The notes beneath the pieces are model-generated. The model was given only the letters and a program-made list of their open reading frames with translations, was not told where the DNA came from and did not search any database. Both the position numbers and the translations under genes were made by a program. From Dendrolimus kikuchii (taxonomy: Eukaryota > Arthropoda > Insecta > Lepidoptera > Lasiocampidae), in assembly GCA_019925095.2 (NCBI GenBank), contig CM034412.1:13492001-13556000 (forward strand): DNA of 64,000 bases, given 5' to 3'. Below, in pieces: positions 1 to 64,000 of this stretch (its first letter is position 1; each line of letters opens with the position of its first letter).

Positions 1-420
1 AATACGAGAGAGTTGGAATAAGAGTTAAGTAGAAGACAGTGACGAGTTTGGTGGGCAGATCAGTGAAGGAGTTTAGCGTGCGTAGTTTATGAAGAGATCT
101 AGAAGCGAGCTACGCGCGGTAAATTCGGAGGTGGGCACTTCAGTAGCAGGAGGTGGTCTACATTATACAGGCGATGGGATTGTGAGTAAGCCATCTCATC
201 GTCGGGACAGAGCGTCGTTAGTTGGACCTAAAGCGACAACCCTGCAGAGAAGAATCACGTACGGCTCTGTAAGTAAATAAAAGCATTTAGTTGAAAAAGC
301 TGGTGTTTACTTCCAATTCTTAGGAGGCGTACCCCCGCTCGCACGTAACTATCACAATGTACTGTCGACCTCAAAGGGAGACAGACTTTATTTGTGATTT
401 CTCCGTTTTATTAGTTTATA
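1..420 (+). other. Unassigned segment with a possible transcript or LTR 3' end
   Basis: This relatively GC-rich stretch precedes a sharp change to AT-rich sequence. It has an AATAAA polyadenylation-type hexamer at 276-281 followed by a GT-rich segment, as at the 3' end of a transcript or an LTR R-U5 region. A 63-codon open frame (89-280) shows no motif I recognise. No partner LTR is visible in the window, so the assignment stays open. Confidence 0.25.
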
Positions 421-921
421 ACCTGTATATTATATTCTAATAGCAATTATCTATAATATTGTAAAATTCTACAGACATTGAAGATATTAAAAAAAAACAA
501 CTGGAATACACTATACTTATATATTAATACTGTACTATATATAATAATGCCCTATTCAATGATGTCAATCTTTTTATAGGCAATTTTGTTTAAGTTCAGG
601 ACTCAAATTAAAAAGAAAAAAAAAATTAAATTAAATGACATTCTATTAATTTTATATATACTCGTATATTTTATATTTATTATTTTGACTTTGATTTTAT
701 TTATATTTAACATGTATCACGTTTTTTTTATGACATGATGATTAATTATGACATAAGAATGATATAGGGAAATAGACATATTGCATATATTTTTTTGTGT
801 TGTCTTGTATTATTTAATTCCTTTTTTTTATAATCTAATTTTCCAATATTGTATCAAATATATTATAATTTTCTTATAGTTGTGTGAGCCAAATGCGTAA
901 CATGAATTTTTTATTTTTTTT

Positions 922-1042
922 ATTGCAGGAGTTCAGCAGGCAGGTAGGCGGCCCACTTGATGGAAAGCGGCTACCATCGCCTATGGAAATTTGCAACACC
1001 AAAGGTGCTACAAATGCGCTGCTGCTCTCTTAAAGGGGTTTT
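922..1042 (+). repeat. A repeat, 5' part only
   Basis: It begins with the usual T-rich lead-in and 'gcaggagttcagcag' and follows the A consensus to the 'gctgctgctctctta' block, where it stops. It lies inside the interrupted Hel-D copy 1. Confidence 0.8.
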
Positions 1043-1097
1043 AGTGGAAACTTAGCTAATATGTGTATTAATTTATGTGTTTTATGTTGTAATAATT

Positions 1098-1174
1098 GTG
1101 GAAAGAGTGTGGAAGGAAAAGACATATTGCGCCGACCCCAAATAATTGGGATATGGTAAAAGAAAAGAGAGATA
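1098..1174 (+). mobile_element. G2 LINE 3' tail with 11-bp target-site duplication
   Basis: A 77-bp fragment ends in the G2 terminus (a 'gccgaccccaa' block, then 'aaagaaaagaga'). It is flanked by perfect copies of TTGTAATAATT at 1087-1097 and 1175-1185. It matches the end of the longer G2 copy at 20161-20440. This is a strongly 5'-truncated retrotransposition product. Confidence 0.75.
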
Positions 1175-1668
1175 TTGTAATAATTATAATTATTGTATGT
1201 TTCCCAAATAAATTAAATAAATAAATATAAACAATGGACAATACGATACATTTTTTTAAAATATCTTGTCTATTTGTTTGTACGTTTGTCTGATTATTTG
1301 GGATTCACGTAAAAACTACTGGCCTACTTGATGAGGGTTTTGCTGATCGATAGCAAATTCGTAGACTTAAAATCTGCGCTACTTTTTTCTGAGAATGATT
1401 TAAAATGGTCAGATGAAAAAACAAGCGAAATTCAATGTGATTCCTTACTGATCGATAGCAAGTTTAATGAAATAAAATGTGTGATTTTTATCCCGTCGAT
1501 CCCGCGTGAATTTTCCCGGGAGCGGTTTGAAGTTGTTCGGGTGCATAAAAATTAACTTATTTCGACACAGTTTACATTAAAACGATAGCTTTTTAAATGT
1601 TGCTGTACTTTGTGTCCCGGGAATCCCGCGGGAATTTCAAGACAAGCGTGGTCGCGGGCATAGCCTAG

Positions 1669-1984
1669 TATGATTTTAAAGCTACTTCCATACATTTCAG
1701 AATACTTCCCGCTTGTGCAAAAAGCTATTAACCTTAATAGGTATTTCATGCGTAAACAGAGAGGTTTGTTCGTTATCTAAACAACTTAAATTTGCATATC
1801 ATTTTGAGTATTTTAAACAATCAAGCTTAAATCAGTATCCAAAAATGTACTGACGCAATTTTTGACGAAACGCACCTTAAACAGTTTACCAAAGGTGACA
1901 TATGTCAACTGTCTCCCTCATTTGGTTACAGAATATATTATACAAAAAAAATATTCCAACTAAACAATATACTTTACCATTGCA
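1669..1984. other. No recognisable feature
   Basis: AT-rich sequence between Hel-D copy 1 and LINE J. I see no gene, repeat boundary or motif here. Confidence 0.5.
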
Positions 1985-2463
1985 CGTGACGATGGTAGGC
2001 GTCCGGACGGAATGACTCTAATTCCCTGGCAGCGTGGCAAGCCTGTGGTGTGGGATGCGACTTGCGTACACATGTTGGCCGCATCCCATTTACCAAACAC
2101 GTCTAAATCGGCCGGTTCAGCGGCGGAAACAGTCGAATCACTCAAGCGGCGCAAATATGCAACCCTCTGTGAGAGTTATATGTTTGTGCCGTTTGCTGTC
2201 GAGACGCTTGGACCGTGGGGTCCTGAGGCCATGAGCCAAAATTTATCGAAACGACTCATTGACTCTTCGGGTGATCAGAGGGCTGGTGCTTACCTCGACC
2301 AACGGATCAGTATGGCGATCCAGCGAGGAAACGTAGCCAGCCTTCTGGGCACCTTACCCATAGAAGACGGTGATCTGGGCTCAGTATTCTACTTATAGTC
2401 TTGAGGGACTATGAGTAGAATACAATACAAATAAGTTAAGTTTTCTTGCATTGTATTAGATTA
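1985..2463 (+). mobile_element. J: C-terminal end of a LINE polyprotein plus 3' UTR
   Basis: The frame is open from 1964 to the stop at 2396-2398. From about 1991 it reads 'RRPDGMTLIPW', then 'VVWDATCV', 'FVPFAVETLG' and 'QRISMAIQRGNVASLLGT'. I recall this pattern from C-terminal regions of invertebrate LINE proteins. The PD followed 15 residues later by D is compatible with a restriction-like endonuclease core, but I cannot confirm it. The 3' UTR 'gagtagaatacaatac' recurs in inverted form at 34818-35000, and parts recur at 16735-16810 and 56305-56392. It is a 5'-truncated LINE and not a host gene. Confidence 0.7.
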
Positions 2464-2936
2464 TATGTTATAAATTATATTATTAGTTTCATTCTTTATT
2501 TATTAACTTAAAAATACAATTAAAAACTAAAAATAATCTAAGTTATAAACAGTGTCACGTTTAATTTTAAAATAAATAAAACGCGATCAAAACCTGAATA
2601 AGGAAATGACTTTATTTATAACTATTATATTTTTTTAAGAAAAAGGAGGGTAACAAGTGGGTTCTTGCCAAACAAAAATCAGTTTCCCTGGCTAGTCTTA
2701 GAATAGGTACCGCACTCCCCTGAGAGTCCTTGCAGTATGCTGGATAGCACGGCAGTCCTTATTCGCAGCTCCCAATATACGAGGCTCAGGCACATCGACG
2801 GAGTAGATTTTGGAGAGAGTGGGAGGAGATTACTCCCAACCAAATATTTTAACAAGAATATAAATAATATTTACGAGTTTAGCTTATATTTAGTAACTAA
2901 GATATTAGAATAATAGTTTTCAAAATATGTTTTTTT
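2464..2936. other. No gene seen; part of unknown repeat
   Basis: AT-rich sequence, then a moderately GC-rich block at 2640-2850 without a convincing open frame. I see no terminal repeats or splice-flanked exon. Confidence 0.4.
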
Positions 2937-3222
2937 TTTATTGCAGGAGATCAGCAGACAGGCAGACGGCCCACTTGATGGAAAGCGGGTACCATCGCCT
3001 ATGGACATTTGCAACACCAAAGTTGTTACGAATGCGCTGCTGCTCTCTTAAGGGAAACTGGAACCTGGTCACTAATGTCGGAACACAACTCAAGGTTGTT
3101 ATGGCGACATACTTTAGACCAGGGGTGGTAGCCGCGTAAATGCCCTACCACCTGGCTGTGGGTTATTAAGTCGCCTCTTACGACAGACCGCCATTGTATT
3201 CTTTCTCCGGTCCTGCACGGAT
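2937..3222 (+). repeat. A repeat, near full length
   Basis: It runs from 'ttgcaggagatcagcagacagg' type lead-in through the 'ctggaacctggtcac' and 'gttgttatggcg' blocks to 'cctgcacggata'. It carries a small deletion in the 'ggccgcc' region. It lies in inverted orientation to the copy at 3438-3745, about 215 bp away. Confidence 0.9.
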
Positions 3223-3235
3223 AAAATGGTTCTCG

Positions 3236-3318
3236 ATATGCCATGAATAATGGTTTAGCCGAATACCGAATATTTGGCCAAACCATTATTCGAAATTCGA
3301 ATATTCGGCTATGGATAT
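3236..3318. repeat. AT-rich palindromic cluster of 'gaatattcggc' units
   Basis: Several direct and inverted copies of a short 'ccgaatattcgg'-like unit lie head to head between two inverted A repeats. They can form small hairpins. I assign no function. Confidence 0.6.
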
Positions 3319-3437
3319 TTAAAAAAAAATTCAATGTTTAACAGAATCATTTGAGATGTTCATTCATCCTTAGTAATAGTAAATCTTGCTCGGTACTGTC
3401 GCAATTTTGTCACAATGCCATATCGACATGAAATAAT

Positions 3438-3745
3438 CCGTGCAGGAACGGAGAAATAATACAATTTCCTGCGGCCGGGCGGCCTGTCGTAAGAGGCGAC
3501 AAAAAAACCCACAGCCAGGTGGTTGGATATTTGCTCGACTGGATGGCGACCACCCCTGGTCTAGAGTACGCCGCCATAACAACATTGTGTTGTGTTCCGG
3601 CATTAGTGACCAGGTTCCAGTCTCCCTTAAGAGAGCAGCAGCGCATTTGTATCACATTTGGTGTTGCAAATGTCCCTAGGCGATCGTAACCGCTTTCCAT
3701 CAAGTGGGCCGTCTGCCTGTATGCTGAACTCTTGCAATAATAAAA
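3438..3745 (-). repeat. A repeat, near full length, inverted
   Basis: This is the reverse complement of the A consensus, from 'gtgcaggaacggag' to the 'ctcttgcaata' end. All internal blocks are recognisable. The open frames across it on both strands are translations of the repeat. Confidence 0.9.
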
Positions 3746-3964
3746 ATGTAATGAGATTTTATTATTAGATTGATCATGTAATAGGTCTTTTGAAAACCCT
3801 TTCAAATCATCTTAAACGATAATGACTAAATTGACTATTATGAGAAGTGGTTTTATAATATAAACGGGTTCATTGAACCCCCTACCTTATAATAACATTA
3901 AGCCAGACTGGTACAAGGAAAAAATGTAAGTTGGAAATATTAGAGAACTAATTTCTAAGGCGTG

Positions 3965-4085
3965 GTGGTTTTTGACGGCCTGACAATACAACCCACAGTC
4001 AAATGGTAAGGCATTTGCCCTCTGGATGGATACCACTCCCGATTACCCTGGCAGTTAATAAAGTCTCCATACTCCCCGGTCCAAG
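3965..4085 (-). repeat. Degenerate A repeat remnant
   Basis: Blocks resembling 'acaacccacagccaggtggta' and 'ggcatttgccc' survive with many substitutions. It ends without a clear boundary. Confidence 0.5.
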
Positions 4086-4257
4086 TGATAAATACTAGCT
4101 ATCTCAAAAGATTTTTTTAAATGGACCACGGACCCTTGTGCATTATTAATATAGGCCGACCAAAGTAATAAATTTATCAAATTGATCGACGCTCTTGGTC
4201 AGTATTTATAATGATCGGTCCATATTAATACTGCCCAATTAATGAAATTGCCTGTAA

Positions 4258-4345
4258 CTTGTACACCGCTTCTCAACGTGTTATCGCAGTTAAAGGAGAA
4301 AAAGCAGCAGCAAACTCTCCAGCAACACGTCTACAAGTCCTAAAT
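4258..4345 (+). repeat. 'acaccgcttcgcaacgtgtt' dispersed repeat
   Basis: A 90-bp block ('gtacaccgcttctcaacgtg' to 'ccagcaacacgtcta') that recurs at 39205-39290 and 48040-48115. A diverged form lies within the Penelope-like copies at 23500-23570 and 46005-46070. It is probably a terminal fragment of a retroelement related to those PLE copies. Confidence 0.5.
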
Positions 4346-4393
4346 TTCTTTTATTTTTGTTTTTTTTTAAGTAAAGAAAGAACATTTTTTTTT

Positions 4394-4695
4394 ACATGAG
4401 ATCAGCAAACAGGCAGACGGCCCACCTGATCGAAAGCGGTTAGCATCGCCTATGGACATTTGCAACACCAAAGGCGCTACTAATGCGCTGCTGCTCTCTT
4501 AAGGGAGATTGGAACCTGGCCACTAATGCCGGAACACAATTCAAGGTTGTTATGGCGGCATACTCTAGACCAGGGGTGGTTAGCCATCCAGACAGACTAA
4601 TAGCCTACCATCTGGCTGTCGGTTGTTTTGTCACCTCTTACGACAGACAACCTGGCCGCAGGAAACTGTATTCTGTCTCTGTTCGTACACGGATA
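4394..4695 (+). repeat. A repeat, near full length
   Basis: Complete from 'gagatcagcaaacagg' to 'gttcgtacacggata', with scattered substitutions. It is preceded by a T-rich run as in other copies. Confidence 0.9.
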
Positions 4696-4811
4696 AAGTG
4701 TAGTAAGTCGTAGTCTGTTAAAAAAAATAAAACCTATATACAAATCAAATGGATAAATAAACTATTACTTATATTATATTATATTATTATATATAATATA
4801 TATACAAAATA

Positions 4812-5068
4812 AAACAGATATACAATACAAAAGTGGATGGATGCAAAAGTCGTGGAAGGCCACGACACACCTTCCATGATCAAATTGATCGTGTACTAGC
4901 AGAAGGTGATCTCAGGAGCCTTAAGAACAGACGAGCGTGCATGACAATAGTTATGAATGTCAAAGAAGCAAGTGAGGTGTGTAAGAATAAGCCTAAATGG
5001 CGCTCTGTTGTTCGTGCCTACCCCGCAAGGGAACTGGCGTGAAGTTATGTATGTATGTATGTATTATT
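4812..5068 (+). mobile_element. B: 5'-truncated RTE-type LINE 3' end
   Basis: The open frame carries the family's C-terminal blocks 'GRPRHTFHDQIDRVLAEGD', 'NRRACMT' and 'RAYPARELA' followed by a stop, then a (GTAT)n tail. I recall these blocks from the C-terminus of RTE-like endonuclease/reverse transcriptase LINEs common in insects. It is a short dead copy. Confidence 0.85.
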
Positions 5069-5300
5069 ATATACACATAAAAATCTCGTGTCACGATGTA
5101 TGCCCGGGGTAAATTCCGAGACTACAAAACCGATCTTGATGAAATTTTGTAACTATGTGTAATTTGGTCCAACTTAAAGGATAGGATAGTTTATATTTCG
5201 ATTATTGACCTCAGATATAAAATTCTAACCCTGGTGTGTATGTCACTGAACTCCTGCTAACCCCTTGAACCGATCTTGATGTTTTTTTTGTGTATTTTCG
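5069..5300 (+). repeat. Helitron-like 5' end fragment
   Basis: The segment 'aaaaatctcgtgtcac' matches the 5' terminal region of Hel-E (as seen reversed at 10805-10841 and 32215-32253), followed by unrelated sequence. No CTAG 3' end is present, so the copy is truncated or belongs to a relative of Hel-E. Confidence 0.45.
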
Positions 5301-5429
5301 AGTGGGTCCCCGGATGGTTTACATTCATAGGCAGGACAACATCTGCCTGGACTGCTAGTATTATTATAATTTTGTAGTGAAGGGGTCAGAAGCCTCTTTC
5401 TTCGTGGGTCGCGACATAAAAGGCATTGT

Positions 5430-5745
5430 GAAACAATGTCCAGACTCCTAGAGTATGCCGCTGTAACAACCTTCAGTTGCGTTCCAGTATCAGTGTTCAG
5501 GTTCCAGTACCCACTTCGAAGCCGGCAGTTCATTGGCAGCATATCTGGTGTTCCAAATGTCCGTTGGTGGTGGTAACTACTTTTCACCAAGTGGACCGTC
5601 AGCTTGTCTACTCAGGGTTACTAAAGCAGCATACTCTATACCAGAGGAGGTAGCCATCCAGACGGTCAAAAGTCACATGGCTGTGGGTTGTTTTGTTACC
5701 TGTTACAGGCTGTAATTGGTATTCTTTCTTCGTTCTTATAGAAAT
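5430..5745. repeat. Two degenerate A repeats in inverted arrangement
   Basis: 5435-5615 matches A on the minus strand and 5625-5745 matches the 3' half of A on the plus strand. The open frames 5243-5590 and 5533-5715 are translations of these remnants. Confidence 0.6.
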
Positions 5746-6629
5746 ACGAACACATTGAAATAACTCATAAGTCGCGTCCAAAAAATAACCTAATAAAGAT
5801 CCTAGAGTTGTCTCAGAGACAAAAAAGTTGACAGCAAAAAAATAAATAACATATTTATTCACCTTACAATACAAATAATAAGTGGTTTCGCCATTAATAC
5901 ATCACTTACCTTCAAGCCAATATAGATCTGACATTAATATAAATAAAGTTCCTTTTAAATAAAACGAGATATATTTTATTGAGGCACCAAGAGAAAAACA
6001 GTCCAAAATGAATTTTATAACACTTAACTTTAAAGCCTATGATAGCTTGCAAAGTTCCAGAAAGTATTCCTGGCCATTATTTAATATTCCCGCACAATTC
6101 TCAACCTTAGTCTCCTAATAGCACTTATTATGGCATTGTAGAAATATGAACCTTACTCTCGTGTATAAAGGGTTGAAAATAACTTTTGAGTCGACTGATA
6201 TTCGAATCAAATATGCTATGCAAATCATTACTTAAATTGCTTGGAAATAAGGTTCAAATTAGATTAAGTATAAGTAAACAGTAGATGAATAGACTAGTGT
6301 CAGTTCCAGAGAAATCATTAGTCGCATTTAAGTCACGATCGCAGTGACAGATCAAAGAATAAGGGAGACAGATGTGTTTTTATTTGAAAGCAACGTTTTT
6401 GTTCCTGACTGTTCGTGAAGTTCAAAAACCTCTATCTGAAAAGATAGACTGAAAAGACTGTTACTAAAAACTTAATGGAATCTACCCCAAAATGCCCGTT
6501 AAGCTAGAAAGACAGGTCTATAAATCTATCATTAGACTTGTCATTTTGTATGACGATGAAACGGGGCATGTATTTGAGCTACATTAGCAAGAGATACGTG
6601 TCATGAAGATATGAATAGGTAAGAAGGTA
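5746..6629. other. No recognisable feature
   Basis: About 0.9 kb of AT-rich sequence. I found no convincing exon, terminal repeat or tail. Confidence 0.5.
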
Positions 6630-6860
6630 GATAACTCTTTATTGTACACCAATGCATACAAATAGAAGTAGAAAAATATCAAAGATAGTACAGCGGGTGG
6701 CCTTATTGCTAAGAAGCAAACTCTTCCATGCAGGTAGAAATAGGCAGGGATTAACAGATTTTTAAAACTGACGGTGGTGCAGTCTATTAATAAGTAATGA
6801 TGATAAGTATAGATAGAGTAAGTACAAAAAACAATATAATATATGTATTTATACATATGA
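6630..6860 (-). repeat. I: dispersed LINE 3'-UTR-like repeat
   Basis: Reverse-oriented copy with the block 'ctctttattgta' and the 'gcctt(at)cgct...gcgatctcttcca' motif. Plus-strand copies at 18890-18990, 20570-20680, 46985-47065 and 52045-52145 read 'ctggaagagatcgct..aataaggccgcc', and several end in an AATAAA-type signal. It carries the uninterrupted target site of the G2 insertion seen at 20161-20440. Confidence 0.6.
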
Positions 6861-6870
6861 CAATATAGGA

Positions 6871-7070
6871 CTAAACAGATATACAATGCAAAAGTGGATG
6901 GATGCAGAAGTCGTGGAAGGCCACGACACACCTTCCATGATCAAATTGATCATGTACTAGCGTGCATGACAAGAGTTATGAATGTCAAAGAAGCAAGTGA
7001 GGTGTGTAAGAATAAGCCTGAATGCCTACCCCGCAAGGGAACTGGCGTGAAGTTATGTATGTATGTGTGT
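6871..7070 (+). mobile_element. B LINE 3' end with 11-bp target-site duplication
   Basis: Flanked by perfect ACAATATAGGA copies at 6860-6870 and 7071-7081. It has the B coding end with an internal deletion, and a (GTAT)n tail. Its 5' junction and about 60 bp of flank recur in inverted form at 59820-59945. Confidence 0.85.
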
Positions 7071-7084
7071 ACAATATAGGATAA

Positions 7085-7205
7085 GCTATGGTGCGTACAA
7101 ATGGTCTCAACACAGGGGACGCCGAAGACCGCGCGAACTGTGGAATTAAAAATAGGAAAGCGGACTTCGATGCAGACTCGGATGATGATGATGAAAGAAA
7201 GAAAA
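7085..7205 (+). mobile_element. G: RTE-like LINE 3' tail fragment
   Basis: It matches the end of the longer G copy at 33681-34097 ('TNGL.TGDAEDR.', then a (GAT)n tail). A purine-rich run continues to about 7250 and gives an artefactual charged open frame. Confidence 0.65.
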
Positions 7206-7544
7206 TAAAAAAGAAGGAAAGGCAGGAAGAAAGAAAGGAAGTGTTTATTTGTAAAAAGCGACACGCATAAAAAATATTAAGTTAATGAAACGAAACAATT
7301 TTACTGTTGCATGTCGCAATTGGACAAATGAGGTTGGCACTTAGTATATTGCTGTGCCGAAAGATAATCCGACACAGCACTGATTATAAGAAAATATTAG
7401 TGTGTTATTTAATAGTTGTTAGTAGTATATGTTATTAGTATTGTTACAACTTAGGTTCTAACAAAAATAAATTCCACTCCTAATCTGTAAAAACATATTT
7501 TATTACCTGTCGGCATTTGAACTGATTGTAATTCTTTTATGATC

Positions 7545-8095
7545 GTCTTCTTTTGTTTACTTATTTATAGGCATACGTCTCTAGTATTGTGAAGAACAGC
7601 CTATTGTTCTATTGTACTCGTTTACGGCCGCTAGCAGGTCATTAGCCAAGTGTTACGGATTATAAAGTACAAGCTGATTCTAGGAAATTCGGTCCATGTT
7701 ACCGGGCGGGCACATTTGCATTTGTGCAGTATAAAACGATGGCCTGATGGAGAGAGGGGGTCAGTTGAGTTACGACTACGATACGGGCGTGACGTGTGTA
7801 CATTCGGGAATCAAATAGTGACGGACTTTGCGCGTTTTATCGAATTACGTTTTATTACCGTTTGCATTATGTTTGTCAAAGAGGCAAGTGAGGTGTGTAA
7901 GAATAAGCCTAAATGGCACTCTGTTGTTCGTGCCTACCCCGCAAGGGAACTGGCGTGAAGTTATGTATGTATGTATGTGTATTATGTTTGGATTTGTTGT
8001 GTTCAGTTATATTTGTACCTGTGTTATACGTGTTTGTATAGTTTTAATAAATTCTATAGTAATTCTAACGGTATTTTAATTCGAGTCCCGCAACT
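7545..8095 (+). mobile_element. L copy 1: LTR-like repeat interrupted by a B insertion
   Basis: It aligns with L copy 2 (about 9630-10030). It contains a TATA-type box (7730-7736) and an AATAAA signal (8046-8051), consistent with a solo LTR, although its ends are not defined. A B fragment (7875-7980) interrupts it. Copy 2 lacks that insertion. Confidence 0.55.
7875..7980 (+). mobile_element. B LINE 3' end with 9-bp target-site duplication, nested in L
   Basis: Perfect ATTATGTTT copies lie at 7866-7874 and 7981-7989. Only the last ~90 bp of B plus the (GTAT)n tail were inserted. The empty site is preserved in L copy 2 near 9896-9910. The open frames at 7650-7958 and 7828-8079 span this junction and are not genes. 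Confidence 0.85.
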
Positions 8096-8130
8096 CGAAA
8101 CAGTATTATATTTATATATTAATATTTATC

Positions 8131-8361
8131 GGTACAGGAAGGTGAAAGAATAAAATTTCCTTCAGCCGGGCGGCCTGTAGTTTGCGCGACTGGATGGTTA
8201 CCACCCCTGTTACCACCCCATAACAACCTTGAGTTGTGTTCCGGAATTAGTGACCAGGTTCCAGTCTCCCTTTAGAGAACAGCAACACATCCATAGGCGA
8301 TGGTAACCGCTTTCCACCAGGCCAAACCGTCTGCCTGTCTGCTGAAATCGTGCAATAAAAA
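8131..8361 (-). repeat. A repeat, internally deleted
   Basis: Both ends of A are recognisable ('caggaaggtgaaagaata' to 'ctgctgaaatcgtgcaata'). A segment between the 'ggcggcctgt' and 'cgactggatgg' blocks is missing. Confidence 0.8.
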
Positions 8362-8524
8362 AGTGTATAGGATTGTCGACGCTGGTAAAGGAACCCACCC
8401 TCAGCTCCCGGTGAGGTCGCTCGGTTTAATGTACCATGGCGCATTTATGATGACTTAAAATACTTTATTTTGAAAACGTTGTATTATTTCAATATTACTC
8501 GATTTGGTACAGCCTCTCAGCTAT

Positions 8525-8760
8525 AAAGTTTTACACAACTTATAATTCCGATCGGTACTTCATTTGCTTAGTAAAGTGCAGACCGGTTTCCGACATGTAA
8601 ATAATCAATATTTAACTTTATTCACAAGCGGAAATGGCAAAGTGTTGCAAGCTTACTATGCATGCTTGGCTCTGTTCTGCTTACACCATCGTACTTGATC
8701 TACTGCGCAGGTACATCGAGAAGAATTATTACTTGTGTAAAACTACGCCATAGGTCCAGA
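8525..8760 (+). repeat. X copy 1, with the empty site of a MITE
   Basis: It aligns with 26390-26464 plus 26905-27065 ('agaccggtttccgacatgta', then 'actttattc.caagc.gaaatggca' and 'aagaattattacttgtgtaa'). In the second copy a 436-bp MITE sits at the TA that here is 8598-8599. The class of X is unknown. Confidence 0.6.
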
Positions 8761-9179
8761 TTTGTAGTGTAACTAAGATAATTACATCTCTGCATTTCCC
8801 AATACAGATTATCATGTCAAATGCAAGTGACATGGCTGACGGTCGCCAAATTGCTTTGACCCTAACCGACTTTGATCAAACAGGAATATCACATTTAACT
8901 TTAAATGATAACCAGATGAGGGTTAACTCCTGATAACTGACGTATCATCATAGTCAGGTAAAGGTGTTCTCTAAGGACAATAATGAGGTCTGCAGAAACC
9001 GTAAAATAGCCTTACAATATTTTTACAATTGGGTATTGAAAGCGTGATAAAATTTATTTTCATTCAAATCTGCCGGTTTGTCACTGAACGGGTGCAAATA
9101 TAGCCTTTGCCGCAAATAACTGAAGCTTTAAGTTCTGAGGCCATGAACCTTTACATAGGCCTCTCAAAACGGCTCTTGG

Positions 9180-9630
9180 ACTTCAGGTTTTCAAATTGGA
9201 CAAGTACATTAACAATCTGCCCGTAAAACTTCAAGTTAAAATTTTGTTGCGATTCATTTTGTCACTTGTCAGTTAAAGGTTTTTCACTTGTCCGTTGCGA
9301 TTCGTTTTTAACCACTTGTCCGTTGTGATTCGTTTTTCCACTTATCCGTTGCCATTCGTTTTTCCAATTGTCCGTTGCGATTCGTTTTTCTACTCATCTG
9401 TTGCCGTTCGTTTTTCAACTTGTCCGTTGCGATTCGTTTTTCCACTTGTCCGTTGTGATTCCTTTTTCCACTTATCCGTTGCCATTCGTTTTTCCAATTG
9501 TCCGTTGCGATTCGTTTTTCTACTCATCTGTTGCCGTTCATTTTTCAACTTGTCCGTTGCGATTCGTTTTTCTACTTGTCCGTTGAAGTTTCACTTCTAA
9601 TATGTGTCCCAGCACACATTTCGATTTTTG
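9180..9630 (-). mobile_element. K: element with internal 26-bp minisatellite
   Basis: The right end ('ttgtccgttgaagtttcact' to 'cagcacacatttcg') is the inverted counterpart of the left end of the shorter relative at 25718-25910. The 'ctgcccgtaaaacttcaag' segment near 9218 is shared as well. It is probably a non-autonomous DNA element whose subterminal part expanded into a minisatellite. Confidence 0.5.
9284..9587. repeat. 26-bp minisatellite with 130-bp higher-order repeat
   Basis: About eleven imperfect units of roughly 'cacttgtccgttgcgattcg' plus 'tttttc'. Variant units recur in the same order with a period of 130 bp (five units): the variant starting 'cttatccgtt' lies at 9341 and 9471. 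The repetitive open frames on the plus strand (9295-9600, 9368-9586, 9498-9782) are its translation. Confidence 0.9.
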
Positions 9631-10030
9631 TTTACTTTTATTTATTTTATTGGCATACGTTTCTAGACAACAGCCTATTGATCTATTGTAATCGTTTACG
9701 GCCGCTTGCGGCCGAATCATTAGCCAGGTGTTGCGGATTATGTCGACTACGATACGGGCACATTTGTAATTGTGAGGTGTAAAACGACGGCTTCATGGAG
9801 AGAAGGGCCTGTTCAGCGACAACTACGATCAAGACGTGACGTGTGTACAATCGGGAGTGACGGACTTTGCGCGTTTTATTGAATTACGACCTTCTGCATT
9901 ACGTTTGGATTTGTTGTGTTCGGTTATATTTGTACCTGTGTTATACGTGTTTGTATAGTTCTTATATACTCTATAATAATTCCAACGGCATTTTAATTCG
10001 ATTTTAGCAATGCGTAACAATATATTCATT
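9630..10030 (+). mobile_element. L copy 2: LTR-like repeat
   Basis: Colinear with 7560-8075 but without the B insertion. It shares 'cagcctattg', the 'cgtttacggccgct' block, 'gacggactttgcgcgtttta' and the terminal 'ttatacgtgtttgtatag' block. The TATA-type box of copy 1 is mutated here. Confidence 0.55.
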
Positions 10031-10436
10031 GTACACAAGCATCTCTTAACCATTTTCCGAAATTTTGTTAAAGAGCATTAGTATACTCTGCCCCACGAAA
10101 GTACAAACATTAAGATAGCTATGCCCATAATACTATTTACAAATTGCGATTTGAGTACGGTCGTAAGCCAAGGCTTGTTATCAGTCAGCGCGACCCGTAA
10201 TCAAGGGCACGCATTAAGGTGCGGGTAAGGCCACATTTGTTGAGGGATAATCTATTCACTCAGATATATAATGTAATACATACACTTGTGCGTCATCTTG
10301 CTCTTGGTCGACATAACGGACCACGTACGATTTCGGGGTCATCTGGAAGGCAAAGCTAAACTTGCCTTCTGCCGCCTTTTGGGTAAGTGCTCAAGGCCCC
10401 GCGATCGATGTATTTTTCTTCAAATTTATTTATTTA
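10031..10436. other. No recognisable feature
   Basis: Mixed-composition sequence. I see no repeat with a partner in the window and no exon. Confidence 0.4.
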
Positions 10437-10841
10437 CTAGTTGTACCCGGCAGACGTTGTCCTGCCTTTAAAAAATAAAAATCTAGAACCCGACTACAGC
10501 GTCATCTACCGGAACCAAATGTTAATCTAAACATGAATCAACTTGAACAAACAGTAGAAAATTAATGAAGTATTTATATCGCCATTAAAAAAAATAGGGG
10601 TAGGTGGTAGAAGGATGAAAATTTAGGGTTGTATGTATTTTTCAAAAAAAGAAATTTTGACAAAAATATAAAATAAAATTTTTAGAGGTGGATCACACTT
10701 ATCATTTATGGGTATGAACAATAGATGTTGGCCGATTTCCAGACCTACCCAATATGCACACATAATTTCATACAAATCAGTTCAGCCGTTTCGGAGGAGT
10801 TTGGTAACAAACACCGCGACACGAGAATTTTATATATTAGA
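10437..10841 (-). mobile_element. Hel-E copy 1: non-autonomous Helitron
   Basis: On the minus strand it begins TCTAATATATAAAATTCTCG after A. It ends with a hairpin (ggcag...ctgcc, about 10455-10475 on the plus strand), then CTAG before T. This is the complete Helitron end structure. It is 405 bp with no coding capacity. Confidence 0.85.
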
Positions 10842-11084
10842 TTGATTTACAAAAATTGCTATCATTGATTACCGTTGTCACCAAAACGATAGCGTGGTAC
10901 TCATAATACATTATAGATACATATTCACAGTACAAATAAAAATGTCAATTTGTTGACATATCTTGTTCAATGTTCGCAAGCCTTTGTCATCGGCGCCTTA
11001 TTAAGTAAGTTGGTCCTGCCGTATGGTACTACGAACGTGGTATTACGCCTACGTTACATCACAATTGCGAAGCTGACAAGCGAA

Positions 11085-11172
11085 CGAACGGCCCATCCAG
11101 TGGAACGTAGCTACCGGCGCCTATTGACTTTTACAACACCAAGAGCGAAGCCTACGCGTTGCCACTCTTTAG
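11085..11172 (+). repeat. A2 repeat fragment
   Basis: A diverged relative of A ('cggcccatccagtggaa', 'caacaccaagagcgaag', 'cgttgccactctttagga'). Related fragments lie at 13065-13170 and 60990-61090. A younger A copy follows immediately. Confidence 0.6.
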
Positions 11173-11182
11173 GATTTTTTTT

Positions 11183-11343
11183 TTTATTGCAGGAGTTCAG
11201 CAGACAGGCAGACGGCCCACTTGATGGAAAGCGGTTACCATCGCCTATGGATATTTGCAACACCAAAGGTGCTAGAAATGCGCTGCTACTCTTTTCAGGG
11301 AGACTGGAACCTGGTCGCTAATGACGGAACATAACTCAAGGTT
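11183..11343 (+). repeat. A repeat, 5' half
   Basis: It follows the A consensus from the T-rich lead-in to 'aacataactcaaggtt', then switches to unrelated GC-rich sequence. Confidence 0.85.
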
Positions 11344-11820
11344 GGAGTGGGAGATATGAGATGGAGGAATGAGATTGAAATCTCACCCGCCGTTATGCCA
11401 TGGAGATGGGGGCGTGCCGTGTTCCGCGCGCGCTCACCTCTCCTCCTCTGGGGCGAATTAACATCCGCCCCAAGCCAAAGTAATGACATGGAAGATGCCG
11501 AGGAATAAAAGTAGTCCTCAGGCAGTGGATGTGGCCTTGAAGGCCCTGCCTGCCAGGGTACGCGAAGTTGGTTGAGTTTTCGTTTTCCCTTTAACTCGGC
11601 ATAAGGCGCTGCAAGAAACACCCAGGGGTTTTAGTGGGTATCCCTAACTGGGGAGTAGCTAACTACCCCCCCCCCCTTGCGCTTACGCTTGTCGCAATCT
11701 ATGATCCTCAATCGGATTTCTCCTGGCAAAAAAATATGAGATTGGACGGGGGAGTCGGAAGAGAGGGGGGGGGGGTGTCATTGGAAGTCTCACTCATCGC
11801 CCAAAATAGACTAGCTTAAG
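11344..11820. other. Unassigned GC-rich block with homopolymer runs
   Basis: It contains CpG-rich sequence (11385-11470), a run of C (about 11667-11678) and a run of G (about 11765-11774). The open frames 11295-11621 and 11634-11819 show no motif. It may be a degraded retroelement, but I cannot place it. Confidence 0.3.
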
Positions 11821-11869
11821 GCTAACCGTTTCACGCCGATATTCTGGAAGAGCGTGGTATAACACCCAT

Positions 11870-12100
11870 CGAATCGGCCTTAAGAGCTATAACTAAGATA
11901 ATGCATCTGAGGTTAAGCGGGCTAAGTCATAGCCGGCCGAACTCGCTGGAACACAGAGGCTCCGGGTTCGATGCCTGACATGGTAAATTTCGGAAGCGAA
12001 CTTTCTGTTCTTTAATATGGTCTCGGTGTCTGGGATCGGCCTAGCGTAATTTGCTTAGCTTGGGGATATACAATGTATGTGTTTGTCTGCTGATTATTTA
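11870..12100 (+). mobile_element. M SINE copy 1 (tRNA-type)
   Basis: It contains a B-box-like element ('gggttcgatgcc', 11964-11975) and the blocks 'ggtaaatttcggaa' and 'gtgtttgtctgc', colinear with 51165-51390. The cloverleaf is not complete, so it is a SINE-type repeat and not a tRNA gene. Confidence 0.6.
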
Positions 12101-12149
12101 AAAAAAATAATTACTGGAGTACATTAGATCATCATTAGTCATCATCATG

Positions 12150-12350
12150 TGGTGTAGAGTGTTTACCGTGGCTTATGGACATTTGCCACACCAAAGGTGC
12201 TACTAATGTGCTGCCCGCCACGAAGGACCTGGTGATCATTGATGCTGGAACACAATTCTCGGTTTTATAACGGCATACCTAGACCAAAGGTGATAGCAAT
12301 CCAGACAGACAAATACTCTACCTGGCTGTGGTTTGTTTTACTTACACTTA
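12150..12350 (+). repeat. A repeat, degenerate
   Basis: Blocks from 'cttatggacatttgc' to 'cttacgacagacca' are recognisable, with deletions. A short N SINE fragment ('attaccacgtgctaacggcg') follows at about 12371. Confidence 0.65.
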
Positions 12351-12404
12351 CGACAGACCACGTTATGTAATTACCACGTGCTAACGGCGAAGGAGAGGAA
12401 CACG

Positions 12405-12816
12405 ACGCCATTATTTGAGATTTGTTGTCTGTTTGTTTTTGCTGATCGAGACGCAGTTTTTGCTGATCGAGAGATAATTCTTAGACTTAGACTCTGCGCT
12501 ACTTTTTATCCTAGAAATTTTTCTGGGAATGATTTAAAATGGGCAGTTTAAAATAGATCGAAATCCAATGTGATCTTTTACTGATCGTTAGCAAATTTAA
12601 TGGAATAAAATATGTAATATTTTTATCCCGGGAAACCCGCGGGAATTTTCCTGGGAGCGGTTTGTAGTTGTACGGGTGCGTAATAATTAGCTTACTCCGA
12701 CACAGATTTCACTAAAACGATAGCCTACATTCTTTTTCAAATGATGCGGTATTTTACCCCGGGAATCCCGCGGGAATATCAAGTTAAGCGTACACGAAGT
12801 CACAGGCATATCCTAG
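12405..12816 (+). mobile_element. Hel-D copy 2, 5'-incomplete
   Basis: It matches Hel-D from the 'gtctgtttg' region through two 'cccgcgggaat' blocks to the end CTAG at 12813-12816, followed by T. The 5' terminus is missing. Confidence 0.6.
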
Positions 12817-13064
12817 TGTACTTATATAAAAACAAAGGTTAACCCTACGTTAGAACATTGGTATAACGAGCCGTGATAGTTGTTCGAGTAAAAGGGTTGA
12901 TTAATTAGGGCTCAGATACAAGAGATAACATTTCATGTACTGGACCTAAAACGTGAATTTATCTGGCGGAGGGTTTTAGGTTGGTTATGGCTCAAGGGAA
13001 TCTGGCCGATATGCTTTTCAACTAGTTAGTAGGTATTGCAGTAAAAAAAAACCTTTTTTTAACG

Positions 13065-13170
13065 CTAGGCTGGCCAACAGGCAGGCTTTCCAGCTCATGG
13101 AAAGTGCTTACAATCGCCTATACACGTTTGCAACATCGGGGGCGAAGACAACGCGTTGCCAGGCTTTAGG
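13065..13170 (+). repeat. A2 repeat fragment
   Basis: 'ggccaacaggcaggc', 'cgtttgcaacatcgggggcg' and 'cgttgccaggctttagga' mark it as A2. Confidence 0.6.
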
Positions 13171-13970
13171 AAAGATAAAGAGTATGGGATAGGAGGAATT
13201 GGATAAAGGGGATTGTTAAATTTGTTTTTTTGATCGCCCACTAGATGTCGCTGTTCCATAATGAAACATGACAATCTTAACAATGTATTATTTTATGTAT
13301 TTTATCTAAGGTCTATATCATTGAAGTAGTGTTGGGCAGGACATGGTTTTAAAATAAGATTGTAAGAATAACATGACATTTTGTACTGAATCAGTAACAA
13401 CGTACTACTTCAAATGAGGCGAAGAGATTTGTATGTTTTGTACTGCAGCAGGGCGGTAGTACATTTGAAGAGATGAGGCCAGTGAGGCGGTGAGCGTCAT
13501 TCCCTCATTTGTCCCGTATAAAACTTGTAGTTCGGAAATGTTCGTTAAGAATCCGATGTGATCGGCTTTGATCACCGCATTTTACTAGCAGTCGTACATG
13601 TCATGTTGTCGCTCTTTGTCACGTGAATAGCCGTAGAGGCATTATTGTACTTTTGTAGCATAAGCCTCGTTCCGTCCTTTCTCTTACATTTGAGTACTAC
13701 ACTAGTAGTAGCGCGACAAAATATTTGAAGCATTACTTTTAGATTTTGTACCGTATTAGTACAAATGGATTTTGTACAAGACAAATGTACCGGCTCGTAC
13801 GTGTCCGACGCAACTCTACCTGAAAGTAACCCGGGAATCTTCCAGGTATGACATAGAGGATGAGCAAGTCGACCATAGAAACTGTAATTGATTGTACTGT
13901 TATAACCGGCCGTTAAAAGGAAACAACAAAAAAACAAGCGAACATGATCCCGGATCATGCTTCTTTTCTT
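13171..13970. other. No gene assigned; possible promoter-like box
   Basis: A TATAAAA motif lies at about 13519-13525 ('cccgtataaaacttg'). The minus-strand open frame 13572-13958 has no recognisable domain. No partner copy is seen in the window. Confidence 0.3.
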
Positions 13971-13974
13971 ATTT

Positions 13975-14277
13975 TTACTGCTGGAGTACAGCAGACAGGC
14001 TGACGGCCTAACTGTGATGGAAAATGGTTACCATCGTTTATGAACATTTGCAACATTAAAGGTGCTACCAATGTGCTGCTGGACTTATAGATGGGACTGG
14101 AACCTAGCCATTGATGCCGGAACGACAACTGAAGGTTGTTGTGGCCGCATGCTTTCAACCAGGTAGCCATCCAGTCGGGCAAATGCTCTCCCTGCCTGTG
14201 GGTTGTTTTGTTGCCTCTTACGACAGGCCGCCCAGGCGCAGGAATTAGTATTCTTTCTCCGTTCCTGCACGGATAAT
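13975..14277 (+). repeat. A repeat, variant subfamily
   Basis: Full length to 'cctgcacggata', with the variant lead-in 'gctggagtacagcag' and 'aactgtgatggaaa' shared with the copy at 29090-29385. It therefore represents a separate subfamily. Confidence 0.85.
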
Positions 14278-14427
14278 ATATAACCTGCCTGTTATCATAG
14301 GGTTCCAACTCCTCGAGTCGGGCAGAACAACAGCCAGTTCATCTCCACTATAGGTGGCAGTTGCTTCTTTTAAAAATGAAACTCGATATAGACTGGACTG
14401 TATGATTATTATTAAACTATTTACATA

Positions 14428-14781
14428 CATACATACATACATACATAACTTCACGCCTGTTCCCTTGCGGGGTAGGCACGAACAACAGAGCGCCATTTAT
14501 GACCATTCTTACACACCTCACTTGCTTCTTTGACATTCATAACTCTTGTCATGCACGCTCGTCTGTTCTTAAGGCTCCTGACATCACCCTCCGCTAATAC
14601 ACGATCAATTTGATCATGAAAGGTGTGTCGTGGCCTTCCACGACTTCTGCATCCATCCACTTTTGCATTGTATATCTGTTTAGTCATTCTTTCATCATGC
14701 ATTCTTTCCACATGCCCGAACCACCGGAGCATTCCTTTCCTTACCTTCACCCCGACACTTTCTTTCAGACCACTTTATGTT
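14428..14781 (-). mobile_element. B LINE 3' end with 13-bp target-site duplication
   Basis: Perfect AACTATTTACATA copies lie at 14415-14427 and 14782-14794. On the minus strand the open frame (14451-14750) runs from 'KVRKGMLRWFGHVERM' through the family C-terminus, then the (GTAT)n tail. No catalytic domain is present. Confidence 0.9.
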
Positions 14782-14794
14782 AACTATTTACATA

Positions 14795-16734
14795 AATTAA
14801 ATTATACATAAACGAAGCACGTATAGGAATAACCAAGTATTTGTGCGAGAGAGTCTAGTGAGAATAGTTTAAGTGATCGCAAGCAAGTTTCCGGCCCCAA
14901 GGCCGTTCCTACAGCCCGCGTTCCGTCCGACGCCTAGCTGCTAATTGCGCGAGCTATAGGCGTCGGCGGTGTGCTCCGGCGGTCGGGTCAGGGAGGGTAC
15001 TATCGGTCCGCAACATCCATCTTCCCAATAGATGGAACCGCTATTTCTCGTATTATGCAATCTCCGTCCAACTTTTAATATCCATTTAATTCTAGTGTCA
15101 TTTTTTAAGTTTTTATAATAAATTGTGTTTTGATCAAAAGATAGTGGATTGTTTAACGAGGGATGAAAGAAACCTATTTAAGCACGAGATGGTTTGGCGC
15201 ACGAGCGTAGCGAAGGTGGTAATAGCTCGAGTGCCTAATCTTTCACCCGAGGTAAATATTGCTTTTCATTTCGAATATGAGGATTAGTTCAACAAGCAAC
15301 TACTTCTGTAATGAAATCAGCCATTAAATCCATATCTAAATCTGATGAACTCATTTTGGAAAAATATCCGCCAAGTTATTATTTTTCTGTGGTATTTTAC
15401 TCGCCAGTATTTTTTTAGCAATGACGATAGTAAATCTTTAGCTCAAGTTTATGTAAATTAAACCATAATTTAGTGAAAAGTAAATTAAAAGTATAAAGTC
15501 GTGTTACATAATTGTTGATATTTTTTTTATTACAATTTATGCCGCGATTTGACAGTGGCTGTAAAAAAAGTTGGGACATGGGTCGCATTTATTGTCTATG
15601 GCTCGGATAGTTTTAATATTTTCGACAGCAGGGAAAATCGTTACCCAGGGACGAAAGGTACTGTTTTCGTCCCTCTAATTAGGTTACTTCTAGCGTACTT
15701 ACTGTCCGAGTATGAGAAATGAAAAGTTGTTTAAAAGGCCCTTTCGAAAGTACGTTCTAACAGTGCGAAACTCGATTTACTCAAGAGTGGTTTCATGCCG
15801 ATATGCTGTGGTAATACATCGTACGAGCCGGCCCTAAGAACTGTAATCAAAATAATAATTCACACACATCAATTCAGATTACTGAAATAAAAAAAAATAA
15901 AAAAAACTACCGTATTGTAGTAGAACAATTAAAAGCTAATAGATGACGCTGTGCAATAATTGAGGTCGCAAACATTTCCCGAAACGTACAAACAATATAT
16001 ACAAATTTGCAACAATATGGGGCCTAGGCATGCGAAGAACTACACTAGCCTCGCTGGAAGATCTACCTTTGATTTGAGATGGAGCAGCATTCCATCTCGC
16101 CCTTCCACCCTACCGGGCACCTCCTTTAGTATTTACCAAAATATCTAAGAAACTCTAAAAAAATATTAACGGCCTTATTCATATTGAGTTAGAGCAAGTA
16201 TTTAGGCTTCTTTAAAAACTTTATAGAAGCATACAAACTTACTCTAACTCAATATTAATAATACCGTAAGATATTATTACATTCCAAATTAAAACTATTG
16301 GAAGGCTTCAACTGTCGAGACAGTAGTTTTCAATAAGAATATTTCAATTTGTAAAGTACCCTCGTCTCAGACTAAGACAGTTTCCGTGCATTGTTTTTAA
16401 TATTTCAGATCGTATGACACTGTGTCAGGTGTCGGACCTCTGACTAGGGTTGCCAGCTGTAAAATATATATGTATATAATATAATATCGTACTATATTTT
16501 AGGCAATGCTATTGCTTTTTAATCGGCGCTACCTTAGTTATAGATGTCATTGAATCATATTCTGATACCCGAATGTAAGCCTCAGAAAAGCTTTACATAA
16601 TACTTATCTGTAATCGACTACCTAATTCAATCATTTTACAATAAAAAAATATATAAATTAAACTAAATACTTAAAAATAAATTAAATTATAAATAAATTA
16701 ATATAAAGTATGTAACAAATCGCTGCTAAGCTAG
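14795..16734. other. Unassigned intergenic or intronic sequence
   Basis: It contains a GC-rich block (14885-15060) and long AT-rich stretches. Short recurrent blocks such as 'ttcatgccgatatgctgtgg' (15792; compare 11830) point to old repeats. No splice-flanked coding segment was found. Confidence 0.4.
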
Positions 16735-16810
16735 AGGGAGGCGTGCCCAGAAGGCTGGCTGCGTTGTCACGCTGTATGGCAATGCTGATTAGTTGCGCGA
16801 AATACGAACC
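16735..16810 (-). mobile_element. J LINE fragment
   Basis: Reverse complement of the last coding codons of J ('gcccagaaggctggctgcgt'), truncated on both sides. Confidence 0.6.
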
Positions 16811-16857
16811 AACCTTAGGCAATTATACTATATATTATAGAAAAATTATATAGTACG

Positions 16858-17375
16858 TGGATCGATCGATCAACGCGGTGCTGGTACCTACGCTCACGTA
16901 TGGATGCGAGAGTTGGGTATGGAAGAGAGAGCATGAAAGTAGAGTAAACGCGGTCGAGATGCGAGCACTGCGCAAAATCTGCGGAGTGACGCTCGCGGAC
17001 CGCGTTCGTAATACCGAAGTAAGAAAGAGAGTTGGTCTGAAAGAGAGTGTCGGGGTGAAGGTAAGGAAAGGTTCTCCGGTGGTTCGGGCATGTGGAAAGA
17101 ATGCATGATGAAAGAATGACTAAACAGATATACAATGCAAAAGTGGATGGATGCAGAAGTCGTGGAAGGCCACGACACACCTTCCATGATCAAATTGATC
17201 GTGTACTAGCAGAAGGTGATGTCAGGAGCCTTAAGAACAGACGAGCTTGCATGACAAGAGTTATGAATGTCAAAGAGGCAAGTGAGGTGTGTAAGAATAA
17301 GCCTAAATGGCACTTTGTTGTTCGTGCCTACCCCGCAAGGGAACTGGCGTGAAGTTATGTATGTATGTATGTATG
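16858..17375 (+). mobile_element. B LINE 3' end with 11-bp target-site duplication (longest copy)
   Basis: TATATAGTACG is duplicated at 16847-16857 and 17376-17386. The coding part starts upstream of 'LTYGCESWVWKREHESRVN', continues through 'RALRKICGVTLADRVRNTEV' and is frameshifted at about 17068 (deletion in 'ggaatgctcc'). The family end and (GTAT)n tail follow. It shows best how B derives from an RTE-type polyprotein C-terminus. Confidence 0.9.
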
Positions 17376-17386
17376 TATATAGTACG

Positions 17387-17889
17387 AAATGTATATATTC
17401 AATTGTCGCGCTTTTTGTTCCGATACTTATTATTATTTTAAAAATAATATATCTTTGTTGACCAAAGCAAAAAGTAGTATTAAATACACATGGAAAATGC
17501 AATAATGAAATACTTAAATACAATATATAATAAATAATGAAAAATAAATGTGTAATATAACGGCCCCGACGGCAAGCCTCGCTTTGCAGATGGAAACGCG
17601 AAACATAAATTATTAAATCTGTATATTGTGTAGCTCACAAAATAATATTTTTACACAATAGGATATTTTTGTCACAATACATGACGTCCCTAGGCATCCT
17701 TTTCGCAAAGAACATTTTCAATACCCAAAGAGGCTGTTACAGTACTGTGGGACCCTTAATTGAAACTACACACTTTATTACTTGATTTGTTTCATCCCTT
17801 GATATGGATGGATCAAATCAAATCAAATCATTTATTTGCTTAAAAAACATGGTTAGTAATAATTATGTCTCGTATTTTATGTCTTATCA
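17387..17889. other. No gene; simple-repeat patch
   Basis: AT-rich, with a short (TCAAA)n patch at about 17813-17832. Nothing else recognisable. Confidence 0.4.
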
Positions 17890-18133
17890 TATCCGTGCAG
17901 GAACGGAGAAAGAATACAATTTTCTGCTTTGGGGCGGCCTGTCGTAAGAGAGTCTAAAGTATGTCGCCATAAAACCTTGAATTGTGTTCCGGCATTAGTG
18001 ACCAGGGTCCAGTCGCCCTTAAGAGATCAGCAGCGCATTTGTAGCACCTTCGGTGTTGCAAATGTCCATAGACGATGGTAACCGCTTTCCATCAACTGGG
18101 CCGTCTGCCTGTCTGCTGAACTCCTGCAATAAA
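17890..18133 (-). repeat. A repeat, internally deleted
   Basis: Both ends of A are present. About 60 bp between 'cgtaagag' and 'tctaaagtatgtcg' is missing. Confidence 0.85.
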
Positions 18134-18889
18134 AAAAATGTATTGTCTGTTTTATGGAAATGCCTTGATATGCACAGGTGAGCATAACACGTGCGCTAGC
18201 TTGATGAGCTACGTTCGTACTGATGGTAAATTCGCGCGTGTCCACCTAAATGCTGAGTTGGGTAAATGTACGTACTTACTTCGTACAAGTACTCTTTTTT
18301 CACCTACATTTCCCAAAAGTACTATTATTATTACAGCTTAAAAACAAAAATAAAATATTTTCTTCAAAAAATGATAGCAACCCTATTTTTGACACCCACT
18401 CTCTTGACATCGGGGTGACGTCATATGGTGGTAGAAGCCTGACATTAAAATATTTATAGCCCCGACAAATTATTAATTTCAAAATTAAATCGAGCAACTC
18501 CCTTAGATAGGAATTAAGGTAAAAGCTCCTTAATTGACACTGTATCAGTCATTAAACACTGCACAGAACTCTAATAAATATTTTATGTGGTCATGTCAAT
18601 AGTATTTTAATTATAATTATCTATTATAACTTGTATAAGGCGTATATATACCCTATTATGGGTAATGGCATGTGGACTTATATATAATTTAAGGTCGGTT
18701 TATTTTTTATGTACTATGTCAAATAATTTTTTATTTCATTTAATTGTACTAGTAGTTGACACTTTGTCATAAAAATATGTGAACCAAAAAAACAGCGCAC
18801 AAAATCAAATATATCCTATACAGTCTGTGTATATATCACAGCACTATTCAAATGCCTGACTGTATATGGTGAGATGTATATAGATTAGA
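18134..18889. other. No recognisable feature
   Basis: AT-rich sequence with no exon-like or repeat boundary that I can support. Confidence 0.4.
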
Positions 18890-18990
18890 TACATTGTTGC
18901 CTGGAAGAGATCGCTTTAAGCGATAAGGCCGCCCTTTGTTCTGTACTTAGTTTTAAGAACGTAGTTTTAATTTTTGGTGAACAATAAAGT
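18890..18990 (+). repeat. I repeat, plus orientation, with AATAAA
   Basis: 'ttgcctggaagagatcgctt' then 'aaggccgcc', with AATAAAG at about 18983. It resembles a LINE 3' UTR end. Confidence 0.6.
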
Positions 18991-19984
18991 GTTTTCATTC
19001 ATTAAATAGTGAAAAAAGGAAACAGTGCACTTAAATAGAAATGTATCTGTGTGTATCCCAGAATTATTCAAATACTTAACTGTATACAGTTAAGTATATC
19101 TATCTATATATGTCAAATACACAAATAAGTGTATATTTGATTTTGTCCGCTGTCTTTGTTTCACACTTTTTATGCAAAGGACACAACACAACTAGTGTAG
19201 TGTCGACTATTAGTGATTTTACCCTAATCTAGTAAATAATAATTAAATAATGTACCTGACAGATAAAGATATAAAACACAGAAATTACTCTTGGTAGATG
19301 TAATATTTTCACGAAATTAAGGGCACATCCCGACCCAAATAGATGTAGAACTAACCCGAGCTTACATAATTGACTGACCTTACATTACATAAACATAGGG
19401 CCATAGGTCAGCGTATGTAAGTAGTTTTAGAGAGTAGTAAGTACTTTGAAGGTAAGGTAAAAAGATAGAACTGAAAACTATTTTCAACATTTGTGAGTGA
19501 TTTTAGACGTGATAAAGCCATGCTGGAATCATTATAGCTCTTGGGACAGACTCAATCGGTGTGATAATAAGCTCTCACAGAATATCGACGTGAAACGGTT
19601 AGCCTTGAGGTAATCGTATTTCGTATTGTTATGGAATTGTATACTCAGCATTTTGATTATACAAATGTATTGTAGATAAAAATTAGTTATCATTGGAGAC
19701 TCAATTTGCCCGGCAAGAAAAAATGTGTTTCACTCGCATAAAGGACCCAACCACGAGCCATCATCCTTTTTTTTCTTGCACGGAGGATGTCTTTGGACAC
19801 CATCCTCGGGCCTGGGAGGACGTTTTACACCGATGAATGTGTGGGACTCATAAGCGGCCGTATTCCCAACGTGACCTTCGAGCTGAGGTCCCGGGGATGT
19901 CGACCGTCAGACTACCCCATAAACATGCGCCCCTATCTCACACGCTTTTACGGGAGGCCACAGGAACTAGACCTATAAGTGAGA
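18991..19984. other. No gene assigned
   Basis: AT-rich, apart from a GC-richer patch at 19790-19975 with a 63-codon open frame that has no motif or splice context. A degenerate 'cacagaatatcgacgtgaaacggttagcc' type repeat lies at 19575-19605 (compare 11822 and 36380). Confidence 0.35.
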
Positions 19985-20160
19985 TAAAGTAAGGTAACTC
20001 TTTATTGTAAGTACGCCAGAGAATAAACAAATAGAAGTAGAAAAATACAAAATATGGTATAACGGGCGGCCTTATCGCTAGAAAGCGATCTCTTCCAGGC
20101 AACACTTGGCAGGGATTAATAGATTTTCAAAACTAACGGTGGTCGGAACGTTGGGCCACT
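19985..20160 (-). repeat. I repeat, left part, split by G2
   Basis: Colinear with 6630-6780. The match breaks at 'aactaacggtgg' and resumes at 'ggtggtgcagtctat' (20440), exactly around the G2 insertion. Confidence 0.65.
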
Positions 20161-20440
20161 AAAGTGATAAACTATAAACCTCTCCACGCAGCTGCGATGA
20201 GAATGTTGAGATGGATGTGTGGTGTTACAAGAATGCATAAGGTGAGAAATGAGTAGACAAGAGTATCTTTGAAAGTTGCACCTGTGACTGAAAAATTGAG
20301 AGGAAGAAGATTAAGTTGGTATGGGCATATAATGAGGATATGCGGTGTGACAGAAGAGGTATGTCAGAATAGAAGAGTGTGGAAGGAGAAGACATATTGT
20401 GCCGACACCAAGTAATTGGGATATGGTGAAAGAAAAGAGA
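20161..20440 (+). mobile_element. G2: RTE-like LINE 3' end inserted in an I repeat
   Basis: The degenerate frame starts 'AMRMLRWMCGVTR', continues 'RRLSWYGHIMR' and ends 'VWKEKTYCAD', then the tail 'aaagaaaagaga'. I recall these blocks from RTE-like polyprotein C-termini. GGTGG is duplicated at the edges, and the uninterrupted site is present in the I copy near 6770-6785. Confidence 0.75.
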
Positions 20441-20441
20441 G

Positions 20442-20569
20442 GTGGTGCAGTCTATAAATAATGATGATAAGTATACACTTGTGTATATACATATGTATAT
20501 ATATTTATATTGTTTTTGTAGTTATATGCACCATGTATACTTATCATCATTATTTATAGACTGCACCAC
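20442..20569. repeat. Perfect 34-bp inverted repeat with AT-rich loop
   Basis: Arms 20442-20475 and 20536-20569 are perfect reverse complements. The 60-nt loop is almost pure AT. A single arm-like sequence occurs in the I copy at about 6776-6805, so this hairpin is an inverted duplication within I. Confidence 0.85.
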
Positions 20570-20672
20570 AGTCAGTTTTAAAAATCTATTAATTCCTGCC
20601 ATGGGTTACCCGGAAGAGGTCGCTTTTTAGCAATAAGGCCAGGCCGCCCGTTGTATAGTACTTTTGTAGTTT
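20570..20672 (+). repeat. I repeat, plus orientation
   Basis: 'taattcctgcc', 'cggaagaggtcgctt' and 'caataaggcc' blocks match the I family. It is the inverted continuation of the I copy left of the hairpin. Confidence 0.6.
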
Positions 20673-20673
20673 T

Positions 20674-21075
20674 AACCGACTTCAAAAAAGGAGGAGGTTC
20701 TCAATTCGTCGGGACCTTTTTTTATGTATGTTCACCGATTACTCCCAGATTTATGATCCGATTTACGTGATTCTTTTTTGTTCGACGCGGAATAGCTTCC
20801 ATTTGGTCCCCTAAAAATTTGACATAGTTTGGCCCGGTAGTTTTCATTTTATGAAAATTTTTCCATTCCGTTCCATATGTTCACCGATTGCGCTGAGATT
20901 TATAATCCGATTTACCTGATTCTTATTTAGTTTGATGCGGAATAGTTGCCATTTGGTCCCCTAAAAATTTAACATAGTTTGGCCTAGTAGTTTTAATTTT
21001 ACGAATATTTTTTTGTTCCCGTTTCTTGGGACCTATATTTTTTAAGGAGCGCGGCACCTTTCGTAGATCTACCCA
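20674..21075 (+). repeat. Q: 'accgacttcaaaaaaggagg' repeat with 149-bp tandem duplication
   Basis: It starts with the 'aaaaaaggaggaggttc' block, also seen alone at 36285-36310. A 149-bp unit ('ttcaccgatt...') is repeated once, starting at 20731 and 20880. Confidence 0.65.
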
Positions 21076-21084
21076 TACATACAT

Positions 21085-21472
21085 GCATAGATGCGAGCAC
21101 TGCGCAAAATCTAAGAAGTAAGAAAGAGAGTTGGTCTGAAAGAGAGTGTCAGGGTGAAGGTAAGGAAAGGAATGCTCCGGTGGTTCGGGCATGTGGAAAG
21201 AATGCATGATGAAAGAATGACTAAACAGATATACAATGCAAAAGTAGATGGATGCAAAAGTCGTGCAAGGCCACGACACACCTTCCATGATCAAATTGAT
21301 CGTGTACTAGCAGAAGGTGATGTCAGGAGCCTTAAGAACAAACGAGCTTGCATGACAAGAGTTATGTATGTCAAAGAGGCAAGTGAGGTGTGTAAGAATA
21401 AGCCTAAATGGCACTCTGTTGTTCGTGCCTACCCCGCAAGGGAACTGGTGTGAAGTTATGTATGTATGTATG
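21085..21472 (+). mobile_element. B LINE 3' end, internally deleted
   Basis: It begins 'agatgcgagcactgcgcaaa', lacks the next ~45 bp of the family, then runs to the C-terminus and a (GTAT)n tail. I see no clear duplication at the ends. Confidence 0.85.
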
Positions 21473-22499
21473 GAAAAAAATTCCAAAGAATAATGTGTTA
21501 AATTCTTTTCATTCATAACCCTTTAATTAAAATAGTTTATCAATGACTTCAATCCGCTATCGGTTGTGCCAATAAGCTAAGTTTCTGGTTCTGTAAAATT
21601 TTTGGAGGGATGGCGAGGTATTCTAAAAATGTTTGTGTTGAGTCACTGTATGGAATACATGTAAGCCGGGTTCTCCGATTATAAATATAGTGACCAGTTG
21701 CTGTTCTTTTATTACCAAAAACCCTTCCGAGTTGTTGCAAGTATTACAATTGTCTTTTACTATTTAACTACAAACGAACTGCTTGTTTATCGAATTCGCA
21801 AAAAAAATATCACAAGGGAACATCCATAAATTATGCCCACGTTAAGGGTGGAAGGTGGTTTGGGTGGATCGACGAAGGACGCGTTCCGTTTATAGCTCAC
21901 AACGCCCAAAATGCTCCGCTCAGCCGTTCCACATGGCGACCACGATCGTTAGGGTCGTGGCGAAAACGTCACTAATGATGTCATCATTTTCGATCACACA
22001 GCGTTCACAACGACCCATGTCAAGAGGTGGGTCGAAGTGGACGTTGATCACAGAACTTTAATTCTCTCTATCGATTGACATTGAAAAAGGCGCGTTTTTC
22101 AAATCAACCAATGACATTTGTGTCTCACCAATGTGACCAGTTGTGACAAGGATGGGAGAGGGGGTATTTCCTACGATTTTTAATTTGCCATAAATGACAC
22201 GCACTTGGCCACTACTAAAATCTTTCGTTCAAAGACAACTGTGTTCTAATAACAACAAAATTTCACTTTGTTTCACTAGACATAAAACAATTAAAAGCAA
22301 AGTTATGCGTTTAAGAGCGAGTTAAGGCGAAGTATTCGCGAAATACATAAATACTTGCCCTTAAATTCATTAGGGAGCCTCGCCTTGTACGGAACGCGTA
22401 ATGAGATGTATGGTCAGCAGAAAACAAAATAATATTTTTTGTGTTTAAAGACGTGTAGTTTTTTAAGAAAAGTTTAATTATTACAAAAATGCAATTTAT
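21473..22499. other. No gene assigned
   Basis: It includes a GC-richer block (21835-22050) with CpG-rich inverted pieces ('cgaccacgatcg' and 'gggtcgtgg'). No convincing coding exon. Confidence 0.35.
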
Positions 22500-22615
22500 T
22501 TTTTTGGCACGCCTGTTTCCCTTAGGGTAGGCATAGACGATGGAGAATCTCCACCTGCTACGATCCTGACAAATACTTTTCGTTTCATCAACTTTCATTA
22601 AACTCTACATAGATA
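22500..22615 (-). mobile_element. Second RTE-type LINE tail, related to B
   Basis: On the minus strand it reads 'KVDETKSICQDRSRWR' and 'AYPKGNRRA'. This is the same C-terminal architecture as B but only distantly similar in nucleotide sequence, so it is a different RTE lineage. Confidence 0.6.
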
Positions 22616-23021
22616 CATGTTTATTTAAAGTGCTTTTTACTGGACCTTACTTCAAAAGGTAAGTAAGAAGGACTCGTTTCATATTTTTACTTATTTCGAA
22701 CATAACAATATATTCATAACAGCCATGGAAATTATCCCTTTTAACTTTTAAGTATAAAATATTGCACACCGCTCGCAGCAGAATATAGATCTTACCTATG
22801 TCTTCTTCTTCTTATAAAAATTATCTTATATTCGTTAGTCTGACTAAAACTCAAAAACGGTCTATCAATTATGCAAAAATTTTTTGCTGAAAAATTGCCG
22901 TGGGTGTCCCGGAATGGTTCACATTCACAATTGAACACGGCAGAGCAACGTTTACCGGGCCCACTAGTTCGCAATAAAATCAATTTAAATTCATCTCAAA
23001 ACTTATTCTAAACATAATAAA

Positions 23022-23245
23022 CATACATACATAACTTCACGCCAGTTCCCTTGCGGGGTAGGCACGAACAACAGAGTGCCATTTAGGCTTATTCTTACAA
23101 GCCTCACTTGCCTCTTTGACATTCATAACTCTTGTTATGCAAGCTCGTCTGTTCTTAAGGCTCCTGACATCACCTTCTGCTAGTACACGATCAATTTGAT
23201 CATGGAAGGTGTGTCGTGGCCTTCCACGACTTCTGCATCCACCCA
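23022..23245 (-). mobile_element. B LINE 3' end with 14-bp target-site duplication
   Basis: CTAAACATAATAAA is duplicated at 23008-23021 and 23246-23259. The right copy overlaps the terminus of the Penelope-like element that follows, so B was inserted at its edge. Confidence 0.9.
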
Positions 23246-23249
23246 CTAA

Positions 23250-23590
23250 ACATAATAAAACTACGTTTTAACAGTTTTAAGCGCGGTAATTTTATTTGAT
23301 TTTGGTTTTTCCGACGTTTCGGCCACTTTCCAGTGGCCGTGATCACGGATGACAAAGATGTCAAGTGTCAACGAGTATTGTTAAAGTTTTATTTAGCCTA
23401 CCGCCAACTTGTTAATTTTACTTATTTCATCTTAATTTTGTTTATGGTTATTATTTACTCTATGGGAGTCTAATCTAATTTACTACCGCTTTGCAACATG
23501 TTATGGCTTGAAGAGAAGAAGCGGCGCAAGAAACTCTTCAGCAAACATGCCTAGCTCTAATAATTTTATATAATATTAAAATGGGTGTAT
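23250..23590 (-). mobile_element. PLE copy 1: Penelope-like terminal fragment
   Basis: Nearly identical to 45772-46100. It contains 'ccgacgtttcggccac' and 'gtggccgtgatcacgg' and ends at 'aaatgggtg', where the second copy continues into its nuclease ORF. Strand is given relative to that ORF. It is the 3' non-coding end only. Confidence 0.7.
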
Positions 23591-23999
23591 AAACGTAAAA
23601 ATATCAAATTTCACTATGTTGTAGGTAGTGCTTTTTTGTGTTTTGTTGCATAGGTTTAACAACAAACAATCTTCACTTTGAAATATAAGAAAAAGGACGG
23701 GTGCTCTTTTTTCTGTTGTCGGTACAACGAGCTTCTCATTAAAGGCGGGCCGCAAGCGAGTGCTGGAGCGAAGCGGGCCAACCGACAACCTTCGGTAACA
23801 TCCATATCGATGCTTACAGGTGCCTACATAATGTTCCATTACAGTATAAATATATTGATAACAGTGGCATCGTACCATCTAAACAAAGATCGTACAGTCT
23901 ATTTCAAATAGGACACTATGGGAGATATTACGTAAATAGAGAAATAAACATCGTGGTTCAAAGTATGAGATTATCATTAAACACTAACAAGATTAAATA

Positions 24000-24505
24000 T
24001 CTATCTATAATATTATAAAATTCTAAACATGCCGTGTCTGTACATTGAAGCTATTTAAAAAAAAACCAACTGGAATAGACTATATAAATGACGCAATTTT
24101 TTTAGATTTCTTATCTGTTTGTTCAGGATTCACGTAAAAACTACTGGGCCGATTTTGATGCGGTTTGCGCTGATGGAGAGCAAAGTTTTCAACTTAAAAT
24201 CTGCCCTGCATTCTATCCTGGGAATGATTTCAAAGGGCCAAATTAAAAAAAAAACGAATGCCATTGTGACGTTTTCACTGATCGATGGCAAATTTTATGC
24301 AATTAAATGAGTAATATTTTTATTGAGGGAATTGTTCCGGGAGCGGTGTGTAATTGTTCGGGTGCATAAAAATTTGCTTATTCCGACACAGTTTACACTA
24401 AAACGATAGTTTATATTCTTTTTTTAAATTCTTTGATACTTTGTGTCCCGGGAATGTCATGGAAATTTCAAATCAAGTGTGGACGAAGTCGCGGCCATAT
24501 CCTAG
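24000..24505 (+). mobile_element. Hel-D copy 3: complete non-autonomous Helitron
   Basis: 506 bp, starting TCTATCTATAATATTATAAA after A and ending CTAG before T. It serves as the reference copy for the family. The hairpin near the 3' end is weak. There is no coding capacity. Confidence 0.75.
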
Positions 24506-24652
24506 TATATGTGATTAAAATTAATATTTATTTCTTACGTAAGTTTACGATAGCGCTATATGTTTTATGGATGCCTCAGCCATCGGTCCTATTTGAAATA
24601 AACTTTAGACAGATAAATAGGTAGCTTTTTATTTTACTCCAATACAAAATTA

Positions 24653-25106
24653 TGGAAGAGAGAGCATGAAAGTAGAGTAAACGCGGTCGAGATGCGAGCA
24701 CTGCGCAAAATCTGCGGAGTGACGCTCGCGGACCGCGTTCGTAATACCGAAGTAAGAAAGAGAGTTGGTCTGAAAGAGAGTGTCGGGGTGAAGGTAAGGA
24801 AAGAAATGCTCCGGTGGTTCGGGCATGTGGAAAGAATGCATGATGAAAGAATGACTAAACAGATATACAATGCAAAAGTGGATGGATGCAGAAGTCGTGG
24901 AAGGCCACGACACACCTTCCATGATCAAATTGATGGTGTACTAGCAGAAGGTGATGTCAGGAGCCTTAAGAACAGACGAGCTTGCATGACAAGAGTTATG
25001 AATGTCAAAGAGGCAAGTGAGGTGTGTAAGAATAAATCTAAATGGCACTCTGTTGTTCGTGCCTACCCCGCAAGGGAACTGGCGTGAAGTTATGTATGTA
25101 TGTATG
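24653..25106 (+). mobile_element. B LINE 3' end with 10-bp target-site duplication and intact frame
   Basis: TACAAAATTA is duplicated at 24643-24652 and 25107-25116. The frame is uninterrupted from 'RALRKICGVTLADRV' to 'RAYPARELA' and stop (24692-25087), which suggests a young copy. No RT or endonuclease domain is included. Confidence 0.9.
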
Positions 25107-25116
25107 TACAAAATTA

Positions 25117-25717
25117 ACTTTCAGACTAAAATGATATCTAACATGTATAAAAGGCGGTCTTATCGCGAAAAAGTAATCATATATAAACAGACGTTTTGTA
25201 GGATTTACCTGATGCGTGTACATACTGTATTATTTTCAATACTGTGGCACGATCATGCATACTCATGCGAAACAATCAGAGAAGAAAAACAATTTATTGA
25301 ACCGACAACACTTTCTGCAGCTTCTTATTTATTAGATTTGAGACAGTGGTTTAAACCTAGATTTTATCTACATTATTACAGACCCAAATTATCAAGACAT
25401 TAAATTTTAGGGTTTCGTAGCCATTTTGTCAAGAACGACATCCTTATTTTTGAAGTGAAACTTCTATATAGATCTAATACCCCCTGTATTAGGATTTTTT
25501 CTGTCACGAAAAATCGTTACGGCCGCGTGGAGGGGGTAGAAGGTATGTCGCGTGGTGTGAGGCGGTATAATATTAGAGTAGACTATGGATGTGTTTTTTG
25601 GTTCCGGATCGAATTCAGTTTTTTTGTTTCTTAAAATAAAATATGTTTCAATAAAAATGCATTAATTAAAATGTACCTAACCTAAACAAATCATAATTTG
25701 CAGTAAACATGCGAAAA
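25117..25717. other. No gene assigned; unknown open frame
   Basis: The plus-strand frame fused to the B copy continues to 25403 ('CETIREEKQFIEPTTLSAAS'). It might be a small coding remnant, but it has no start, domain or splice context. The rest is AT-rich. Confidence 0.3.
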
Positions 25718-25910
25718 ATCGAAATGTGTGCTGGGACACACAGTAGAAGTGAAACTTCAACGGACAATTGTTAATGTGCTTGTTCAATTTGAAAACCTGC
25801 CCGTAAAACTTCAAGTTAAAATTTTGTTGCTATTCATTTTGCCACTTGTCCGTTATCATTCGTTTTTCCACTTGTCCGTTTTCTCGTATCATTACATTTT
25901 TTCCCTCCGT
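25718..25910 (+). mobile_element. K relative without minisatellite expansion
   Basis: It starts 'cgaaatgtgtgctgggacac', shares 'ctgcccgtaaaacttcaag' and two or three 'ccacttgtccgtt' units with 9180-9630, and is interrupted by the A repeat that follows. Confidence 0.55.
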
Positions 25911-25924
25911 CTTTATTTTTTTTT

Positions 25925-26097
25925 TGAGTTCAGCAGACAGGCAGACGGCCCATTTGCTGGAAAGCGGTTACCATCGCCTATGGACATTTGCAACACCAAA
26001 GGTGCTACAAAAGCGCTGCTGCTCTCTTAAGGGAGACTGGAACCTGGCCACTAATGCCGGAACACAACTCAAGGTTGTTATGGCGACATGCTTTAGA
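25925..26097 (+). repeat. A repeat, 5' half
   Basis: It follows A to 'gcgacatgctttagac' and is then replaced by an inverted N SINE. Confidence 0.9.
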
Positions 26098-26109
26098 CTT
26101 TTTATTTGT

Positions 26110-26390
26110 AATGTAATATAAATAATAACAGCCCATAAATGTCTCACTGTTGGGCTCGGGCTTCCCATTATAGGAACGGACAGTATACCCGCCACGCTTG
26201 TCCAAGGCGGCTTGGCAGGTTTGACACATCGGTTATCTCGATGTGCAGGTTGCATCACGATGTTTTCTTTCACCGTTGTTAGCACGTGGTAATTGTAACA
26301 ATATGCACATTAGGTCAGAAAACTGCTTAAGTGGTGCATATGTTCTCGCCAGGATCGAACCGTCGCCCTTTGGGTTAGGGATGCGTTATT
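26110..26390 (-). mobile_element. N SINE (tRNA-type), near full length
   Basis: On the minus strand the tRNA-like head has a B box ('ggttcgatcctgg', 26349-26361 reversed), followed by 'atgcaccacttaagcag', 'aattaccacgtgctaac' and a body ending near 'gggctgttatt'. Other copies: 47720-47985 (minus), 56400-56545 (plus) and a head fragment at 44916-44965. Confidence 0.65.
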
Positions 26391-27065
26391 ACAGTTTTAC
26401 GCAATTTACAATTTCGGTCAGCAGTTTTCGTTTGCGCAGAAAATGTAGACCGGTTTCCGACATGTACAGTCGTGGTGTGAAAAGGTTCGCCGGTTTTCAA
26501 ATTAATTCATTTAAGATTCCGCAAGCACATGTTACCTTTTCAAACTAAGTCACAGAACAGACTGTTCCATAGAAAATTGTGTTTGACTGTTTGACAATAA
26601 ACTTTAAAATTATATAGATTAAAGTTGTTTGACTTTCTATCTTATCTAAGTATATTGTTTAGAAATATAAAACCTTTTTATTTGTTTTAATATTTATGAT
26701 AAGCGTAGAGATTATATCCTCTTTTTTATCTTATTGTTAATCTCAGTGTCTGTCATTGTCAACATTGCAATTTTCTTTTTTCACGAATATTTTATAAACG
26801 TAACAAAACGGAACATTTATTAAAATGTTGGCAGTACTGTTTCTTGTACTCGTGCAAGCAAAATACGACTTTACGGTGACGAAACTTTTCATGCCGCGAC
26901 TGTACATCAATATAATAATATAATCTATATTGAACTTTATTCGCAAGCAGAAATGGCAGACTGTTGCTTGCCATGCATTCTGACCTCTGTTCCGCTTACA
27001 CGCTACTAAAATTCGTCTACTGCGCAGGCATCATGAAAAGAATTATTACTTGTGTAAAAATATAC
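26391..27065 (+). repeat. X copy 2, interrupted by a MITE
   Basis: 26391-26464 and 26905-27065 together match 8525-8760. The minus-strand open frames 26743-26946 and 26792-26974 span the MITE and are not genes. Confidence 0.6.
26467..26902. mobile_element. MITE with Tc1/mariner-type ends (TA duplication)
   Basis: Terminal inverted repeats read about 'cagtcgtggtgtgaaaag' at the left and its near reverse complement at the right. TA lies on each side (26465-26466, 26903-26904), at a TA that is single in X copy 1. It is 436 bp and non-coding. Confidence 0.7.
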
Positions 27066-27445
27066 TAAAAGGTTAGGATAGACTAGGTGCATTGCTGGGG
27101 AGTTTCATACGTCATTTCTTCTATCACAGCCATAACACGTTGCGAAACGGCACTGAGATAACAGGTCGTCTCGAATCTCCGCTCGAGGTCCGCCGAGACC
27201 TTTCTCCTCGGTCACCATATCACCTGTCATCAACTAGTCCATTATTGTCGCCCTTTGGCTGACATGATTAGATTCAACTCCTTTTCATGGAAACAGTCTA
27301 GCTGAGGTAAAGCCCTCTAGAGAGCTTGCTCGAGCAGGTTGCGCCCGGGCTCGAGCACCCCCTCCGTGAAGGTACTCGCCCCAGAAACCCCAGGAAATCT
27401 AAGGTCAAGTCCACATAAAATAAAAGACGAAGCAACAGTCTAAAG
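27066..27445. other. Unassigned GC-rich block
   Basis: It includes a self-complementary stretch around 27328-27357 ('gctcgagcagg' and 'gggctcgagc'). No open frame with a motif. It could be an old retroelement fragment. Confidence 0.3.
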
Positions 27446-27615
27446 GCTAATTTACAGTGATCCAGCTACTGACTTGGAGGTGGACTGATTTCAAAATATT
27501 GAATCGGGAAGAGAAGTCAGCACTGACTTTTTAGCGCTGTACGGACTTCCAATCAATTTACACGATGCCAGTTATGAAGCCAGCAAGTCAGTACCCGGAT
27601 CAATATAAATCAGCT
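27446..27615. mobile_element. Possible MITE with ~30-bp imperfect terminal inverted repeats
   Basis: The left 'gctaatttacagtgatcc' and 'ctactgactt' are matched by the inverted right end ('aagtcagtacccggatc', 'aatcagc'). No clear target duplication was seen. Confidence 0.45.
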
Positions 27616-27821
27616 TGTAGCAGCAAGAGGTAGAAGTTAAATGATACTTTATGGCAGAGAGTAGTATTTACTGTCGAGTGCTGAAGTTAACTAATTTTGG
27701 AAACGGTAACCTTATGTGCAAATATTAACAAGTCGTACAGCTAGTACAATATATAGCACAGCGTGTGAGCGGGACAGATGATGTGCAAGCGAGATAGAGC
27801 AACTATCAATATATTTTTATC

Positions 27822-28125
27822 CGTGCAGGAACGGAGAAAGAATACAATTTCCTGCGGCCCGGCGGCCTGTCGTAAGAGGCGACTAAACAACCCACAGCCA
27901 GGTGGTAGAGTATTTGCTCGACTGGATGGCGACCATCCCTGGTCTAGAGTATGCCGCCATAACAACCTCGTGTTGTGTTCCGGCATTAGTGACCAGGTTC
28001 CAGTCTCCTTTAAGAGAGCAGCAGCGCATTTGTAGCACCTTTGTTGTTGCAAATGTCGATAGGCGATGGTAACCGCTTTCCATCTAGTGGGCCGTCTGCC
28101 TGTATGCTGAACTCCTGCAATAAAA
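27822..28125 (-). repeat. A repeat, full length
   Basis: Reverse complement of A with all blocks, ending 'gaactcctgcaataaa'. It lies in the intron region downstream of the minus-strand four-TM gene exon. Confidence 0.9.
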
Positions 28126-28307
28126 AAAAATTAAAAAAAACGCTCCCGCGTCGCGCTAGCCAGTAGTTCGTTGTCCTCTGCGATGACTAGACGTATGCAG
28201 CTCCCATAAGCTTTTACTTCCACATTGATTGGATGCAGTCTCACTTCGGCTTTAGTCTCATGCACATATATATGTAATAGCCACTCTAGCCTAATTATTG
28301 TGCGAAA

Positions 28308-28545
28308 AATTTTGGCAGGTGGTAGGGCATTTGCCCGACTGGATGGCTACCACCCCTGGTTTAAAGTATGTCGCCATAACAACCTTGAGTTGTGTTCCGG
28401 CATTAGTGACCAGGTTCCAGTTTCCCTTAAGAGAGCAGCAGCGCATTTGTAGCAACTTTGCTGTTGCAAATATCCATAGGCGATGGTAACCGCTTTCCAT
28501 CACGTGGGCCGTCTGCCTGTCTGCTGATCTCCTGCAATAAATAAA
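28308..28545 (-). repeat. A repeat, lacking its 3' end
   Basis: It starts at the 'gcaggtggtagggcatttg' block and runs to 'gatctcctgcaata'. Confidence 0.85.
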
Positions 28546-28652
28546 TAAATAAATTAATAAAGCTTAATAAAATCGGTTAATATAATAAAGTATATTTTAT
28601 TATACATATAAAACAACACTTCGAATTATTATCAATCTTGTTTTATTAACAG

Positions 28653-28805
28653 GCCACGTTGGAATCTGTTTTTAATTACGCAATTACGCTGAACTCGTCG
28701 CTGGCTAAGTATTTCAAAGACATCCGAAGACTGTTCACGACGATAATGAAATACGCCGTAACTGAAAAACAAATTGAGAATATTAAAACATATTTTGATG
28801 ATTAA
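28653..28805 (+). CDS. Terminal coding exon of an unidentified host gene
   Basis: A pyrimidine-rich tract and consensus acceptor ('ttttattaacag', ending 28652) precede a 50-codon frame that ends with TAA at 28803-28805. Decoded in phase 0, it starts ATLESVFN, continues 'KYFKDIRRLFTTIMKYAV' and ends 'IKTYFDD', a soluble, charged tail. No transposon family in the window contains it, and composition and splice context look like host coding DNA. I do not recognise the protein, and no upstream exon was identified. An AATAAA-type signal lies shortly downstream (about 28848). It lies antisense to, and about 40 bp from, the minus-strand exon at 28845-29007. Confidence 0.5.
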   Translation, partial: ATLESVFNYAITLNSSLAKYFKDIRRLFTTIMKYAVTEKQIENIKTYFDD

Positions 28806-28844
28806 TTTTAAATGTTCGTCTTCTAATATATTTAGTAAACTTAC

Positions 28845-29007
28845 ATAAAATAAAGCAAAATATCAGGGCAACCAGCACACAGCCCGCCAGAAAACAATTT
28901 GAATGTGCAAAGAAACAGAACATTGCAAGAATGAAAAATAAAATCACCACAATACTGGTGTATACCATTGCCGACCATTGGTATACTTCTATCAGGATCG
29001 GCATGTT
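28845..29007 (-). CDS. Four-TM protein gene 1 (minus): exon with TM3 and start of TM4
   Basis: This internal exon has an acceptor (revcomp 'ctttttccag', before 29007) and a donor GTAAGT (28844 downward). It encodes 54 codons plus one base (phase-1 exit). It starts NMPILIEVYQW, has a hydrophobic stretch (about residues 14-34, 'VYTSIVVILFFILAMFCFF'), a short Asn/Cys-containing turn, then a second hydrophobic stretch. It aligns in size, phase and topology with plus-strand exon 45525-45705 of the paralogous gene. The next exon, expected to complete TM4, was not found. The short intact frames at 28783-29004 correspond to this exon. Confidence 0.7.
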
Positions 29008-29089
29008 CTGGAAAAAGTAAGCACATTAATTAGTTATTCTGTTTTATATTTATTATAATCCACAATAAATAATTAGTAGTATATATTTT

Positions 29090-29385
29090 TTTATTGCTGG
29101 AGTACAGCAGATAAGCTGAAGGCCCAACTGTGATGGAAAGTGGTTACCGTCGCCTATAAACATTTGCAAAGTTAAAGATGCTACCAATGTGCTGTCGGAC
29201 TCGTAGATGGGGTTGGAACCTGGCCACTAATGCCGGAATACAACTCAAGGTTGTTATGGCGGTATGCTCTAGACCAGGGGTGGTAGCCATCAGGGCAAAT
29301 GACCTACCACCTGGCTGTTGGTTGTTTTGCGACAGGCTGCCCCAACGTAGGAATTAGTATTGTGTCTCTGTTGCTGCACGGTAGT
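29090..29385 (+). repeat. A repeat, variant subfamily
   Basis: Lead-in 'gctggagtacagcaga' and 'aactgtgatggaaa' as in 13975-14277. The 3' end is degenerate ('gctgcacgg'). It lies within an intron of four-TM gene 1. Confidence 0.85.
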
Positions 29386-29499
29386 AGCGAAACTTCGTTA
29401 GCGTTGCCGTGACCACGTGTTTGTTAGTGAACTGCAACGGCACCGCACAAAAACTGCGACCGCAACGCCATTTGTTAGGCTATATTCGTCTATCCCTTT

Positions 29500-29713
29500 T
29501 TTTATTATAGGAGTTCAGCAGACAGGCAGACGGCCCACATGATGGAAAGCGGTTACATTTGCGACACCAAAGGTGCTACAAATGCGCTGCTGCTCTCTTA
29601 AGGGAGACTGGAACCTGGTCACTAATGCCGGAACACAACTCAAGGTTGTTATGGCGACATACTTTAGACCAGGGGTGGTAGCCATCCAGTCGGGAAAATG
29701 CCCTACCACTTGG
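29500..29713 (+). repeat. A repeat, 3'-truncated
   Basis: It follows A, with a 20-bp deletion after 'gcggttac', up to 'accacttggc'. Confidence 0.9.
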
Positions 29714-30084
29714 CAAATCCCACGGAAATGTCGTCATTTATCGGGATAAACAGTAGCGTATGTATCATACAACTCGATTCCCCATAGCCTTCTCCTAAGA
29801 AAGTAGCGACTAGCAACCAAAAAGTCGAAAGCGCCATGCATTTATTGACGTTTACGCGTTCTGTTCAAACATATTATTACTAGTGTCTCTAAAATATCCT
29901 AGCGCCGAAAAGGTCGTAAACGCCATGAATTTATTGGCGCTTACGTTTTTTATTTGCGCATATATTACTACTGCATTACTATCTCTTACGGTCCGTGGAT
30001 TTCCACGCGTATTAGATGAAATAGCAACTCATAACCCGATCGGGCACCGGCTTTTGTTTCAAAATATGCGGTAAGATTGCAAAA

Positions 30085-30240
30085 AAAAAATGTGTGCGTC
30101 TCGGAACGCCCGACAGAAGTGATAACTTAGCCTGCCGTATGCGTGAGAGAAAGGAAAACCAGACAGACTGGCGCCATAACGCGTTACGTAACGAAGCGGT
30201 TTATCCTCCCATAAGAAGTTATCACTTTAATAAAATTGTA
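30085..30240. repeat. V: repeat with inverted 'gtgataactta' ends
   Basis: 'gtgcgtctcggaacgcccg', then 'agaagtgataactta', recurs at 63468-63505. Here an inverted 'aagttatcacttta' closes the segment at about 30217-30230, so it may be a MITE. Confidence 0.45.
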
Positions 30241-30728
30241 ATAAGAAAATACGTTTGATGTCTTTTCAAAGACGGTGTTATAAGCGCTTGGCATCATTAG
30301 GTTTATTTTTTCAACCGGCTTACCCTAGCCGAATTTCCACCCCGTGCTACTGCGAAGTATCGCCCGGGATATAAGCTAACTCTGTATCGAGTTTCATTTA
30401 AATCCTTCAGTAGTTTTCATGTGAGGCTCTACCAGATAGGACTGAATATAGATAGATGACATTCTATTGTTCAGCAAAATAAACAATTTTATAAAATTCA
30501 CAGAAAAATAAACATTGTACCTATTAATAGCCCGGTACACAAACATTTGACTAATACCAAGCGTATGGAGAGTTTTAAAAATTGCATTTAGCTCCATACC
30601 TACTTTGTGTAATGCAATCACAGCGATTCGGTTCTCTTTATCACCCCACTCCATTTTAATACCGCAAAATGTTGTACAATTATTGGCGCCAAAATGACAA
30701 AACACAATGAACAATCATATAGAAATGA
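30241..30728. other. No gene assigned
   Basis: Intronic sequence of four-TM gene 1. The minus-strand frame 30394-30714 has no recognisable domain. Short phrases typical of dispersed insect repeats ('gagtttcatttaaatcc') are present. Confidence 0.35.
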
Positions 30729-30741
30729 CAGATTCCAAATT

Positions 30742-30964
30742 ACATACATACATAACTTCACGCCAGTTCCCTTGGGGGCACTGGCGTGAAGTTATGTATA
30801 GGTAGGCACGAACAACAGAGCGCCATTCAGGCTTATTCTTACACACCTCACTTGCTTCTTTGACATTCATAGCTTTTGTCATGCACGCTCGTCTGTTCGT
30901 AAAGCTCCTGACATCACCTTCTGCTAGTACACGATCAATTTGATCATGGAAGGTGTGTCGTGGC
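30742..30964 (-). mobile_element. B LINE 3' end with 13-bp duplication and inverted terminus
   Basis: CAGATTCCAAATT is duplicated at 30729-30741 and 30965-30977. Near the 3' end the last ~22 bp of the element are duplicated in inverted orientation (about 30779-30800), giving a small palindrome. Confidence 0.85.
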
Positions 30965-31064
30965 CAGATTCCAAATTCAAATGTAATATTTTGTTTCTTT
31001 TTAATTGTAACAGTATTTATGGCCAGACTAAGTATTTACAATACTTTTTGACAAAAAATAGTTA

Positions 31065-31130
31065 CTGAAAGCGATCTCTGCCAAGCAACTTAAGATATAA
31101 GAATTTTTTAACTAATCTGCCGATGTTCCC
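31065..31130 (-). repeat. I repeat fragment
   Basis: 'gaaagcgatctctgccaagc' matches the reverse complement of the I motif. The copy is short. Confidence 0.45.
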
Positions 31131-31681
31131 TAATTTTTATATAGCCTATATTAATCAGGGATAATGTAATTCGAATGGTGAAAGAATTTTTGAAAATCGT
31201 TCCAGTAGTTTGTGAGTTACAAACCTTTCCTATATATCATTGTGTTTGCGGAATCCGAAAAAAAAAACCCCGGATATTCCGTACACACGAAGCCGCTGAA
31301 GATAATAGTATAATTTTGCGACTAAGAATCCGCCTTAGCTTTAGAAGTAGATACCATACATGCACGGAAATTGAAACCCCCTTAACCAATCATTCAAACA
31401 ATAGCAATCACCTTTACAAACTTTAGTTTGTTTCAGCAAGTCACTGCACTTGCCAAAAATCTTTTTAACACCACAAACGAATCCGACGACAAAATGGCGA
31501 CATCTTCCCAGTTGCAAGGCAGAATTGGGGGGACAGAGATAGATATACATACATTCTATTCCACAAAAGGAGAAGTACGTATGTATCAAGAAAGTGTATT
31601 GTGGTTTGAACAAGAGACGGCGGTACCATGATTTGAAAAACATAGTTAAACATTAAATAATAAACAATCATATAATGAATA
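31131..31681. other. No gene assigned
   Basis: Intronic sequence. Open frames on both strands (31175-31749) overlap each other and lack motifs or splice signals that would support them. Confidence 0.35.
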
Positions 31682-32253
31682 CTAGCGGCCCCGGCAGACG
31701 TTGTCCTGCCTTTAAAGAATAAAATTCCAGACCCCGATCTCAGTGCCACCTACCGGTTCTAATTGCGAATTTAAACCATCTGGGTACCCACTCAAACACA
31801 CAAAAACATAATCTCCAAATTCGCTCCAGGTGATTAGGAGGATTCCGGTACCCGATCTCAGCGCCACCTACCGGTTCTAATTGTGAATCTAAAAAAGTAA
31901 CATATTCTTTTTATTCTAAGTCATGACAAAATAAGATTAAAAATCTTGCCAAAAAATTAAAGTTTATAATTAACAAATAAAAAATAGGGGTTGATCGTAG
32001 AGGGGTGAAAATTGAGGATTGTATGTATTTTTGTATGTTGTATCATAAAAAAATAGAAATTAAAAATTTTGTCTAAAAAATAAATAAAAAAATTTAGGGG
32101 TGGACTACCCCTAACATTTAGGGGGATGAAAAATAGATGTTGGCCGATTCTCATAGATACCGGATAAGCATAAAAAATTTCATCAAAATCGGTCAAGCCG
32201 TTTCGGAGGAGTATGGCAACGAAAATTGTGACACGAGAATTTTATATATTAGA
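31682..32253 (-). mobile_element. Hel-E copy 2: Helitron 8 bp inside an intron
   Basis: On the minus strand it runs from TCTAATATATAAAATTCTCG (after A) to the terminal hairpin and CTAG before T (31681). Its first base lies 8 bp after the splice donor of the exon at 32262-32435. Confidence 0.85.
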
Positions 32254-32261
32254 TTACTTAC

Positions 32262-32435
32262 ACAACAAGCTCCAATAAGGAGCATAATACTGGCAATACA
32301 GAGTATAATCGATATGACGCCCAGGATCATCTGAACAGCTGTTTCAGTGGCTTGGCTGTAGTTGGACAAAACTGGATCCATGTCCCAGAAACCACGGACA
32401 TTGTTCGCATTTGGTGCAAAGAGGAGACCCACTAT
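32262..32435 (-). CDS. Four-TM protein gene 1 (minus): exon with extracellular loop and TM2
   Basis: The exon has an acceptor (revcomp 'cgtttacag') and a donor GTAAGT. It is 174 bp, 58 codons, phase 0 at both ends. It starts IVGLLFAPN, has a loop with a potential N-glycosylation site (NYS), then one membrane segment (about residues 36-56, 'MILGVISIILCIASIMLLIG') and ends in ACC. It corresponds to two exons of the plus-strand paralog (41522-41606 and 43072-43181), so one intron was lost or gained. Function unknown. The topology resembles small insect four-TM proteins of the DUF4728 type, but this is only a resemblance. The exon encoding the N-terminus and TM1 was not found. Confidence 0.75.
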
Positions 32436-32468
32436 CTGTAAACGAAAACAAATATTAGTATTTCCATA

Positions 32469-32720
32469 TCTATCTATAATTCTAAAACTACCGTGTCTGT
32501 ACATTGCAGGTATTTACAAAAAAACAATTGGATTAGACTATATAAATGACGCAGAACACGATGCAACTTTTTTAGATTTCTTGTCTGTTTGTTCGGGATT
32601 CAATTTCAACGAGGTGTTTGCTGATCGACAGTAAATTTTTGGACTCGAACTCTCCGCTACTTTTTATCTGGGAATCCCGCGGGAATTTTCCCGGGAGCGG
32701 TTGAAGTTGTTCGGGTACCT
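32469..32720 (+). mobile_element. Hel-D copy 4, 3'-truncated
   Basis: It starts TCTATCTATAATTCTAAAAC after A and follows the family to the 'ttttcccgggagcggtt' block. It lies in the intron only 33 bp upstream of the acceptor of the four-TM exon, on the opposite side from Hel-E copy 2. Confidence 0.65.
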
Positions 32721-33134
32721 CGTGTACCTTTTGATGAGCTAAAATTTTCCGTAGGTCACTCAGGTTTTTCATGTCAAATTTTGAATGGCGTCAGTTGATA
32801 ACCTACAGTTCAACTGAGCTACACATATGCTTAAGAAAATGAAGAAACTATGTTGTGATCTAAGATGTGGCTTAAAGGCCTAGCTGCCAAGCCATAAACC
32901 TAAATAAATAAATCTCTGGGTGCGGTATAGATATACGGCACAGTTATTATTTGAGATATAAAATGAATTTTGGGTGGTTATAAAAAAAATAACTACGAAG
33001 GCTAAGGCGGGTGCTCCGCTTCGCTTCGCGCTCGCCTTAACCTTCTAACCTATATTAAAAAAGTTCGTATTTGTTCATAATAAATAAATGTGCCGTGTAT
33101 CTATACCCCACCCAAATCTCTTTCTTCTGTTTAT

Positions 33135-33275
33135 TTTTTTTATGGCAGGAGTTCAGCAGACAGGCAGACGGCCCACTTGATGGAAAACGGTTACCATCGC
33201 CTATGGACATTTGCAACATCAAAGGTGCTACAAATGCACTGCTGCTCTCTTAAGGGAGACTGGAACCTGGTCACG
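33135..33275 (+). repeat. A repeat, 5' half
   Basis: It follows A from the T-rich lead-in to 'aacctggtcac'. Unrelated sequence follows with an open frame to 33481 of unknown nature. Confidence 0.85.
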
Positions 33276-33680
33276 AAATGTGTGTAAGAATTAATGAATT
33301 ACAACTTACAAATGAAAATATCGAGATCATAACTGTGCCTGCTCTTAGAAAACAGCAGAAACAGCAGCTAATCACAGTGGGCAGTTTATTCATGAAAGTC
33401 ATTTTGGATCTGTATTCTTCTTTCTCACTATTTTTCCAAAATTATGTTGTTTTTTTAAGATTTTGTATAAAATATAATTAAATTCGCTTAAACGGATTCA
33501 CTTGATTGATTTCTTTAGTTGTCTTCTTGACAGACGAGTTATTTTTGCTTGTAATTTTTCTTTAGAACAATAAAGTTTGTTGGTATTGTAAAGAGAATTT
33601 ATTTTATTAAAGGCTCAGTATAATACAAAAGAAAGAAAGAAAGAAAAATATTTTATTTAGGACAGAAACTAAGTTAATTC

Positions 33681-34097
33681 GACACAAGCAAGAACTGCGT
33701 GTCCCGGGGATGAATATGCTGCGATGGATGTGTGGAGTGACGCGGAAAGACCGAGTCAGGAACTCCCGCATCCGCGGTAGTCTTCATGTCCGTGACATAG
33801 CAGACAAATTGCAAGAGTGTCGCTTACGTTGGTACGGCCACGTTTTACGGAGACCGGCTAATTATGTGGGGAACAAATGTCTAGCCATGCCGCCTCCGCC
33901 AGGTCCCGGTCGAAGGGGAAGGCCCAAGAAATGTTGGCTTGACGTTGTGAAGGATGACATGCGTACCAATGGTCTCAAAACGGGGGATGCTGAAGACCGC
34001 ACGAAGTGGAGTAGAAAAAGTAGGAAAGCGGACCCTGGGCGTCGGAGTGAACGCTCCGAACGCAACCGGGAATTAACGCTCGGATGATGATGATGAA
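33681..34097 (+). mobile_element. G: RTE-like LINE 3' end with 15-bp target-site duplication
   Basis: AAACTAAGTTAATTC is duplicated at 33666-33680 and 34098-34112. The frame 33710-34087 reads 'MLRWMCGVTRKDRVRN', 'LRWYGHVLRRP', 'GRRGRPKKCWLDVVKDDM' and then a stop and a (GAT)n tail. This is the C-terminal end of an RTE-like LINE polyprotein. The copy is intact over its length and thus fairly young. Confidence 0.85.
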
Positions 34098-34174
34098 AAA
34101 CTAAGTTAATTCAAATAGGAATAAAAAGACAATAGAAACAAAATAAGTCCTAAACTGGACCCAGTCTTATAAAT

Positions 34175-34295
34175 TCCAGATATTACCATCGCCTATGGAC
34201 CTTTTTGTAACACCAAAAGTGCTACCAATGTGCTGCTGCTCTCTAAACGGAGATTGGAACCTGGACACTAATACCGAACACAACTCAAGGTTTTG
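34175..34295 (+). repeat. A repeat fragment
   Basis: 'taccatcgcctatggac' to 'cacaactcaaggtttt', truncated at both ends. Confidence 0.75.
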
Positions 34296-34329
34296 TGTTG
34301 TTTCCTTTTAATTAAATTAAATTACATGC

Positions 34330-34737
34330 ATACATAACTTCACGCCAGTTCCCTTGCGGGGTAGGCACGAGCAACAGAGCGCCATTTAGGTTTATTCTTA
34401 CACACCTCACTTGCCTCTTTGACATTCATAACTCTTGTCATGCAAGCTCGTCTGTTCTTAAGGCTCCTGACATCACCTTCTGCTAGTACACGATCAATTT
34501 GATCATGGAAGGTGTGTCGTGGCCTTCCACGACTTCTGCATCCATCCACGTTTGCATTGTATATCTGTTTAGTCATTCTTTCATCATGCATTCTTTCCAC
34601 ATGCCCGAACCACCGGAGCATTCCTTTCATTACCTTCACCCCGACACTCTCTTTCAGACCAACTCTCTTTCTTACTTCTGTATTACGAACGCGGTCCGCG
34701 AGCGTCACTCCGCAGATTTTGCGCAGTGCTCGCAATT
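34330..34737 (-). mobile_element. B LINE 3' end with intact frame
   Basis: The minus-strand frame 34340-34744 covers 'RALRKICGVTLADRVRN' to 'RAYPARELA'. The tail is short (ATGCATAC). The ends have only AT-rich, ambiguous duplications. Confidence 0.85.
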
Positions 34738-34817
34738 TGACCACTGTTAAATTAATTTCAAATAATAAATTACGATATTAAAAATATGTATTTTTCTAAA
34801 AACATATAATCGAATAC

Positions 34818-35000
34818 AATGCAAGAAAACTTAACTTATTTGTATTGTATTCTACTCATAATCCCTCAAGACTATAAGTAGAATACTGAGCCCAGATCAC
34901 CGTCTTCTTTGGGTAAGGTGCCCAGAAGGCTGGCTACGTTTCCTCGCTGGATCGCCATACTGATGCGTTGGCCGAGGTAAGCACCAGCCCTCTGATCAGA
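34818..35000 (-). mobile_element. J LINE 3' end, inverted
   Basis: Reverse complement of the last ~35 codons and 3' UTR of J (1985-2463), including 'gagtagaatacaatac' and the sequence before its stop. Confidence 0.7.
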
Positions 35001-35552
35001 TTAAAATTACGATTAAATTTAGATAATTATAATGACGATAATTTATAGTATATGCATTAGATGATTTACAGAACGGCACTATCACGAAGCCTGGAACAAT
35101 GAAGTGTGACAATGATGGCATGTGAAAGTTATTGTCAAAAATGAACAACTTGATGGGCGTGCAAACGACAAAAGTAAAATATATCGTTGAACAGGGTATA
35201 GAACTATATTTAGTTTTTCCCTCACTCGATAATCCCATCTAAAATCAAGTACAAGCTCGTAACAAGCAATCTGCAACTTTTGTATAATTAGACAAGCTCC
35301 TTCATACTTCGAATAACAAAGATCAAAATCTTATTAAACCGGGCGAAATTAATACAAACTTTGGTCATAAACATCAAAGTTAAATCAACAATAAAATTAC
35401 AACATCATAAAGTTTCAAATTAAAGTGTTTTTAAGGGTATTATTTAAATTGACTTTGATTAAAAGCAAAGTAATGAAGGTAAATTAAAACAAGGTGAAGT
35501 TATTTTGGTCAAAGAGGTGCACTGATTAGAGGAGAATAAATTTACTTACTCG

Positions 35553-35640
35553 TCGCTTCCACCGAAAGTGACATCTCGCTCCCGGCCATGGTTCAGTCCA
35601 TAGACGGGAGATCCACAGGATGGGACGCCGTCTCCCCCTT
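35553..35640 (-). other. Candidate minus-strand coding exon
   Basis: It is followed on the minus strand by a consensus donor GTAAGT and contains ATG in good context ('accatggcc', 35585-35593 reversed). Two frames are open: one from the ATG ('MAGSEMSLSVEAT') and one through 'GSPVYGLNHGRERDVTFGGSD'. Exit phases do not match the phase-0 entry of the four-TM exon at 32435, so I cannot link them. It may belong to another transcript. Confidence 0.25.
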
Positions 35641-35649
35641 TTGCGATAA

Positions 35650-35730
35650 ATGTCAGAAAACAACTTAAGATTGTTACGGCGCCATACTCTAGACATGGAG
35701 TGGTAGCCATCTTAGGTAGGAAACCCTAAA
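35650..35730 (+). repeat. A repeat remnant
   Basis: 'acaacttaagattgttacgg' and 'tactctagac...tggtagccatc' survive from the middle of A. Confidence 0.5.
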
Positions 35731-35934
35731 AAGAGGCAGACGCAGAACCTGAAGTTATGAGTTATTATTTAGAGGTATAAATCTTAAGATTGACCACGTA
35801 TATTGCGCCAGCACGCACCTAAATTCATAATATCAAGGTCTTAGTAAATTCAAAATTATACTTGCTTGCTGTATCACAGACAAGCGGTTCTCCCGCTATG
35901 TTTATCGGCACTAAGGTCGCGCTCAAGAAATTTA

Positions 35935-36275
35935 CTTTCCGCAAATCCACACGCTGGATATAGACAGGCGGTACCACCTGTCAGCTAACCAAGATTCTTG
36001 CCGGCGGGCGGCCCCAGTTCGTCTACGATCACGCAAGCACCGCACGCGCATCGTTAAGTGCCACGCTAGAACGCATTTTTTGTATCTAAGATCCCGCTCC
36101 TGTTGGTAGTATGTAAATTTTTTGACCAATTAAATAGACGCTAATTCTGAAGAGTCCAGAGGTACGAGGATTGGGGATCCGCAGTTGAGTGCTGCTTTAA
36201 TTCTAGCCGACTGTGGATTTTTCCCTCCTTCCACCACCAACAACATTTTACTTTTGCCACCCGCACCAGCAAAAC
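35935..36275 (+). repeat. U repeat copy 1
   Basis: Colinear with 38565-38855: 'ccgcaaatcc', 'ctggata.agacaggtggtaccacctgtc', 'cccgct.ctgttggt', 'gaggattgggga', then 'ctgtggatttt' and 'gccacccgcacca'. Class unknown. A Q fragment follows (36285-36310). Confidence 0.6.
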
Positions 36276-36629
36276 TATTTTACCCGATTTCAAAAAAAGG
36301 AGGAGGTTCACTTGGTAGAGTCATGCTATTTTGATTTCAGTTCTATGGGCCGACTCGATCGGTTTAATACAAAGTTCTCACAGAATATCGGCGTGGAATA
36401 CAGACTGTTCTTTTATATAGTTTGCTTTCGTACAAATGTATTATTCTAAAAAACGGTAACTAGTCTTTATCTCACGCCAGTGTTACCTCAAGAGTTACAC
36501 GAGCGATACTACGCCTTTATTCCATATCCCCTATCTCAATACTTCTGTCTCATTCGGTAACCACTTTCTATCAGCTGGTTCATCTGTTTGCCAGCTTTGT
36601 AATAGTAGATTTAAAAATATACAAGTTTT

Positions 36630-36937
36630 TTTATTGCAGGAGTTCAGCAGACAGGCAGACGGCCCACTTGATGGAAAGCGGTTACCATCGCCTATAGACA
36701 TTTGCAACACCAAAGGTGCTACAATTGCGCTGCTGCTCTCTTAAGGGAGACTGGAACTCTTGTCACTAATACCGGATCACAACTCAAGGTTGTTATGGTG
36801 GCATACTCTAGACCAGGGGTGGTAGCCTTCCAAGCAGGTAAATACCCTACCACCTGGCTGTGGGTTGTTTTGTCGCATCTTACGACAGGTCGACCGGTCG
36901 CAGGAAATTGTATTCTTTCTCCGTTCCTGCACGGATA
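36630..36937 (+). repeat. A repeat, full length
   Basis: Complete from the T-rich lead-in and 'gcaggagttcagcagacagg' to 'cctgcacggata'. A 2-bp insertion follows 'ctggaac'. Confidence 0.9.
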
Positions 36938-38054
36938 AGTAAAGAAATAAAAGAGCAAAATAAGGCACTGAAAATCTTGTTCGTCGAAAACAGCCTTATA
37001 CCCGAATAATATCAGCCTTTAGGACTCGAAACCCGAAAAGAAGTAAAGAATACCTTTGGGTGTACAGTCGCCCGTCTGCTGTGACCCCGTCCTTCCCTCG
37101 GGCACGATTATCCGTCAATTTACATCGAAATAGCTCGTAACTAGTTCCAACACTTCTATTAATAATTGCCATACACGAAACCTCACTTTTATCGCAAGTA
37201 TACTATATCATATTATGTATGAAACATTTTATTGTAGCATATCTGCTAGCATTGGACGGATGGATGGACAAATGATGATTTTATATACTTATAATAATAT
37301 TTGTTCCAAGTAGCGCCATCTATAATTGTACTATTTTAATATTTGCGGGTAGTTGTGTTTACTAATTGGATATAAAATCGAGCGGACATAGTGACGAAAG
37401 ATCAGTCTCACCTTGACTTTGGTCGGATATACCTCATAGTAATTCTCTAGGGTGGCTATTTATTGTGCGAGAATCGTAACTTATAATTAATTGTATTTTA
37501 GATCGGTGGTATTCGTTCTAAATTCAAATAAAACAGTCCAGAAAGTTCTAGGTGTTTCGTTACATAAATCTCGCACTAACAAACAATACATACTAACTGC
37601 CACTTTGTGTCGAGTTTCAATTAAACCTAGTAGTTTTCACATGATACTCTATTAGGCAGATAAACAGACGGACAGACAGACAAACATTCTAAAATTTGAA
37701 TTTTCGGATTCTGCTGGTGAAAATTAGCACCTCTGTATTTTTTTCACATTACAAACTTTAATTTTAAATTCTGCATCAACTATGTACACAAAGTGCAACA
37801 TTTTACTACATTTTGGACGATTTACGTTTATAAATGTATTCAATTATTAAACGTTTACTTAAGCGTGGCACAGGTGTCTTGGATTTTACGATAAGTAAAG
37901 TTTCTAAACAACAATCATTACAAATTTAATTAAGTATTATAGCAGCGGTGACAATATTCTGCTTGCAAATGAACCGCTACCGCTATTTCGAGACGAAAGG
38001 AATTACTTATCTCTCCTGTAAAAATAAGGAATAAACAAATTTGGTTTGTTTTCA
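36938..38054. other. No gene assigned
   Basis: Sequence between the two four-TM genes, AT-rich, with phrases of diffuse insect repeats ('gacggacagacagacaaaca' near 37670). I see no splice-flanked coding exon, although the 5' exons of both genes may lie in this interval. Confidence 0.35.
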
Positions 38055-38505
38055 GTTCTTCTCTTCTTCTTCAGCCAGTCTCAGTCCACTGTTGGACGTA
38101 CTCCCCAAATACGCGCCACATATCCCGGTCTCCCGTCTTCCTCATACAGCCCGTGCCGGCGACCTTACGCAGGTCGTCAGTACTGGGCTAGCGGGCGTCC
38201 TATGCTATATTTGCCGAGACGTGGTCTCCACTCCAGGACTCGTTTGTTCCATCGGCCGTCGGGCCTGCGACAGACGTGACCAGCCCACTGCTACTTCAAC
38301 TTGCTAATTTTGCGAGCTATGTCGGTTACCTTCGTTCTTTTACGGATGTCCTCATTTCTGATTTTATCCATAAGAGAAACACCTAACATAGCTCGCTCCA
38401 TAGCCCGTTGGGCGACTTTGAATTTGTGGACCAGTCCCACTGTCAGTGTCCATGTCTCGGCACCGTATGTCATGATGGGTAGGACGCACTGCTCGAAGGT
38501 TTTCA
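38055..38505 (-). pseudogene. RTE-type LINE C-terminus, degenerate
   Basis: The minus-strand frame reads 'MTYGAETWTLTVGLVHKF', 'AQRAMERAMLGVSLMDKIRN' and 'VTDIARKISKLK', then a stop where the family normally has W, then 'QWAGHVCRRPDGRWNKRVLE', and after a frameshift 'WRVFGEYVQQWTETG' and stop. A (GAA)n tail ends near 38055. I recall this arrangement from insect endonuclease/reverse transcriptase LINEs. It is distinct from B and G. Confidence 0.8.
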
Positions 38506-38564
38506 GTTAACAAACATTATCTTACAGCATGGGTAATGGTTAGGCGCCTTATATACCTTTCCTC

Positions 38565-38855
38565 TCCTTTCCGCAAATCCGCTGGATAGAGACAGGTGGT
38601 GCCACCTGTCGGCTGGCCACATTTCGTGACGGCGCGCAACCCAGTACGAGTGCAACTATAGAACGCTTTTTTTTACTTATAAACCCGCTTCTGTTGGTGT
38701 GAACACACGCTAATTCTGAAAAACGTGCTGAGGAGTCTAAGGAACGATGATTGGGGATTGTCAGGTGAGTGCCGCATACATTCTAGCCGGCTGTGGATTT
38801 TGCCTCCTTCCACCACCCACAAATTCTATCTTTGCCACCCGCACCACCAGATAAT
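38565..38855 (+). repeat. U repeat copy 2
   Basis: Same order of blocks as 35935-36275, with about 40 bp of indels. Confidence 0.6.
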
Positions 38856-39204
38856 ATGAAAACACCAAGAGGAAAGATGCTAATGTCGCCTCCTCTGCTG
38901 TTAACCTCTTACAGAAGTCAGTGTAAGATAGTAAGGTTCCAGCTGTATTCTTACGGTAAGTATTGAAGAGTTTTATACCATTACCATCTCTTCCTAGTCA
39001 CACAATACTCATCTCTCCTTCTAAGACTCTGAAAGTACAACTATGCTTTTCTTTACCCGCCTTTCTTACCATACAGAATTACGATGGTCAAATACAGAGG
39101 TTGTGGTAAATCAAATTTACAAGTTTTTATTCAAATGAAGGACACTGGAGAACAGTTTTTGAAGGTCATATAAGCCAAAATTTAAATTTACTTCCTCTTC
39201 TCTG

Positions 39205-39290
39205 TACACCGCTTCGCAACGTGTTATTGCTGTTAATGAGAAGAAGCGGCAAGAAACTCCCCAGCAACACGTCTAGCTTAATATTGTTTT
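39205..39290 (+). repeat. 'acaccgcttcgcaacgtgtt' dispersed repeat
   Basis: The least degraded copy of the block also seen at 4258-4345, ending 'ccagcaacacgtctagc'. Confidence 0.5.
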
Positions 39291-39309
39291 TCTTTATATT
39301 TCTTACTTT

Positions 39310-39565
39310 CATACATATATAACTTCACGCCAGTTCCCTTGCGGGGTAGGCACGAACAACAGAGCGCCATTCAGGCTTATTCTTACACACCTCACTTGCT
39401 TCTTTGACATTCATAACTCTTGTCATGCACACTGGTCTGTTCTTAAGGCTCCTGACATCACCTTCTGCTAGTACACGATCAATTTGATCATGGAAGGTGT
39501 GTCGTGGCCTTCCACGACTTCTGCATCCATCCACTTTTGCATTGTATATCTGTTTAGTCATTCTT
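39310..39565 (-). mobile_element. B LINE 3' end
   Basis: B C-terminal frame and a short tail. The 5' end stops at 'ctgtttagtcattcttt'. No clear duplication. Confidence 0.85.
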
Positions 39566-40301
39566 TTAAGGCCGGGTTTTGTTCGCTGGCCTTTTTTTCC
39601 CCTACTTTGGCCAACAAAGTTCAAATAACAATGTACTCAGTGAAAAACGAGAGAAAGTCTCAGTACTTAGCTGTTAACGCTTCAGGTAGATGTTTGAGGA
39701 TTTCTTTTAAAAGCTAAGGTAAATACTTACTTGGTATTTTATAATGAAAGTCAGGTCGTGTATTGACTTCGCTGTAATTACCCCTTAGATGCAACGTTAT
39801 CTAGTATATATTAATGTAGTAAATTCGTTTTGTGCTCACATCCTAGTATTTATTCAAAAATAAGCTTTTTTAAAAAGGATTTTAAATACCAGCTTTTGAG
39901 ATCCTGGATATCATGTAGCAGCAGAGTGCTAGCTAAGACAAGTAAAACGAGCCGAAACACGACGGGTCTATCTTGTTTAGTACAGGAGTTCCTATGGCCA
40001 CCTTCCGACTCCATCATCAGATCAGCTCCATGGTACCATATTATTGCATTTGCGTGCAAAATTTCAACTCAATCGGAAATCGGGAAGATGGTCAAATATA
40101 ACTTGCAAGATTCCACCCGCACTTACATACATACATACATCCATTGCAAGTTAATAAAAAGCTTGTAAAAACACATCATGTGATGTGTCAATGGTGTTTA
40201 TATGATTTTGATGGTTTGATGTGGTTTGGCGTAAAGATGTACTCTGTGTAGTTTGGTGGAAACTGAATAGTTTTAGATATATATAGATTACAATAGATAC
40301 A

Positions 40302-40542
40302 ATGCAAAAGTGGATGGATGCAGAAGTCGTGGAAGGCCACGACACACCTTCCATGATCAAATTGATCGTATACTAGCAGAAGGTGATGTCAGAAGCCTTA
40401 AGAACAGACGAGCTTGCATGACAAGAGTTATGAATGTCAAAGAGGCAAGTGAGGTGTGTAAGAATAAGCCTAAATGGCACTCTGTTGTTCGTGCCTACCC
40501 CGCAAGGGAACTGGCGTGAAGTTATGTATGTATGTATGTATG
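40302..40542 (+). mobile_element. B LINE 3' end with 13-bp target-site duplication
   Basis: TACAATAGATACA occurs at 40289-40301 and 40543-40555. The frame from 'VDGCRSRGRPRHTFHDQ' to the stop is intact, followed by a (GTAT)n tail. It lies immediately 5' of an L2/CR1-like LINE fragment. Confidence 0.9.
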
Positions 40543-40555
40543 TACAATAGATACA

Positions 40556-40775
40556 TCATCCATCATTGGACAACCAGACGCACTGACACGCGGCACAGCT
40601 ATATGGTGGACATACCACCTACACGAACAAAGCGATTTGAGTCCATCCTCATGATGCGCACTGCAAAGGAGTGGAACTCACTGCTGGAGTCTGTTTTTCC
40701 CGAAACCTACAACCTGGGTGTCTTCAAGTCTCGTCTGAATAGGTACCTTCCAGGTAAGCGTACTCGATCTTAGAT
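40556..40775 (+). mobile_element. L2/CR1-like LINE C-terminal fragment
   Basis: The frame reads 'TRHSYMVDIPPTRTKRFES', 'RTAKEWNSLLESVFPETYN' and 'GVFKSRLNRYLPGKR', then stop (40771-40773). I recall the W-N-L-P-x-S-V-F pattern and the KxRLNRYL end from C-termini of CR1/L2-type reverse transcriptase proteins. It is in the intron region upstream of the plus four-TM gene. Confidence 0.7.
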
Positions 40776-40977
40776 CATCCATCTCCGCTCAAAATCCAAC
40801 GAGATAATGGTCAAACGCGAACCTATACAGTAATAAAAAAAAAACATCTTTTGCCTACTGTAAAAAAAGTATAATATGTGTCAAATGTAGCAATAAATAT
40901 TGTAGGTATAACCTTAAAATTATTAACGTTTTGATAATTATACTAAATTATGAGCTAAAAATACTCATTAATAATCA

Positions 40978-41375
40978 TTGATGTTTTTGATGAAATTTAT
41001 TCAAAATGTGCGAAATATTTCCTGAAGTCTCAAATTGCTGTATGTGCCTTACTTTACGTATTGGCATGCTTTGTATTTCAATTCTTGCTGTAGTAAGTTT
41101 CTTGAATTTGTTCTTTATTCTAGACATAATTATATTCTCGATAGTAACTAGTGTACTTTCTTTACTTTCTGTTTGGTAATCATTAATCCCGTCTCGCATT
41201 AATACACCTTTTTACCCAACTGCAACGTCTTCTGTATTATCTGCATTGGCTTTCTTGTACTGCTCATGTTTTTAGAGTTCATATCACATTTATATTTCTG
41301 TGTTTCTTTATTCCGCATTAATTTGTAAATACCTGAACTACAGATCCTAAGTTTTTTGAGACGAGCAACACGTAG
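40978..41375 (-). pseudogene. Frameshifted coding-like remnant, unidentified
   Basis: On the minus strand one frame reads 'VARLKKLRICSSGIYKLMRN' and 'MSSTRKPMQIIQKTLQLGKK' and stops near 41205. A second frame continues 'RDGINDYQTESKES', 'TIENIIMSRIKNKFKKL' and 'SMPIRKVRHIQQF' to a stop at about 40975. The two parts have similar charged, low-complexity-free composition, as from one protein broken by a frameshift. I do not recognise it. It could be a processed pseudogene or a transposase remnant. Confidence 0.4.
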
Positions 41376-41521
41376 GTTTTTCCTCAGTAGTTACCAACAC
41401 TCGTAAACAAAGTATTATTAATACATCCACGTCTATGAAAACAGTTGTATTTCAATTCTCATAAACCAAATCTTCAAAGAATCGAAATTATTATATTCTA
41501 ATATATTTTATTTTTAATTAG

Positions 41522-41606
41522 GTATCAGGAGCAATAACACTGAGTGTTGTAGAAAAAACATCAAACACAAGCTTCGACAATTTGAAGAATGTCACCAATA
41601 TTAGAG
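41522..41606 (+). CDS. Four-TM protein gene 2 (plus): extracellular loop exon
   Basis: Acceptor 'tttttaattag' (ending 41521) and donor GTAGTT. It has 28 codons plus one base, entering in phase 0 and leaving in phase 1. It starts VSGAITLSVVEK and carries two potential N-glycosylation sites (NTS, NVT), which fits an extracellular loop after TM1. The split codon with the next exon gives Asp. It aligns with the first half of minus-strand exon 32262-32435. The upstream exon with TM1 was not found. Confidence 0.65.
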
Positions 41607-42260
41607 GTAGTTATGTTTGTTTTATGTAACTACAACATTTTTTTGTTGAAGCTGATGTAGGTGTAGGAGGTCGGGATCTTGGACTGCCGGACTTTAAACC
41701 ATCCCAGTATTTGTCTTCATCAGTCAAACAAGAATCGTAGGACAATAGCATTGTCTATTACTGAAAGGCGGACAAGAACTCAGTGACCAAGCAATTGAAA
41801 CTCAGCGCAACTAAACCAAAGCTGCAAAAAAGTCTGTCACAAGGCCAGCGTTCACCATATTAGGGACATACACCAAAAATCTTCAACTTCCACTCGAATA
41901 AGGTGGGCGTGGAATACCTGCACTCTCCTTTCTAAGCTCTTTTGGTGCGGATAACGGATTTGTTGGTATGAAAATTAGTGACTTCGAAGGTGGCCGGGTG
42001 CAATCACCTGCTTCTCCATATTCTGGTCAAATGCTGACGAAACCAAAGTTACAAATTCCAATGTCTCTTCAGTCCTGTCATATCTTGATGCCCGAATCAC
42101 ATGCTGTAGGATATTGCTCCGGCGCCGACCTATATCATATAATTACAATATGGGCAAAAACAGTATTACTCTTTTGATTGTTACAAGGAAACTAGTCGTT
42201 TCAAATACATACCAGATCGAAACATTGTTTTGATCGCGTATTTATAATAATAAATTGCAT
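41607..42260. other. Intron sequence of four-TM gene 2
   Basis: GC-moderate, non-repetitive at this window's scale. The open frame 41968-42177 has no motif. It is interpreted as intron between exons 41606 and 43072. Confidence 0.45.
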
Positions 42261-42273
42261 TATAATCTCAAGA

Positions 42274-42443
42274 CTAGCGGAGGGTGATGTCAGGAGCCTT
42301 AAGAACAGACGAGCGTGTATGACAAGAGTTATGAATGTCAAAGAAGCAAGTGAGGTGTGTAAGAATGGGCCTAAATGGCGCTCTGTGGTTTGTGCCTACT
42401 CCGCAAGGGAACTGGCGTGAAGTTATGTAAGTATGTATGTATG
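42274..42443 (+). mobile_element. B LINE 3' end with 13-bp target-site duplication
   Basis: TATAATCTCAAGA occurs at 42261-42273 and 42444-42456. Only ~145 bp of B plus the tail are present. It lies in an intron of four-TM gene 2. Confidence 0.9.
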
Positions 42444-42584
42444 TATAATCTCAAGAGCAGGCTGTGCCGTGCCATTCTGTTGTCGAGTAGGTGAGATATT
42501 CTTTTTGGACATTCCTCCACAAGAGGAGTAAATGTGTGGGACAAAAGTATGATTATGCCACCTCTACCTAGTTTTGACTAATGC

Positions 42585-42912
42585 TGCGATGAATGTGTGG
42601 AGTCCCGCGGAAAGATCGCATCAGGAACTCCCGTATCAGCTACAGTCTTCATATTCGTTACATAGCAGGCAAACGGCAAGAGAGTCGCTTACGATGGTAT
42701 GCCACGTTTTACAAAGGCCAATTATGTGGGGAATAAATATCTAACCATGCCACCTCCGCCAGATCCCGGTCAAAGAGGAAGGTCCAAGAAATGTTGGCTT
42801 GACGTTTTGAAGGATGAAATGCGAAATTTAGAAGAAAAAGTAGGAAAACGGAACCCGGGATTCGAAGCAAACGCTCTTGACACATCCAGGATTTAACGCT
42901 CGGATGATGAAG
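42585..42912 (+). mobile_element. G: RTE-like LINE 3' end, degenerate
   Basis: Colinear with 33700-34097 but with frameshifts and a deletion in the middle. It ends 'cgctcggatgatgaaga'. It is an older copy than the one at 33.7 kb. Confidence 0.75.
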
Positions 42913-43071
42913 ATTATGGGCTTGGCCAAGTACAATATTTGATGTCGTAAGAAATTATAATGTTTGCCTATGGTTTTAACAGAGACCGGATAGTGGGAAA
43001 GAAAAGCAGGAAATTGGGCACCGTATTTGGGACCGGAGGATGACCGTTCAATTTTTGATCATTTCTTTCAG

Positions 43072-43181
43072 ATGCAAGCAAAGCTTATTCCAGTCTTGGT
43101 TCCTTGATACAGTCAGCGATTACTTTCATGTCTGTATGTTTTATGTTAGTTGGAGTTATATTGCTTCTGTCTACCCTGGCC
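43072..43181 (+). CDS. Four-TM protein gene 2 (plus): TM2 exon
   Basis: Acceptor 'atttctttcag' and donor GTAAGT. Two bases plus 36 codons, leaving in phase 0. It reads 'ASKAYSSLGSLIQS', then a membrane segment (about residues 15-35, 'AITFMSVCFMLVGVILLL') and ends STLA. It aligns with the second half of minus exon 32262-32435, which has the same phase-0 exit. Confidence 0.75.
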
Positions 43182-43397
43182 GTAAGTATAGACTATATAA
43201 ATAAAAATGTACAGTATATAAGTAAGAAGAGTGTTATAAACACTTGATATCTAGGACAGACTCTGTGCAATCCTGGTTCACGGCTTCCCTGGTTCGAGTA
43301 ATTGTTTAGTGGACTGTGAGTTATATTTAAGAGAATATATGAGAGTGAGAGGTATGCCAAATCCTGCAAAAAAACCAATGGGTTAATAAGCACTATC

Positions 43398-43698
43398 CGT
43401 GCAGGAACGGAGAAAGAATACAATTTCCTGCGGCCGGGCGGCCTGTCGTAAGAGGCGACTTAACAACCCACAGCCAGGTGGTAGGGCATTTGCCCGACTG
43501 GATGGCTACCACCCCTGGTCTAAAGTCTGTCGCCATAACAACCTTGAGTTGTGTTCCGGCATTAGTGACCAGGTCCCAGTTTCCCTTAAGAGAGCAGCAG
43601 CGCATTTGTAGCAACTTTGCTGTTGCAAATGTCCATAGGCAATGGTAACCGCTTTCCATCGAGTGGGCCGTTTGCCTGTCTGCTGATCTCCTGCAATA
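43398..43698 (-). repeat. A repeat, full length
   Basis: Complete inverted A copy in an intron of four-TM gene 2. A possible 5-6 bp duplication (AGCAC) lies at the ends, the only weak hint of a target-site duplication for this family. Confidence 0.9.
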
Positions 43699-44683
43699 AA
43701 AAAAAAGCACCATTAACCTCGGAATCCACCTGCAATGGGGCAGCTAGACAGCTCCGGAGAGTGCACGGCACTAACAAGTCCTCGGGTGACACTTAGATCT
43801 TCGAATTATGGTACACTCACACCAAAGAGCAAGTACGGCTTGTATATAAAGTTCAATGAGATATTGAAGAATGAGATGTGAAACGTTCACTTGGTCTTAG
43901 CACGGAGAAAACGGAACATCCGGATTGACCTCGCGTGCGTTGGAGGCTAGCTTCGCCACCACGCAATGGCGACGAAACCGAAAGCCAATGGCACTTCCAA
44001 AACTACCCACATCAGTAAATTGTGAGGATCCCACAGACTGCAATGCAATAGGCAGCCCTAGACCCGAGTTCAGTATTAATAAATCGTTTGATTTCTTTTA
44101 ACTAAATTTTAAATAATAAATCATCTAAAAGCGAGACCTGTGTTGCCATCTAGTCATGCAGAAGTTTTTCAATGTCATATTTTTTCTAAGCAACCATTCT
44201 ATGTCTAGTGTTTTTATTTATTATCCATAGCATAAACGTAACTTGCTTAGTCTACTTAGCAATTTGTCTACTGATTTTTGTGCAAATCAGTAGACAAATT
44301 GCGCTTGTCTATTGATTTATTTATAACTATAAATCCAAACAGAGGCACATTTATGTTATATAGGTGTCTGGACTATTTCTAGCCTAGTGGGCTGTATATG
44401 TAAGTATATATAGGTAGGCTCCTTGCTTGTCGGTATTCTTGTGTCCCTAGCAACATGTATAACGGAAGAAAGAGGAACGACTCACCAAGGCTGCTCTGTC
44501 GAGGGTCCTATGCCGGCCGGCCCTGTCTCACACCATAAAGAATACGCACACGTCACGTTTATCACCTGTCCTTGTTATCACCGTAGTTGTCCGCCGAAAT
44601 GAGATGTACGTCCTTCCTCGTTCAAGGCCGCGTCGCCTGGTTATAGCGTTACCACCAAGTCCGAGTACAATGTTGCATGAACA
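43699..44683. other. Intron sequence, no gene assigned
   Basis: It contains GC-moderate unique-looking sequence (43720-44060, 44440-44660) and one perfect hairpin (separate entry). No splice-flanked coding exon. Confidence 0.4.
44259..44302. repeat. Perfect 19-bp hairpin
   Basis: Arms 44259-44277 and 44284-44302 are exact reverse complements with a 6-nt spacer. A partial third copy of the arm follows (44301-44320). Confidence 0.85.
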
Positions 44684-44915
44684 CTAGGATATGCCCGCGA
44701 CTTCATTCACGCTTGACTTGAAATTCCCGTCGCACTTTCTTTCTTTCACACATTTTATTACATAAAATTTGCTATCGATCAGTGAAAAAATGGCATTGGA
44801 ATCCGATTTTTTTTCAATCTGACCATTTTAAATCATTTCCAGAAAAATTCCCGTGAGATTACCGGGATAAAAATTAGCGCAGCATTTAAGTTTAACAATT
44901 TGCTGTCGATTTCGA
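44684..44915 (-). mobile_element. Hel-D copy 5, 5'-truncated
   Basis: On the minus strand it ends 'gtcgcgggcatatcctag' before T (44683). Internal 'gatcgatagcaaat' and 'aaatgatttaaaatgg' blocks match the family. The 5' end is replaced by an N SINE head. Confidence 0.6.
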
Positions 44916-44965
44916 TTGCTCGATTTGGGACGTGTGCGCTAGCCATTACGCTACCACGACTTACT
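44916..44965 (-). mobile_element. N SINE head fragment (tRNA-type A box)
   Basis: On the minus strand it reads 'gtcgtggtagcgtaatgg' and 'ctagcgcacacg', the tRNA-like 5' head also seen at 56399-56430. It is too short to be a tRNA. Confidence 0.5.
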
Positions 44966-44981
44966 ATATACCTATAGTATA

Positions 44982-45463
44982 CATACATACATACATACAT
45001 AACTTCACGCCAGTTCCCTTGCGGGGTAGGCACGAACAACAGAGTGCCATTTAGGCTTATTCTTACACACCTCACTTGCCTCTTTGACATTCATAACTCT
45101 TGTCATGCAAGCTCGTCTGTTCTTAAGGCTCCTGACATCACCTTCTGCTAGTACACGATCAATTTGATCATGGAAGGTGTGTCGTGGCCTTCCACGACTT
45201 CTACATCCATCCACTTTTGCATTGTATATCTGTTTAGTCATTCTTTCATAATGCATTCTTTCAACATGCCCGAACCACCGGAGCATTCCTTTCCTTACCT
45301 TCACCCCGACACTCTCTTTCTTACTTCAGTATTACGAACGCGGTCCGCGAGCGTCACTCCGCAGATTTTGCGCAGTGCTCGCATCTCGACCGCGTTTACT
45401 CTATTTTCATGGTCTCTCTTCCATACCCAACTCTCGCATCCATACGTGAGCGTAGGTACCAGC
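44982..45463 (-). mobile_element. B LINE 3' end with 12-bp target-site duplication
   Basis: ACCTATAGTATA occurs at 44970-44981 and 45464-45475. It covers B from 'LTYGCESW' (right end) to the tail, with a 15-bp deletion near 45320. It lies 60 bp upstream of the four-TM exon at 45525. Confidence 0.9.
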
Positions 45464-45524
45464 ACCTATAGTATAGATATGGATAAATAGCAGTAGATAT
45501 TATTAAGATTTATTCTAATGACAG

Positions 45525-45705
45525 GGTTCCGAAGGCATGGTCCAAATATTCGTGTGGGTGACATTTCTGAATGTCATAATCGGTTTCGTGGCGATACTGT
45601 TGATCACAATGGAATGTCTTGTTAAAACAAACCAATGTCTAGTTGGGGGAATGGACTGGTTGTCCGGCGCCACTGTGCTCGTTATGCTGTCTATATATCT
45701 GTTCG
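45525..45705 (+). CDS. Four-TM protein gene 2 (plus): TM3 and start of TM4
   Basis: Acceptor 'tctaatgacag' and donor GTAAGT. 60 codons plus one base. It reads 'GSEGMVQIFVWVTFLNV', with a membrane segment at about residues 8-28, then 'MECLVKTNQCLVGGMDW' as a Cys-containing loop, and a second membrane segment starting near residue 49 ('GATVLVMLSIYLF'). Entry in phase 0 and exit in phase 1 are the same as in minus-strand exon 28845-29007. Confidence 0.8.
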
Positions 45706-45771
45706 GTAAGTATTACCTCTACTTTGAAAATGAATTTATAATATTTTCTTAAGTTTTCGCGACTTGTATAC

Positions 45772-46645
45772 ATAATAAAACTACGTTTTAACGGTTTTAA
45801 GCGCGGTAATTTTATTTGATTTTGGTTTTTCCGACGTTTCGGCCACTTTTTAGTGGCCGTGATCACGGAAGACAAAGATGTCAAGTGTCAACGAGTATTG
45901 TTAAAATTTTATTTAGCCTACCGCCAACTTGTTAATTTTAATTATTTAATTTAATTTTGTTTATGGTTATTATTTACTCTGTGGCCTAATCTAATTTACT
46001 ACCGCTTCGCAACATGTTATGGCTTGAAGAGAAGAAGCGGCGCAAGAAACTCTTCAGCAAACATGCCTAGCTCTAATTATTTTATATAATATTAAAATGG
46101 GTGGAAGGAAAAATAAAAGTAATTATCAGTCAAGTTGGTTTGTGTTCCGTTGTACGCAGAAAGAGCTCAGTGTCTTGAGGTCTGGCAGCTGGTTTTTGCT
46201 GGGTTTGGGTCTTAATAGTTTTGATAATTGGATCCCAAACAGGTGGTACTTGCCAACCATCTTCTCTATTGAAATTTGGGTGTTTTTTTATTTCAATAGC
46301 CTCACGCATCATTCTAGGTATGAAACGATTCTCTTTCGCGAGGATTTGTGGGTTATCGAATCTGATGTAGTGGTTGGGTTTATCCAGCGTGTGTTCACTG
46401 ATGGCAGACTTCATAGACCTTGTGTGTTTCATGTCAGCAATGTGTTCTTTTACTCGTGTTTTTATGCTCCTCTTTGTTTGCCCAATGTATGACAATCCAC
46501 ACTCACAATCAAGCTTGTAGACCTTGACACTTGACATCTTTGTCTTCCGTGATCACGGCCACTGAAAAGTGGCCGAAACGTCGGAAAAACCAAAATCAAA
46601 TAAAATTACCGCGCTTAAAACCGTTAAAACGTAGTTTTATTATGA
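45772..46645 (-). mobile_element. PLE copy 2: Penelope-like element with inverted terminal repeats
   Basis: Ends 45772-45893 and 46527-46645 are inverted repeats of about 120 bp ('acgttttaacggttttaagc', 'ccgacgtttcggccac', 'gtggccgtgatcacgg'). The only coding part kept is the C-terminal GIY-YIG nuclease domain. Upstream RT sequence is absent, so the copy is truncated and closed by an inverted LTR-like piece, an arrangement known for Penelope-like elements. It lies in intron 3 of four-TM gene 2. Confidence 0.75.
46130..46537 (-). CDS. GIY-YIG endonuclease domain of a Penelope-like element
   Basis: The minus-strand frame has 135 codons. The domain reads 'VYKLDCECGLSYIGQTKRS' (GIY-YIG core, with VYK and YIG in place), then 'IKTRVKEHIADMKH' with the conserved Arg and His, and later 'SAISEHTLDKPNH' and an Asn/Glu-bearing segment 'AKENRFIPRMMREAIEI'. 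This is the single-strand nicking domain that Penelope-like retroelements use for integration. The apparent ATG lies in the terminal repeat, so the start is accidental and the real protein began in a lost RT domain. Confidence 0.8.
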   Translation of the reverse strand: MSSVKVYKLDCECGLSYIGQTKRSIKTRVKEHIADMKHTRSMKSAISEHTLDKPNHYIRFDNPQILAKENRFIPRMMREAIEIKKHPNFNREDGWQVPPVWDPIIKTIKTQTQQKPAARPQDTELFLRTTEHKPT

Positions 46646-46726
46646 ATTTATAATTTTATAATCTTATTTAGCTGTATGCTTGAGTTAGTGTTTGGCGACA
46701 CAACTTGTACATTTAGATACAAATGT

Positions 46727-46851
46727 TACATACATACATACATACATACATAACTTCACGCCAGTTCCCTTGCGGGGTAGGCACTAACAACAGAGCGCCA
46801 TTTAGGCCCATTCTTACACACCTCACTTGCTTCTTTGACAAAGAAGATAGA
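46727..46851 (-). mobile_element. B LINE 3' end with 13-bp target-site duplication (short)
   Basis: TAGATACAAATGT occurs at 46714-46726 and 46852-46864. Only the last ~90 bp and a long (GTAT)n tail are present. Confidence 0.85.
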
Positions 46852-46984
46852 TAGATACAAATGTATGTTCCTATTATAATTTATGTAACATTTTGCTTTA
46901 TATTTACGTATATATTAGTATATTATATCTATTGCATACCTACCCCCATCCATACCGAGTTTCTGTCCATCCAAAGGTCGTCTG

Positions 46985-47065
46985 GAAGCAATCGCTCCCA
47001 GCGTAAGACCGCCCATTGTACTTATCATTAGGACTGTATGTATAAATTTATTTTGTAATGTGTGC
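46985..47065 (+). repeat. I repeat with polyadenylation-type end
   Basis: 'ctggaagcaatcgctcccag' and 'aagaccgcccattgta', ending in 'gcaataaagta', which is also the target duplicated by the next B insertion. Confidence 0.6.
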
Positions 47066-47074
47066 AATAAAGTA

Positions 47075-47476
47075 CATACATACATACATACATAACTTCA
47101 CGCCAGTTCCCTTGCGGGGTAGGCACGAACAACAGAGTGCCATTTAGGCTTATTCTTACACACCTCACTTGCCTCTTTGACATTCATAACTCTTGTCATG
47201 CAAGCTTATCTGTTCTTAAGGTTCCTGACATCACCTTCTGCTAGTGCACGATCAATTTGATCATGGAAGGTGTGTCGTGGCCTTCCACGACTTCTGCATC
47301 CATCCACTTTTGCGTTATATATCTGTTTAGTCATTCTTTCATCGTGCATTCTTTCCACATGCCCGAACCACCGGAGCATTCCTTTCCTTACCTTCACCCC
47401 GACACTCTCTTTCAGACCAACTCTCTTTCTTACTTCGGTATTACGAACAAGGTCCGCGAGCGTCACTCCGCAGATT
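47075..47476 (-). mobile_element. B LINE 3' end with 11-bp target-site duplication
   Basis: GCAATAAAGTA occurs at 47064-47074 and 47477-47487. The family frame is intact over 'SVGVKVRKGMLRWFGHVERM' and beyond until a stop near 47206 ('cttatc' in place of 'ctcgtc'). Confidence 0.9.
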
Positions 47477-47594
47477 GCAATAAAGTATATTCAATTATAT
47501 TCTATCATGATCTCCCACCACCTCCAAGCAATTTTAGTTACTGCTAAAGGAGAGGAATCTGCGCAAAAAAACTCCCCAGCAAAATATCATTACA

Positions 47595-47715
47595 ATTTTT
47601 TTTTACTGTATGAGTTCAGTAGACAGGCAGAACGGCCTACCTGATGGAAAGCGGTTATCATCGTCTATGGACATTCGTAACACCAAAGACGCTACCAATG
47701 TGCTGCTCTTTAAAG
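47595..47715 (+). repeat. A repeat, 5' part
   Basis: 'gagttcagtagacaggcag' to 'gctgctctttaaaggga', then an inverted N SINE. Confidence 0.8.
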
Positions 47716-47719
47716 GGAG

Positions 47720-47985
47720 AAGGAGAGAGAGAATAACAACCCAAAAACTTCCTTCTGCTGAACTCGGGCCCACCCATTTTATTGGGGAAGGAATAGTATA
47801 CCCACCACGCTTGTTCAAGGTGGATGGATTGGCGGGTTCGACACGTTGGTTATTTCGTTCACCGTTAGCAATATTCACATTAGGTTAGAGAACTGCGCAA
47901 GTGGTGCATGATTTTTGGCCAGGCTTCGAACCTGCGCCCTTTGATTAATCGAGTGCGCTAACCACTAAGCTACGTCACTAATGAC
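47720..47985 (-). mobile_element. N SINE (tRNA-type)
   Basis: On the minus strand it starts 'gtagcttagtggttagcgca' (A box) and continues 'gcaggttcgaagcctgg' (B box), then the N body. Box spacing is tRNA-like, but the acceptor stem does not pair and the body matches other N copies, so it is a SINE. Confidence 0.7.
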
Positions 47986-48039
47986 ATCTTACAGATTACT
48001 AATTGAAAGTCATGAGTCTGCTTGCTGCTTCCAAAGCAG

Positions 48040-48115
48040 CTTTTGTTACTGTTAAAGGAGAAGAAGCGGCGCAAAAAGCTCCCCAACAACATAATATCGT
48101 TTTATTATAATTATA
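48040..48115 (+). repeat. 'gagaagaagcggcgcaa' dispersed repeat
   Basis: Same block as 39205-39290. A further degraded copy lies at 47535-47590. Confidence 0.45.
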
Positions 48116-48120
48116 TATAA

Positions 48121-48324
48121 CTAGCTGTCCCGGCAGACGGTGTCCTGCCCTGAAAAAATAAAAATCTAGGCCCCAATTCTATTGCCACCTACCGGTTCCA
48201 ATTGTAAATCTAAACCATCCGGGGACCCACTCAAACACACACAAAAAGTTTAATCAACATCGCTAAAGTCGTTCTCAAGTTATGTGCGTACATACATTTC
48301 TACGATTCATTTTTATATATAAGA
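48121..48324 (-). mobile_element. Hel-E copy 3, internally deleted
   Basis: The 3' hairpin and CTAG (48121-48124, next to A 48120) are present. The 5' end 'cttatatataaaaa' is degenerate. 204 bp. Confidence 0.65.
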
Positions 48325-48646
48325 TTACCATGTATATATAATACATTATACGTTCGTAGTCTTTTTTTAAATGTATTTTGAAGCAATACAAGATTTAACA
48401 AAGTTAGAGTCCGCGTCACAGACGTGGCGCTGCCATCGCCGTACTTAATCCTGCCGGAGGTATTATTGCTAATGATAAAGTAATTACTGAATAATAAATA
48501 AACAAACTATTCCAAAATGAACGCTGTAAATTTATTTCCTGTCTACTTTATGAACTAGAATACTATCAAATAACGGAGCTGCCATTTTAGTTCCATTATT
48601 TTCCGTGGGACTTCATTCGTGGCGCGGACTTTATTTGTATGGATAA

Positions 48647-48860
48647 ATAGCGGTCCCGGCAGACGTTGTTCTGCCTTTAAAAAAAATGAGAACCCGATTA
48701 TTTAAATTAAATACAGCCTATGTTACTCAGGGATAATGTAGCATTTTAGCATGCTTCTTTCACCATTAGTGGTGAAAAAATTTTTGAAATCGGTCCAATA
48801 GTTTTTGCGCTTATCTGTTACAAACATAGAAATTTTTCCTCTTTATAATATTAGTATAGA
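48647..48860 (-). mobile_element. Hel-E-like Helitron fragment with a different 5' end
   Basis: The hairpin block 'ggcagacgttgttctgcc' matches Hel-E. The other end reads (minus) TCTATACTAATATTATAAAG, a start I recall from other lepidopteran Helitron-like repeats. The terminal CTAG is mutated. Confidence 0.5.
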
Positions 48861-48884
48861 AGTATAGTTTTTTTTTTGATTTTT

Positions 48885-49052
48885 TTTTTGTTATTTTTGT
48901 TTTTATGTGTGACATTTATTCAATCTGTGTGTTGCTGAGTATCTTACGAATAATTGATTATATTAATTTATTCTAATTTTAATACTAAACGTATACTAAT
49001 GTAGAGTGTATCTGTTACACGCTGGTGTTGTGAGGAATTGCATGTAGTATAG
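48885..49052 (+). repeat. W repeat copy 1
   Basis: Colinear with 52903-53082 ('tgtgacatt', 'cgaataattgattatatt', 'gtgtatctgttaca', 'gctggtgttgtgagga'). It resembles a retroelement 3' end. Class unknown. Confidence 0.6.
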
Positions 49053-49104
49053 ATTACTTAAAGAGCTTTTGGAAGAGATGAAAAAGAGTTTATTACAGCA
49101 TAGA

Positions 49105-49190
49105 TTTCTGCGGGAACGGAGAAAGTGTACTAATTCCTGGGCATGGCTGCCTATTTTAAGATGTGATAAAACAACCTACAGCCAAGGGCC
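49105..49190 (-). repeat. A repeat remnant
   Basis: 'gcgggaacggagaaag' to 'aacctacagcca', degenerate. Confidence 0.55.
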
Positions 49191-49585
49191 CTATCCTACC
49201 ACTTCAAGTATCTTTGCGTGGCGAAGGTATTCGAAGTAACAGTCCATTGCGATAGTGTCAAAAATTCGTATTCTACTAAATCCACAAATAGCTTCTCGAT
49301 ATCGTCGCGGTAGAATAATAGTCGAAAAAATTGTTTAGCACAAAGTGAGTTAGCTAAAATGAATATTGAAAATCTACCAAAAATCTATTTCGCAAGCTTT
49401 CGCTTATAAAAATAGAGTGGCGGCCATGGACACGCCATTGGAATTAACAGAATACCGAAATCGGGCAAACCGACGATTGAGATGATAGTGTTCGGCGATA
49501 TTGACGAGATAGTAATATCAGAATCGGGCCCCAGGTGGCAGGACACTTCCCGTGCCTAGTTCCTTAAATACAACTTTCATTTCAG

Positions 49586-49638
49586 TTTGGATCTACTTTA
49601 TTATTGTCGCAAACAGTTATGTACTCAATGGCGACTGA
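49586..49638 (+). CDS. Four-TM protein gene 2 (plus): terminal exon
   Basis: Acceptor 'aactttcatttcag' (ending 49585). The phase-1 entry joins the G left by exon 45705 to give Val, followed by 'WIYFIIVANSYVLNGD' and TGA at 49636-49638. It completes TM4 and gives a short polar tail. The phase match, the hydrophobic continuation and the immediate stop make this exon convincing despite its 53 bp. Confidence 0.7.
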
Positions 49639-49824
49639 CAATTTACGAAAATGGGAACACAGAAAAAAATGTAAGACTTACTTTGTATTACTGTTTTCAC
49701 TTCTAATAAATCATGTTTCAAAAGGGAGTTAATAAAATTTAACCATTACTATTCATTAACTATAATTATTTAAAAAAAATGTCCTTTAAATAACTGTTAT
49801 CTGGTGATTAAAAAGTTTCATTTC

Positions 49825-50224
49825 ATACATACATACATAACTTCACGCCAGTTCCCTTGCGGGGTAGGCACGAACAACAGAGCGCCATTCAGGCCCATTC
49901 TTACACAGCTCACTTGCTTCTTTGACATTCATAGCTCTTGTCATGCACGCTCGTCTATTCTTAAGGCTCCTGACATCACCTTCTGCTAGCACACGATCAA
50001 TTTGATCATGGAAGTTGTGTCGTGGCCTTCCACGACTTCTGCATCCATCCACTTTTGCATTGTATATCTGTTTAGTCATTCTTTCATCATGCATTCTTTC
50101 TACATGCCCGAACCACCGGAGCATTCCTTTCCTTACCTTCACCCCGACACTCTCTTTCAGACCAACTCTCTTTCTTACTTCGGTATTACGAACGCGGTCC
50201 GCTAGCGTCACTCCGCAGATTTTC
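49825..50224 (-). mobile_element. B LINE 3' end with 12-bp target-site duplication
   Basis: AAGTTTCATTTC occurs at 49813-49824 and 50225-50236. The frame is intact from 'KICGVTLADRVRN' to the family stop (49843-50226). Confidence 0.9.
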
Positions 50225-50299
50225 AAGTTTCATTTCCTTAATTAAAAGCAAATATTAATTAATGTGTTTGCTTCCATTTTTAAGTAACTTGGCTAATTT

Positions 50300-50845
50300 T
50301 ATAATTAGGGTTCCGCGAAAAAAAAACCAACGCCACCGAAGTCGCGGGTACTTGCACAGGCACAACCTTATAGCCAGGATCATCCACCAGCAACTTGCTC
50401 TTAAATACGGACTTGTCTCGTCGCAGGTACCTTATTACCAATACAAGCCCGAACCAGTTCTTGACAATGGTCAATAGCTACTCGACTGGGACCGATTAAT
50501 TATCACAGACAGGACTATTGTTGCCAACAAGCCTGATATTGTGATAGTTGTGCTATAATTGTAGATGTCGCGATTCCCCATGATGGTAACCTCGTGAATG
50601 CCGAGAAAGATAAACAAATAAAGTATATTGATCTTGCTCGCGAGGTTACCGTCATGTGGAACCTGGACTCTACAATCATAGTACCGATAATGGTGTCTGC
50701 GAATGGACTAATAGCGAAGAGCCTTAACCACCACCTTGAAAGGCTCTCGCTTGGTATCTGGTTGAAGGGTCGGATGCAGAAGGCAGCTCTGGTGGACACG
50801 GCCCGTATTGTGAGAAGATTCCTGTGTCTGGAGCCTTAACTTGAT
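50300..50845 (+). pseudogene. LINE restriction-like endonuclease C-terminus, degenerate
   Basis: Two frames together give 'LIARIIHQQLALKYGLVSS', then 'RLIITDRTIVANKPDIVIV', then 'VDVAIPHDGNLVNAEKDK', 'KYIDLAREVTVMWNLDST' and 'VDTARIVRRFLCLEP' with a stop. The KPD...D(V)AIPHD...EK pattern fits the PD-D-EK endonuclease of R4/Dong- or R2-like LINEs as I recall it. An in-frame stop (50475-50477) and a frameshift near 50560 break it. Confidence 0.7.
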
Positions 50846-50964
50846 ACGGATTTGTCGTTAGTAAGTTCTTTCAATTAATAAAATAAATATGGTGATACGC
50901 GAGCGATATAGCGAACTCCATTTAGGCATAATAATTTCTTAACCACGTCAAGTCACTTGATATT

Positions 50965-51058
50965 TTTGACTTCCGTGATCACTTTCAGTGGCCGAAACGT
51001 CGGAATAATAAAAATCAAATTAATTAATTAAAATCATTAAAACGTAGTTTTATTATCC
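50965..51058 (+). repeat. PLE terminal fragment
   Basis: 'cttccgtgatcac', 'cagtggccgaaacgtcgg' and 'aaaacgtagttttatta' match the inverted terminal repeat of the PLE copy at 46527-46645. A further piece ('actacgttttaacggtttta') lies at 53807-53830. Confidence 0.65.
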
Positions 51059-51164
51059 ATTTAGGCAGCTGATGAAAACCAATTTTTTCTACCAGTATAG
51101 AGCCATATTATATATCAAAGAGCGCTTGGCTAATTTTCAGGGCCTAGATAGTCAATTATATGAC

Positions 51165-51390
51165 GGCCTCCGTGATGCGGGCTAAGCCTTTGTCGGCCTA
51201 CCTTACTGCAACGCAGAGGCTCCGCGTTCAATTCCTGGTATGGTAAATTTCAGAAACGAATTTTCTCCGTTATTTACTATGGTCTGGGTGCTAGGATCGG
51301 CCCCAGAGTGGTCCGTTGTATATTAACCATAATACAAGCGTAACTTGCTGAATTTGCGGACATACAGTGTGTGTGTTTGTCTGCCGTTTT
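51165..51390 (+). mobile_element. M SINE copy 2 (tRNA-type)
   Basis: B-box-like 'gcgttcaattcctgg' and the blocks 'ggtaaatttcagaa', 'tatggtctgggtgctaggat' and 'tgtgtttgtctgcc' are colinear with 11870-12100. Confidence 0.6.
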
Positions 51391-51539
51391 ATTATTATTA
51401 TATCTCACAAACTATATTTACAATTTTCCTTAGCTACTATTGGGTCACTTGAATTAAATATACATATATTGGGCTCTAAAGTCAATTATAACATCTTTAC
51501 CTGTTCCATATTTACGTAATTCTATACAATATTACTATG

Positions 51540-51885
51540 ATTTTCAAGACCTCGGGCCAGAAAAATGGCCCGGGCATTTGGAAGGCTTGCGTGGGGCCAT
51601 GGGAAGGCCAATACGTAGAGGCCCCTTGACAAATTTAATGTAAATGTGGCGTGACACTGACCGGCGATTATCCCTGTCTACACTATATAGTAATGCACCC
51701 AAGGACAAGCCCCGGCCAGTGTAGGATTATTGTGGGAAATGAGGACAAAAAGTACCGGGCTACTGGGGTGAACTGCTAGTGGTACTGGGGGTCTGGGAAT
51801 ATGGGGACTATGGCTTCTGCCCGTCGCAATGTTCAGGAAACATGGAAAAATGGGCAGACGGTGACTCGCCACACTACTATGATTA
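51540..51885. other. Unassigned GC-rich block
   Basis: GC-rich compared with its surroundings. Overlapping frames on both strands (51678-52103) have no motif. It could be part of an old LINE ORF. Confidence 0.3.
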
Positions 51886-52044
51886 TTATTATTATTTATA
51901 TATATATCAATATATGTATATTTTTGTCTTATTTCGATGTCTATTATACTTGCCATTTCAAAATTTTATATATATACTTTTTTATTCTAGTTATATTGCA
52001 AAAACATGTGGGCATGTTACACAATTTTTTTCTAATCTACCCTA

Positions 52045-52145
52045 AGGTTGTCTGGAAGAAATTGCTTTTAGTGATAAGACCGCCTATTGTCTTCTGTACT
52101 TAAACTTCTTGAATTATATCTTAATGTTATGCAATAAAGCATATT
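52045..52145 (+). repeat. I repeat with polyadenylation-type end
   Basis: 'gttgtctggaagaaattgct' and 'gataagaccgcc', ending in 'gcaataaagca' just before the hAT target site. Confidence 0.6.
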
Positions 52146-52287
52146 CTATCCCAGTGTTTCGCAAAGTATGTACCGCGGCACACTGGTGCACTTGGTGTGC
52201 CTCGGAAAAATAAGGTTATGCTGCAATTTGAACTTTAGGTTTGTTGATTAATAATAATGATACCTTTTCTGCAATTTGTGCTGCTAT

Positions 52288-52590
52288 CTGTGCAGGAACG
52301 GAGAAAGAATACAATTTCCTGCGGCCGGGCGGCCTGTCGTAAGAGGCGACAAAACAACCCACAGCCAGGTGGTAGGGCACTTGCCCGACGGGATGGCTAC
52401 CACCCCTGGTCTAAAGTATGTCGCCATAACAACCTTGAGTTGTGTTCCGGCATTAGTGACCAGGTTCCAGTCTCCGTTAAGAGAGCAGCAGCGCATTTGT
52501 AGCACCTTTGGTCTTGCAAATGTCTATAGGCGATGGTAACCGCTTTCCATCAAGTGGGCCGTCTGCCTGTCTGCTGAACTCCTGCAATAA
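52288..52590 (-). repeat. A repeat, full length, nested in the hAT element
   Basis: Complete inverted copy. A 28-bp direct repeat (52231-52258 and 52611-52638, one mismatch) flanks it, offset by 29 bp on one side. Confidence 0.9.
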
Positions 52591-52902
52591 AAAATAAAAA
52601 ATAAAAATTAAACTTTACGTTTGTTGATTAATAATAAATATTGTTTCGATGATTAATAAATAAATGTTGATTAATATTTTAATTTGCTTTGTGGAGCTAA
52701 GCCGTGGCATCACTTAGAGGTGCTTGCGGAAGATCAGCGCTGGTTGTGAAACCAGCAATATGCTGAGCAAGAGCCTTTTTAGGACATCACAATTAATTGT
52801 TACATATATTATCATATAAGATTTTTTTTTTATTATTAACATCTCTACGGACTCGAGTTCCGTACCCTTTTTTACTACTTAATTTCTATGAAAAATTTTA
52901 GA

Positions 52903-53082
52903 GTCCATACACGCTTATTGTTTATTTTTGTTACTGTATGTGACATTAATTTAGTGATTTTTATGTTGTGGTGTACCTTAAGAATAACTTATTATATTAA
53001 TTTATTCAAATTTTAATACTAAATTTATACTAATGTAGGGTGTATCTGTTACATGCTGGTGTTGTGAGGAAGTGCATGAGCA
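52903..53082 (+). repeat. W repeat copy 2, nested in the hAT element
   Basis: Colinear with 48885-49052. GT-rich sequence follows and ends in AATAAA at about 53301, like a retroelement 3' end. Confidence 0.6.
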
Positions 53083-53437
53083 GTGTTGGCCTTATATCTA
53101 TACTTATATATAGTCCTATCTAGTGCCATGTGTGTCGTTTTATTTGTTTTCTGTGCCTGGGTTATTAATTTTTAGGCTCTTGGTAAGTTTGTGATGTGTG
53201 CGTGTAATGCAATGCACGTTAGTTTGAGTATGTGTATAAGTTTTATTGTTAGTTATGTGTTTGTGACTTTGCATATAAGACTTTTTATATCTTGTCCATA
53301 ATAAATATTTTTTTTTCTTCTTCTTTCTTCTTCTAATATTACTTAAAAATGATTTTTATTTGTGGTGCACCTCCAAAAATTTTCATTTTCCTAGATGTAC
53401 CTTGAACGCAAAAAGTTTGCGGAACACTGTTCTATTC

Positions 53438-54570
53438 TATTCTATATCTGCACATAGAAAACGAAGTCAGTTGTAAGATCTCCAAATTGCACGCTGACGT
53501 ATTTCAAGAAAATTTTCCTCTCTCCATTTTCAATATTGTGTCAAATCGTACACTTGTAACAATGTGTTTAACTTTCCAATGTTGCAAACGTTCTCTAGTA
53601 TTACAAGCTGCTATTTTATACATGCAAGCAGTACGGATCAATATCCGCTGCGAATCGGAAGCAGGAATCCGGATACGGAAACGAGATATATAGATAAGAC
53701 ACGTCACGCATAAGATGCAATGGCAGATGGGAATACTTTAAGATGTTTCTACGTTATCAATGTGGCCAGATTTAAGGAGGTTTTGGTATTTTAAAAATAA
53801 TTAAAAACTACGTTTTAACGGTTTTAAGCGCCGCATTTATTTGGTAAAATGCCGTGCGTTAAAATAAGTGAATAGGTGGAAAAATATATAAATAGTTCCA
53901 CCAAGGAGTTTCACATTACGAAAATGAATAAGCTGAATAATTGAACCTCCTTGGAAGTGCTTTTGATTAGTACATTTGTGCTACTTTAATATTATATAGA
54001 AAATCAGATGAAAGATGTACTTCTAATTTTCACCACGCGTACTTGGCGCCATTTGCAACAGCGCGCCATTTTCATATTAGAAACGTCAAACATTGTTGCA
54101 GCTATCCGACTGATATTTGTTTGTTTTATTACCTATTGTACTGTTTTCTCGCAAATGTGTTAAAAAAAATTGTATAACATACGTGCAGTTGTTGGTTTTT
54201 ACAAACCCGTGACTATGATAAGCCCTTGACTCGTCTACTCGTTTGTAAAAACTAACTTACCTCACTAGTATCATAATAAGTATTTAAGTCCTCCTGCGTC
54301 GTTAATCGTCATTTTAATCAGTGAAACATTGTCCCAAGTTTAACGTTACAAATATGACACATTTTTGGATTTTTCAAAAGATGTGATTTTTTGAAAAAAA
54401 ATATCTACATTCAAAACACTTAATAAAACATGTAAATGACCGAAGTACCCAAGACGATTAGCATCGCCAGCAAACGAGCAAATTATTCAAATGCTAAAAT
54501 ATTAATTTGACCCATGGTAAAGTTTCTCTGAATACTCGTATTTTAGACGAGTTCATATTAGTCCAAGATG
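53438..54570. other. No gene assigned
   Basis: AT-rich. Small frames at 53487-53707 on both strands have no motif. A PLE terminal fragment lies at 53807-53870. Confidence 0.35.
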
Positions 54571-55452
54571 CCAGTCACCCCAGACTGACGTGATTTTAGG
54601 AAAGGTGAAATTTTTAGGATCGGTAGTTTAACATAAACTTAGAAAGGAATGGATACTCGCTAAGCTGAAAGTGGGGCCGTTTTACAGGTAGCAGGTATCA
54701 AAGGTGGAAAAAAACCATGCTAACTTACGTCAAAGTAGCAAGGCTAGTTTTTACATATGTCATATATGATATTGTTATAGACAAAGATATACAGTTGCCA
54801 GATACTGACACTTTATACATATTATCAAGTATAATATTTTAAAATATTTTCCAATAAGCCAGGCAAATCTAACGGGCCAAACATCATCCCAGACTCGTTA
54901 AGAGTTCCGCTGTGCGATTATTCAAGTCAATTCAATATTATTTATACTTAAATTTTATATATATATTATATATTCACGCGTCAGAGTGTATCTCACTTAT
55001 ATGCTTAAAAAATGCTCCAATGCTTTCGCGCTTCCTTACACAGCGGAACTCTTAACGAGTCTAGGAAGATGTTTGGACAGTCAGATTTGTCTGGCTGGCT
55101 CATTGGAAAATATTTTAAAATATTACACTTGATAATATATATAAAATTCAGCCTTCCGAAAATGCCGTAAGTTCCCACATTTTTTTAAAGTGTCTGTCAA
55201 AGTTACGGCCTACAGGAAGTGCCTGGAAACTATGTATCTTTGTATATAACAATATCATATATAACATATGTAAAAACTAGCCTTGCTACATTGACGTAAG
55301 TTAGCATGGTTTTTTCCACCTTTGATACCTGTTACCTATCAAACGGCCCCGCTTTCAGCTCAGCGAGTATCCATTCCTTTCTAAGTTTATGTTAAACTAC
55401 CGATCCTAAAAATTTCATCTTTCCTAAAATCACGTATGTCTGGGGTGACTGG
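54571..55452. mobile_element. 882-bp fold-back element (long inverted repeat)
   Basis: Left arm 54571-54914 and right arm 55039-55452 are reverse complements with few mismatches and one ~70-bp extra segment in the right arm (about 55140-55235). The spacer is 124 bp. The ends read 'ccagtcaccccagac' and 'gtctggggtgactgg'. There is no coding capacity. It could be a fold-back or long-TIR DNA transposon of unassigned superfamily; no clear target duplication was seen. If transcribed it would form a long double-stranded RNA. Confidence 0.8.
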
Positions 55453-55666
55453 GATCCCACTCTATATATTTCATATTTTTGGATTTCCAAGAACATAAAA
55501 TATATATTAGCATATTTATTAAACTAAGACACTATAAACTAATACTGTACGGTTATAACTAGTACAGACCGCACAGTCAGCACTTACGCGAGCACACGAT
55601 TTTAGCAATCAAACTACTTCAGTTCACGCAACGACGCGGCTCGCGTTCGTGTACTTACATCATCAA

Positions 55667-55992
55667 TCTATATATTAATACGTGAAGCAAAAACTTCGTA
55701 CCCCTTTTTACGAAAATGGCGCGGACGGAGGAGTACGAAATTTCGCACACTTATAGTTTATATAGAGAACAAGGACAGATGCTATTTTTTTTAATTATAC
55801 TTCAAAAATACATTAAATCAATAAAAAAAAGTTATATACTCTACCATTTATGACACACGCACGCATAATATATACTCTTTTGTATATTTCAAGTCAAATT
55901 AACAGTGTAGCCTTGGCGAAATCTGTGATTATAGAAGTATAGACTTTGACATTAATTATTATGATCGAATTTCGACCACGGGCGACCACTAG
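55667..55992 (+). mobile_element. Helitron, third family
   Basis: It starts TCTATATATTAATACGTGAA after A and ends 'ccacgggcgaccactag' before T. 326 bp, non-coding. The 'gtgaagcaaaaactt' and 'ggcgcggacggaggagta' blocks are ones I recall from lepidopteran Helitron-type repeats. Confidence 0.65.
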
Positions 55993-56030
55993 TCTATCTA
56001 AATATCTATCTAGTAGTAAGTTAATCATTA

Positions 56031-56238
56031 AGGGCCGCTTGAATAACGATCGCCTTTAAATAAAATTAGTTATTCATATTAAACTGCCTAAATACGTTTT
56101 ACACAAAACGTATTGACAGTTCTTTAAACATATTTAGCGGCAATTTTTGCGTTGTGCAAGACGCTAACTGTATTTACGGGTGTTAAATACGTTTTGTGTT
56201 TCTTAAATAAATTTAAGCCACCTTATGCAAGCGGCCCT
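56031..56238. mobile_element. MITE with AGGGCCGCTTG ends
   Basis: The terminal inverted repeat AGGGCCGCTTG (56031-56041) is matched exactly by CAAGCGGCCCT (56228-56238). Internal 'aatacgttttacac' and 'aatacgttttgtgt' pieces repeat inside. Superfamily unassigned (possibly Harbinger-like). Confidence 0.6.
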
Positions 56239-56304
56239 AAATATCTTATATTTAAATCTATTATTTAATCTATCCCCAAGTGTACAAACCATACAAATAC
56301 TTAC

Positions 56305-56392
56305 CTACCCATAGAAGACGGTGACATAGGCTCTGTATTGTACTTAGTCTTGAAACATAGATAAAAGTGAGTTTTCTTTATTAGCACAGATT
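56305..56392 (+). mobile_element. J LINE 3' end fragment
   Basis: 'acccatagaagacggtgaca' to 'gagttttcttt' matches the last codons and 3' UTR of J. Confidence 0.6.
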
Positions 56393-56399
56393 AAAAAAA

Positions 56400-56545
56400 A
56401 GTCGTGGTAGCGTCATTACGCTTGCGCACGCGTCCCTAATTCAAAGGGCGCGGGTTCGATCCTGGCCGGAACGCATGCACTGCTTAGGCAGTTTATTGAC
56501 CCAATGTGCATATTGTTACAATTACCACGTGCTCACAACGCTGAG
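56400..56545 (+). mobile_element. N SINE (tRNA-type), 3'-truncated
   Basis: The head 'gtcgtggtagcgtcatta' is followed by a B box 'gggttcgatcctgg' (56451-56464), then 'acccaatgtgcatattg' and 'aattaccacgtgctca'. It stops where the A repeat starts. Confidence 0.65.
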
Positions 56546-56557
56546 GTAAAACATCGT

Positions 56558-56645
56558 TCATCGGAGTTCAGCAGACAGGCAGATAGCTCACGTGATAAAA
56601 AGTGGTTACCATCGCTTATGGACATTCATAACACCAAAGGCGTTA
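56558..56645 (+). repeat. A repeat, left part, interrupted by the helicase-bearing insertion
   Basis: It follows A from 'ggagttcagcagacagg' to 'aacaccaaaggcgtta'. The match resumes in register at 58864 after the 2.2-kb insertion, so this is one A copy split in two. Confidence 0.9.
56630..56645. repeat. Left target-site duplication of the helicase-bearing insertion
   Basis: AACACCAAAGGCGTTA is perfectly repeated at 58864-58879. Other A repeats have a single near-identical copy at this place, which gives the empty site. Confidence 0.9.
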
Positions 56646-56660
56646 TGTTTTTTAACATAA

Positions 56661-58175
56661 CAAAAAAAAAACAAAAACATAACGGTAGGAGATCCTCTCC
56701 TATCGAAAAGCATAACCAAACAACAAACTCTAACCCCACCCGTGAGGGAACCACCAGAGGCAAGATTAAAAGCCGATATGGGGATAGTGGAACCTCGAAT
56801 CTTACTCACTCCAATGAAACCGAGTGACCATTGGGCAAACGCCTTCATCGAGTTTTTAGCAGTCTGTAGAGCAAACATCATCCTCAACAAAAAGGTGGGC
56901 CAGTCCATCTTGGACACCTATAAGTTGGGAATCGACAGACTGCTTAAAACCAAACTCGAGACCGCAGAGGCAGCCGTGTACGACAACGCCACCTCCACCG
57001 TGCTAGCGGGGGAGATGTCGGGGGAATACATGGCAGCCTACAACGCCACAGGCGGTCTGGTCATTTTGGACGAGGAGGAGAGGAAGAAAGGAGAGGAAGG
57101 GAAACTACGCTTCCTAACCCCCCCAGAGGATCCAGTGGTAGTGGTGATGAAGTCCACAAGGATAATGCTAGACGACAGAATCCTGGAAAAAGCTAAAACT
57201 TTGACCGAGGAATCTGCCGGAGGCAAACCCTTCGACGAATGGACCGTCCCCGACATCACCTGGATTAACGGCGTCCCGGGCTGCGGTAAAACAACAGCGA
57301 TGCTCCGTGGCTTCAACACCAGCGAAGACATGGTCATCACAGCCACCAAGAAATCCGCAGAAGAAATACGGGAAAAGCTCCAACCCATCCTAGGCGACGA
57401 TGCCAAGGCCCGAGTGCGGACTATGGCCTCTTTCATAGTCAACGGGCTCACATCCACCTTTAGCCCGAAACGTCTCATCGTAGACGAAGCACTAATGAGC
57501 CACTTTGGTTCAGTGGTCATGGCAACTCGCCTAGCCGGAGCGGCTTACCTCACCCTCATGGGTGACATTAATCAAATGCCTTTTATAGATAGGAACGACT
57601 TGTTCCCTATGCTGTATCACCGCCCTACTCCATCGGCGAAGATCACCCGGGAACAGCTTTGTACACACAGAAACCCATAGGACGTAGCGTATGCCATGAG
57701 TGACGTATACTCCGGCATATACTCGTCCAAGAAACAGTCTCGCTCCCTGGAGCTGAAGCCGTATTCGCAGGAAAGCATACCCACAGACCTTGCCAATACT
57801 CTCTATCTGACGCACACGCAGTCAGAGAAAGAGAACCTAATAAAACTAGGTTGTGGCAAGGGCGAAGGGTCTGCAGTCCAAACGATACACGAAGCCCAGG
57901 GATTAACATTCGAGACAGTGGTCATTGTGAGGTCCAAAACCAGAAAAATGGACCTGTACAGAAGCATTCCACATGCGGTCGTGGCAATCTCGCGGCATAC
58001 GGACAAATGTTACTATTATACATCCGTATGCGAAGAGGACGCCACTGCAACCTTCGTCCTCAAAGCACAGAAGGCCACCACCGCGGAGATTAGGGATTAC
58101 ATACTTAAAATGGCGATCCGCATCAGGGATAAGACGGTCGTTAATAATCTAATGGAGGCAGAACAATCCCTATAA
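56661..58175 (+). pseudogene. Viral-type superfamily 1 RNA helicase domain, one in-frame stop
   Basis: The frame is open from 56661 (preceded by a stop, so no native start) for 339 codons to TAG at 57678-57680. It continues in the same frame for 164 codons to TAA at 58173-58175. The first ~200 codons are a charged linker of unknown fold. The helicase core follows: Walker A 'GVPGCGKTT' (57270-57296), motif Ia region 'ITATKKSAEEI', Walker B 'LIVDEA' (about 57474-57491), motif III 'GDINQMPF' (57561-57584), motif V 'TIHEAQGLTF' (57882 on) and motif VI 'VAISRHT' (57978 on). All catalytic residues are present. Motif spacing and sequence are those of the alphavirus-like superfamily, closest in my judgement to tobamovirus-like helicases, which unwind RNA in replication complexes. 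The single TAG between motifs III and V is the only lesion seen. GC content is clearly above the surroundings. Whether it was ever expressed here is unknown. Confidence 0.85.
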
Positions 58176-58863
58176 TCCCCCTACAAATCCCACCCCAAAT
58201 CATCAATAGCAAAATATCACAACTCACCTAACACACACCCCACACACCAGAACAACAAAACACAAATAACACAGAACAACACAAGTCACAAAAGACACTA
58301 TGACACACAATAAACAAACAGCACACCAAAATCACCAACACACAACGAACAAACAAAAATTCCACCCTGACACAAAAATAAATAAAAAACAACAAAATGT
58401 ATTAGAATAAGCTATTTTTAAGACTACTTGTAATGCACATTTTAAGGAAAAAAAAAAACAAAAAAAAAAAATATATATATACATATCCTAAGAATAGCAT
58501 AATAATATTAGCACCTAAGACTCCACACACGCCAAACACCACACCCACTTTATAACAGCAACACTACACAAGTTAGAATAAGTAATATAATAAGTCCAAT
58601 ACATCTATAAACCAATACACAAATAGCAAACAATAATAAAAAAAAATTTCATATAACATAAAATACTTAGAGATTAAGAAATTAATCAATAAGCACCACC
58701 CGTGTCTATGTCGTCAACTTTAATACAATAATAAAAAAAAAGAACAATGTTATCAGCGCAATAAAAAGACACAAACCAATACAACTAATAAACTTCAAAT
58801 TAAAAAAGGTACGGAACTTTAGAGTCCGTAGAATTGTTTATTTAAAAAAATAAAATAAAATAA
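58176..58863 (+). other. 3' UTR of the helicase-bearing insertion, A/C-skewed, A-rich tail
   Basis: After the TAA, 58180-58400 is almost free of G and poor in T, and 58400-58790 is AT-rich with A-runs. It ends 'ggtacggaactttagagtcc', a short stem-like segment, and an A-rich tail immediately before the right TSD. A related 'gttccgtaccc' and 'ttttagagtcc' pair lies at 52858-52908. Confidence 0.7.
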
Positions 58864-59096
58864 AACACCAAAGGCGTTACAAATGCGCTTCTGCTCTCTT
58901 AAGGGAGACTGGAACCTGGCCACTAATGCCAGAACACAACTCAAGGTTGTTATGGCGGCATGTCCCAGACCAGAGGCGGTAGCTATCTAGACAGGCAAAC
59001 ACCCCACCACCTGGCTGTGGGTTGTTTTGTCGCCTCTTACGACACGCCGCCCGGCCGCAGGTAATTATATTCTTTTTGCGTTCCTGCCGGGATAAA
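58864..59096 (+). repeat. A repeat, right part
   Basis: Continues the copy begun at 56558, from the duplicated 'aacaccaaaggcgtta' to 'cctgccgggata'. Confidence 0.9.
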
Positions 59097-59629
59097 ATTA
59101 TATTTTAGGGTTACTTTAACCTTGCTAAAACGAATCTTAGACCAAACTAACCTCTATATAACGAACGTCGTGATAACCTCGATATAACGAACATTTTCTA
59201 ATCTCTTTATGCAAAACAAATACAATGTCTATTTTACAATTATATACAGCAATTGCTTTATTGTATAAAAACAATGGACTAGTCTAGATTATCTATCACA
59301 CCTCTAGACGATTTATAGTTCATAGAACTTGACTTATTACTAAAAATGACGTATAAACATTGTAGGTACTACATGATAAAATTAAATATAACCTTCAGAA
59401 ACCTTTTCAAGTATAAAGGTGCATTTACATTGTACATTTGCAGCATTACTCTGAACAGTTAGTAAATGCTGTTGAAATCAACTTCTTTAGATAGTTTTAC
59501 TTTATATATTTTGACATATTTTGTCGTACTTTTTTGTTTTTTCTTCACTCTATATTTATCATTGCATAGTACCGTATCGTTGTATAATAAATATGATAAT
59601 AAGAAAATTGTCGTGTTGCTTACATACAC
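59097..59629. other. No gene assigned
   Basis: AT-rich, with a short internal repeat 'atataacgaac' (59157-59167 and 59184-59194). The frames at 59459-59790 are AT-rich artefacts joined to B. Confidence 0.4.
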
Positions 59630-59876
59630 ATACATACATAACTTCACGCCAGTTCCCTTGCGTGGTAGGCACGAACAACAGAGCGCCATTCAGGCTTATT
59701 CTTACACACCTCACTTGCTTCTTTGACATTCATAACTCTTGTCATGCACGCTCGTCTGCTCTTAAGGCTCCTGACATCACCTTCTGCTAGTACACGATCA
59801 ATTTGATCATGGAAGGTGTGTCGTGGCCTTCTACGACTTCTGCATCCATCCACTTTTGCATTGTATATCTGTTTAA
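59630..59876 (-). mobile_element. B LINE 3' end sharing its 5' junction with the 6.87-kb copy
   Basis: Family C-terminus and tail. The 5' junction and next ~65 bp (59877-59945) match the flank of the copy at 6871 in inverted orientation, apart from a 9-bp indel. The 3' flanks differ. Confidence 0.8.
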
Positions 59877-59947
59877 TCCTATATTGTCATATGTATAAAT
59901 ACGCGGGTACATATATTATATTGTTTTTTGTACTTACTCTATGTATA

Positions 59948-60600
59948 TGTAGGAATCGTATTTGTTATTATAAAATAACCATATGACGGAAGTAGTCAAT
60001 AACCGGATAGTGTTCTTTAATGTAGTAATTGGAAGTTGTTTAACCGGATGTCAATGTAGAGAAGCATTTATTTATTAAGCTAACAGATATCGGAAATGGA
60101 GTAACCGGATGTTGGAAGTTAATACGTATGGCGGTTTTATGAAGGAAGTGTAACTGAAGTGGCGCCACAGCATTACCGGATATTGTCACTGCAGCGCGCT
60201 ATGAAGACCTTATAAATACTGGGTGTTCGGGCACAGGGGGCAGTATTGAACCAGCAGTCTTCAATCGGCAGTCTACGACGGACAGTCTACAATGACAGTC
60301 TTGGACGAGGACCACATAATATATTGTGGTCGATAATTACTGCTTGATAATAGCGGTATTCTTGAAGGGCAAATTGCTGCTCGACACCTGACAAGCGTGG
60401 ATGCAACTCTTGGAGTTGTCCTAATATTTCTGTGTATTATTGTGCAATATTTAATATCGTAATTGTGATAATTCTATTGTTAAACTTTGGTTATAATATT
60501 TCAGATTATTATTGTGTTGTATGTCGTGTTGCTTCATGTCATGTTATAGTATATACAGTTTACGTGCTCTCCTGAGATGTTAACTTTTAGGCAGCCAAAT
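59948..60600 (+). other. Possible solo LTR or promoter region
   Basis: A TATAAATA box (60211-60218) in a good context is followed after ~30 bp by several 'cagtct' initiator-like units (60258-60300) in CpG-moderate sequence, then AT-rich sequence. It looks like a retroelement LTR or a gene promoter. No TG/CA boundaries or second copy can be shown. Confidence 0.3.
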
Positions 60601-60989
60601 GTCGAGTGCAGGACTGTCAGTCATGCTATGGTAAAATCCCAATTTTTGCCATTGGTTACGTTTCGTGTGTAACATATTGAAGAATTCAACTGAAAAGTGA
60701 TTTTATTTCTTTTTTTTCATAAAAATAGTTTATCATTGTTTGCATAATTTTCCAAAAAAAGTCCGACATGAGACGAGTATATGTAAGAATATTAATTAGT
60801 CTATAAATTTATAATTATTTTTCAAGTAAATCAGACATGTAGTAGCTATCTATGAAGGACTATGAAGGATTGTTTACGCGTGATAAAACGTCTACGATTT
60901 TAACTTTGCTTCCAGTAAAAAACAGCTAGGTAATATAAACAAACATTTTATATTTAGTACAGAATTAGAGTTTTAGAGTCGGTGTTTTA

Positions 60990-61090
60990 TTGTGAAGCTG
61001 GCAAATAAGCAGATGGCCCACCTAATAAAAAGTAGTTACCGTCGCCTAGAGGCGTCTGGAACACCAAGGTTGAAGCCAAGGCCTTGGGCA
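60990..61090 (+). repeat. A2 repeat fragment
   Basis: 'ctggcaaataagcagatggc', 'ccgtcgcctagaggcgtctg' and 'gaagccaaggc' mark the A2 subfamily. Confidence 0.55.
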
Positions 61091-61976
61091 ATGAGACGAG
61101 GAACCTCACCGCTCCAATAAAATCCCTGAGATGGCGTTGTGATGTGTTTCTACCCGCGCGTCTAGTGAAGTACGCAGAGGGTGCAACACTTAGTCTGCAC
61201 AAAAAGGGCCCTCAAGTAGCCAACGCTGGCCGAGTAATTGGAAGTATCTTTGATTCCCGAGACTGACACTACGGTGTTGCGATGGAACACCGCGTTGGTT
61301 TAGTTGATAAGTCCGAGCATGCTATCGGGAGTCCAACACTACCTTACTGCTATCCCTGGGTGGTAGGGTGCCTATGACGGAGTACGCCTCGTTTAAAAAA
61401 AAAAACCAAAGCGTAGTCAGCCTTTAGGATGGGATAGGGAACTGGAATAGGGGGCTTTAATGAAGAGGGAGAAGGGGGAGTGGGTATGGCTATGCAAATC
61501 TAAGGCCCTACAAACATTACGATACTTGGAAGACATGATACTTCAGTCGCTTGCCAATAGAATACAAGTTCACTGCTCTTACTTCGTAGATAATGCTACT
61601 AAAAATATAAAAAAAATCATCACTTGCATTTGCAGCAAACACCGCTAGGACTTTTTTTAATTATGTCAAATTGTAGGAGTGACCAGAGTTGGTATGTAAG
61701 TGTGGAACCTCTGATGACACCCATAATATATGTCTGCCAGCTTGATGATATAACAGTATACAGTTTAAATAGAGAATGGCTTTGACTTTAATAACCTCAA
61801 CAGGCAGAGTGCCGCCGTTGAACATCGCGAATACTGAATAGCGTATGGTCTCGATGCTGTTCTTGCTACGTCTCTTCCTCAATGCCGCGTGCGCCCTTAT
61901 ATACTGCTTGGCTTGTCTACCTGTTGTTGACGACGACTTGTGTTGTTGACGTTTGTTGCTATGGAGATTTTTTTTT
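61091..61976. other. No gene assigned
   Basis: Moderately GC-rich. Frames 61084-61266 and 61460-61648 have no motif. 'ctgagatggcgttgtgatg' and the A-run at 61395-61408 suggest old retroelement sequence. Confidence 0.35.
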
Positions 61977-62283
61977 TAATTGCAGGAGTTCAGCAGACAG
62001 GCAGACGGCCCACTTAATGGAAAGCGGTTACCATCGCCTATGGACATTTGCAACATCATAGGTGCTACAAATGCGCTGCTACTCTCTTAATGGTCACTGG
62101 AACCTGGTCACTAATGCCGGAACACAACTCAAGGTTGTTATGGCGACATGCTTTAGACCAGGGGTGGTAGCCATCCAGTCGGGCAAATGCCCTACCACCT
62201 GGCTGTGGGTTGTTTTGTCGCCTCTTACGACAGGCCGCCCGGCCGTAGGAAATTGTATTCTTTCTCCGTTCCTGCACGGATAA
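61977..62283 (+). repeat. A repeat, full length
   Basis: Complete from the T-rich lead-in to 'cctgcacggata'. It forms an inverted pair with the next copy, about 150 bp apart. Confidence 0.9.
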
Positions 62284-62429
62284 GAATGATAATGATATGA
62301 TCATGATTAAATGGAGGTTGCTTAGTGCACCATCATAAAGCGATTCCATTAACGAAGAAGCTTTTGTACATATTACCGAACGTCTAAAGAATCTTATGAG
62401 CATCTTGTTGGTGTTCCGCTGCCATCTTT

Positions 62430-62660
62430 TGCCAGGTGGTAGGGCATTTGCCCGACTGGCTGGCTACCACCCCTGGTCTAAAGCATGTCGCCATAACAAC
62501 CTTGAGTTGTGTTCCGGCATTAGTGACCAGGTTCCAGTGACCCTTAAAAGAGCAGCAGCGCATTTGTAGCACCTATAGTGTTGCAAAATGTCCATAGGCG
62601 ATGGTAACCGCTTTCCATTAAGTGGGCCGTCTGCCTGTCTGCTGAACTCCTGCAATAAAA
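62430..62660 (-). repeat. A repeat, lacking its 3' end
   Basis: It starts at 'gccaggtggtagggcatttg' and runs to 'gaactcctgcaata'. Confidence 0.9.
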
Positions 62661-62684
62661 ATAAAATAAAAAATAAATCTTGCC

Positions 62685-62865
62685 GAGGTTCAAGAGACGC
62701 GACGCGCGGGCGACCGACGCGGCGGGTATCGCGAGACTAGTAACGTGTAGCAGACGCGTAGGATACCGGTAGCTAAGTGTGCGAATCACCCTACAAACGA
62801 ATGTAAGATATTCCTCAGCGACTCATCTTCGTGACTCGTGTGGAGGAGGATTCCAGTCGTCTGTA
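62685..62865 (+). promoter_or_regulatory. CpG-rich block, possible promoter or first exon
   Basis: 62690-62770 is very CpG-rich for this window ('gacgcgacgcgcgggcgacc'). A consensus donor GTAAGT follows at about 62861 ('agtcgtctgtaagtattg'). It could be a 5' UTR exon of a plus-strand gene lying to the right. The minus-strand frames (62544-62974) have no motif. Confidence 0.3.
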
Positions 62866-63122
62866 AGTATTGTAATGTAAGAAAGGCCTTAAACTGACAG
62901 TGTGTAACCGTCTTTACATATCGTCCTTTGTTTACACAAATCCTTTTCAAACCACATATATCGTATGATAACATTATTTTTGATGCCTTCTGTATATATC
63001 ATTGAAGTATTTTGTTTGTTGAAATCATATTAATTTTAAGTATTTCATTTTATTTTACTCAGGTTTTGGTTGATAAAAAGATATCAGTAATTTTAGGTAT
63101 AATAAAATAAAAATTAAAAGTT

Positions 63123-63415
63123 TTATCCGTGCAGGAACGGAGAAAGAATACAATTTCTTGCGCCCGGCGGCCTGGTGTAAGAGGCGACTAAACAACCCAC
63201 AGCCAAGTGGTAGGGTATTTGCTCGACTGGATGGCGACCACCCCTAGTCTAAATTATGCCGCCATAACAACCTTGTGTTGTATTCCGAATTAGTGACCAG
63301 GTTCCAGCCTCCCTTAACAGAGCAGCAGCGCATTTGTAGCATCTTTGGTGTTGCAAATGTCCATAGGCGATGGTAACCGGTTTCCATCAAGTGGGCCGTC
63401 TGCCTGTATAATATA
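63123..63415 (-). repeat. A repeat, nearly full length
   Basis: From 'tccgtgcaggaacggagaa' to 'gtgggccgtctgcctgt'. The last ~25 bp of the usual end are missing. Confidence 0.9.
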
Positions 63416-63454
63416 ATAAATAAAAAAAAACTTTTTTTTATTTAGATTACATAA

Positions 63455-63505
63455 CTGTAAAAAAAACGTGTGCGTCTCGGGACGCCCGACAGAAGTAATA
63501 ACTTA
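63455..63505 (+). repeat. V repeat fragment
   Basis: 'gtgcgtctcgggacgcccg' then 'agaagtaataactta', as at 30090-30125. Confidence 0.5.
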
Positions 63506-64000
63506 AACTAATCTAAGTTGAACTATTTAATATTGAAATTGTATAACTTGAGAAAAACTTAGGTTATTACTTAAAATTTATATATATTAATATGATAATG
63601 TAAGGAAAGGCTATTTATGAATAAAATATTTTATTGATTATAAAATATATTTTATTCTTAGTTACAATTCTTGAATATGTATATTAGAATTTTGTGTATG
63701 TACATTATAGCAAGTCTCATAAAACAGAAAGTTATTTAATACGTAACGAACACCGGTGGCCGTCCGTATATCCACTTATACCTTTAATGGCCTTAATAAA
63801 CTTTTAATGTTTTTGCCGGTGTAATATTCGTTACGGTGTAAATAAGGCTAATAATAAATCAAGACCAATTACAGATGTTATTCAAGATTTAAAGGGCGTG
63901 GTAGATTATTGCTTTTTATTACCCGAAGTAGACAAACGGACAGACGCAAGACGGTCTAACTGATAGAAAGTGGCAACCACAGACAGTATATTGTACTAGC
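63506..64000. other. No gene; A2-like remnant at the edge
   Basis: AT-rich sequence. 63925-63985 ('gtagacaaacggacagacgc', 'aagtggcaacca') resembles a degenerate A/A2 start that runs out of the window. Confidence 0.35.

Follow-up and report, generated by a model that had tools for sequence, protein, structure and literature searches.

A young, 5′-truncated copy of a helicase-bearing LINE in the moth Dendrolimus kikuchii and the probable viral origin of the segment around its helicase

Helicase-bearing LINEs have been known since 2015, when Lazareva et al. (PMC4686597) described R1/TRAS elements of Lepidoptera in which a C-terminal SF1 helicase follows a spacer of more than 300 aa, for which no significant similarity was reported. 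Morozov et al. 2017 (PMC5563155) then found the closest viral helicases no longer in tobamoviruses but in virga-like viruses of insects, with 37–44% identity for Hubei virga-like virus 1 and 2, and added Jockey LINEs of Hemiptera and Orthoptera with an SF1 helicase in ORF1, to which they assigned an independent origin. In addition, helicase-bearing copies were not found near telomeric repeats (PMC6338049), and the helicase of a Plutella LINE complemented a silencing-suppressor-deficient plant virus, a result that its authors called preliminary and not unequivocal (PMC4686597) and that was summed up in PMC5563155 as weak but detectable suppression. Since PMC4686597 and PMC5563155 both describe helicase-LINEs, the kind of element is known, and the reports that an earlier reading of the present DNA (hereafter the sequence-only reading) had alluded to do exist.

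Sequence comparison supports the insert studied here as the 3′ end of a helicase-bearing LINE of this published kind, which makes its membership in the R1/TRAS group probable. The putatively R1-type ORF2, the spacer, the C-terminal helicase and the non-telomeric location (PMC6338049) are shared with the SF1H TRAS-like LINEs of Lepidoptera (PMC4686597, PMC5563155), but the published spacer is reported to resemble nothing in databases, whereas that of Dendrolimus is homologous to a viral sequence and is predicted to fold much like a macrodomain. The domains given in the published figure legend are EN, RT and ZF; the Dendrolimus ORF2 also contains an explicit RNase H domain. The telomeric TRAS elements (e.g., Bombyx TRAS3) have, as published, an R1-type EN and RT layout as well; however, TRAS elements insert in TTAGG repeats (PMC6338049), which was the case for none of the 38 printed 3′ junctions of the Dendrolimus family, and TRAS3 has no helicase (PMC4686597), unlike this family. 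Jockey-type LINEs (PMC5563155) also carry a viral SF1 helicase, but in ORF1 and not at the end of ORF2. Note that the word Dendrolimus is absent from the main text of PMC4686597 and Lasiocamp- from that of PMC5563155.

The window, i.e., the whole stretch of DNA that was analysed, is 64 kb long and comes from Dendrolimus kikuchii, a lepidopteran of the family Lasiocampidae. The features of the insertion are given below in window coordinates; the motif strings were read from the sequence and its translation, and the motif numbers are those that we presume to apply to them.

56563 to 56645, forward strand: left half of a SINE-like target repeat (joined flanks aligned across the junction)
56630 to 56645, strand not applicable: left copy of the target-site duplication (TSD), 16 bp, identical to 58864 to 58879
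56646 to 56672, forward strand: 27 additional bases, A-rich, at the 5′ junction, not in the copies compared (including copy L014)
56673 to 58863, forward strand: helicase-LINE copy, 5′-truncated, 2191 bases (matches to genome copies)
56673 to 57677, forward strand: first piece of the ORF2 C-terminus (residues ~1534 to 1868), with the linker end, the helicase N-terminal region and motifs I to III
57270 to 57296, forward strand: helicase motif I (Walker A), GVPGCGKTT
57474 to 57491, forward strand: helicase motif II (Walker B), LIVDEA
57561 to 57584, forward strand: helicase motif III, GDINQMPF
57678 to 57680, forward strand: in-frame stop TAG that breaks the window copy, a single stop that the sequence-only reading did not list
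57681 to 58175, forward strand: second piece of the ORF2 C-terminus, with motifs V and VI and the normal stop (Viral_helicase1 profile positions 144 to 228)
57882 to 57911, forward strand: helicase motif V, TIHEAQGLTF
57981 to 58001, forward strand: helicase motif VI, VAISRHT
58176 to 58863, forward strand: 3′ UTR, A/C-rich, with an A-rich tail at its end (other copies end alike)
58810 to 58830, forward strand: small 3′-terminal hairpin TACGGA...TCCGTA, whose fold energy is ordinary by itself (z −1.14)
58864 to 58879, strand not applicable: right copy of the TSD, identical to 56630 to 56645
58880 to 59095, forward strand: right half of the SINE-like target repeat (joined flanks aligned across the junction)

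The two TSD copies consist of the 16-mer AACACCAAAGGCGTTA, which is absent elsewhere in the 64-kb window, and this shared word of 16 bp compares with at most 12 bp in 100 shuffles of the same flanks, so that the perfect 16-bp duplication claimed by the sequence-only reading holds, as does the A-rich 3′ end. The repeat split in register, which we take as a repeat split by the insertion, is also borne out: eight other places of the window match the joined flanks continuously through the junction, at 81–86% over 289–304 bp, and two further places do so at 77–78% (29 other rows in all, many of them shorter). In addition, a genome-wide search that tolerated up to three mismatches found a 24-mer, made of the TSD and eight bases of the right flank, 29,643 times in forward and 29,726 times in reverse orientation (59,369 in total), against 0 for the reversed control pattern. 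Since the joined flanks align elsewhere and the 24-mer is abundant, the insertion must have split a copy of the repeat and duplicated 16 bp. The repeat is SINE-like, ~300 bp long and very abundant, with examples at 61985–62283 and 52292–52582 (minus). The TSD, A-rich tail and 5′ truncation of target-primed (LINE-type) insertion are all present in the window copy, and together they fit target-primed reverse transcription.

At the 5′ junction, the 27 A-rich bases are probably filler made during insertion, and other copies in the genome match the window element from 56673 onward or later only. Many genome matches begin at query position 34, as they would for a non-autonomous family that consists of the helicase part only and starts at 56673; however, position 34 is merely where the window copy stops matching, and all of the 12 fetched copies continue further 5′, with starts that differ widely. 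As these 12 copies share no 5′ end at 56673, we reject such a family, which we regard as very improbable, in favour of the truncated copy of a longer element.

All five motif strings that the sequence-only reading had quoted as SF1 helicase motifs lie in one frame (56661–58175), with the one in-frame TAG, and the first frame piece is the sole stop-to-stop ORF of at least 170 aa in the window. A profile search of the two frame pieces, which the same reading had proposed, gave a Pfam Viral_helicase1 match for both (E 2.2e-14 each), and by sequence search both also match the tobamovirus helicase structures 3vkw and 3wrx. Motifs I, II, III, V and VI together with the profile identify an alphavirus-like SF1 RNA helicase, despite the stop. 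The window copy itself is dead on arrival, being truncated, without RT and with one stop. Rfam at the gathering threshold gave no match in the window, a tRNA scan found none, and a scan of viral contigs with the first frame piece gave 12 pattern stretches with no relative among them.

The search for copies in the 705-Mb assembly (40 scored of 433 candidates) returned at least 42 match rows including the window copy, 37 of them with an identity of at least 97%; as two copies account for a pair of rows each, the rows represent at least 40 copies including that of the window. Six of the 12 copies fetched with upstream DNA have an open ORF2 (2033 aa in five, 2029 aa in one) and the remaining six start later, while an open ORF1 of 690 aa that overlaps ORF2 was found in 3 of 8 copies with longer flanks and has two CCHC-type motifs in L014. 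In the ORF2 of L014 (2033 aa), Pfam places the endonuclease (Exo_endo_phos_2) at 127–245, RVT_1 at 549–794, RNase H at 967–1092 and Viral_helicase1 at 1731–1983 (E 1.8e-33). The full order is EN, RT, RNase H, a CCHC-type knuckle (residue 1182), a linker of ~40 aa, a domain of ~165 aa, a variable linker and the SF1 helicase; between residue ~1252, where the match of helicase-less relatives ends, and the helicase match at 1731 lies a spacer of more than 300 aa, and the window copy starts at about residue 1534.

Taken alone, the window copy, with its virus-like coding only, its A-rich end and its TSD, would suit an endogenous viral element, i.e., a viral transcript copied in trans by a LINE and without LINE coding of its own, which was the second option of the sequence-only reading. 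However, when followed in the 5′ direction, the longer copies of this genome lead in frame into RNase H, RT and endonuclease, as that reading had proposed to check, no viral methyltransferase or polymerase was seen 5′ of the helicase in the longer copies fetched, and in relatives from at least 13 named species of Lepidoptera a single ORF encodes both RT and helicase. Because the longer copies encode RT and helicase in one ORF (2033 aa), the insert is the 3′ end of a LINE, and the endogenous viral element is rejected as highly unlikely. In the first option, an R1-type LINE with a captured tobamovirus-like helicase, the LINE and the viral helicase stand, supported by the in-frame longer copies, while the nearest viral helicase found is that of the viral replicase P0152 and not a tobamoviral one.

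The LINE family has been active recently. The window copy differs from L014 by four coding substitutions (including the stop), 13 UTR substitutions and four UTR indels, and over the 6099 nt of ORF2, no difference from L014 was found in L012 and L018 and 1 nt of difference in each of L017 and L019, the identical trio lying on different contigs. Such identical or near-identical ORF2 DNA means that transposition was recent and that the window copy is young.

A search with the whole-length ORF2 found 207 proteins, and the following refers to the best 120 of these 207. Helicase-bearing relatives are mostly ~1900–2070 aa long with the same layout, those with a species name are all from Lepidoptera (at least 13 species), and many relatives are without helicase, some of the latter carrying the source name ‘115 kDa protein in type-1 retrotransposable element’. 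Of 60 relatives first classed as helicase-less, 59 do not match beyond residue 1255 of ORF2; the 60th, P0067, runs into the helicase and was counted as helicase-bearing. The conserved domain of ~165 aa at residues 1293–1455 (hereafter the extra domain), which lies outside the truncated window copy, was found in all 54 of the 121 aligned rows that have the helicase and in none of the 67 that do not. In a quick RT tree of 120 rows, from which one helicase row with too little RT was left out and which needs five state changes, a single part of 57 rows, with a support of 94, contains all 53 helicase rows, and the four helicase-less rows inside this part may be losses or broken gene models.

These four rows, as well as the many relatives that do without a helicase, could suggest that the helicase is passive baggage without function. 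On the other side, its motifs are kept, the helicase region is ~47–55% identical across relatives, and dN/dS in this region is 0.14, 0.12 and 0.19 against three older copies (three pairs that share one partner and are thus not independent). We therefore consider passive baggage improbable; the conservation supports that the helicase is used, whereas the manner of its use is what we infer.

Viral relatives were drawn from a search with the helicase region (7988 candidates scored, at least 71 proteins returned). Among the matches listed, P0152, a 3147-aa replicase from a 10.9-kb contig with methyltransferase, FtsJ, helicase and RdRp domains, is 44% identical over the whole helicase region (366 bits) and the next six viruses are at 33–36%; Hubei virga-like virus 1 and 2 are not among these matches. 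The SF1 helicase core is common to the LINE and to the virga/martelli-like replicases (P0152; Atrato virga-like virus 1 and 2; Xiangshan martelli-like virus 3), and P0152 additionally has the pre-helicase domain in the order of the LINE, but with methyltransferase, FtsJ and RdRp where the LINE has EN, RT and RNase H. In a quick, midpoint-rooted tree of 55 helicases, with long branches in several remoter viral rows, the 36 chosen LINE rows form one clade (93) whose sister is P0152 (96). The six viruses that come next, of which three bear virga- or martelli-like names, make up a group of their own (98) and join LINE and P0152 at 99. The helicase is thus viral, as proposed, with P0152 as the nearest relative found, followed by virga/martelli-like viruses and not by tobamoviruses.

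The extra domain also has a homologue in P0152. A profile of the LINE extra domain matches P0152 at 1518–1695 (75.7 bits), upstream of the helicase, compared with a best score of 1.6 bits in the other 18 virus-type proteins (1 of 19 carries the domain) and 3.1 bits among 399 shuffled or reversed sequences; single LINE sequences also match this part of P0152 by BLAST (E 7e-8, 2e-9 and 1e-12 for three queries). In addition, LINE residues 1462–2033 match P0152 1815–2390, with ~117 unaligned P0152 residues between the extra domain and the helicase match, so the two parts are ordered as in the LINE, and the viral polymerase follows shortly after them. Overall, LINE residues 1296–2033 (~740 aa) are homologous to and colinear with one part of the P0152 replicase, while residues 1–1290 have no match in P0152 (best E 0.52). 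These comparisons suggest that the spacer stretch beside the helicase appears to come from the same kind of virus as the helicase, and that the LINE ancestor probably took one contiguous viral piece of ~740 aa from the P0152 lineage; a captured viral helicase had been proposed, and the capture stands, but the piece seems larger than the helicase alone.

The presence of the domain in only 1 of the 19 virus-type proteins would also agree with the opposite course, in which the LINE captured the helicase alone, the extra domain arose as an invention of the LINE, and an ancestor of P0152 took both from a LINE. We regard this as unlikely, since the clade of the 36 sampled LINE helicases (93) excludes P0152 and further viruses branch off outside the two (as far as a quick, midpoint-rooted tree with long branches among the remoter viruses can be read), the P0152 helicase belongs to a long replicase that also comprises methyltransferase and polymerase, and the helicase-less LINE relatives are without the extra domain.

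The predicted fold of the extra domain resembles a macrodomain, but sequence signatures do not confirm it. When searched with Foldseek, the 520-aa model of the two domains matched mostly small GTPases and some macrodomains in the PDB, none at E ≤ 0.001, and nine entries at E ≤ 0.001 in a viral library, mainly replicases; with VIA, the same model gave a tobamovirus helicase for the N-terminal part of the helicase and macrodomains for the extra domain. Modelled alone, the extra domain had one match at E ≤ 0.001 in the viral library, and phage macrodomain proteins and proteins of thrips virga-like viruses were among its weaker matches. On the sequence side, Pfam found no macrodomain in nine members of the extra domain (three names, each in 1 of 9, best E 0.02), and PDB profile searches gave no macrodomain match either, so that macrodomains such as PARP9 macro 2, alphavirus nsP3 and the coronavirus X domain are without sequence match to the LINE domain in these two resources. 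By eye, what we take to be the usual macrodomain ligand-loop motifs are altered. In the open-access literature, we found nothing that joins helicase-LINEs with a macrodomain, and the word macrodomain is absent from PMC4686597, PMC5563155 and PMC6338049.

We are highly confident in the reading as a whole, namely a young, 5′-truncated copy of a helicase-LINE that captured a viral segment, was inserted by target priming and carries a helicase under selection. As we picture it, a TRAS/R1-type LINE would have captured the viral piece once, early in Lepidoptera, and the captured module would have been passed on mainly within the lineage of the element. In retrotransposition, the endonuclease would nick the target, the reverse transcriptase would prime at the 3′ end, and early dissociation would leave 5′-truncated copies like that of the window. 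The helicase, under purifying selection, would most likely protect or clear the RNA of the element. Its substrate could be double-stranded RNA that would otherwise enter silencing and that it would bind or unwind, a proposal to which we give slightly less than even credence, and help with reverse transcription on a structured template is a more doubtful role for it; the extra domain might perhaps assist by binding nucleic acid or an ADP-ribose-like ligand. A broader proposal, which we hold to be evenly balanced, is that lepidopteran helicase-LINEs took a contiguous cassette of macrodomain-like domain and helicase from a relative of P0152 and kept both as a two-part counter-defence module, which would act on double-stranded RNA and possibly on ADP-ribosylation. 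What is added to the helicase-LINEs described in the papers cited here is the viral homologue of the spacer, in the same order, which shifts the view from a LINE with a viral helicase to a LINE with a viral replicase segment and indicates the nearest viral lineage. Both domains can be offered for testing of roles in retrotransposition or in resistance to silencing, and functional tests are possible, since the moth genome holds recently active copies.

For the other insertions of the family, 3′ junctions were tried in 39 copies, one of which gave no alignment, leaving 38 printed flanks of 40 bases each, in which no target-site preference was seen by eye. In 13 of the 38, namely L012, L013, L016, L033 to L035, L044 to L048, L050 and L053, the copy stops within the 3′ hairpin or directly behind it and has no A-tail, and poly(A)-free priming therefore seems common in the family as judged from these ends. 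None of the 12 other copies with two flanks has a shared word above that of shuffles, so that a TSD beyond chance was found in the window copy only (1 of 13). With such a TSD in 1 of 13 copies and the A-tail missing in at least 13 of 38, other repair or internal priming may have been at work in many insertions. As a separate observation, L009 lies between the two units of a direct repeat (at least 149 bp, 97% alike), of which the upstream one is ~910 bp away from the 5′ end of the copy.

Two older copies, L029 and L031, have a mosaic look, with a dS to L014 of 0.22–0.36 in the endonuclease but 0.01–0.02 in the RT, which suggests recombination or template switching between subfamilies. Tandem duplications were seen upstream of ORF1 (117 nt in L012, partial repeats in L015) and resemble the promoter repeats of some LINEs. 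Elsewhere in the window, a 54-bp stretch at 52822–52872 (minus), 81% alike, has the 3′-terminal hairpin and A-tail of the LINE and sits, by eye, behind unrelated sequence, so another retroelement may use the same 3′ recognition end as the helicase-LINE. Finally, the window holds tandem arrays at 9279–9585 and 20727–21012, with periods of 26/130 and 150 bp.
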